43,593 bases of DNA from Gammaproteobacteria bacterium (GTDB taxonomy: Bacteria > Pseudomonadota > Gammaproteobacteria > Enterobacterales > GCA-2746155): the NCBI GenBank assembly GCA_002746155.1, contig NVWF01000011.1:771-44363 (forward strand). The letters run 5' to 3'. Below the pieces are notes generated by a model. That model was not told the DNA's origin and searched no databases. It saw nothing but the letters and a program-made list of their open reading frames with translations. This document shows, piece by piece, positions 1-43,593 of the stretch. Made by a program: the position numbers and the translations under genes. The number at the start of each line of letters is the position of its first letter. The first letter of the stretch is position 1.

Positions 1-426
1 TTACATTTAAATAATTCTGGAACAAAACTAAAGCATAAACCTTTTGTTCTGCAAGATGGGGGTCATGTAGTCGTAGTTAGCTCTGCTATCTGCAACCCTT
101 CAAAAAGGTTTTTTAATTGGCTTGACTCTAAAGTTAAGCTAAAGAATATTTTTTCGACGCACTCTACATGGATAACACCAGCAATGAGTGATTTTTACCT
201 GAATCAAACTATTGAGCATAATGCGAAGAATCCTTCATTTGAAATGAAGTACTCGTATAGCGAAGTCGATTGGGCTGAAATTTCTTACTGGGGTACGCCG
301 ACACTTTACTTCTATAAAGATGGACTGCTTATCAGCCAACTAGTTGGCTGGCCAAAAGAAGGAAGGGAAGAAGAGCTAAAGACGCATTTGAAGGGTATTG
401 ATCTACTGTGGCCAAAGAGCGAATAA
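1..426 (+). CDS. Thioredoxin-fold-like protein, 3' part only (5' end outside window)
   Basis: Frame 1 is open from base 1 through the listed ORF to TAA at 424-426; 'YWGTPTLYFYKDGLLISQLVGWP' resembles the cis-Pro region of thioredoxin folds. Confidence 0.5.
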   Translation, partial: LHLNNSGTKLKHKPFVLQDGGHVVVVSSAICNPSKRFFNWLDSKVKLKNIFSTHSTWITPAMSDFYLNQTIEHNAKNPSFEMKYSYSEVDWAEISYWGTPTLYFYKDGLLISQLVGWPKEGREEELKTHLKGIDLLWPKSE

Positions 427-523
427 AAAAGATGGTCATGGCACGGCTCAGGTTTTTTCCGGAGGTTGCCGGTCCGAGCCAAAGGGGGACGAGTCAGTTT
501 ACTGTTGATAGTGTAGATAATAC

Positions 524-1198
524 TCAACCACTTTTCCATTGGCTGATAATTTGTCTCGTGAAGGACGGCCTTAGGTAAAATCCCCTTGGTAAGGTTCTTA
601 TGGATTGTCCCTCTGCTCCTATCCCTGCGGTTAGGACAGAAGAATTCGCAGCCTTTGGGCGAATTTGTAAGAATTCACCCTGATGGGCTGTGATTGCCTC
701 CACCTCTCCAAGGGTAATTCGATCGATAAACTCATCGTAATCACAAGCAAGTTTAGATTCTATTTCACTAGTCGGTTGCCACAGGATCCCCATGCCAACA
801 CGCCGTTTGGCCAGCGGTATATTTTTGTCAGCCTCAACAGGTAGCCATAAAACATGGTTCAACTTTGCTCTTACTAAACTATTATTCCAGTGAAGGCCAA
901 CCGTATGAGCTAAGGGAACAACGCAAACATAGGTAGACTCACTGGGAAACCCCCTTGAGTCAATGGGTAGTGTTTTAAGTTCAATGCCAAGATCCACAAA
1001 ATCAGGCTCAGGTTTATTACCAGCCGTAGCACCAAGAACCTTCTCAAGCATTTGCCCAACCCAGCCCTTCTCTCGACGAAGATTTTCAGGTATATCAACT
1101 TGAATTGAGCGGGCAAGAGAAGCTAGATCCATGCCTGCAATCATTTCTACCCTTTGCATCAGTTGCTCAATAGTGGTTGGCGGTTGAATTGTGTGCAC
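524..1198 (-). CDS. mutH: DNA mismatch repair endonuclease MutH
   Basis: MutH-like 'KGWVGQMLEKVLGATAGNKPEPDFVDLGIELKTLPID', about 224 aa as expected for MutH. Confidence 0.93.
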   Translation of the reverse strand: MHTIQPPTTIEQLMQRVEMIAGMDLASLARSIQVDIPENLRREKGWVGQMLEKVLGATAGNKPEPDFVDLGIELKTLPIDSRGFPSESTYVCVVPLAHTVGLHWNNSLVRAKLNHVLWLPVEADKNIPLAKRRVGMGILWQPTSEIESKLACDYDEFIDRITLGEVEAITAHQGEFLQIRPKAANSSVLTAGIGAEGQSIRTLPRGFYLRPSFTRQIISQWKSG

Positions 1199-1348
1199 GG
1201 ATATATACCTATTTAAAAATCTGTTTAAAAACCATGTCTAAGTTTCCTACACTAGCTTGAACCAAGAAACTTTTCTAGGATTATATTTGCTGCCGAGGCC
1301 TAGCTGTGAAAGAATGAGGTAATTAAAAATTTGAAGGATGATGTAAAG

Positions 1349-1882
1349 ATGATTGACTCGGAAGGTTTCCGTGCCAATGTCGGTATAGTTATCTCAAATC
1401 AGAAAGGTCAATTATTGTGGGCAAAACGACACGGTCAAAATGCCTGGCAGTTCCCTCAGGGTGGCGTTGATAAGGGCGAAACACCTGAACAGACCATGTA
1501 CCGGGAGCTGTATGAAGAAGTGGGTTTAAAGCGTGAAGATGTAAAACTGCTTAAGCAAACTCACGATTGGTTATATTACCGTTTGCCAACACGATATTTA
1601 AGACAAGGCTCTAAACCACTTTGTATAGGCCAGAAGCAAAAGTGGTTTTTGCTACAACTGATTGGAGATGAAAAACTGATCCGTTTCGATCAGGGTACTC
1701 GCCCTGAGTTCGACCATTGGCGATGGGTAAGTTATTGGTATCCTGTTCGAAGTGTAATTGATTTTAAGCGCTCGGTATATCGAAGTGCATTAGCTGAATT
1801 ATTGCCTTATTTGAATGTAAAAAAACTCGGTTCTTTTAAACGGAAGAAAAGACACAGACGGAATTCTCAAAAGAAAAAATAG
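1349..1882 (+). CDS. rppH: RNA pyrophosphohydrolase (Nudix); start likely ATG 1349 rather than TTG 1331
   Basis: '[15 protein letters not shown]...[28 protein letters not shown]' Nudix box; adjacent to ptsP as in many gammaproteobacteria. Confidence 0.95.
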
Positions 1883-1897
1883 GAATTTATTGTCCCC

Positions 1898-4174
1898 ATG
1901 TTATCGATCTTGCGCTCAATAATTCATGCTGTTAATGCAGCAGAAGGTCTGCAGCAGACCTTTGATGTTATTGTAAGTGAAATAAGTCGAGCAATAAAAA
2001 CTGATATTTGCTCTGTCTATTTGCGTAATAAAGACGATAACAGTCATTTTCTAGTGGCAAATTTTGGTTTTAATCCCACTAAGACCATTAAAACAATCGT
2101 ACCTGCTGGTAAAGGAATTATCAGCCTAATCAGTCAAAAAGAAGAGCCTCTTAAGTTTGCTGAAGGCAGCTCCCATCAAGCCTTTTTTGAAATTCCCAAT
2201 AGTGGTGAAGACCAAGCCCATGCCTTTTTGGGCGTTCCAATAATTCATCGCCGTGAATGCTTAGGTGTTTTAGTTGTACAAAGAAAATCCCAAGAAATTT
2301 TCAGTGAACAAGACGAAGCATTTTTAGTCACTTTGAGTGCTCAGCTCGCTGGTATTATTGCCAATGCAGAGTTACGTAATCTCATTGAATCGAAAAATCG
2401 ACCTAAGATATCAACACAATTTAAAGCAAGTTCGAGCACCTCAGGTATAGGTATTGGTAAAGGTTGGGTAGTGTCTGTTGGGACATCACTATCCAGCCTC
2501 CCAAAACGTCTAACTAAGCATCCGGAACTGGAGATTAAACAATTACGTAAGGCCATGTCTCGTTCGAGAAAGGATATTCGTGATTTAGCCTCCACCCTAT
2601 CAAAGTCTCTTGCAAAAAATGAACTCGCTCTATTTGCGGCTTATGAGCAACTGCTTAGTCATAATAGTCTGGGAAAAAAAATTGAGCGTCTAATCAAGGC
2701 AGAAAAATTTACAGCTGCCACAGCTCTGCGAAAGGTTATCGATGAAAATGTTAAGCGTTTTACCGCCATGGACGATCCCTACTTAAGAGAGAGGGCCACA
2801 GATATTCTCGATTTAGGGCGAAGAGTCCTCAGTCATTTGCAGCAGAAAAACCTAGCATTGAAAAACTTTCCAAAACGTACAATCCTCATTTCAGATCAAG
2901 TAACTTCAGCCATGATTGCAGAAGTTCCACCAAAACAATTGGTTGGCATCATATCTTTAAAGGGATCGTCTTCCTCCCATGCTGCCATCCTTGCTCGTTC
3001 CCTAGGTATTCCTGCTTTGATGGGGCTTAGAGATTGTCCCATTGAAGTGCTTGAGTCTAAATCACTCATCGTCGATGGCTATAAAAGTTTTTTGTTTGTT
3101 AAACCAGCAAGAGCCTTACTTGGACAATATAAGCAGCTTCAAGTTGATGAACAGAAAATGCTTGAAGATCTACATCATACGTCAATAAAAACCACCACAA
3201 CCCTTGATGGTGTGAATATTCCTTTGATGATCAATTGTGGTTTACAAGCAGACTTAGAAAATGAATTAGAAGCTACAGTGGATGGAGTCGGATTATTTAG
3301 AACAGAATATCCATTTATGCAAAGCGAGCGTTTTCCCAGTGAAGAAGAGCAGAGGAAACTTTACCGAGGTATTTTAGAGAGCTTTCAGGGCAAACCTGTG
3401 GTGATCCGTAGTCTTGATATAGGTGGCGATAAATCCCTCCCATATTTTCCAATTGAAGAGGAAAACCCCTTCCTTGGTTGGCGTGGTATTCGGATTACCC
3501 TTGACCATCCAGAAATTTTTCATACTCAAATTCGAGCCATGATGATGGCAAATGTAGGACTTGGAAACTTACATATTTCACTACCCATGATTTCTACGTT
3601 ATCTGAGATTGATAAAAGTCTGCAACAAATTGAGCAGATTTATAGTGAGATCAAAGTTCAGCATAATTACAGTGATGATGAGTTTATTTATCCAAAAATA
3701 GGTATCGTAATAGAGGTGCCCTCAGCCGTTTATCAAATTAGAGCCATCGCTAGGCGTGCTGACTTTCTAACCATTGGTAGTAATGATTTAACCCAATATA
3801 TGTTTGCAGTGGATCGTAATAATACCCGTGTCTCCTATCTTTACAAAACACTACATCCAGCCATGCTATTGGCTATTTTAGAAATTGCCGATGCTGGAAA
3901 TGCAGAAAAAATCCCAGTACATATTTGTGGAGAGATAGCGGGCGATCCCATGGCAACAATTGTCTTGTTGGCCTTAGGCGTCACTACCTTAAGCATGAAT
4001 ATTCATTCCATTCCTAAGGTAAGAAGAGTTATTCAAAAATTCAAGATGTCCGATGCTTCCCATATCTTGGCAAAAACATTGAGTTATGAAACTTCCTTTG
4101 AAATAAGGCAATATCTCACCAAGGTTTTACAAGACAGGGGCTTGGCTGATTTGGTGGATCCTGGTCATCATTAA
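1898..4174 (+). CDS. ptsP: Phosphoenolpyruvate-protein phosphotransferase PtsP (EI-Ntr), GAF domain + PEP-utilizing enzyme domains
   Basis: N-terminal GAF-like region, 'GSSSSHAAILARSLGIPALMG' phospho-His domain, PEP-binding C-terminal 'GSNDLTQYMFAVDRNN', 'HICGEIAGDP'. Confidence 0.95.
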   Translation: MLSILRSIIHAVNAAEGLQQTFDVIVSEISRAIKTDICSVYLRNKDDNSHFLVANFGFNPTKTIKTIVPAGKGIISLISQKEEPLKFAEGSSHQAFFEIPNSGEDQAHAFLGVPIIHRRECLGVLVVQRKSQEIFSEQDEAFLVTLSAQLAGIIANAELRNLIESKNRPKISTQFKASSSTSGIGIGKGWVVSVGTSLSSLPKRLTKHPELEIKQLRKAMSRSRKDIRDLASTLSKSLAKNELALFAAYEQLLSHNSLGKKIERLIKAEKFTAATALRKVIDENVKRFTAMDDPYLRERATDILDLGRRVLSHLQQKNLALKNFPKRTILISDQVTSAMIAEVPPKQLVGIISLKGSSSSHAAILARSLGIPALMGLRDCPIEVLESKSLIVDGYKSFLFVKPARALLGQYKQLQVDEQKMLEDLHHTSIKTTTTLDGVNIPLMINCGLQADLENELEATVDGVGLFRTEYPFMQSERFPSEEEQRKLYRGILESFQGKPVVIRSLDIGGDKSLPYFPIEEENPFLGWRGIRITLDHPEIFHTQIRAMMMANVGLGNLHISLPMISTLSEIDKSLQQIEQIYSEIKVQHNYSDDEFIYPKIGIVIEVPSAVYQIRAIARRADFLTIGSNDLTQYMFAVDRNNTRVSYLYKTLHPAMLLAILEIADAGNAEKIPVHICGEIAGDPMATIVLLALGVTTLSMNIHSIPKVRRVIQKFKMSDASHILAKTLSYETSFEIRQYLTKVLQDRGLADLVDPGHH

Positions 4175-4175
4175 T

Positions 4176-4202
4176 CTGCATCTTGAATGATGATGGGTTA
4201 TA
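4176..4202 (+). repeat. Intergenic motif copy A: ctgcatcttgaatgatgatgggttata
   Basis: Immediately after the ptsP stop; shares 22 identical nt (tgcatcttgaatgatgatgggt) with copy C. Confidence 0.8.
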
Positions 4203-4322
4203 GACGTGCTACATCAATCAATGGACCCTTCAAAACATATCACTGATAACAACTAACTATTATTGTCCAAGCTGTGTCTAGTAAGGTAGTATTAACATTA
4301 TCACCTGATTTATGGACATATA

Positions 4323-5330
4323 ATGCATAAAATGAGGTTAGTACTAATGGCTACTAATAAAGATCGAATTCAGTATTTGATGTTGTTTATTATTGTGCTT
4401 CTTCTCAGTGGTTGCGATTCAGGCGACAAAAATAAAAAATGGAACTCCACTGGAAAAGAGCTATCAACAACCGAAGTATCTGATAAGGTTACCATAACAA
4501 TTGGTGATATCGATCCTGATACTCCCACCAATAGAATGAAAAAAATATTGCCTCTGGCTCAACTTTTAGCACGGGAATTAGGTTGGCATGAATCTAGGGT
4601 AAAAATTAGAATTGTAAAGTCTATTGAAGATGCTACTCTGATGATAAAAAACAATCAAATTGACTTGCTTATGGACAGCAGTTTTCCTATTCTGCTGGTA
4701 CAAAAAAATAGTGACACGAAAATTATTCTTGAACTACCGGTAATGGGAAAAAGAACTTACAAGACATTATTTATCACATCCAAGTCCTCAGCTATAAAAT
4801 CTCTTGAAAATCTCAAAGGTAAAACGATTGCATTACAAGAGAGGTATTCTACTTCAGGGTATTTATTGCCGGCTTTTCACATCATTAGTAACGGTTACAA
4901 TCTCACCGACGTGACGACTCTAAGTGGTGGGGATACTATGCCAACAGATTCTATTGGTTATATTTTTTCTGGTGATGAAGAAAACACGCTTCTGTTAATT
5001 CGTAAAGATCTTGTGGCAGCAGGAGTGTTATCGAGCCATGATTACCAGCAACTGTCTGAACAGACAAAGAATGATATTGTAGTGATTGCAGAGACACAGG
5101 AGATACCGAGAAAATTTGCCGCAATTCGTTCAGGAGTTGATGAAGCGTTGCAGGAAAAAATCATTCATATTTTACTCTCAATTAATGATTCAGACCGAAT
5201 CAATATGGGAAAGGCTAATAGTTGGAAATGGCGCTTTGTACCTCTTGATGAGCAAAGTAGAACGGGTATCAAAGCTATAGAGAACATGATGCTTGTTCTA
5301 AATCCATTATTAGAAAATAGAGTCGAATGA
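4323..5330 (+). CDS. PhnD-type phosphate/phosphite/phosphonate substrate-binding lipoprotein (orphan; start may be 4335 or 4350)
   Basis: Lipobox 'LLLSGCDSG'; 'GDIDPDTPTNRMKKILPLAQLLARELG', 'LKGKTIALQERYSTSGYLLPAFHI' typical of PhnD-family SBPs; overlaps next gene by ATGA. Confidence 0.8.
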   Translation: MHKMRLVLMATNKDRIQYLMLFIIVLLLSGCDSGDKNKKWNSTGKELSTTEVSDKVTITIGDIDPDTPTNRMKKILPLAQLLARELGWHESRVKIRIVKSIEDATLMIKNNQIDLLMDSSFPILLVQKNSDTKIILELPVMGKRTYKTLFITSKSSAIKSLENLKGKTIALQERYSTSGYLLPAFHIISNGYNLTDVTTLSGGDTMPTDSIGYIFSGDEENTLLLIRKDLVAAGVLSSHDYQQLSEQTKNDIVVIAETQEIPRKFAAIRSGVDEALQEKIIHILLSINDSDRINMGKANSWKWRFVPLDEQSRTGIKAIENMMLVLNPLLENRVE

Positions 5331-7546
5331 AAAACGCACTGCTGACCAATCAAACGGTTCAAAGTAAAGATAAAACCTATAAGCTATTTGCTTTTCAATT
5401 CTCACTCACACTTACTCTTCTCGCAATGGGTATCTTATTTTATAAGGGAAGTAATTTAGATAAGAATACATTCAGTAATGCTCAAGAGCGTGGCACCTTC
5501 CTCTTTAATACATTAACAAATCAGATTAATGATTCTTTATATTTTAATAATGTTGAAGATATAAGAAAAATAACAGAATTGTTGATTCAGCAACAAGGAA
5601 TCAAACACGTAAGTATTTTCACTGAATCCGGACAATATTTATTGGATACAAAACAAGATCGAATCCCGTCAGGTTTTATTGATTCAGCGTTGCTCTCTCA
5701 GGTATCAAATTACACCGGACCCTCTAATAGATTGCTAGAGCATTCGGTAGAGTTTGTAGGTGGCATTTATTATAATACAACCCTAATGGGAGGTCTGTAT
5801 TTTGAACTCGATGTCAGTGCAGAACTGTTAGATGCTCAGCAATTATTTAAGCAACAACTACTTATTACTATTGCCTTACTCATACTAGCTTCAGGTTTAA
5901 GTTTTGCATTGGCAATGAACTTGGGCGCGACCAGGAAACTGAAAGTAGCAGAAGCAAACTTTCAACAGCTTATCGAACAATCACCCATTGCAACGGCTAT
6001 TTATGAGCCCAATGGTAGTCTTTATTATGGTAATCCGTCATTTTGGAAACTTATGCTGTTGGTTGACGATAGATTTAATTCTGTGGATTACCAGTACAAT
6101 ATATTTGAAGATAATTACTTTCAAGAACCAGCAATTAAATCACTTTTAGTTGAGGGTTTTTCTAGTCAAGCTGTTGAAATACCAGCCTTTGCTTATCGAA
6201 ATAAATCCCCACATGCTGATAATAGTATTAATCTGAAAGATAACATTAATCTTGAAATGTTATGGCTCGATTTAGAAGCTTTTCCGTTACTTGATGAAAC
6301 ATCAAAAGCCAATGGCGCAGTAGTTGTTTATCAGAATATCAGCAAGGAAAAAAATGCCGAGATTGAGCAAGCAGAAATAAACGCTCAACTTCAGCAAAGT
6401 CAAAAGTTAGAAAGTTTAGGTATTATGGCAGGTGGTATTGCACATGACTTTAATAACCTGCTGGCACCTATAATGGGTAATGCGGAATTAATTGAGTTAA
6501 CAATAGCAAATAAAGGCAAAGACGCTTCTATCCTTTCTTATGTTCAGAGCATACTCTCAGCTACAAAACGGGCTGCTGATCTTTGTGGCCAAATGTTAAC
6601 CTATGCAGGAAGTGCAGTTATTTCCAGGAGGCCTCTGAACCTGTCTATGGAAGTTGAAGAGTTAAATAATCTCTTTAAATCATCCCTATCAAAAAAGACC
6701 GTTTTTACTCAGAGTCTGCCTATGGATATACCACTTATTGATGCAGACCAAAATGAAATACGGCAAATTATTTTAAATCTTCTACTCAATGCTTCAGATG
6801 CCCTAGAAGGAGGTGTTGGTCATGTTTCTCTAAAAACAGGAACGACGGTAATTCCTGAAAAAGTGGCAAAACTGTTGCTTCCAATGCAAAACATGTCAGC
6901 AGGTAAGTACGTGTTTCTTGAAGTGGCTGATACAGGTTGCGGAATGAATAAGGAAACATTACAAAATTTATTCAATCCATTCTTTTCTACTAAATCGGAG
7001 GGAAGAGGACTTGGTTTGTCAGCTGTTCTTGGCATTGTAAAGCAACATTCTGCAGGGTTAAAGGTAGAGAGCAATCTAGGTGAAGGCACATTGTTTAGGC
7101 TCTACTTTCCAATTAGTGAGACTAAGACTCTATCTAAAGCAGAAAATAAAAAAGTCTTAAGAAGCAAGTATTCAGGGAAAATGCTTTTAGTGGATGATGA
7201 GCCCGATATCCTCAAGGTAGGCTCTGCCTTATTTAGCCTAATGGGGTTTAATGTTCACACAGCAAACAATGGTAGAGAGGCAGTTGAGAAATTTAAACAG
7301 TTACATTTAGAATTGGATGGTTTTGTTTTAGTTGTTTTAGATGTTTTAATGCCTGTGCTAGGCGGTGAAGAAGCATTGGAAGAAATTCGCTCGATCGATT
7401 CTAGCATTCCTGTGATAATGGCTAGCGGATTTAGTACCGGTGAGGTAATCGCTAGAGTTTCAACACTTGATAATGTGATAATGCTATCAAAACCCTATGG
7501 CCTAGATGACATCAAACTCGCTTTAAGTGAAGTTATACTTGGCTAA
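5327..7546 (+). CDS. Hybrid sensor histidine kinase (periplasmic sensor, PAS-like, HisKA, HATPase, C-terminal receiver)
   Basis: 'LGIMAGGIAHDFNNLLAPIMGNAELIE' H-box, 'NEIRQIILNLLLNASDALEG' N-box, 'GRGLGLSAVLGIV' G-box, receiver 'MLLVDDEPDILKVG...VLDVLMPVLGGEEALEEI'; no DNA-binding output domain. Confidence 0.92.
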   Translation: MKNALLTNQTVQSKDKTYKLFAFQFSLTLTLLAMGILFYKGSNLDKNTFSNAQERGTFLFNTLTNQINDSLYFNNVEDIRKITELLIQQQGIKHVSIFTESGQYLLDTKQDRIPSGFIDSALLSQVSNYTGPSNRLLEHSVEFVGGIYYNTTLMGGLYFELDVSAELLDAQQLFKQQLLITIALLILASGLSFALAMNLGATRKLKVAEANFQQLIEQSPIATAIYEPNGSLYYGNPSFWKLMLLVDDRFNSVDYQYNIFEDNYFQEPAIKSLLVEGFSSQAVEIPAFAYRNKSPHADNSINLKDNINLEMLWLDLEAFPLLDETSKANGAVVVYQNISKEKNAEIEQAEINAQLQQSQKLESLGIMAGGIAHDFNNLLAPIMGNAELIELTIANKGKDASILSYVQSILSATKRAADLCGQMLTYAGSAVISRRPLNLSMEVEELNNLFKSSLSKKTVFTQSLPMDIPLIDADQNEIRQIILNLLLNASDALEGGVGHVSLKTGTTVIPEKVAKLLLPMQNMSAGKYVFLEVADTGCGMNKETLQNLFNPFFSTKSEGRGLGLSAVLGIVKQHSAGLKVESNLGEGTLFRLYFPISETKTLSKAENKKVLRSKYSGKMLLVDDEPDILKVGSALFSLMGFNVHTANNGREAVEKFKQLHLELDGFVLVVLDVLMPVLGGEEALEEIRSIDSSIPVIMASGFSTGEVIARVSTLDNVIMLSKPYGLDDIKLALSEVILG

Positions 7547-7563
7547 TTTAAATAGAGAGTCCA

Positions 7564-7665
7564 ATGATAAAAATTTACTTACCTGCAACCCAAGTTCTAC
7601 TAGGTTTATTTATTTCAGCAATGATGCTGAAAGTATCACTATTTTGTAACTTCAACATAGCTTAA
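7564..7665 (+). other. Short ORF (33 aa, MIKIYLPATQVLLGLFISAMMLKVSLFCNFNIA), possible gene remnant
   Basis: ATG 7564 preceded by agagag; hydrophobic N-terminus-like peptide ending in TAA at 7663-7665, overlapping the 3' end of the convergent gene. Confidence 0.3.
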
Positions 7666-9756
7666 GTATCTCTGTTGAATCTCTCTAACATAGTTTACGG
7701 GCTCACTGCCACGGACATAACCATATCGAGCCTTGCTGTAATATTCAGGTTGCTGTAGCAATAGCATAGATTTTTCGACATTATTGAACCATTTGTTTCG
7801 ACTTAAGCCCATCTTCACCGCTAATTTTTGTGCATCCCTGACATGGCCAATACCTGCGTTGTAAGCGGCCAGTGCAAAGAACATCTTTTCTTCAAGTGGC
7901 AAGTCTATTGAAAAACGTGCGCGAGTCCAGTCCATATATTGGACTCCAGCTGCAATGGATTGCTGTGGCTGGGTTAAATCAATATAACCCATTTCTTTGC
8001 CTGTTCTAGGCAAAACTTGCATTAAGCCTTGAGCACCAGCTGCTGAGAGAGCATTCGGATCGAAACGGCTTTCCTGAAACATTTGTGAGGTGATCAGTCT
8101 CCAATCAAACTGATATTTTCTCGCATTATCTTTTACCAGCTGATCATAGGGTGATAGGTCAGAATCTGCGGAGATCCTCTGTTGACGATATCGTTTTAGA
8201 CGTTTTGCACTGGAGAAATATTTGCTTTTAATGACATTATAAAAAGTACCACGATACTCTTTTTTAATAAATGCATTAAGTGCCTTGAGCAGTTGCTGAT
8301 TATTATCACGGACGGCATAGGCATGAGGGACATTTTCTTTTAATGTCAGTGGTGTTACTAAGTTATTTCTGAAGCGCTTTTCGATGCTTATTAAATTACT
8401 GTCCGCGATGGTAAGGTCGATGGTTTTATCAGCAACCTGCGCAATCAATAATTCAGTGGGAATCGACTCACTACTTGCAATGACATTAACTCCGTGTTCT
8501 TTTGCAAGCTGTTGGGCCGTCTGCCAAAAAGCGCTTGATTGACGGATGCTTATGTTTCGACCTTGCAAATCTGCAAAGCTGTTAATGGGTGGGCTGTCCT
8601 TATGAGCTACTATTAATTCAGAGATGCGGTTATAACGTATGCTAAATTTCAGTTCTGACTGGCGTTCTTCAGTTCTGGAAAGCCCGGCGGCGATGACATC
8701 CCCCTTTCCTTGTTCAAGCAGCTTTATCATGTGTTGGTAATTATCCGCAACTATGATATCCAATCGAACATTCTGACGCTTAGCAAATTCACGCATTAGC
8801 TCATATTCAAACCCCATTAATGTACCTCTCCACAAAAAATATGTTTCTGGGCTGTTGCGGGTAATGATACGCAAGGCTAATTTTTTCTGTTTTATTTCAT
8901 TCAGATCCAGAGTGCGACTTAGCCTGGCTGTTTGGGTGATATGATGTACGGTAATAAAGTCATTCAACTTAGCCAGTAAACTGTTGTTCTGTTGATTGAC
9001 AGCCCAAGCTAGCTTCTTGCTGTCAGGAAAGTTCATCAGTGACTTTACATCATCACGATAACTCAGCAATGTACTGGCAGCTAATCCATCCAGTACTGTG
9101 TATTTTATAGTGCCCTTTATTAGAGAGTCTGCGATTTCATCAGAACTCTGGGCTTCTTTTAAAAGCTCTACTTGCCAGTTTTGAAAATGTTCCGTAATAC
9201 TATCGATATAAGAAGTGCCTTGAGGCACAGAGATTGTAATCATAGAGTCTTTAGTTGGTTTAGCTATTCCCTTTTTAGCGATTAAAACTTCTTTATCGAG
9301 TAGCAACGGGTGAGTGAAGTTCATTCTCGTTAAACGATTTTTGGTAATCGTTAAATGCCTTGGAATGATATCAGCTTTAAATTCATCTAAATGAGTAAAC
9401 ATTTGATCTAAATTTTTAACTTTAATCCACTGAATAGTTAACTTATGCTGCTCGACAAATTGGTTAAACAATTCAATATGATGCAGACTAGTTGAGCCTA
9501 AACGAGGCAAGCTACTCTCATCCTCCCATTCTAATTTTAGTGCCCTGATCACACCGGACTGTTTTATTTTGCTCCAGTTTTGCAATTTATTAGGGATAGG
9601 TTGATAGTTTTCTTCATTGACAGCGATGGGTTGATTTGAATTTGAATCATTTTGATCTTGACCACAAGAGACTATTATTAAAATTAGACTAAGTGAAAGC
9701 ATTGAACGATAGAATAATCTGTCTTTAAATAATGTATATTTTAATGTTGATAGCAT
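7639..9756 (-). CDS. MltF-like lipoprotein: two periplasmic substrate-binding (SBP_bac_3-like) domains + C-terminal SLT lytic transglycosylase (start likely 9756 or 9702, not 9879)
   Basis: Lipobox 'LSLILIIVSCGQ'; two SBP-like modules ('TITKNRLTRMNFTHPLLLDKEVLIAKKG' and 'AGLSRTEERQSELKFSIRYNRISELIVAHKDS'); SLT motifs 'MFQESRFDPNALSAAGAQGLMQVLPRTGKEMG' and 'ALAAYNAGIGHV'. Confidence 0.88.
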   Translation of the reverse strand: MLSTLKYTLFKDRLFYRSMLSLSLILIIVSCGQDQNDSNSNQPIAVNEENYQPIPNKLQNWSKIKQSGVIRALKLEWEDESSLPRLGSTSLHHIELFNQFVEQHKLTIQWIKVKNLDQMFTHLDEFKADIIPRHLTITKNRLTRMNFTHPLLLDKEVLIAKKGIAKPTKDSMITISVPQGTSYIDSITEHFQNWQVELLKEAQSSDEIADSLIKGTIKYTVLDGLAASTLLSYRDDVKSLMNFPDSKKLAWAVNQQNNSLLAKLNDFITVHHITQTARLSRTLDLNEIKQKKLALRIITRNSPETYFLWRGTLMGFEYELMREFAKRQNVRLDIIVADNYQHMIKLLEQGKGDVIAAGLSRTEERQSELKFSIRYNRISELIVAHKDSPPINSFADLQGRNISIRQSSAFWQTAQQLAKEHGVNVIASSESIPTELLIAQVADKTIDLTIADSNLISIEKRFRNNLVTPLTLKENVPHAYAVRDNNQQLLKALNAFIKKEYRGTFYNVIKSKYFSSAKRLKRYRQQRISADSDLSPYDQLVKDNARKYQFDWRLITSQMFQESRFDPNALSAAGAQGLMQVLPRTGKEMGYIDLTQPQQSIAAGVQYMDWTRARFSIDLPLEEKMFFALAAYNAGIGHVRDAQKLAVKMGLSRNKWFNNVEKSMLLLQQPEYYSKARYGYVRGSEPVNYVREIQQRYLSYVEVTK

Positions 9757-9911
9757 TTTGGAAGTGACCTTTGTTGACTCAAACGAAATTATTAGAAAGA
9801 TGATGCTTGGCAAGTTGACAGCTCGGAGAATAATAAACGTTATACTTAATCGACGCAACAGACTATCTTCGGAATCCATGGATAAAGTTGTTAGCAGTCA
9901 TGGGTATATAA

Positions 9912-10151
9912 ATGGCAGGCGATCCCATGGCAACAATTGTCTTGTTGGCCTTAGTCGTTACTAGTTTAAGCATGAATATTCATTCCATTCCTAAGGTAAG
10001 AAGAGTTATGCAAAAATTCAAGATGTCCGATGCTTCCCATATCATGGCAAAAACCTTGAGTTATGAAACGTCCTTTGAAATAAAGCAATATCTAACCGAG
10101 GTTTTACAGGACAGGGGCTTGGCTGATTTGGTGGATCCTGGTCACCATTAA
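9912..10151 (+). pseudogene. Truncated second copy of the ptsP 3' end (C-terminal ~79 aa)
   Basis: 9915-10162 aligns without gaps to 3940-4187 with about 13 substitutions by eye; encodes 'GDPMATIVLLALVVTSLSMNIHSIPKVRRVMQKFKMSDASHIMAKTLSYETSFEIKQYLTEVLQDRGLADLVDPGHH'. Confidence 0.95.
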
Positions 10152-10152
10152 T

Positions 10153-10180
10153 CTGCATCTTGAGGTAATATAGGTATATA
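10153..10180 (+). repeat. Intergenic motif copy B: ctgcatcttgaggtaatataggtatata
   Basis: Follows the truncated ptsP stop and sits 11 nt before the ATG of the DUF938 gene. Confidence 0.75.
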
Positions 10181-10191
10181 ATATTGCTATT

Positions 10192-10791
10192 ATGAATAAG
10201 CCCTTCAGCCAAGCAAGTGAAAATAATAAATCCCCGATCTTTAGTATAATCAAAGACTATTATACTCACACCAAGTTACTTTTAGAGATCGGTAGTGGTA
10301 CAGGGCAACACGCGGTGTTTTTTGCAGAAAAGTTCCCTCATCTCTTCTGGCAAACCTCAGATCAAAAGCAATATCTTGATGGTATTAATTTAACGCTAGA
10401 TGAATATCAAAACAATAATCTTGGGCGACCCTTGGAACTAGAAGTCACCCAACCTTCTTGGCCTATTGATCGTTGCGAAGGTGTTTTTTCAGCTAACACA
10501 AGTCATATCATGAGTTGGGAAATGGTTGAAAAAATGTTCTCTGGTGTAGGCCAGATTTTAACAGCTGAGGGTTATTTCTGTCTTTATGGCCCTTTTAATT
10601 TTGATAGAAAATTTACCTCTAGCAGTAACGAGGCATTTGACAAGATGTTAAGAGAAAGGGATCCGAACTCTGGTTTAAGAGACTTTGAAGCAATTGAAGA
10701 AATGGCAGATGAAAAAGGTCTCATCTTCGTAGATCGACACAATATGCCAGCCAACAATAACATTCTTGTATGGCAGCCCAAAAAGCCATAA
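10192..10791 (+). CDS. DUF938 family SAM-dependent methyltransferase-like protein
   Basis: 'LLEIGSGTGQHAVFFAEKFPHLFWQTSDQ' SAM-binding motif; overall DUF938-like. Confidence 0.85.
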   Translation: MNKPFSQASENNKSPIFSIIKDYYTHTKLLLEIGSGTGQHAVFFAEKFPHLFWQTSDQKQYLDGINLTLDEYQNNNLGRPLELEVTQPSWPIDRCEGVFSANTSHIMSWEMVEKMFSGVGQILTAEGYFCLYGPFNFDRKFTSSSNEAFDKMLRERDPNSGLRDFEAIEEMADEKGLIFVDRHNMPANNNILVWQPKKP

Positions 10792-10807
10792 GGATAATAT
10801 ATAACCA

Positions 10808-10834
10808 TGCATCTTGAATGATGATGGGTATATA
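10808..10834 (+). repeat. Intergenic motif copy C: tgcatcttgaatgatgatgggtatata
   Basis: 22 nt identical to copy A; located upstream of the TSUP gene. Confidence 0.8.
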
Positions 10835-10852
10835 TCTAATAATAGGTTTTAA

Positions 10853-11656
10853 ATGCCTGAATTTGAATTACTGGAAATCAGCCTCTACCTTGTAACCGGT
10901 ACCTTTGCAGGTCTTCTTGCAGGTCTGTTAGGTGTGGGTGGTGGTTTATTTATTGTACCGGTATTACTCTTTACTTTACCTTTAGTGGGAGTCAATGATA
11001 CCCATTTAATGACAATTTGCGTTGCAACATCACTCTGTACAATTGTTGTTACTTCAATCTCCTCAGTGATAGCTCACCAAAAACATCAGGCTATTTTGTG
11101 GCCGGTATTTTGGCAATTTCTTCCAGGCATTGTTTTAGGCGCCCTACTAGGTTCTTATGTGGCCGTTGGTGTGTCAGAGCATTTACTGACAAATTTATTT
11201 GCAGTATCGGTTATTCTCATCGCAGTAAAGATGTTCTTTAAATTACAATTGAGTAGTGAAGTTACTCTTCCTGTAACCCCAGTTGTGATCGCAATTGGCA
11301 GTTTCATAGGTTGCTTATCAGCCATGATAGGTATAGGAGGTGGATCCTTAACTGTTCCTATCCTAAGCTACTGGAAAACGCCCATGGCTAAGGCCGTTGC
11401 TACTTCCTCAGCTTGTGGCTTGCCAATAGCCGTTGCAGGCACTCTGGGTTTCATCATTATGGGACAGCAACAGGCAGATCTACCAGCCTTTAGTAGTGGT
11501 TATGTTTATTGGCCCGCGGTTGGGGGAATTATTATTACTTCAGTCATCTTTGCACCAATTGGTGCTAAACTGGCTCACAAAATATCTGCACCCTTATTAT
11601 CAAAAATATTCGCCACTTTTTTACTGCTAGTGGGTACTAAGGTTTTACTCAATTAA
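10853..11656 (+). CDS. TSUP (TauE/SafE) family membrane transporter
   Basis: Glycine-rich 'AGLLAGLLGVGGGLFIVPVLLF' and 'SAMIGIGGGSLTVPILSYW' repeats with multiple TM segments. Confidence 0.92.
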   Translation: MPEFELLEISLYLVTGTFAGLLAGLLGVGGGLFIVPVLLFTLPLVGVNDTHLMTICVATSLCTIVVTSISSVIAHQKHQAILWPVFWQFLPGIVLGALLGSYVAVGVSEHLLTNLFAVSVILIAVKMFFKLQLSSEVTLPVTPVVIAIGSFIGCLSAMIGIGGGSLTVPILSYWKTPMAKAVATSSACGLPIAVAGTLGFIIMGQQQADLPAFSSGYVYWPAVGGIIITSVIFAPIGAKLAHKISAPLLSKIFATFLLLVGTKVLLN

Positions 11657-11681
11657 AAGAAACAATTAAAAGAGACTCTCA

Positions 11682-12500
11682 ATGGAAGCACCTTTAATAA
11701 ACCCCGATATCATATCCTTCGGCCCCCTTGAACTTTTTGGCATGACGCTCGGGCCCATAGGTCTTAAATGGTATGGCTTGATGTACATGCTTGGCTTACT
11801 TGCGGCTTGGGGTCTTGGCAATTACCGTGCGAAGTCATCTAGCAATAGCTGGGATAAAGATCAGGTTAGCGACATGATTTTTTATGGCTTTCTAGGCGTT
11901 GTTATAGGTGGACGGTTTGGCTACGTATTTTTCTATCATATGGACTTATTTCTAGCTGATCCTATCTATTTATTTCGTATCACCGAGGGCGGTATGTCAT
12001 TTCATGGGGGGTTTATTGGTGTCATGGCAGCTTTTTACTACTTCTCAAGAAAAACAGGTAAAAGCTTTTTTGAAATAAGTGATTTTTGTGCACCTTTTAT
12101 TCCTATTGGCTTAGGGTTTGGCCGTATTGGTAATTTTATCAATGGAGAGCTTTGGGGGCGAGTTGCGAGTCCTGATTTACCCTGGGCAATGAAGTTTCAC
12201 ACTGATCCAGATTTTTTACTACGTCATCCCTCTCAGCTTTACCAGTTTTTCCTAGAAGGAGTGGTTCTGTTTAGCCTGTTGTTTTGGTTTTCAATGAAAC
12301 CTCGACCAAGAATGGCCGTTTCGGGATTATTTATGGTGGGTTATGGATTACAACGCTTTATCATTGAATTTTTCAGACAGCCCGATGCTCACCTAGGATT
12401 ACTTTGGTTTAAATTAAGTATGGGACAACTACTCTCTGTTCCCATGATTATAATTGGTATCTTCTGGCTCAGGAAAGCCTATCAAAAGTCATCAAGCTGA
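11682..12500 (+). CDS. lgt: Prolipoprotein diacylglyceryl transferase
   Basis: 'GGMSFHGGFIGVMAA', 'RIGNFINGELWGR', 'HPSQLYQFFLEGV' signature motifs. Confidence 0.97.
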   Translation: MEAPLINPDIISFGPLELFGMTLGPIGLKWYGLMYMLGLLAAWGLGNYRAKSSSNSWDKDQVSDMIFYGFLGVVIGGRFGYVFFYHMDLFLADPIYLFRITEGGMSFHGGFIGVMAAFYYFSRKTGKSFFEISDFCAPFIPIGLGFGRIGNFINGELWGRVASPDLPWAMKFHTDPDFLLRHPSQLYQFFLEGVVLFSLLFWFSMKPRPRMAVSGLFMVGYGLQRFIIEFFRQPDAHLGLLWFKLSMGQLLSVPMIIIGIFWLRKAYQKSSS

Positions 12501-12544
12501 TTTAAAATAGTGTGAAGTGAGCACTTAAATATGGAAACAATCTA

Positions 12545-13339
12545 ATGCAGCAATATCTTGATCTCATGCAAAAAATACTCAACGAGGGTGCTCAAAAGGG
12601 TGATAGGACAGGAACAGGTACTCTGAGTATTTTTGGCCATCAGATGCGCTTTAATTTGCAAGATGGTTTTCCCATGGTCACTACGAAGAAACTTCATCTT
12701 CGCTCAATTATTCATGAGCTTATTTGGTTTTTAAATGGCGACACCAACACCGCCTATTTAAAAGAAAATGGCGTTTCCATTTGGGATGAATGGGCTGATG
12801 AAAAGGGTGATCTAGGTCCCGTCTATGGTTATCAGTGGCGTAATTGGCCAAAGGCTGGCGGCGGACGTGTTGATCAAATTAGTCAGTTGATTGAAGACAT
12901 TAAAAGCAATCCAAATTCAAGGCGTCACATAGTTTCTGCCTGGAACGTAGGTGAAATAGACATGATGGCACTGCCTCCCTGCCACCTGTTGTTTCAATTT
13001 TATGTAGCCGATGGAAAACTTTCCTGCCAACTTTATCAACGCAGCTGTGATGTGTTTCTTGGCGTGCCATTTAATATTGCAAGCTATGCTCTGTTAACGC
13101 ATATGGTTGCCCAGCAGTGTGATTTAGACGTGGGAGATTTTATATGGACCGGTGGCGACGCCCATCTTTATTTGAATCATATTGAACAAACTAAACAACA
13201 GCTTTCCAGAGACACTTTCGATCTACCCACTTTGAATATCAAGGTCAAGCCAGACAGTATCTTTGATTATAAATTTGAAGATTTTGAGATAATTAATTAT
13301 CAATCTCATGCTCACATTAAAGCTCCGGTAGCTATTTAG
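12545..13339 (+). CDS. thyA: Thymidylate synthase
   Basis: '[32 protein letters not shown]', '[12 protein letters not shown]', '[21 protein letters not shown]'; 264 aa. Confidence 0.98.
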
Positions 13340-13363
13340 TGCCTCTTTTTTTAGGACTAAATT

Positions 13364-13867
13364 ATGCCAAGAATTAATTTGATTGCTGCCATGGCAAAAG
13401 GTCGCACCATTGGTCGAGATAACAAAATGCCTTGGCACCTGCCTGCTGATCTAAAACATTTCAAAGCAACTACGTTAAAACACCCAGTTATCATGGGACG
13501 TAAAACTTATCAGTCCATTGGTAAAGCTCTGCCGGGCCGTAGAAATATTGTGGTCACTCGCGATGATAATTTTCAATGTGAGGATGCTGAAGTTGTTCAT
13601 GATTTAGACGAGGCTGTCACTATTTGCGGAGACGTATCTGATATTATGATTATAGGTGGTGCAAATATCTATGAACAGATGCTCAGTAAAGCCACAAGAC
13701 TCTATTTAACCTTTATTGATCTAGCCGTTGATGGGGATAGCTATTTTCCCGATTGGACAGATCTCGGTTTTGAACAAGTTGCATTGGAAGCACATCTTGC
13801 AGATGAAAAAAATAAACATGATTATCAGTTTGTAACTTTTGAACGACAAGTTACAAAGTATTATTAG
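13364..13867 (+). CDS. folA: Dihydrofolate reductase
   Basis: 'NLIAAMAKGRTIGRDNKMPWHLPADLKHFKATTLKHPVIMGRKTYQSIGKALPGRRNIVVTR'. Confidence 0.97.
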   Translation: MPRINLIAAMAKGRTIGRDNKMPWHLPADLKHFKATTLKHPVIMGRKTYQSIGKALPGRRNIVVTRDDNFQCEDAEVVHDLDEAVTICGDVSDIMIIGGANIYEQMLSKATRLYLTFIDLAVDGDSYFPDWTDLGFEQVALEAHLADEKNKHDYQFVTFERQVTKYY

Positions 13868-13886
13868 ATACTAAGACTTTGTAACT
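13829..13886. terminator. Two overlapping perfect inverted repeats sharing one arm at the folA 3' end / convergent junction
   Basis: 13829-13838 tttgtaactt pairs with 13848-13857 aagttacaaa; 13849-13859 agttacaaagt pairs with 13876-13886 actttgtaact. Confidence 0.6.
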
Positions 13887-13890
13887 AACA

Positions 13891-14268
13891 TTAGAATTTA
13901 GTTAAAGCCTCTTCAATATTGCTCAGTCTTGCGTCCTGTTGTCTAAAATAAATAACTAGCTTATCTACTTTTTCATCACGCTCAGAAAGCTCACCATAAT
14001 TCGTTTCAATATACTTTCTGACTTGCTTCTCCAGCTCACCCCGAGACACGCTAATCGACTCTTTGATCTCTTTAATCTGGCTGTCATAAGTGTTAATGGT
14101 TAGTTTATTTGTTTGTATATCTTTTAGAGGATTTTGAGCCCAAAGAGCAAAGATAGCTAATACCACAAGAACAGTGCCTAGGCTTGAGAGAATACTGGTT
14201 TTTATAATGGCATTTTTATCAGCTATGAATTCAGTTGAAATGGTAGGTTTTTCATCATTATCTTCCAT
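13891..14268 (-). CDS. Small single-TM coiled-coil protein, unknown function (start may be 14268-14304)
   Basis: TM segment 'TSILSSLGTVLVVLAIFALWA' followed by a charged, coiled-coil-like C-terminus; start overlaps the preceding gene's stop. Confidence 0.65.
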   Translation of the reverse strand: MEDNDEKPTISTEFIADKNAIIKTSILSSLGTVLVVLAIFALWAQNPLKDIQTNKLTINTYDSQIKEIKESISVSRGELEKQVRKYIETNYGELSERDEKVDKLVIYFRQQDARLSNIEEALTKF

Positions 14269-14773
14269 CATCATCTCCCTTATCTTGATCACGGCTATCA
14301 TCACTTTGGCTTTCTTTTAACCGCCTTCTCTTTTCGGCATATTCTAATTCCAAGGCTTTTATTTCATCGAGGGTTTGATCTCTTAATGCTTTATTTTCTT
14401 TTGCTAGAAGAGCTGTTGCCTGATGTTGTGTATTTTGCTGAGTTTTAACAGCGTTAATATTTTTAGTATTTTTGCTTGTATTAGAGGTGAGTACCCTTAT
14501 TTGATTTTTATAAGAATCAATGGATTTTTTAACGATAACAATTTTTTCTCGCAATGCCAGGGCCTCAGATTTCAAAAATTTTCCATCCCCATCAAGCGTC
14601 GATAATTGTTTGCTAAGTGCAAGGCGATCTGCTTCTAGATGTTCAATTTTATTATCAAGACTTGCCACTGTTTTACGATCTGCTTCAGCTAGCTGTTCTA
14701 TATTGTTGAGATCTGAAGTTGATGCACAACTACTTAATAGAAAAAGAGTAATGCCAATAAATACAAATTTCAT
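14258..14773 (-). CDS. Coiled-coil lipoprotein, unknown function
   Basis: Signal/lipobox 'FLLSSCASTSD' followed by a long heptad-like charged region; 3' end overlaps the next gene. Confidence 0.7.
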   Translation of the reverse strand: MKFVFIGITLFLLSSCASTSDLNNIEQLAEADRKTVASLDNKIEHLEADRLALSKQLSTLDGDGKFLKSEALALREKIVIVKKSIDSYKNQIRVLTSNTSKNTKNINAVKTQQNTQHQATALLAKENKALRDQTLDEIKALELEYAEKRRRLKESQSDDSRDQDKGDDDGR

Positions 14774-14902
14774 GCTACTTCTCCCCTTGGGGCCAATTTA
14801 CATTTCATAATACTGAGGTAATAAACTTCTGAATGCAACTTTTGATTGATGCAGAGGTTCATCCTTAATGTGGGGTGAAGCGACTAGGAGAAATGGCTTG
14901 CT

Positions 14903-17710
14903 TTAAAGTTCTATTTTTTGCCAACCTGTGTCAGTTGAAATCACTTCAGCCATTGGCCAGTAATTATTATTAAGTTTTAAGGTAATTAGTCGCGCTCTAC
15001 CTGTGATATCCATGACCCTAAGTCTAACGGAGTCTCGGTCTCCTTTATTTGATACTGCCTTAATAAAGCTGTCTAAATTGGGGGTAGGTTTTTCATCGAC
15101 CTCTGTGATCAATAATCCTCGAATACCAAAATGCTGAGCGGGAGAACCAAAATTCTGACGAGATACATAGACACCTGGTTGGTCTATACCAAAACGTGTT
15201 CGTAGTGCACGGTGAGGTTCTTGTAAATATCCTCCTGCCCAAACTAACACTCTATTTGTGCCTTTACCGCTTACGGTGACTGTGTCCAAATCAATTTCAA
15301 GGACCTTATCATCACGGGCGATGGTAAGTTTGACACTGCTCTTTTGGGCGGCAAACTCTACATCTCTGAAACTGGTTAGAATTTTCCCATCAAGGGAAAG
15401 TAGTAAATCGCCTGACTTTAATAGTTTAGCTGCCGGTGATCCTTTCCAGGTATTGTTGACAGTGAGAAGTTGGTGATTATCAGGATTCTTTTTAGCAATT
15501 TTTTCCAACCAGTCCTCAGGTATACCTAAACGTCTAGCTAATACAAAAGAAACCATTGACCATTCTACTTCTAAAGACTGCAAGGTACCCGTACCTGAAG
15601 CATGTAGTGCTAGAAGGTCAGTGATATGTTGACTGGGTACAGCCCAGGAATTTTTCTTACCCGAACGACCATTGGATTTAAAGTCGAGGATCATCGCAAC
15701 CACTTCACCCTCGTCATTAAGAAAAACACCACTGGAATGTGAGTAGGGACTATCGGTTGAAATTACCATCATATTAGCATCTTGAAATCTTGCTGTTTGA
15801 GATGCGTTAACCTGGAGAGGACCAAGGGTTGATACCTTTCTACTTTGTACTAGTATCTTATAGTTGTAATTAGTACCAGCTGCGTGAATGAGATCACCAA
15901 ACTTGGGCTCAACATTGGATATTTTTGCTGCTGCAACTGGGGTGGCCCCAAGCAATTTAGGGTCATAATGAAGCAGTGCCATATTATGTAACGGGTGAAG
16001 AAAAACAACCTCTGCGGGAATTTGTATTGAGCCTGCAAAAGTTATTAGCACTTCACCGATACTCGAAGGAACGGTAGTTCGGTCTACCATAACCAAACCA
16101 TTTTTCTCATCTACGATGAGGCCTGAACCTGAAGTGCGACTGCTGACTATTTCATCTATGGCATAGGGTGTAGTGAAATTAACCCAAACCAAGGAGGGGG
16201 CAATTTTGTTTGCCAGCTCACTTTCTTGTTTTGGATGTTGAGCATTTTGTATTTCTAACGGTTCTTTAGGAACTGCGTCTGGTAGGGACTCACACAACCA
16301 ATCACCTGAGACCTTGTCATAATCACATACTTTAGTTGTGTGCCAATGGCGATCATTTTTAACAATGGATAAGGAGTGATTATGGGGATCTCTTATGCCA
16401 AAATAACGCACGGGAAACTCCTTACCATCAGGAATATCTTGAAGGGCTTTTATGGCATCATCAAGATTATCTATAACTTGTTTATTTATACTGCTGATAA
16501 CCGAACCGGCGCCAATACCTGAGCTACCAAACATATATCCACCTGATGCTAAAACTACGCCCCTAATAGGACGATTCAAATGACGTGCTTGCTGATAACT
16601 TAGGTTATGTAAAACGGCCCGCCCTATTTCGAGATAGCGAGTAGGTGTGATCTTTGCAAGGGAGCCAACAGTAACCTCGCCACTCATTAATCGACCACCG
16701 CGAAGAAATTCTAGCTGAATGGTCTCTCCCACCTGCTGATCTAAATAAGCTTCTAGGGGAATAAAGGTGCTGATGAGTTGTCCATCGATGCGAAATAAAA
16801 TATCCCCAGGCTCCAGTAAATCTGCTGCAGGACCTTCAGGTAATATATGCTCAACCACCAAAGCACCTTGAGATTCAGGATCTTCTTCTCTAAAACTATC
16901 TTCTTCTTTAGCTTTTAATCCAAGCCGAACAAGTTCAGCGTAACTTTTATGGATAAAGGTTGTTTCAAGGGTGCCTCGAATTACCGTTTTTCCCGCTTGA
17001 ATAAGTTCCAGTGCATGCTTAGCACGGTCAAGGGGGAAAAACATATTGGTATTGGCACTAAAAGCACCACCCGCTTGAAGAGCAATTACCTTACCCTGTT
17101 CATTGATAACGGGTGATCCCGATGAGCCTCCACTGGCACCACTTGCTGCTTGAAAGTAGAAGGTGTTGAAATCATTAAAGCGATGTAAACCATAATCTGG
17201 TGCTTGACGAGTAAGTCTTGCCAGAGTGCCATCTAAAATAGAAAGTTTTTCACCAGCATCATTGCCAATAACTCTTATCTCCACACCTACACTGGCAAGA
17301 TCCGGTCGCAAGTCTAGGGAGTTCACTGTGAGATGTCGCAGTTTTTGTGGATCGTATTGAAAAAAGCCAAAATCGTGCACCGGATCGCGGTAAATTGGTT
17401 TTAGATCCACTTCTTCTTGATTGATAAATATTGCTGTGGCTGTAACTGGGCCTGGTTGAACGATATGTCTGTTAGTCATGATAATACCGCGCTCAGCATC
17501 AACGATGAAGCCTGTTCCCTGACTAATCATGGGACGAGAGGTTTCAAAAGCTCTAGTGACCTCAAGCTGGATAGAAACTATCGAGCTGGTGATCTTATCG
17601 ATGGTATTTTTCCAACTAGTCGATTCTGCAAAAACTGTCGAACTTGCTAGACCAATTTGGATAAAAATCCCGAAAAAACTCAAGCAAACTAATTTTTTTA
17701 AAAACTTCAT
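14903..17710 (-). CDS. Secreted twin-domain HtrA/Deg-type serine protease with PDZ-like repeats, Nma111/DEG7-like
   Basis: Signal peptide; first protease domain with H ('MTNRHIV'), D ('YRDPVHDFGF'), S ('ASGGSSGSPV'); second trypsin-like domain 'GSGLIVDEKNGLVMVDRTTVP...HPLHNMALLHYDP...YSHSSGVFLND' with degenerate triad; PDZ-like segments after each. Confidence 0.88.
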   Translation of the reverse strand: MKFLKKLVCLSFFGIFIQIGLASSTVFAESTSWKNTIDKITSSIVSIQLEVTRAFETSRPMISQGTGFIVDAERGIIMTNRHIVQPGPVTATAIFINQEEVDLKPIYRDPVHDFGFFQYDPQKLRHLTVNSLDLRPDLASVGVEIRVIGNDAGEKLSILDGTLARLTRQAPDYGLHRFNDFNTFYFQAASGASGGSSGSPVINEQGKVIALQAGGAFSANTNMFFPLDRAKHALELIQAGKTVIRGTLETTFIHKSYAELVRLGLKAKEEDSFREEDPESQGALVVEHILPEGPAADLLEPGDILFRIDGQLISTFIPLEAYLDQQVGETIQLEFLRGGRLMSGEVTVGSLAKITPTRYLEIGRAVLHNLSYQQARHLNRPIRGVVLASGGYMFGSSGIGAGSVISSINKQVIDNLDDAIKALQDIPDGKEFPVRYFGIRDPHNHSLSIVKNDRHWHTTKVCDYDKVSGDWLCESLPDAVPKEPLEIQNAQHPKQESELANKIAPSLVWVNFTTPYAIDEIVSSRTSGSGLIVDEKNGLVMVDRTTVPSSIGEVLITFAGSIQIPAEVVFLHPLHNMALLHYDPKLLGATPVAAAKISNVEPKFGDLIHAAGTNYNYKILVQSRKVSTLGPLQVNASQTARFQDANMMVISTDSPYSHSSGVFLNDEGEVVAMILDFKSNGRSGKKNSWAVPSQHITDLLALHASGTGTLQSLEVEWSMVSFVLARRLGIPEDWLEKIAKKNPDNHQLLTVNNTWKGSPAAKLLKSGDLLLSLDGKILTSFRDVEFAAQKSSVKLTIARDDKVLEIDLDTVTVSGKGTNRVLVWAGGYLQEPHRALRTRFGIDQPGVYVSRQNFGSPAQHFGIRGLLITEVDEKPTPNLDSFIKAVSNKGDRDSVRLRVMDITGRARLITLKLNNNYWPMAEVISTDTGWQKIEL

Positions 17711-17723
17711 TCAATTCATCTCT

Positions 17724-18548
17724 CTATTTTTGGTAGCCGGCTACACTATACCAACGCTTTTCTTCTAAACACCAAGCTGATAATTTATTACCCCAAACAC
17801 AGCCGGTATCAAGGCTAATAATACCAGCTAGGGGTTCTTTTTCTATCAAGGCTGCCCAGTGGCCATGTAATATATAACCTTGATGTTTAATTCGTCCCTT
17901 GACCTTAAACCACGGAATAAGGTCCTCTGGGGTTTCACTCACTGGACCTTTGCATAACATATCCAAAGAGTAGTCCTGATAACAATAACGCATTCTTGTA
18001 AGACTATTGGTAATAAAACGTAAGCGGTCATTTCCAGTTAGATCAGATGACCATTTCTCAGGTTGATTACCATACATTTGAGTAAAAAATTCTGAGTACT
18101 CCTTACCTCGTAATACCCGTTCAACTTCACCAGCATAATCAATAATTTCTTGTCGACTCCATAAGGGGTAGACTCCCGCATGGACTAGTAAATAATCATC
18201 TTTTACATGAACAAGAGGTCGAAAGCGAAGCCAATCTAATAGCTGATCTGCATCAGGCGCATCAAGGATAGTGTAAAAATTATCCTTTGGATTTTGTTTT
18301 ATTTGAGTGGCATTTTTACCTGCTTCAAACACAGCTAACAGATGTAAATCATGGTTGCCAAGTACAATAACACTGCAATCACGCAGGCTATGTATCAGCC
18401 GTAATGCGCCAAGAGAGTCGGGCCCCCGATTGACTAGATCACCAGCAAACCATAGCTGGTCAGCAGTGGGATCAAAATTAATGAGTTCAAGTAATACTTC
18501 AAGCTCAACTCTACAACCTTGAATATCGCCTATGGCATAAGTGGCCAT
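17724..18548 (-). CDS. apaH: Symmetrical bis(5'-nucleosyl)-tetraphosphatase ApaH
   Basis: 'MATYAIGDIQGC', 'LWFAGDLVNRGPDSLGALR', 'VLGNHDLHLLAV', 'LVHAGVYPLWS'. Confidence 0.97.
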   Translation of the reverse strand: MATYAIGDIQGCRVELEVLLELINFDPTADQLWFAGDLVNRGPDSLGALRLIHSLRDCSVIVLGNHDLHLLAVFEAGKNATQIKQNPKDNFYTILDAPDADQLLDWLRFRPLVHVKDDYLLVHAGVYPLWSRQEIIDYAGEVERVLRGKEYSEFFTQMYGNQPEKWSSDLTGNDRLRFITNSLTRMRYCYQDYSLDMLCKGPVSETPEDLIPWFKVKGRIKHQGYILHGHWAALIEKEPLAGIISLDTGCVWGNKLSAWCLEEKRWYSVAGYQK

Positions 18549-18556
18549 GGGATGAG

Positions 18557-18976
18557 CTAGTGCAATTTATCGTGTTGGGCTAGGGTAAAAACGGGAATGG
18601 GCGCGTCAAATTCAATACCATCTTCACCACACATGGTAAAGCTGCCATGCATACAACCCATAAATTCATGGAGTACAGTGCCAGAAGTATATTCATATTT
18701 AGTTCCGGGTTCTATCCAGGGTTGCTCTCCAATAACACCATCACCTCGAACCTCTAGCGTTTCGCCATTCGCATCTGTGATTATCCAATGTCTGCGAAGA
18801 AGTTGGGCAGTTGTTGTGCCCTTATTGATAATTCTCACCGTATAGGCAAATACAAATTGTTTCTCAAGGGGTCTAGACTGAGCTTCAATATATTTGGTTG
18901 CAACATTGATTTCAAATTGTGATGGTTGGATAAACTCATCAGCCTTCGATAGTTTTGATTCTGAAGTTGTTTTCAT
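18557..18976 (-). CDS. apaG: ApaG/CorD-domain protein (start likely 18976)
   Basis: 'AYTVRIINKGTTTAQLLRRHWIITDANGETLEVRGDGVIGEQPWIEPGTKYEYTSGTVL...GCMHGSFTM'; adjacent to apaH. Confidence 0.95.
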   Translation of the reverse strand: MKTTSESKLSKADEFIQPSQFEINVATKYIEAQSRPLEKQFVFAYTVRIINKGTTTAQLLRRHWIITDANGETLEVRGDGVIGEQPWIEPGTKYEYTSGTVLHEFMGCMHGSFTMCGEDGIEFDAPIPVFTLAQHDKLH

Positions 18977-19080
18977 AGTTCTATTCTGCCGACTTATGTG
19001 AAAGGTAACAAGATCCAAGCTGATAAAATTTGAACTTTTCCGTTACAATATGTGCCTAGACAATTCAATGGGGACAGAAA

Positions 19081-19824
19081 GTGAGCAAAATTGCATTAAT
19101 TACCGGAGCAAGCTCAGGGTTTGGAGAAGCGACTGCTCGACAATTAGCAGATAATGGTTGGCAATTAGTTATCGTGGCGAGACGACTTGAGCGCTTGGAA
19201 TTACTGAAAAATGAGCTAGGGAATGCTGTAATTGAATGTGTTTGCCTTGATGTTCGCGACCGTCAAGGCGTAAAAGCTCTCTTGGAACCTTGGAATGGTA
19301 AAGTCGATTTACTTATAAATAATGCTGGTCTTGCAGCAGGTCTAGAGATGGCTTGGAATGCTTCCCTTGATGATTGGGACTTGATGATTGACACGAATAT
19401 AAAAGGTCTTACCTATGTCACAAGAGCTTTGTTATCAGGCATGGTTAAAAAAGGTCAAGGACATGTTATCAATATGGGTTCCATAGCAGGAAGCTATAAT
19501 TACCCAGGTGGCAATACCTACGGAGCCAGTAAAGCTTTTGTTGAACGTTTTTCAATGAATCTACGATCTGATCTCCATGGCACAGGCGTGAGGGTAACTA
19601 ATATTGAACCCGGTATGTCTGAAACGGAATTTTCCAAGGTGCGCTTTAAAGGTGACGTGGAAAAAGCAAAGCACCTATACAAGGGTACCAAAGCATTGCA
19701 ACCTGAAGATATAGCTGCTTCAATTGTTTGGTGTGCCTCTCAGCCAGAGCATGTGAATATTAATCGTTTAGAGATAATGCCAACGGTACAGGCTTTTGGA
19801 GCTTTGCCTATTGCAAGAGAGTAG
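19081..19824 (+). CDS. Short-chain dehydrogenase/reductase, YdfG-like (GTG start)
   Basis: 'ALITGASSGFGEATARQLADNGWQLVIVARR', 'NNAG', 'YGASKAFVERFSMNLRSDL'. Confidence 0.93.
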   Translation: MSKIALITGASSGFGEATARQLADNGWQLVIVARRLERLELLKNELGNAVIECVCLDVRDRQGVKALLEPWNGKVDLLINNAGLAAGLEMAWNASLDDWDLMIDTNIKGLTYVTRALLSGMVKKGQGHVINMGSIAGSYNYPGGNTYGASKAFVERFSMNLRSDLHGTGVRVTNIEPGMSETEFSKVRFKGDVEKAKHLYKGTKALQPEDIAASIVWCASQPEHVNINRLEIMPTVQAFGALPIARE

Positions 19825-19884
19825 TCGCAAACAGTAGCCGCAAGAGAATTAATTTTGCAATTGTGAACTAAAAGGAGCCTTTAA

Positions 19885-20334
19885 ATGAAAACTTTCAGAT
19901 TTATTATGCCTTTGTTATTAGTTATATCTCATTTTTCGGTTGTTGCAGATAAAAACGACCATAGCGAAGCAATAATTAGTAATATTAAAGCCATGTGGAA
20001 GGCAATCGAAACAAATAATTTGCCCGATTATTTAGAGTATATCCATCCTGATTACACCTTGTTTGGTGAAAGTGATGCTTATCTTCACAAGGGAAAAGAT
20101 AAGGAGGCTATCGATATTGGTGATTACATTGGCAGGGCTAAAGATGTTCGCACCTTTATGCATCAACCCGAGGTAATTGTGCGGGGAGATACTGCCTGGA
20201 TCACTTATTATTGGAGTGATGCTGACTACGTTAGTGATGTTCGTTTTACTTCTCGTGGAAAATCGACACGTATTTTTGTTAAAGAAAATGGACGCTGGTT
20301 ATGCATTCATTCGCATTTTACAGCCTTACCTTGA
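19885..20334 (+). CDS. Exported SnoaL/NTF2-like protein
   Basis: Signal peptide, then 'IKAMWKAIETNNLPDYLEYIHPDYTLFGESD' and 'RGDTAWITYYWSD...GRWLCIHSHFTALP'. Confidence 0.75.
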   Translation: MKTFRFIMPLLLVISHFSVVADKNDHSEAIISNIKAMWKAIETNNLPDYLEYIHPDYTLFGESDAYLHKGKDKEAIDIGDYIGRAKDVRTFMHQPEVIVRGDTAWITYYWSDADYVSDVRFTSRGKSTRIFVKENGRWLCIHSHFTALP

Positions 20335-20674
20335 AGGTTAAAGTTTATTGACCCTTCAAGGGTTGCATTATTTTTCCTAAGATAGTGGTAATTTACACTA
20401 TTTATCAATACAACTTTCTCTCGCTGCTTTAACTCATCCATGGATATCCTACTCGTGCCTTCTTCACAACGCAAAGTGTGGATGAAATTGTTCTTCCCTC
20501 TCAGCTGTTCTACCCATTGAATATATCAAAGTATTCTTGGTATCTTTTTACCCCTAGGTGTTGGTTTATAACTGCAGTTGATCTTGGTAATTCATTTTTA
20601 AGCTTCGTTTAATCTTGCTTACTGTAATATCTTTTATTATTAAACACTGGTCATTTAATAATAAGGATAAATAC

Positions 20675-21274
20675 ATGGAAAACCCTAATTTAACAAACAT
20701 TAAAGTATGGGACCCTCTGGTACGCATTTTTCATTGGTCATTAGCATTTTTCTTTTTCCTTGCCTATATTGTTGAAGACGATTTGATAGGTGTCCATACT
20801 TATGCAGGATATACAGTGGCATTGCTAGTCTCTTTCCGTCTAATCTGGGGTTTTATTGGAACACCTTACGCTCGATTTAGTGACTTTGTCACTAGTTTTA
20901 AGGCTGTCAAAACCTACCTGTCACAACTGTTTGTCGGTAAAACAAAACACTATATTGGGCATAATCCCGCAGGTGGTTTAATGATAATAGCCCTATTAAC
21001 TAGTCTTATAATAACTACGTTTACAGGAATGTTCTTGTTTGCTACAGAAGGTCATGGTCCGTTTGGTGGGACATTCTTATCACAACTTTCCGAAGGTCCA
21101 TTAGAAGACATACATGAGTTTTTTGCCAATTTTACAGTATTTATGGTGGTTATTCATTTGTCTGGTGTAATTGTTAGTAGCTTGTTATATAAAGAAAATC
21201 TTGTGAAATCAATGGTTACAGGTAAAAAACTCATCAATGTTAAAACTGAGGAGAATGCAGATGAAAACATCTAG
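20675..21274 (+). CDS. Cytochrome b561-like / Ni-hydrogenase-type di-heme cytochrome b
   Basis: 'KVWDPLVRIFHWSLAFFFFLAYIVEDD', 'VHTYAGYTVALLVSFRLIWGFIGTPYARFSDF', 'DIHEFFANFTVFMVVIHLSGVIVSSLLYKENLVKSM'; start ATG 20675 favored. Confidence 0.92.
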   Translation: MENPNLTNIKVWDPLVRIFHWSLAFFFFLAYIVEDDLIGVHTYAGYTVALLVSFRLIWGFIGTPYARFSDFVTSFKAVKTYLSQLFVGKTKHYIGHNPAGGLMIIALLTSLIITTFTGMFLFATEGHGPFGGTFLSQLSEGPLEDIHEFFANFTVFMVVIHLSGVIVSSLLYKENLVKSMVTGKKLINVKTEENADENI

Positions 21275-21659
21275 TGTGATTCAATTCCTGTGCCTTTTCT
21301 TAATCATAGTTTTTAGTTTATCTGTGATGAGAGCATCGGAGGCCATTGACTCGCTTTTGTTGGAATATAAAGCGACTTCGAAAGATGCCTTCTCTGCACA
21401 AGTAGGAGAAGGTTTGTGGATAAAGGAAGTAAAAGGACGAAGTTGCACAACTTGCCATTCTTCGTCACTAAAACAAATAGGTAAACATGCTAGAACGGGA
21501 AAAATCATTCAGCCAATGTCACCTAGCGTAAATCCTGAGAGATTAACAGATGTTAAAAAAATCAAGAAATGGTTATTGCGTAATTGTAAATGGACTTTTA
21601 AACGAGAGTGTACTGCACAAGAAAAAGGCAGCATATTAATTTGGCTGAACCAACAATGA
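21261..21659 (+). CDS. Monoheme c-type cytochrome, DUF1924 / SHP (sphaeroides heme protein)-like
   Basis: Signal peptide; one CXXCH ('CTTCH'); 'TGKIIQPMSPSVNPERLTDVKKIKKWLLRNCKWTFKRECTAQEKGSILIWL' typical of DUF1924. Confidence 0.88.
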   Translation: MKTSSVIQFLCLFLIIVFSLSVMRASEAIDSLLLEYKATSKDAFSAQVGEGLWIKEVKGRSCTTCHSSSLKQIGKHARTGKIIQPMSPSVNPERLTDVKKIKKWLLRNCKWTFKRECTAQEKGSILIWLNQQ

Positions 21660-21685
21660 ATAAATCAAAAGTAAGAGGAATAGAT

Positions 21686-22312
21686 ATGAATATTGAAATG
21701 AATAAGTACCAAAAATTAGTAGGCATGACCTTACTTGGAGCAATTGTATTTTTTGGAATAGTCAGTGTTTCAACATCGGCAATGGATGAGAGATCTTCAA
21801 AAGATCATCAACATCAAAGTGATGATACTAGTGATGATGATTGCAGTAGTGATGGTTGCAGTAGTGATGACAACAAGTATACTCTTATTCAAGATGATAC
21901 TTACGCCTTAGAATGTGGCTCATGCCACTTAGCCTATCCTGCCGAATTATTACCTTCAGAAAGTTGGCATGCTATTATGACTGGATTAGATGAGCATTTT
22001 GATGAAAGTGCAGAAATGGATGAGAAGACAACAAATTATATTTATGGTTATTTAAAAGAGCATGCCTTGGATAAATCAAAACCATCAAGACTTAGCAAGA
22101 TGTTACGCAATTTACCAAAAAAGGCACCACTTAGAATTACCGATTTACCATATTTTATCCATGAACATGATGAAATCCCTAACAGGATGGTAACAGATAA
22201 CCCTAAAGTAGGCTCATTTAGCAATTGTGAAAAATGCCATGAAGGTGCTGCGGGAGGACAATTTGATGAAGAGAACGTTAATATTCCTGGCTTTGCTCAT
22301 TGGGATGATTGA
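21686..22312 (+). CDS. Diheme cytochrome c (DHC-type); start likely 21686 (or 21656)
   Basis: Two CXXCH ('CGSCHLAYPAELLPSESWHAIMTGLDEHFDESAEMD', 'CEKCHEGAAGGQFDEENVNIPGF'); agagga upstream of ATG 21686. Confidence 0.88.
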   Translation: MNIEMNKYQKLVGMTLLGAIVFFGIVSVSTSAMDERSSKDHQHQSDDTSDDDCSSDGCSSDDNKYTLIQDDTYALECGSCHLAYPAELLPSESWHAIMTGLDEHFDESAEMDEKTTNYIYGYLKEHALDKSKPSRLSKMLRNLPKKAPLRITDLPYFIHEHDEIPNRMVTDNPKVGSFSNCEKCHEGAAGGQFDEENVNIPGFAHWDD

Positions 22313-22577
22313 CAGCCTAGACTTGTATGCTGATAGTGATGATGATCTTTCCAAATACATTTTACAGTGGGTTAAAGAAGGCAAAGTTCTTTCCTTTGAC
22401 GTTATAAAAAAACGTTATGGTAAACGATTAAAAGGTAGATTAATTGATCTAGAGGTTGAAAGAGAAAAAGGTCGAATTATTTATGAGTTGGAGCTAATGC
22501 GAGCTGATTCTGTAATCTATGAAATCAAAATAGATGCCAAAACGGGAGAATGGCTTAATGAGGAAAAGGAGCATTGA
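22266..22577 (+). CDS. Periplasmic PepSY-domain protein (start likely 22266)
   Basis: Signal-like 'MKRTLIFLALLIGMIDSLDLYA' then 'GRLIDLEVEREKGRIIYELELMRADSVIYEIKIDAKTGEWL'. Confidence 0.85.
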   Translation: MKRTLIFLALLIGMIDSLDLYADSDDDLSKYILQWVKEGKVLSFDVIKKRYGKRLKGRLIDLEVEREKGRIIYELELMRADSVIYEIKIDAKTGEWLNEEKEH

Positions 22578-23254
22578 AGCTTTTACTAATTGAAGATGAT
22601 TTCGAGCTGGTTGAACGCTTAACAAAAGTGTTAAGACGTTCGGGTTACGCTATAGAACATGCTGATAATGGCATTGATGGTCAATTTCTGGGAGAAGATG
22701 AAGGTGACTTGGATGTTATAATTCTCGATCTTGGGTTACCTGGAAAATCAGGCTTAGAAGTCCTTAGACACTGGCGTAAATTGGGGCTTACAACACCTGT
22801 TCTGATATTAACAGCTCGAGATGCTTGGCATGAAAAAGTAGACGGCCTTAAAGCTGGTGCTGATGACTATCTTGGAAAACCATTTCATACTGAAGAATTG
22901 CTGGCTCGCCTTGAAGCTTTGGTACGAAGAAAATTTGGGAATGCTGATAATAAGCTTTTTCATTGTGGTATTAAGTTAGATGTAGATAAGCAAACCGTAT
23001 TTAATCAGGCTGGTGAAATGTTTGAATTAACTGCTATTGAATATCGATTATTGCATTATCTTATGATGAACCCTGAAAAGGTCATTTCAAAAACAGAATT
23101 AAGTGAGCATGTTTATCAAGAAGAGCAACTAAAAGATACTAATGTTATCGAAGTTTATATTAATCGGCTGCGCAATTATTTAGGTAAATCATTTATTGTA
23201 ACCAGACGCAGACAAGGGTATCGGTTAAAGGAAGACAAGACTTGTACTCACTAA
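22574..23254 (+). CDS. OmpR/PhoB-family response regulator (TTG start)
   Basis: 'MKLLLIEDDFELVERLTKVLRRSGY', 'DVIILDLGLPGKSGLEVLRHWR', 'KAGADDYLGKPF', winged-helix C-terminus 'TNVIEVYINRLRNYLG'. Confidence 0.96.
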   Translation: MKLLLIEDDFELVERLTKVLRRSGYAIEHADNGIDGQFLGEDEGDLDVIILDLGLPGKSGLEVLRHWRKLGLTTPVLILTARDAWHEKVDGLKAGADDYLGKPFHTEELLARLEALVRRKFGNADNKLFHCGIKLDVDKQTVFNQAGEMFELTAIEYRLLHYLMMNPEKVISKTELSEHVYQEEQLKDTNVIEVYINRLRNYLGKSFIVTRRRQGYRLKEDKTCTH

Positions 23255-24558
23255 AAAGAGTCCTGCGGCGGAATCTTCTAGTCACTGTCACTTTGGTGAT
23301 GTCGATACTTTGCACTGTTCTATATATTGGCGCACAAAAACTAACTCAGGAGTTTGTAGTTTCAAGGTTACAGCATGATACAGAAAGTGTTATAGCCGCT
23401 CTGTTGATTGATCAAAATGGCTTGTGGTATATCCCTCAAGAGATGATGTCTAGAGTTTATAATCGTGTTCATTCTGGACACTATTATCAGGTTATGGTTA
23501 GTGACCAATCTATAAGGTCTCGCTCTTTATTTGATATTGAAATCAATCTTCCAGCGTCAAGCTTAAATAAAAATCATTATTATACTATGGATGGATTTGA
23601 TAATGGTTATTGGTTGGTATGGGTGCAACATATCTATAAGAAAGGAGAAAAAGTTACTATCTGGATAGCCGAAGATATTTCCTCAATAGCGGCTAATTTA
23701 AACAAATTTATTCTCTTTGCAATTTTTTCAGTTATTTTATCTATTATTACCCTACTGATCATGCAGTATCACATTTTACAACGTAGTTTTGTTCAATTAG
23801 AACATGTACGCGAAGCAATACGAAATATGAGGCTTGGTCTAAATGATCTTTCATTAAAACAACTCCCCATAGAAATTTCACCACTTGTTGATGAAATTGA
23901 TCGCCTACTTTTGCAACTAGGTCAAAGAGTTCAGCGCAGTCGTAATGCACTAGGAAATCTAGCTCATGAACTAAAGAGGCCTTTGCAGCAATTTCAATCG
24001 CAGGTTGAATCCATGGATGTAGAGCAACGAAATATTGCTGATTCAATTCTAAAAAGTATTAATGAAATCGTAGAGCGAGAACTCAAGCGTGCGAAAATTA
24101 TAGGTATTGCATCGCCGGGTCGTTTCACCATTATTGATGAAGATATTCCCCACCTACTTAAGGCGTTAAATAGTGTGTATCCCGAGAAAATTATCAATAC
24201 AGATTATCCTGATAATCTAATTCTGCCTTTTGATAGAGACGACATGTTGGAGCTTATTGGTAACCTTCTTGATAATGCTTGTAAGTTTGCTGATAAAAGT
24301 GCCTTTATCAGTTTTGAAGTATTTGATAAGGAATGTCGAATAACCGTTAAAGACGATGGTTGTGGTGTCTCTGAAAAACAAATGTCTATCATAGATATAC
24401 GAGGAGTACACCTTGATGAGAGCGCTGAAGGTCATGGATTAGGCCTGTCTATCTGTAAAGACATTGTTGATAGTTACTCTGGACTTATGACTTTTCAAAA
24501 AAATAAGCAAGGAGGGTTAACTGTGATTGTTAAGCTACCTAAAGCCTACGTGGTGTAA
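23242..24558 (+). CDS. Sensor histidine kinase
   Basis: Two TM segments, 'ALGNLAHELKRPLQQFQ' H-box, 'LIGNLLDNACKFADKSA' N-box, 'GHGLGLSICKDIVDSYSG' G-box; overlaps the response regulator. Confidence 0.95.
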   Translation: MYSLKRVLRRNLLVTVTLVMSILCTVLYIGAQKLTQEFVVSRLQHDTESVIAALLIDQNGLWYIPQEMMSRVYNRVHSGHYYQVMVSDQSIRSRSLFDIEINLPASSLNKNHYYTMDGFDNGYWLVWVQHIYKKGEKVTIWIAEDISSIAANLNKFILFAIFSVILSIITLLIMQYHILQRSFVQLEHVREAIRNMRLGLNDLSLKQLPIEISPLVDEIDRLLLQLGQRVQRSRNALGNLAHELKRPLQQFQSQVESMDVEQRNIADSILKSINEIVERELKRAKIIGIASPGRFTIIDEDIPHLLKALNSVYPEKIINTDYPDNLILPFDRDDMLELIGNLLDNACKFADKSAFISFEVFDKECRITVKDDGCGVSEKQMSIIDIRGVHLDESAEGHGLGLSICKDIVDSYSGLMTFQKNKQGGLTVIVKLPKAYVV

Positions 24559-24642
24559 CAAACACTATCGTGAAGACTCTCTTTGATATAGGATACGAGA
24601 ACCAACGATTCAAACAAATAATAACGACTCAATAAGGTGCCC

Positions 24643-25224
24643 ATGAAAAATATAAAAACCCGATATTTAAGAGCTGCTTCATTATTTTTAATGCTAGTAT
24701 TAACATCAATCTCATTTGCTAAAATGCCAGCCGTTAAAGATATTTCAGTGGCCATTAATAGTCTTGTACCAGAACTATCTGTCACAGATGTTAATTCTGT
24801 TCCCAAGACAATTAAACAATTGTCAGGTAACAAGGGTTTAGTGCTTGTCTTGTTTCGTTCAGCAGACTGGTGCTCATATTGTATAAAGCACTTAAAAGAG
24901 ATCAACGAATGGAACGATCGGATCAATGAACTTGGTTATCAAGTTGCTGGAATTTCCTATGATTCACTAGAGATACTAAAAACTTTCTCAGATAAAAACC
25001 AATTAAAATACCCCTTACTACACGATCTAAACCACAAAACTATGGAAGATTTAAAAGTGATGAATGATAAACATAAGCCTGGAGATAAGGGATATGGTAT
25101 TCCATATCCAGGGGTTATGGTCATAAATAATGAAGGCAGACTTGCTTACAAATACTTTTATGAAGGTTATAAGAAACGCGTCATAATGGAAAAGTTATAT
25201 CTTCAGTTGAAAGCAGGCTTGTAA
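24643..25224 (+). CDS. Exported AhpC/TSA-type redoxin
   Basis: Signal peptide; 'GLVLVLFRSADWCSYCIKHLKEINEW' CXXC-like site and peroxiredoxin-like fold. Confidence 0.82.
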   Translation: MKNIKTRYLRAASLFLMLVLTSISFAKMPAVKDISVAINSLVPELSVTDVNSVPKTIKQLSGNKGLVLVLFRSADWCSYCIKHLKEINEWNDRINELGYQVAGISYDSLEILKTFSDKNQLKYPLLHDLNHKTMEDLKVMNDKHKPGDKGYGIPYPGVMVINNEGRLAYKYFYEGYKKRVIMEKLYLQLKAGL

Positions 25225-25225
25225 G

Positions 25226-28200
25226 TCAGCTCTCTGATAGGGGTGCCTTAGACAACCGATCGAATCTAGGAAATTTAATTTTAGGAATATCTTCTATCAA
25301 GCTTATGGTTGCTGGCAAAAATACAGTGGTTAATATACTTGAAAAGAGCAGCCCACCAATAATCACATAAGCCATGGAATAATAGTAAATACCTCCGAGG
25401 GAGGGCTTTTGTATAATAATCGGAATTAACCCTACAAGCGTGGTTAAGGCTGTCATAATAATGGGCCTGAGTCGTTCTTTGCCGCCTTGTATCATGGCTT
25501 TTTCACGGTTCCAACCTTCCCTCCGGTAGAGGTTGATATGCTCAATCATTACAATGCCATTATTTACAACAATGCCTAGTAATAAAAGAACAGCAACGGA
25601 CGCTGGTCTATCAAAATCGACATTCACTAAATACAAGGTCCAAAAAGCACCTGCCAGAGCAAAAGGTAGAGAGATCATTAATGCCAAGGCTTGGCGCATT
25701 GATTCAAACAAACTCGCCATAACAGCAAAAATTAAACCCAATGCTAGCAGCAAATTTAATACAAATTCGTCCTGACTAGCTTGTTCATTTCTACCTCTTG
25801 GGTTAAATTCCCATTTAAAACCTTGAGGAAGCTCCATTTGTATTAAGCGTTCCATTGCTTGCTTTTGGTATTCACTCTTCTGGCCTCGATCAAATCGAGC
25901 GCCTACCCAAACGCTAGAAATTTTATCTTCACGCCTAATGCGTTGAGGGCTTTTTTGAGTGCTAAAGTTAACCACACTATCAAGAACGATTGTTTTGCCA
26001 TCCTGCTTAACCATTGACAGATTCTTTAAGTCTTCGATGCCCGTATTTTCAGCATCTCCCAATAGCAATTTCATATCTACTTCGCCAGTCTCACTTTTAA
26101 AACGAGGTAGTCTGCTTCCACGAAAAGTCATCTCTACGAGACTTGCTGGTTCATTTCCTCTGAGTCCATAGCGAGATAGTCTTTGTCGATCAATTTCAGC
26201 ATGCAATTCTAGTTGTTGGCCATCAGCGGTACTATAAAAATCAAATAAGCCTGGTATATCTTGAATCAGTAGTAATGCTTTTTCACCCAGCTGACTAAGG
26301 GTGTCACTATCTGGACCTCGTAGCTGCATGCCGATACGTTTACCACTATTTCGGCGCCAAAATGGACCATTATCCTGAACAGTTATTTTAACCCCAGGAA
26401 TTTGAGGAAGAACGCTCGTTAATTTTTGTCTGACTTTGTTCATCTCTTCTTCATTTTGAAATCCCGTCTTCATGTACAGACGAACGATTGAAAAGCCATT
26501 GCTCCACCAACTATAAATAGAGGCCACGTTGAATTCTTCGCGGTAGGGTTCTAGTGCTTGTTCAATTTCTGTAATATGAATTTCTTTTTGTTCGAGGGAA
26601 ATTGCTTCAGAAAAATTCACTCCCATACCTACAAAGGTTTCTGCTGGTGAAGGATCAAAATTAAAATTTAACCTTTGTACAGGAAATATCGTTGCCGCTA
26701 TGACCACCAGGCCCGCCACCACAGCTATCCACCTATGTCTTAAAGTAAATCTAAGGGTGCGTACATAATAAGATTGTATCCAGTCCATCACAGGTGTTTT
26801 TCTATGCTTCTTGGGTTTCGACAATAACTTACTTGCAGCAAGAGGAATAAGCGTTTGAGATATGAACAATGATGCTACCAAGGTTAATACAATAGTAATA
26901 CCAAGCTCTTGAAGCATTATATTCATGTTCGTTGGCTTAGTAAAAATCATCGGCAGAAAAACAATAATACTTGTAAGTGTTGCGGTAGTAACGGCCACTG
27001 CAACTTCTTTGGAACCTAATAATGCTGCAACACGTCCTGAATATCCTTTACGCTGATACCTGACAATATTTTCCATCACCACAACGGCATTATCCACCAA
27101 CATACCTAAACCAACGATCAGGCCTAATAAGGATATGGTGTTAAGTGTCTTGCCTTGCAGCCAGATTACGCCACAAGCAACAATTAGCGAAAATGGAATA
27201 CAAGAAACGGCAACTAAAGTGGTTGAGGCTTTTCTTAGAAAGATAAATAATATTAACGATGCTAAAATCGCACCAAAAAATCCTGTTTGTTGCAGATCAT
27301 TTAAGGTGTTTTTGATTTCTTTTCCCTGATCCTGCCAGACCAGAAAGTTGATACCATCAAGTTCAGGATCATTCTTCATAGACTCAATGCTATCTCTAAC
27401 GGCTTGTGTGATTTCTATGGTGTTAGCGGAGGATTCTTTAGCGATATTTAATCCTACTGCAAATTCACCATCAAGATGACGGCCATATTCAAAGGGGGGT
27501 TCACGATAGGTAATATCCGCAACATCTGCTACTTTTAGATTTCGATTTAGAAGAGGTAAGTTACCTATATCCTCAACCGTTACAAAGGCGCCGACTGCAC
27601 GTAAATATGCCCGAGTTTCCTCGCTTCTTAGAACACCTAGTGAATGATTTTGGTTATTTTGTGAAATTGTTCGCCATACATCTCGAGCATCGACTTTATG
27701 TTGACGCAGCTTATTCAAATCAAGATTAATTCTTACTTCTCTGGGGTTTACCCCATCGAGTGTGACAACCGCAACACCCGCTATACGCTCAAGAGGGCGT
27801 ACAATTTTACGATCGAGCAAGTCATAATTTTTGCTTAAATCTCTGCCGGAGGATAATCTAGCCTCAAGTATAGTTTCACCACTTTCTCTTGGATTCCAAC
27901 TCTCAGAGACGATGATCCTTTCAACGTCATCGGGCAATTGATCTCTTATTCTATCGATCCTTTGATGTATTTCCGAACGGGCGAGGGCCATATTAACGTT
28001 ATAGTCAAAATGTAGAGCAACTCTAGCTCCTCTAGAACTACTATTAGAATTCATACGTTCTAAACCATTGAGAGAAGATAACGCATCCTCTAAGGGCTTA
28101 ACGATTAATCTTTCAATGGCCTTAGGAGACGCATTATCATAATCTGTGGAGACAAAGAGTCGCTTATTTTCTACCTCAGGCATAAAAGCCAATTGTAAAC

Positions 28201-28291
28201 GCAAGAGAGCAATCACACCAAGAACCAAAAGGCTCAACAAAACCATCGAGGTTGCAACCGGTCGTTTAATCGCTAATTCTGGTAATGTCAT
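25226..28291 (-). CDS. RND efflux permease (second of operon)
   Basis: AcrB/HAE-type 'ELAIKRPVATSMVLLSLLVLGVIAL', 'GLGMLVDNAVVVMENIVR', 'LLLGIVVNNGIVMIEHINLYRREG'. Confidence 0.94.
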   Translation of the reverse strand: MTLPELAIKRPVATSMVLLSLLVLGVIALLRLQLAFMPEVENKRLFVSTDYDNASPKAIERLIVKPLEDALSSLNGLERMNSNSSSRGARVALHFDYNVNMALARSEIHQRIDRIRDQLPDDVERIIVSESWNPRESGETILEARLSSGRDLSKNYDLLDRKIVRPLERIAGVAVVTLDGVNPREVRINLDLNKLRQHKVDARDVWRTISQNNQNHSLGVLRSEETRAYLRAVGAFVTVEDIGNLPLLNRNLKVADVADITYREPPFEYGRHLDGEFAVGLNIAKESSANTIEITQAVRDSIESMKNDPELDGINFLVWQDQGKEIKNTLNDLQQTGFFGAILASLILFIFLRKASTTLVAVSCIPFSLIVACGVIWLQGKTLNTISLLGLIVGLGMLVDNAVVVMENIVRYQRKGYSGRVAALLGSKEVAVAVTTATLTSIIVFLPMIFTKPTNMNIMLQELGITIVLTLVASLFISQTLIPLAASKLLSKPKKHRKTPVMDWIQSYYVRTLRFTLRHRWIAVVAGLVVIAATIFPVQRLNFNFDPSPAETFVGMGVNFSEAISLEQKEIHITEIEQALEPYREEFNVASIYSWWSNGFSIVRLYMKTGFQNEEEMNKVRQKLTSVLPQIPGVKITVQDNGPFWRRNSGKRIGMQLRGPDSDTLSQLGEKALLLIQDIPGLFDFYSTADGQQLELHAEIDRQRLSRYGLRGNEPASLVEMTFRGSRLPRFKSETGEVDMKLLLGDAENTGIEDLKNLSMVKQDGKTIVLDSVVNFSTQKSPQRIRREDKISSVWVGARFDRGQKSEYQKQAMERLIQMELPQGFKWEFNPRGRNEQASQDEFVLNLLLALGLIFAVMASLFESMRQALALMISLPFALAGAFWTLYLVNVDFDRPASVAVLLLLGIVVNNGIVMIEHINLYRREGWNREKAMIQGGKERLRPIIMTALTTLVGLIPIIIQKPSLGGIYYYSMAYVIIGGLLFSSILTTVFLPATISLIEDIPKIKFPRFDRLSKAPLSES

Positions 28292-28324
28292 AATGTAAGA
28301 TTCCTATTTACCCAAATCATAATC

Positions 28325-31300
28325 TTAACTCTGCGCTTTAGGTTGAGGGTGACTTTCAGCACCCTCAGCAATTTCTAACTGACGTTCTCTTGCTAATTGT
28401 TCAGCGTCTGTTTCAACGGTTGAAGGCATTAAATAATACACCGAGGGAATAATTAATAAGGTGAGAATTGTTGAAACAATCAATCCAAATGATACAACAA
28501 CTGCTAAGGGAGCCCTTAGTTCTGCACCTTCACCATAACCTATGGCCATGGGTAATAATGCTAATACCGTGGTACAGGTTGTCATTAATATAGGCCTTAG
28601 TCTCGATTCACCGGCTGCTATTATAGCATCCAGTTTAGCAAGGCCTTTTCGCCGCCCTTGATTAATCGCATCAACCAACACAATAGCATTGTTGACAACG
28701 ATACCGACTAAAAATACTGCTCCTATCATTGAGATTACACTCAAAGCATAACCCGTCAAATAGAGTCCAAGAATGACCCCGATAGACGCTAGAGGAATCG
28801 TTAATAAAATAACGAAGGGGTGCCCCAAGTGTTCGAAGGTTGCTGCCATCACTAAATAGACCAGGAAGATAGCTAACCCAATGGCAAAGATTAAACTTGA
28901 AAATGACTTCGCCATTTCTTTATTCTGCCCACCGAATTCAAATGTGATACCGGGAGGCGGAGGGTTATTTCTTATAAATGCTGATAATTTACTTGTGATC
29001 TCTTTTAAACTAATGTTATCTAAATTTGCAGCGATGATAGCTACTCGAGATTGTTGTACTCTATCGATGGCAGCTGGGCCTTGTCCATGTTCAATATTAG
29101 CAACAGCTGCAAGTGTTATCGTCTTGCCATCTACTTCACCAATAACAATATTATGAATATCATTGATATTGTTACGATCAGCCATCCTATTTCTTAGTCT
29201 GATATTAATTTGCCTATCAGGAAGACGAAATTTTGAAACAATCACACCACTAACTCTTTGATTAATAGTTTGAGCAACCTGCTCAATACTGAAACCTAAT
29301 TGGGATAGTTTGTTCCTATCAAAAGTAACCATCAGTTCTGGATTACCTGTCTCTAGAGATGCACGAATATCCTTTAGACCTTCTATTAACTTTACTTCAG
29401 GCAAAATGCCCAGAGTGTATTCCCGTAAGGCTTCAATATTTTCGCCGAAAAACAACATTTCCATGGGTGTTTTTAAACTGAAAAAAGATGGGCGACCAAA
29501 TTGAATATCAGCACCTGGAATATCCATATATTGATCCCTTAATGCATCAATCACCCGTTGCTCCATTGCCGTATCGCTTCTGTCTTTAATGACGATGTTG
29601 ATTTGTCCTAAATTTTCGTCCTTGCTTTTCAAGCTTAAGCCACCACTGACATTCCTGCTACCAATTGATACATAGGCTCGAGCGATGTCTGAATTTTCTA
29701 GTGCAAGTCTTTCCATTTTTTGTAAAACTTTGGTTGTAGCAGGCAAGGCTGTCCCTTCAGCTAAAGTGACATCAAAATAGAATTCACCCTCACTCAATTG
29801 TGGTATTAAAGCTGTTGGGATTTGAGGAATTAGAAGTAAGCAAAGGCCCAGAGTGGCAAAAGCTGAAACGACCATTTTTTTCGGGTGAGCTAATGCAAAA
29901 TCAAGCAAGGGTCGATATATTCGAATCAAGCCTTTGCCGCCATCGCTAATCCTCGGCGCCTGGTGAGACTTGGTAGAAGAGCCAAGCGATGCCAGCATGG
30001 GTACTAGTGTAAAAGATAATATAAGTGACGCCAATAAGCTAAAAGTAACGGTCAGAGCCTGATCACGAAATAACTGTCCTGCGATGCCTTCTACAAATAC
30101 AATGGGTAAAAAAACGGCAATGGTGGTGAGTACTGAAGCCGTAACCGCACCTCCAACTCTAGAGGTACCTTCAATGGCCGCCTCAAAAACGCTTAATCCT
30201 TTTTCCCTTTCTCGGTGGATTGACTCTAAGACTACGATTGCAGAATCCACTAACATTCCTACCCCTAATGTTAAGCCACCTAAGGACATAATGTTGAGAG
30301 ATACGTCAGCACGATACATAAAGATAAAGGTAGCGATCACAGAAAGTGGTATGGCTGCGGTAATGATGCTTGTTAGTCTTATATCCCTCAAAAACAACCA
30401 AAGGACTAGAATGGCAAGCAGACCACCAATCATTAGTGATTGTTTAACTTCACTAATTGATTGTTCAATAAAGCGAGATTGGTCAAATTGTAGATGGATT
30501 TTATTGCCTTGGGGTAAGCTTTTATTTAACTTGTCTAGTTGGCTTTTTATGGCGTTAGCCACTTTAACCGTATTGGCATCGCCTTCCTTATAAACTGAAA
30601 TCATGACGCCTTCTTCACCATCAAAACGAGTGATTTCTGTTCGGTCTTTACTGCCCCATTTTACGGTTGCTACATCACCGAGCAATACAGATGGCTGATC
30701 TGCTGAGGTAACTCTTAAATCTCTGATCTCTTGAAGATTATCGTATTCATTAACTGTTCTTACTAACAACTGTGTTTGAGAATTTTTAAGAGAACCTCCT
30801 GGTCGATTTATATTTGAATTGGTTAACATTTGAGCAAGAGCCTCAGGGCTTATACCCATAGCGGCTAATTTGCCTTGATTAATGTCTATTTGAATTTCTT
30901 CTTCTTCCCCCCCTTGAACGGTTGCAGATGCTACTCCTTCAATCCTCTCAAGTGATTCTTTGACTTGTTTATCTCCTAACAATCGTAATTGTGTTAAGGG
31001 TAAAGAACCGCTTAAACTCAACTTTAAAATAGGATCTAAGGCAGGATCATAACGAAGCACGATGGGGTCTTCCGCTTCTAGGGGGATGCGTAATCGGTCA
31101 AGCTTCTCCCTAATATCCATTGATAATTCTGTCAGGTTTGCATCCCAACCAAATTCTAATGTAACTTCAGATATACCTGAGCGTGATACGGAATGGATTT
31201 GTTTTAATCCCTTGAGCACCCCAACAACTTCCTCCACAGGTCGCGTGACAAGTTGTTCAACCTCAGCTGGAGCTGCATTAGGAAATTCAGTTTGCACCGT

Positions 31301-31441
31301 AAAAGAAGGATAACTTAATGCAGGTAGAAGGTTTGTAGGTAATCGAGAGAATCCAACTGCACCAAAGGCTAGTATGGCAAGAGAAACCATAAGAACCGTT
31401 ACTCTGCGTCTTACGGAAAACTCAACAACTCCCTTGATCAC
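28325..31441 (-). CDS. RND efflux permease (first of operon)
   Basis: 'VEFSVRRRVTVLMVSLAILAFGAVGFSRLPTNLLPAL', 'GVGMLVDSAIVVLESIHRERE', 'VGIVVNNAIVLVDAINQGR'. Confidence 0.95.
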   Translation of the reverse strand: MIKGVVEFSVRRRVTVLMVSLAILAFGAVGFSRLPTNLLPALSYPSFTVQTEFPNAAPAEVEQLVTRPVEEVVGVLKGLKQIHSVSRSGISEVTLEFGWDANLTELSMDIREKLDRLRIPLEAEDPIVLRYDPALDPILKLSLSGSLPLTQLRLLGDKQVKESLERIEGVASATVQGGEEEEIQIDINQGKLAAMGISPEALAQMLTNSNINRPGGSLKNSQTQLLVRTVNEYDNLQEIRDLRVTSADQPSVLLGDVATVKWGSKDRTEITRFDGEEGVMISVYKEGDANTVKVANAIKSQLDKLNKSLPQGNKIHLQFDQSRFIEQSISEVKQSLMIGGLLAILVLWLFLRDIRLTSIITAAIPLSVIATFIFMYRADVSLNIMSLGGLTLGVGMLVDSAIVVLESIHREREKGLSVFEAAIEGTSRVGGAVTASVLTTIAVFLPIVFVEGIAGQLFRDQALTVTFSLLASLILSFTLVPMLASLGSSTKSHQAPRISDGGKGLIRIYRPLLDFALAHPKKMVVSAFATLGLCLLLIPQIPTALIPQLSEGEFYFDVTLAEGTALPATTKVLQKMERLALENSDIARAYVSIGSRNVSGGLSLKSKDENLGQINIVIKDRSDTAMEQRVIDALRDQYMDIPGADIQFGRPSFFSLKTPMEMLFFGENIEALREYTLGILPEVKLIEGLKDIRASLETGNPELMVTFDRNKLSQLGFSIEQVAQTINQRVSGVIVSKFRLPDRQINIRLRNRMADRNNINDIHNIVIGEVDGKTITLAAVANIEHGQGPAAIDRVQQSRVAIIAANLDNISLKEITSKLSAFIRNNPPPPGITFEFGGQNKEMAKSFSSLIFAIGLAIFLVYLVMAATFEHLGHPFVILLTIPLASIGVILGLYLTGYALSVISMIGAVFLVGIVVNNAIVLVDAINQGRRKGLAKLDAIIAAGESRLRPILMTTCTTVLALLPMAIGYGEGAELRAPLAVVVSFGLIVSTILTLLIIPSVYYLMPSTVETDAEQLARERQLEIAEGAESHPQPKAQS

Positions 31442-32544
31442 GAACCTTTATCTCGACTATCATCAATGACAACTACTGAAACCCCATCGTTTAAATTTCT
31501 CTGACCTTTAACAATTACTCTATCAGACTCTTCTATACCTGATGTGATTTCAGTATAAGAATCCACAACGAATCCTAGTTGCACATCTTGGCGTTGTGCT
31601 TGTCCATCTTTTTCTAAAAAAACAAAACGCCTTTCTCTTTCCTCGATAACGGCAACGGTTGGAATGAGTAGGGTGTTTAGGTGTTTAGCCGTTATAACTT
31701 TAACTTCAGTGAAGTCACCAGGCCTCACCTGCATTGGGTATTCATCTAATCGGATAGTGACTTTAATGGTGCCAGTATTAGGATCAACAATGGGGCTAAC
31801 AAGGTCAACTATGCCAATCAGAGGCTGGGAAACATTATCGATTGTTAATTCAACGCTATCGTCGATAGCCACGATACCAATCCTTGAAGCCGGAAGATAA
31901 ACTCTAAGCAATAAAGGTTTTATGGCCATCATTCTAAACAGCAGTTCACCTTGAGTAACATAGGCACCCAGATCAATATTTCTTGTCACCACACGGCCTT
32001 TGAAAGGAGCGGATATTTTTGTATGTGATAAGGCTAAATCAGCAATAGCTTTATCTGTTTTTGCCGTTTGAAAGGCTATTTCAGCAGAGTCATATTCATT
32101 GGCAGGCACAACGCCAGCTTTACGCATTTTACTCAATCGTCGATATTCCTTCTCAGCGGATATGAGTTTTTGCTTGGCTTGCAAGGCGCGTAATTTTTGG
32201 TCGTCATCTTCAAGTTGTAGTAGGACTGTTCCCCTTTCAACATCATCACCCTCTTCATGGAATAATTGTCGAACAACGCCTGATGAGCGAGCATTGATTT
32301 TTGCATCACTTTTAGGTTCGAGAGCGGTGGTGGTAGTGTAGTAGGATGAGGCGGTATCTCTCTTGGGGAGAATGATACTAATAGGCGTTGGTTTGGTAAA
32401 TCCCTTGCCTTTTGACTTTTGTTTCCACTGACCGCTTTTTGTTTGAGCAGATGAGTCTTTTTCACCACTACAACTTGTGATTAACAACAGTGGCATAGAG
32501 AAAAACAATAAGAATATATATGGGCTTAATTTATTTAGAATCAT
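31438..32544 (-). CDS. RND periplasmic adaptor (membrane fusion protein), lipoprotein
   Basis: Lipobox 'LLLITSCSG', 'ARSSGVVRQLFHEEGDDVERGTVLLQLEDDD', 'ISAPFKGRVVTRNIDLGAYVTQG'; ATGA-type overlap with permease gene. Confidence 0.94.
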   Translation of the reverse strand: MILNKLSPYIFLLFFSMPLLLITSCSGEKDSSAQTKSGQWKQKSKGKGFTKPTPISIILPKRDTASSYYTTTTALEPKSDAKINARSSGVVRQLFHEEGDDVERGTVLLQLEDDDQKLRALQAKQKLISAEKEYRRLSKMRKAGVVPANEYDSAEIAFQTAKTDKAIADLALSHTKISAPFKGRVVTRNIDLGAYVTQGELLFRMMAIKPLLLRVYLPASRIGIVAIDDSVELTIDNVSQPLIGIVDLVSPIVDPNTGTIKVTIRLDEYPMQVRPGDFTEVKVITAKHLNTLLIPTVAVIEERERRFVFLEKDGQAQRQDVQLGFVVDSYTEITSGIEESDRVIVKGQRNLNDGVSVVVIDDSRDKGS

Positions 32545-32793
32545 TGTATAAATATATCATAATTAGTAAAGGAAAAATTGACGCAGATTATTTATTAAGT
32601 AAGAAAGCATTGCAAGAAATTGAGACCAACTGTCTATTACTTAAGTTAAGTCACCGAAAGGTAGAAATACTTACCAAAGGTTAACAAAGTGCAGCTGGAA
32701 CTATTTGTCTTGATATGGTTTGATGACTAAAATGTATAGCAAGCCAAACTAAATGACAAGCAAGCTTTACATTAAGACAAAGGAGATTGACTA

Positions 32794-33222
32794 GTGACTA
32801 ATTTTGAAGAAGAGTGCGCCCGTAAAGGTTTAGTCGCACGTGATATTAAAAACGCGATTATCGTAAATTTTTGGATACTTGCTTGGGCAGTTACTCTTGG
32901 GGCAGTTTCTTATCTCTCAGATTATCAATGGTATACAGCTAGCTGGTGGGCGTCCTCGGCAGGGTTATTAGTTCATCTAAGCGTTGGCATTGGTATGATC
33001 TTGGCATTTAAGCGCTTTGTAAAAGAGGCGGATGATCTGGAGCGTAAAATACAACTTGATGCTCTGGCAATATCGGTAGGTTTGACCGTCGTAACTTTTT
33101 CTAGTTACAGCATTTTAGAAATGTCTGCAGTGGTTCCCGAATTAACTGCTGCTTACCTAATTGTTGTTATGTCAATGGGCTATGCTTTGGGACTTATTAT
33201 TGGAAGGATACGCTTCCGATGA
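32794..33222 (+). CDS. Small four-TM-like membrane protein, unknown function
   Basis: Hydrophobic segments; 4-nt overlap with following HTH gene. Confidence 0.75.
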   Translation: MTNFEEECARKGLVARDIKNAIIVNFWILAWAVTLGAVSYLSDYQWYTASWWASSAGLLVHLSVGIGMILAFKRFVKEADDLERKIQLDALAISVGLTVVTFSSYSILEMSAVVPELTAAYLIVVMSMGYALGLIIGRIRFR

Positions 33223-33419
33223 AAAATAAATTAAAAGTGCTTCGTGCAGAGCGAGATTGGACCCAGGCAGACTTGGCCCTTCAGTTAGAAGTTTCACGCC
33301 AGACAGTCAATGCCATAGAGAAAGGAAAATTTGATCCAAGTTTGCCTCTGGCATTTAAAGCATCCCGATTATTTAAAATGCACATAGAGGATATCTTTCA
33401 AGATGAAGCAGAGATGTGA
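33219..33419 (+). CDS. Small XRE-family HTH regulator
   Basis: 'KNKLKVLRAERDWTQADLALQLEVSRQTVNAIEKGKFDPSLPLAFKASRLFKMHIEDIF'. Confidence 0.92.
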   Translation: MKNKLKVLRAERDWTQADLALQLEVSRQTVNAIEKGKFDPSLPLAFKASRLFKMHIEDIFQDEAEM

Positions 33420-33442
33420 CACTTGCAACTTGTTTAGCAAAA

Positions 33443-34456
33443 TTAGCTTTCTTTGGAATAAAATTCTTTAAAAGCCGCTACAATACTTTTTACATCTTCA
33501 GCATGAATATCAAGATGAGTTACCAAGCGAAGAGTTTTATTATTACTGATTAATATCTTTCTATCCGCTAAGAAATCAATAAGTTGTTGTTGTTTCTCAG
33601 CCTTGATAAACACCATATTTGTCTGCACTTTTTCAACAAGACTAATCGAGTCAAGAGAACTTAATTCGTCAGCTAGTGTTTTGGCATTGAAGTGATCATC
33701 TGCTAAACGCTCAACATTATTATCAAGAGCATAGATACCCGCAGCTGCTAACATGCCAGCTTGACGCATGCCACCACCCAATATTTTTCTAATTCGTCTA
33801 GCCTTATTGATGATTGATTTGGATGCAACAAGCACCGAACCCACCGGTGCTCCTAACCCCTTAGATAAGCAGATTGAAATGGAATCAAAAGGTGCAGCTA
33901 TTTCTTTGATACTACTAGCTTGCTTCACAGCGGCATTGAAGGCCCTCGCTCCATCAAGATGCAAAGCTAGTTTATGTTTATCTACAAATTCTCTAGCTTG
34001 ATAAAGATAATCCAACGGTAGTACTTTGCCGCCCGTAGTATTTTCCAAACATAGTAAACGGGTTTTAGCGAAATGATAGTCATCGGGTTTTATGACACTT
34101 TCAACCTTGTTTAAATCAAGTGTGCCATCATCGTCAAATAAAATAGGTTGTGGTTGGATACTTCCAAGAACTGCCGCGCCACCCGCTTCATACTTATAGG
34201 TGTGGGCGACTTGTCCTACGATATATTCATCGCCTCTTTGGCAATGGGCCATCAGCGCAATAAGATTACTTTGGGTGCCACTCGAACAAAAAATGGCTGC
34301 TTCTTTGTTGAGTAGATCAGCAGCTTTTTGCTCAAGTTTATTAATGGTTGGATCGTCACCAAATACATCATCACCAAGAGGCGCGTCAAACATAACCTGT
34401 TTCATTGAAGCGCTTGGTTGAGTTACGGTATCACTGCGCAGATCAAGGGTTTTCAT
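33443..34456 (-). CDS. Low-specificity L-threonine aldolase (PLP enzyme)
   Basis: 'LDLRSDTVTQPSASMKQVMFDAPLGDDVFGDDPTINKLEQKAADLLNKEAAIFCSSGTQSNLIALM', 'HLDGARAFNA', 'CLSKGLGAPVGSVL'. Confidence 0.95.
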   Translation of the reverse strand: MKTLDLRSDTVTQPSASMKQVMFDAPLGDDVFGDDPTINKLEQKAADLLNKEAAIFCSSGTQSNLIALMAHCQRGDEYIVGQVAHTYKYEAGGAAVLGSIQPQPILFDDDGTLDLNKVESVIKPDDYHFAKTRLLCLENTTGGKVLPLDYLYQAREFVDKHKLALHLDGARAFNAAVKQASSIKEIAAPFDSISICLSKGLGAPVGSVLVASKSIINKARRIRKILGGGMRQAGMLAAAGIYALDNNVERLADDHFNAKTLADELSSLDSISLVEKVQTNMVFIKAEKQQQLIDFLADRKILISNNKTLRLVTHLDIHAEDVKSIVAAFKEFYSKES

Positions 34457-34461
34457 TAGTG

Positions 34462-36699
<2,238 letters not shown>

Positions 36700-36848
36700 C
36701 TAATATCTTTATTCAATTTAGTCTTCCGAGACCCACCTCATCAGCTTTGATAAGGGTTGGTAGTAATTATTTCTTTGGAAGGTAGTTTTCATGGGGCGCA
36801 TTATAACAGTAGACCTTTAAATAGAATAGGAAATTTATGGCAGATAAG

Positions 36849-38078
36849 CTATTCAGGTCTAAGCTTTGTAAATGCATCTAACTTACTTTGATAAAATAAT
36901 TGTTGACCATCATCATAACTATATTTTTTAGCTAGCTTGAGATACTTTTCACTATTATTTATATCACCTAGCTGAAAATAACTTTTAGCTAGGGAAAAAT
37001 AGAATTCATTTTGTTTTTTATCTAAACGGATAGATTTTTTATAATGTTTAATAGCTTCTAGCCAGTTTTCATTTTCGTATTGCACATCGCCTAACATGGA
37101 GTGATAGAAAGGGTTTTCTTTTCGATGGTTTAAAACAATCGCATTTAGCCTTTCAGCTTCTTCAGTTCTTAAAGTAATTGTGTAGATATAGGCTAGGTTT
37201 TCCAAAGTGGTGATGTCATTACTTTTGATTTGAAGAGCTTTAAGGTATGAGCTTTCCGCGTAATCAATTCTGCCAGCTCGTCGATATAAAACTCCTAAGT
37301 TGGCCCAGGCTTCCACTAGAAAATGATCCTTAAGCAGGGCAGAGCGAAAATAAGCATAAGCCTGTGTATAGTGTTCTTTTATTAAAGCATCGGCACCCTT
37401 ATTATTGTAAAACAAGGCTAAAACGCGAGTTTTGGATATTTTATTTCCCGGTAAGTTTAGTGATTGAGCCCGCCTATCAAAATCCAATTGGTAGGTTCTG
37501 GAATTAAATAAAAACAAATTCTGTTCGTTCTTTTGATAAAGCTTAAGGTTTACATGACGATTTAATAAACTGTCTCCTTCTCGTCTTACCCAAAGTTCTG
37601 GAATATCAACCTGCTGAAACTTAACTCCAATATTAGCATGATCCGCCATTCCGTAAGTCATGATGATAAGAGATAAGCAGTTAGCGGCCTTATTTTCAAA
37701 GGTTTCACTGGCAATAGTATTGGCATCATTTTTATAAAGAAGATTCAAGGCGCTGTGAAGAAATATACTGTCGGCCAAGGCTTTAATTCGTTGATCACTT
37801 CCTTCGACCCTTGATAGGTGTTTGTCCACAAAGGCTGCGGCATTTTTTCCGATATCAAATACCTCAGTTTCTGATTCAATGATTACTTTTTGGTAGCTTG
37901 GGAAGAGTGAATCGTGGAGTAAAGGAACCGGATTAAAGTCCTTGGACGACGTTGTCTGGCAGGCACTTAACAGTAATACTGAGAGTAAATAAACCAACAG
38001 TATGATTAATTTCCGGGTTGGTTTCAGGAATGATTTAATCATGCTTATTGGGTCAACAAGACTATTACTTAACATCAT
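36849..38078 (-). CDS. TPR-repeat lipoprotein with transglutaminase-like N-terminal region
   Basis: 'LLLSACQTTSS' lipobox; 'ENKAANCLSLIIMTYGMADHANIGVKFQQVDIPELW...LNRHVNLKL' Cys/His core; C-terminal TPRs 'VEAWANLGVLYRRAGRIDYAESSYLKALQI'. Confidence 0.8.
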   Translation of the reverse strand: MMLSNSLVDPISMIKSFLKPTRKLIILLVYLLSVLLLSACQTTSSKDFNPVPLLHDSLFPSYQKVIIESETEVFDIGKNAAAFVDKHLSRVEGSDQRIKALADSIFLHSALNLLYKNDANTIASETFENKAANCLSLIIMTYGMADHANIGVKFQQVDIPELWVRREGDSLLNRHVNLKLYQKNEQNLFLFNSRTYQLDFDRRAQSLNLPGNKISKTRVLALFYNNKGADALIKEHYTQAYAYFRSALLKDHFLVEAWANLGVLYRRAGRIDYAESSYLKALQIKSNDITTLENLAYIYTITLRTEEAERLNAIVLNHRKENPFYHSMLGDVQYENENWLEAIKHYKKSIRLDKKQNEFYFSLAKSYFQLGDINNSEKYLKLAKKYSYDDGQQLFYQSKLDAFTKLRPE

Positions 38079-38247
38079 CTTTTTACTTTAGTCCTAGATG
38101 AGCATCATCTCAAGTTACAAGGACTATTATTACTCGATTAATATGTCCAAAGTGTAAAAAAATATTTCGATTATTAAGCTTGTTTAGCCGCTAAAAGGTG
38201 TAGTATAAGTTATGCAGTTAAATACTCATCAAGGAAATTGATAATTT

Positions 38248-39090
38248 ATGGTCAGTAAGCTTTCAACTCAAAGCATCAAAAAAAATCAATTAGTCCTAAT
38301 AGGTGTTTGTTCGGATGATAATTCAAGTTTTAAAAAAGGACCCGCCGCGGCTCCACCACTAATTCGTAAAGCCCTCTATAATGGTTCGGCTAATCTCTCT
38401 GCAGAGAATGGTATAAGTCTTGCTAATAATCATCGTTTTATTGATATTGGTGATATTAATGTGGGGCCAAGTGTTGAAGAGTTTATGGGAATAGAGCAGC
38501 ATCTTGTCGACGTTTTAGAAAGAGGCGGCATTCCCTTAACACTAGGTGGGGATCATGCTATTACCTATCCTTTGATCAAGGCTATGGCTAGATATCATCA
38601 ACCTTTTAGTATTTTGCACTTTGATGCCCATCCAGATCTCTATGATGAATTAGAGGGTAATCGTCTATCCCATGCCTGCCCCTTTGCCCGTATAATGGAA
38701 GACTCCTTAGTGACTCGTCTAATTCAGGTGGGTATCAGGACTTTGAATGATCATCAAAAAGCTCAAATCGAAAGGTTTTCTGTGGAAAGCTTTGATATGA
38801 TCAATTTTGACCCTAAAAGCTTCAAGCCTAATCTCAAAGGACCAGTTTATATTTCCTTTGATTTGGATGCTCTTGATCCGGCCTTTGCACCAGGCGTATC
38901 ACATTTTGAGCCAGGAGGACTGACTGTTCGCGATGTACTTGGTATTATTCAGAAAATTGATGTACCGATTATTGGGGCGGATATCGTTGAATATAATCCT
39001 ACACAGGATATTAATGGTATGACGGCCATGGTTGCTGCAAAGCTTTTAAAAGAGATAGGCGGCATGATATTGAAATCTAACCCTGAATGA
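38248..39090 (+). CDS. Ureohydrolase family (agmatinase/arginase-like)
   Basis: Metal-binding motifs 'LGGDHAITYPL', 'LHFDAHPDLYDE', 'SFDLDALDPAFAPGVSHFEPGGLT'. Confidence 0.92.
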   Translation: MVSKLSTQSIKKNQLVLIGVCSDDNSSFKKGPAAAPPLIRKALYNGSANLSAENGISLANNHRFIDIGDINVGPSVEEFMGIEQHLVDVLERGGIPLTLGGDHAITYPLIKAMARYHQPFSILHFDAHPDLYDELEGNRLSHACPFARIMEDSLVTRLIQVGIRTLNDHQKAQIERFSVESFDMINFDPKSFKPNLKGPVYISFDLDALDPAFAPGVSHFEPGGLTVRDVLGIIQKIDVPIIGADIVEYNPTQDINGMTAMVAAKLLKEIGGMILKSNPE

Positions 39091-39128
39091 ATAATACTAT
39101 TAAACAAAATCCACATGAGAGTAATTAG

Positions 39129-39512
39129 ATGATAGCTTGGTACGGTTATTTATATTTAGCAATTTTGGGGTTATTAACCCTTGCAGGCATTATCGAAGAA
39201 TTAAAAAAACCAGGTGGCAGCTTATATGCTCTTGGCACTTTTACAACGCTGATTATTCTAGTCGCCTTTGTTGCGGGTAGTTTTATACCAGACGTTGGAC
39301 AGGCAATCGGATATTTCAGTCTACCCATGTTACTAGCTGCCATAGTTTATGATTTTTACCTGTCAGGTAGAAATTTAATATTAGGCTCAAAATATTTTGG
39401 AGAACCTCTTGATGAGGTTAAATCAAGGATGGATTTACTCACCGCAACTTTGATTGTAGCTCCTGGCTATTTGGCTGGTTTTGTAATTTTGTATCGAACA
39501 CTTGTCAGTTAA
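39129..39512 (+). CDS. Small integral membrane protein, unknown
   Basis: Four hydrophobic segments, clean ORF. Confidence 0.6.
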   Translation: MIAWYGYLYLAILGLLTLAGIIEELKKPGGSLYALGTFTTLIILVAFVAGSFIPDVGQAIGYFSLPMLLAAIVYDFYLSGRNLILGSKYFGEPLDEVKSRMDLLTATLIVAPGYLAGFVILYRTLVS

Positions 39513-39538
39513 TTTTTAATGCTACTAATCCTAGACTA

Positions 39539-40057
39539 ATGCAAATTGCTGAAACTAAAAGACTAATATTAAGAGTTCCTGAAACAACCGATGGAAAGCT
39601 GGTTCTTGAGCTGTTCAACCAACGAGATTGTGTAAGGTTTATTGGTGATAAAAATATCAAGTCACTAGAAGATGCTGAAAACTATATTACTGAAAAGTTT
39701 TTGGGGCTCTACAGAACCTATGGTTTTTGTTTGTATATTGTTGAACATAAAGAATTAAATGAATCGGTGGGAATTTGCGGTTTGGTTAAAAGAGAGAGTC
39801 TTGAAGATGCGGACATAGGGTTTGCAATTTTAACTAAATTCCAAGGCAATGGTTATGTAACCGAAGCAGCCAAAGCGGTAAAAAACTACGCTTTTAAAAC
39901 CTTAGGAATAAATCGTCTTGTAGGCATTACGGATAAACAAAATGTCGCATCAAGTCGTGTACTTGAAAAAATAGGTTTAGTCTTTGAAAAAAATATTCAA
40001 CTTGAGGGTGAAACGAAAGAAGTGAAGCTTTATGCAGCAACTTTATGCAGTGAATAG
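39539..40057 (+). CDS. GNAT family N-acetyltransferase (RimJ/RimL-like)
   Basis: 'TKRLILRVPETTDGKLVLELFNQRD', 'GFAILTKFQGNGYVTEAAKAVKNYAFKTLGINRLVGITDKQNVASSRVLEKIGL'. Confidence 0.92.
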   Translation: MQIAETKRLILRVPETTDGKLVLELFNQRDCVRFIGDKNIKSLEDAENYITEKFLGLYRTYGFCLYIVEHKELNESVGICGLVKRESLEDADIGFAILTKFQGNGYVTEAAKAVKNYAFKTLGINRLVGITDKQNVASSRVLEKIGLVFEKNIQLEGETKEVKLYAATLCSE

Positions 40058-40115
40058 TTAGCTGCATTTAACTATTAATAGATACAACTAATTTAGTACA
40101 ATCTAAGGAAAAATT

Positions 40116-40352
40116 ATGACAGAATTTACATCAAATCAACTCGAAGAAATCCATTGTCTAACAATGTTTGATCTTAATAATACAACAGAAGGCTTAAAAG
40201 TTCATAACACGGCGCGGGAAGAAACCATTGAAGCCATTAAGAGACTTTATGACAAAGGTTTGATATCCCAAGACGATGGTGGTTATTTAACGAGCCTTGG
40301 TCAGGAAGCTGCTGAATTTATTCAGAGTTTGAGATCCATCTTGAGAAAATAG
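40116..40352 (+). CDS. TIGR02647-like conserved small protein
   Basis: 78 aa 'LEEIHCLTMFDLNNTTEGLKVHNTAREETIEAIKRLYDKGLISQDDGGYLTSLGQEAAE'. Confidence 0.75.
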   Translation: MTEFTSNQLEEIHCLTMFDLNNTTEGLKVHNTAREETIEAIKRLYDKGLISQDDGGYLTSLGQEAAEFIQSLRSILRK

Positions 40353-40354
40353 CT

Positions 40355-40909
40355 TTGATTGCCACAGCTAAACAAATCATAATTCAAACCGAAAACTGGA
40401 TTAATCGATTTATTATTTCCCATAATATTTGTCCTTTTGCAGAGCAGGTAGTGGTTACAAATCGAATTGAAATCTCTGTTATTGATAATAAAAAAATTGA
40501 AGATTGTCTTATTCAATTAATAGAAAAATTAGTTAAACTTGCCGCCAATGACTCCATTGAAACAGCACTTTTAATCTTTCCTGAGGCTGTAAAAGACTTT
40601 GATGATTATCTAGAATTTCTTGCCATAGCAAATCAGTTAATTGAAGATCAAGGCTTTACCCAAGAATTTCAACTGGCGAGCTTCCACCCTGACTACTGCT
40701 TTGAGGGGGAGGAAAAGAATGATCCTGCAAATTTCACCAATCGCTCCCCTTGGCCCATGCTCCATCTAATACGACAAAGTAGCATTGATAAGGGCTTGAA
40801 ATTTTATGAGCATCCAGAACAAATTCCTGACAACAATATTAAGCTTACTAGAGAGTTAGGTTATGAATTCTTAAAAGAACTACGACAACAATGCATGGAG
40901 ATAAATTAA
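40355..40909 (+). CDS. DUF1415 family protein (TTG start)
   Basis: 'TENWINRFIISHNICPFAEQV...FQLASFHPDYCFEGEEKNDPANFTNRSPWPMLHLIRQSSIDK'. Confidence 0.88.
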   Translation: MIATAKQIIIQTENWINRFIISHNICPFAEQVVVTNRIEISVIDNKKIEDCLIQLIEKLVKLAANDSIETALLIFPEAVKDFDDYLEFLAIANQLIEDQGFTQEFQLASFHPDYCFEGEEKNDPANFTNRSPWPMLHLIRQSSIDKGLKFYEHPEQIPDNNIKLTRELGYEFLKELRQQCMEIN

Positions 40910-41121
40910 TGTCACTAAAATTAGGTTTCTATAAACATTTTAAAGGCAATCGCTATCAGGTCATTGACGTAGCAAGACATTCTGAAACCCTAGAGGAGTA
41001 TGTTGTATATCGAGCTCTCTACGGCGATAAAGGATTATGGATTAGACCTCTGGAAATGTTTATGGAGAGCATTAAAAGAGATGACAAAACCATTCAGCGT
41101 TTTCAATATGAGAATAGGTAG
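40909..41121 (+). CDS. DUF1653 family protein (start likely 40909)
   Basis: 'LGFYKHFKGNRYQVIDVARHSETLEEYVVYRALYGDKGLWIRPLEMFME'. Confidence 0.9.
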   Translation: MSLKLGFYKHFKGNRYQVIDVARHSETLEEYVVYRALYGDKGLWIRPLEMFMESIKRDDKTIQRFQYENR

Positions 41122-41152
41122 AACTCAGTTATGAGTCAACTATAAGTAAACT

Positions 41153-42340
41153 ATGAGTGAAAAACATCAAGTGGATGTGGTGATCATCGGAGCCGGTGCA
41201 GCTGGGTTAATGTGTGCTATCACTGCTGGCAAAAGAGGTCGAAAAGTATTGCTGCTTGATCATGCTAATAAGGTGGGCAAAAAGATTTTAATGTCCGGTG
41301 GTGGACGATGTAATTTTACCAATCTTTTTAGTGAAGATGAGAATTTCATCTCCCATAACCCACACTTTTTTAAATCAGCCTTGAGTCGATTCACCCAATG
41401 GGATTTTATTGCTCTGGTTGAAAAATATAACATCCCCTATCATGAAAAAAAACTCGGTCAGCTCTTCTGTGATAACAAAGCCAGTGACATAGTGCAGATG
41501 CTGGTGGCTGAAACTCAAGCTGTGGCGGTTGAAATTAGAAAGCGTTGTAGTATCCTAGAAATTAAAAAAACAGAGCAAGGATTTTCCTTAAACACCTCTA
41601 TTGGTGATGTAAGAACTAAATCCCTTGTAATAGCCACAGGTGGATTATCAATTCCTACCATGGGAGCAACGGGCTTTGGTTATGAGGTGGCCCGTCAATT
41701 TGGGCTTAGTGTTTTACAAACTCGTGCGGCTCTAGTTCCTTTTACTTTTAGTCAAAAACAACACCAACAGTTTGATGGTCTCTCAGGTTTATCAACAGAA
41801 GTAGAAGTGGAATCTGAGGGGCAATTTTTCACAGAAAACATATTGTTTACCCATAAGGGATTAAGTGGTCCGGCAATTTTGCAGATTTCAAACTATTGGA
41901 AACCTGGGGGCACAGTTAGTATTAATTTATTTCCAAAATTTGACTTGTTACAACATCTAAAGCAGCAGCAAAAAACCCGACCTAAGGCGGGTCTAGTGAG
42001 TATTTTATCTCAGCGCTTGCCTAAGAAGATGGCCGATCAGCTTGTCCATCTTTGGTGCCCCATAAAAAACATGGCAGACTATAACTATAAAGAACTAGAG
42101 CAGATAGCTGAGCGATTTACTTGTTGGAAATTTACACCAGCTGATACAGAAGGTTACCGCACAGCTGAAGTCACTTTAGGCGGAGTTGACGTTGACCAAT
42201 TGTCATCAAAAACAATGCAAACGCTCACCACTAAGGGGCTGTATTTTATTGGTGAAGTGGTGGATGTCACTGCTCATCTCGGCGGCTTTAATTTTCAGTG
42301 GGCTTGGGCATCTGGAGCTGCTGCAGGAGAACATGTTTAG
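41153..42340 (+). CDS. NAD(P)/FAD-dependent oxidoreductase, HI0933/YhiN-like flavoprotein
   Basis: 'VDVVIIGAGAAGLMCAITAGKRGRKVLLLDHANKVGKKILMSGGGRCNFTN', 'GEVVDVTAHLGGFNFQWAWASGAAAGE'. Confidence 0.95.
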   Translation: MSEKHQVDVVIIGAGAAGLMCAITAGKRGRKVLLLDHANKVGKKILMSGGGRCNFTNLFSEDENFISHNPHFFKSALSRFTQWDFIALVEKYNIPYHEKKLGQLFCDNKASDIVQMLVAETQAVAVEIRKRCSILEIKKTEQGFSLNTSIGDVRTKSLVIATGGLSIPTMGATGFGYEVARQFGLSVLQTRAALVPFTFSQKQHQQFDGLSGLSTEVEVESEGQFFTENILFTHKGLSGPAILQISNYWKPGGTVSINLFPKFDLLQHLKQQQKTRPKAGLVSILSQRLPKKMADQLVHLWCPIKNMADYNYKELEQIAERFTCWKFTPADTEGYRTAEVTLGGVDVDQLSSKTMQTLTTKGLYFIGEVVDVTAHLGGFNFQWAWASGAAAGEHV

Positions 42341-42536
42341 ATTGATTTATCGGAATTAAGTCAGGTACAAAGTGGATTAGTTAAGGACAATTACCTTTAT
42401 TTTGTAATTAATCAAGGACAAATATATTTAGCAAAAATAGTCAGTCTGGTATTTCTGCTATTTTCCTTGATTTGCTTTTCAGTATTTGACATGCTCATTT
42501 TGATATAATCCCATCTTACTTAAAGGACTTAGAAAA

Positions 42537-42727
42537 ATGTCAGATCAAAAGAGTTGATTTTAGATAGGGTTTCTCTTTGGTTTGATTCCAAAGAAGCTGC
42601 CAGCAATTGGTATGAAAATCAAAAATTGCCCTCTTGGGGCCTTACTCCTGAAATGCTACTCAAAAAACATGGTATTGAAACCCTCAACACTTATATTTCA
42701 GAAAAAGAAGAGGGTGTTTTTGAATAA
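42537..42727 (+). pseudogene. MbcA/ParS/Xre-type (DUF2384-like) antitoxin C-terminal-domain ORF, apparently frameshifted near its start
   Basis: Frame 42554-42727 (TTG..TAA) encodes (M)ILDRVSLWFDSKEAASNWYENQKLPSWGLTPEMLLKKHGIETLNTYISEKEEGVFE; ATG 42537 with aagga upstream lies one base out of frame, joined by adding one A to the aaaa run at 42547-42550. Confidence 0.5.
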
Positions 42728-42842
42728 GGAATATTGCACTGTTTTTTTGTACACCTATAGTTCCTATTTGGACGTGATTTTGTATACCTATCAGTCTACA
42801 GTCCTTAGTATGTATAAAACGTTCTCCTTTTGTTAAGGATTG

Positions 42843-42908
42843 ATCAGATACCTGCCCACCACCACAGACGTACCAGCATGCTCAGCTCTCAACGGGCAGA
42901 TGTCTGAT
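42843..42908. repeat. Imperfect inverted repeat, candidate IS91-family terminal structure
   Basis: atcagatacctgccc (42843-42857) and gggcagatgtctgat (42894-42908), 13/15 complementary; lies 3' of the transposase. Confidence 0.4.
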
Positions 42909-43177
42909 AATCATTGATGAAGGAAACCGCGGGACGGTGTGATGCGGTTAGGATTTGAAATACGGTGCTATGGGGATTTGAATTTTGGGTCGCTCTGTGG
43001 TGACTGCATGGCACCGGGGTTTCTGAATTATGATCGGCATAAAACTACATGTTACTAACAAAAACAATATTACCAAGAAGCTTCTATGCCAATAAAAACG
43101 CCTATTTCTATACTGTAGACATAGGAAACCTATTACCGAGCAATGCCGATAATTCAATGGTAAAGGGTTCGTGTTAA

Positions 43178-43593
43178 TCATCCTATTCCTCCAGGTTTAA
43201 AAGGAGGTGCGCGAGGTAACGGTTTACGCAGAAGAACGTCAATGATTTCCATGGGTGAGCCACAGCCTCTACAAAAGAAAACGGTCTCCTTGCCACTGTC
43301 TTCATCATCACAACATTCATCATCGGCAGCCAATTCTGGTTCAGGTACATCCAGTAGTTCTCTTGCACGAGCAAGATTACTTTTACGACCCGCATTAGCA
43401 ATTAATCCGTAATGACGAATACGATGGAAACCTTTGGGTAACACATGAAGCAGGAAGCGACGGATAAACTCATCACTGGATAGGTTCATTGTTTTGTATT
43501 TCTCTTGTCCCTTGCCCCGGTAGTCTTTCCATTTAAAGGTCACACTTTTGTCATCCAAACTGAGTAACCGACTATTGGCAATGGCAACCCGGT
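43178..43593 (-). mobile_element. IS91-family transposase, C-terminal part; CDS continues beyond window end
   Basis: Frame open to the window edge: RVAIANSRLLSLDDKSVTFKWKDYRGKGQEKYKTMNLSSDEFIRRFLLHVLPKGFHRIRHYGLIANAGRKSNL..., zinc-finger-like 'CCDDED...FFCRGCGSPM'. Confidence 0.9.

Follow-up and report, generated by a model that had tools for sequence, protein, structure and literature searches.

A block of envelope-related genes between two diverged ptsP 3' ends, with a parE remnant at its left junction, suggests insertion of foreign DNA at ptsP

We propose an old insertion at ptsP in this gammaproteobacterial genome, in which DNA of foreign origin brought a ptsP 3' end of its own, a reading to which we assign a probability of roughly 0.6. 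The window, the whole 43.6-kb stretch of DNA that was analysed (43,593 nucleotides), holds an intact ptsP, a block of three genes, and a second, headless ptsP 3' end (Table 1). The block lacks an integrase and lies within the conserved housekeeping cluster rppH-ptsP-lgt-thyA, with its target gene still whole; the traces it has left are a footprint diverged by about 5% and the scar of a toxin gene. This kind of event is already known, while the parE scar is newly seen here.

Table 1. Features at and around the ptsP locus, in window coordinates.
Feature	Position	Strand	Basis
ptsP (PEP-protein phosphotransferase with GAF domain), intact	1898..4174	+	NCBIfam NF008283, 776.6 bits vs cutoff 583; Pfam GAF, PEP-utilizers
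Left repeat copy: ptsP 3' end (last 78 codons) plus 12 nt past the stop	3935..4186	+	Repeat search, BLAST
parE toxin gene 3'-end remnant, reads WVIDVLHQSMDPSKHITDNN*	4194..4256	+	84% over 43 bp to G000:C9:28565-28607; ParE C-termini
PhnD-like binding lipoprotein, no adjacent ABC transporter genes	4323..5330	+	PF12974, 5.1e-40; under the NCBIfam PhnD cutoff
Membrane hybrid histidine kinase with receiver	5327..7546	+	HisKA, HATPase_c, Response_reg
MltF-like lytic transglycosylase lipoprotein with extra N-terminal binding-protein region	7639..9879	-	NF008112; SBP_bac_3, SLT
Right repeat copy: headless ptsP 3' end (~80 codons), pseudogene-like	9912..10163	+	Repeat, alignment with relatives
DUF938 methyltransferase-like gene	10192..10791	+	PF06080; adjoins TSUP in L077, L080, L081, L084
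TSUP and lgt, native neighbours directly 3' of ptsP in relatives	10853..12500	+	Order-level loci

The two ptsP ends form a gapless direct repeat of 252 nt at 94% identity, and the repeat search returned no second direct repeat of at least 28 nt in the window. The earlier note had described an ungapped repeat of about 95% with some 13 substitutions, which our coordinates bear out. By whole-genome BLAST, positions 3940-4187 occur at only two places in the genome, at 95% identity. The left edge of the identity falls at about 3935-3941 (9912-9918 in the right copy); on the other side it extends 12 nt beyond the ptsP stop codon (TCTGCATCTTGA) and breaks at 4186/10163. Across the coding part (3941-4174 against 9918-10151) there are 13 substitutions, distributed 2/3/8 over codon positions 1/2/3, comprising 6 transitions and 7 transversions and, by hand count, 7 synonymous and 6 amino-acid-changing differences. 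The frame of the right copy is open from 9912 to 10151, contains an in-frame ATG, and shows neither stop codons nor indels. A short inverted repeat, CAACAA-ttgtc-TTGTTG (3952-3968), lies close to where the direct repeat begins, within its first perfectly identical stretch, and may be due to chance.

To polarize these differences, both ends were aligned with 29 PtsP proteins from the same order. Six aligned residues differ between the copies, and at four of them the intact copy has the residue of the relatives. A Gly conserved in 28 of the 29 is kept in the intact copy and replaced by Val in the truncated one, and the Ile, Leu, and Arg of the intact copy, each the commonest or joint commonest residue among the relatives, correspond to Met, Met, and Lys. 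The remaining two differences, T/S and K/E, are ambiguous in polarity against these 29 proteins. All four polarisable changes (G->V, I->M, L->M, R->K) sit in the truncated copy, which therefore evolves like a pseudogene.

The codon positions also bear on when the two ends diverged. We used a simple simulation to estimate the probability of at least 8 third-position differences among ~13, with few accepted runs (165-467 per setting). That probability was 0.11-0.16 for copies still identical when the insertion took place, 0.49-0.70 when three quarters of their divergence was older than the insertion, and 0.71-0.97 when all of it was. The observed excess (8 of 13) thus weakly favors two ptsP alleles that had already diverged before the insertion. 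The divergence of about 5% had earlier been read as speaking against a very recent tandem duplication; this holds, and the same figure carries no argument against an old one.

An "intergenic motif" had been noted directly after the intact ptsP. The motif is present; what had been overlooked is its identity as the 3' end of a parE gene. Positions 4200-4242 match the end of an open reading frame on another contig of the same genome (G000:C9; E 1.2e-4), whose product is a ParE (PF05016, 1.1e-15) with ParD encoded upstream (PF03693, 3.6e-22); this intact best match spans G000:C9:28319-28612 (L071). The remnant can be compared with the intact ParE end, IIDVLHQSMDPSRHISN*, and a Leu-His-x-x-Met core is common to the remnant and several other ParE ends from this genome and its relatives. 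The match starts ~10 nt beyond the end of the repeat. Complete ParD and ParE genes are absent at the left junction, so that, while its terminal codons match the ParE of the genome's own parDE pair, the locus differs from a parDE module in retaining only ~17 codons of the toxin gene, with no antitoxin gene adjoining. The left junction of the block is therefore what remains of a decapitated parE, its tail. Since parDE modules often travel on mobile DNA, the remnant suggests leftover element DNA, and its position right after the intact ptsP suggests, in turn, that the inserted DNA may once have borne a toxin-antitoxin module. Elsewhere in the genome, two equal-scoring ParE matches with identical C-termini (G000:C1:330-614 and C36:7480-7764, one of them near a contig end) look like a recent duplicate or mobile copy.

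We then compared 51 ptsP loci from the same order, most with ~1.5 kb of downstream DNA. TSUP is the next recognised gene after ptsP in 26 loci and lgt in another 12; the other 13 have neither within reach, and those of the 13 that were examined have unrelated genes after ptsP. PhnD, kinase, and MltF-like genes follow ptsP in 0/51 within the ~1.5 kb. Loci in which ptsP runs into TSUP without the block, which the earlier note had proposed to look for, are thus seen at the order level. Because TSUP or lgt follows ptsP in 38 of the 51 loci and the block in none, the comparison supports the block being an addition to the locus. The sole other genome of the genus examined (G001) has no PhnD, only a 32% MltF match with no two-part MltF-like protein, and no DUF938 or lgt match; its contig stops 38 codons into ptsP, an assembly gap that makes these absences uninformative for the locus.

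Past the right repeat copy, the order DUF938, TSUP, lgt, thyA, folA is the housekeeping order reported earlier. DUF938 generally lies elsewhere in order relatives, with four exceptions (L077, L080, L081, L084), and because it adjoins TSUP in those loci, the fragment-DUF938-TSUP-lgt segment plausibly represents the native right flank. The same four loci disfavor DUF938 as part of the import.

Pfam and NCBIfam agree with the contents first proposed for the block, namely a PhnD lipoprotein, a hybrid kinase, and a lipoprotein with two binding-protein regions and an SLT domain. The PhnD and kinase genes overlap by 4 nt and likely form an operon, with the MltF-like gene on the opposite strand and probably starting near 9756. 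Its product scores 407.6 bits against the NF008112 cutoff of 354 over residues 325-743, displaying the MltF architecture of SBP_bac_3 plus SLT at the curated score, with the N-terminal extra region outside the family. Judged from domains only, the cargo probably combines a two-component sensor coupled to a binding protein with an envelope murein enzyme. No integrase, tRNA, or Rfam RNA was found in the block region, and the block open reading frames, their three genes assigned via Pfam and NCBIfam, include no integrase or recombinase, as the earlier note had remarked. We rejected a foreign composition for the block: its GC content (36.5-39.0%) is inside the range of the other window genes and its codon usage is ordinary (z of -0.74, 0.26, and -2.71), the mild deviation of the MltF-like gene, the last of these values, being shared with mutH (-2.58).

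Searches for the block genes elsewhere returned only scattered relatives. The PhnD protein has no match at E<=1e-30 in the 368 other sampled genomes of the class (369 in total). Its best full-length match among order relatives (30%, G016) is followed by a gene for a GGDEF/EAL protein and no kinase, as judged by eye from motifs. The nearest MltF-like relative (59%, G040) has a different gene context, with ptsP, PhnD, and kinase homologues absent from the surrounding 20 kb, and MltF-like relatives at about 37-59% are patchy in the order (G040, G011, G048, G027, G055, G002). Because the G016 and G040 matches sit in other contexts, the PhnD-kinase and MltF-like modules appear patchy and unlinked outside this block. 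A scan of the contig collection with PtsP gave just three enzymes, all of them distant and from Clostridia-type genomes, viral contigs gave no match for the MltF-like protein or PtsP, and the PhnD and transglycosylase matches among plasmids were all distant and generic. The class, order, contig, plasmid, and viral collections searched yielded no donor genome and no other carrier of the block.

A whole gene, then cargo, then a headless 3' end ahead of native downstream genes is the layout expected when incoming DNA brings a copy of the end of the gene that it enters. The closest known parallel is prophage e14 in icd of Escherichia coli K-12, which leaves an icdC remnant, with 165 bp duplicated, 12 nt changes, and the frame intact (PMC11148124, PMC6379469). 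There, the element sits toward the 3' end of a metabolic gene, for which it provides a new terminus, and the displaced end lies beyond the element; here, an intact ptsP lies on the left and a headless copy on the right, and the left end would be the element-borne one. The ptsP repeat is longer (252 nt, including the 12 nt past the stop), and e14 has an integrase and phage genes, whereas the ptsP block has neither, only three cargo genes and the parE remnant. For ptsP, the site is empty at the order level (0/51 with the block), and the same-genus genome has its assembly gap there. A second parallel, in which one end joins by homology and the other illegitimately, without a recombinase, has been described for competent species receiving linear DNA and for E. 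coli conjugation (PMC3240628). Its likeness to ptsP, one homologous and one unrelated joint, is drawn from the outcome only. The geometry around ptsP is compatible with one joint of shared homology and one between unrelated sequences.

On this basis, the ancestor would have had ptsP followed by DUF938-TSUP-lgt. The incoming molecule would have brought the three cargo genes (PhnD, hybrid kinase, MltF-like), a parDE module, and a ptsP 3' end of its own. Entering at the ptsP 3' end, it would have made ptsP whole again on the left while stranding the native 3' end on the right, upstream of DUF938. Entry may have been an integrase-type insertion as for e14 in icd, with the integrase deleted afterwards, or a one-sided integration by single crossover or homology-facilitated illegitimate recombination. 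Most of parDE, along with any recombinase, would then have been lost by deletion. We favor import on the unique bracketing repeat, the empty order-level loci, the derived truncated copy, the parE remnant, the rare PhnD, and the third-position excess. Counted against it are the missing recombinase, the ordinary composition, the weak codon-position test, and the failure to find a donor or another carrier of the block.

Import had been inferred in the earlier note, and part of that inference is supported: the block was added, native genes follow a decaying truncated copy, and a parE remnant is present. Its weaker part is the import of an intact 3' end, since a duplicate that was identical and then decayed fits nearly as well. 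Such a duplicate would arise if the block was captured where the DNA had broken close to the end of ptsP, with ~250 bp of target doubled during repair and the right copy decaying afterwards. We consider this possible, at well below even odds. It accommodates the location of every polarisable amino-acid change in the truncated copy and the native-like composition of the block, and 6 changing versus 7 silent differences resemble one neutral plus one constrained copy; the third-position excess has P=0.11-0.16 under this model. That excess, however, is somewhat better fitted by partly pre-insertion divergence, and DNA of an incoming element is suggested by the parE end next to the repeat, although captured DNA of this type would leave the same picture.

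The two other explanations are far less probable. Tandem duplication of the ptsP end together with the block, followed by loss of the second block, would also yield a block-bracketing repeat, but it requires a resident block, a long duplication, and a precise deletion, and the genome holds no trace of a second block copy; we regard it as very improbable. Marginally less credible still is an artefact joining two strain variants, a concern raised by the draft state of the genome (52 contigs, 90% complete). Against it, the left joint of the truncated copy lies in unique DNA, both copies fall within a single contig of 115 kb, and changes of the pseudogene type are seen in the right copy.

Beyond import at this one locus, an undescribed family of integrative elements might use the ptsP 3' end for attachment, bringing along envelope-sensing cargo and a substitute ptsP end, and the element seen here would be a grounded remnant; we think this doubtful and give it little weight. 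No paper tying ptsP to a genomic-island integration site was found in the literature searched. A general hotspot at the ptsP 3' end is unsupported, as TSUP or lgt comes immediately after ptsP in most relatives and other genes intervene only occasionally. If ptsP ends do recur as insertion points in related genomes, they would constitute a new integration site. In three of the loci where DUF938 adjoins TSUP (L077, L080, and L081; family f7, genomes of 2.3-2.5 Mb), DUF938 lies between an rppH-like nudix gene and TSUP-lgt, the expected place of ptsP, and these genomes give only weak PtsP matches (E about 1e-11). Farther downstream in the window, 14903-17710 encodes a 935-aa secreted protein that, by eye, looks like tandem trypsin/PDZ protease units.
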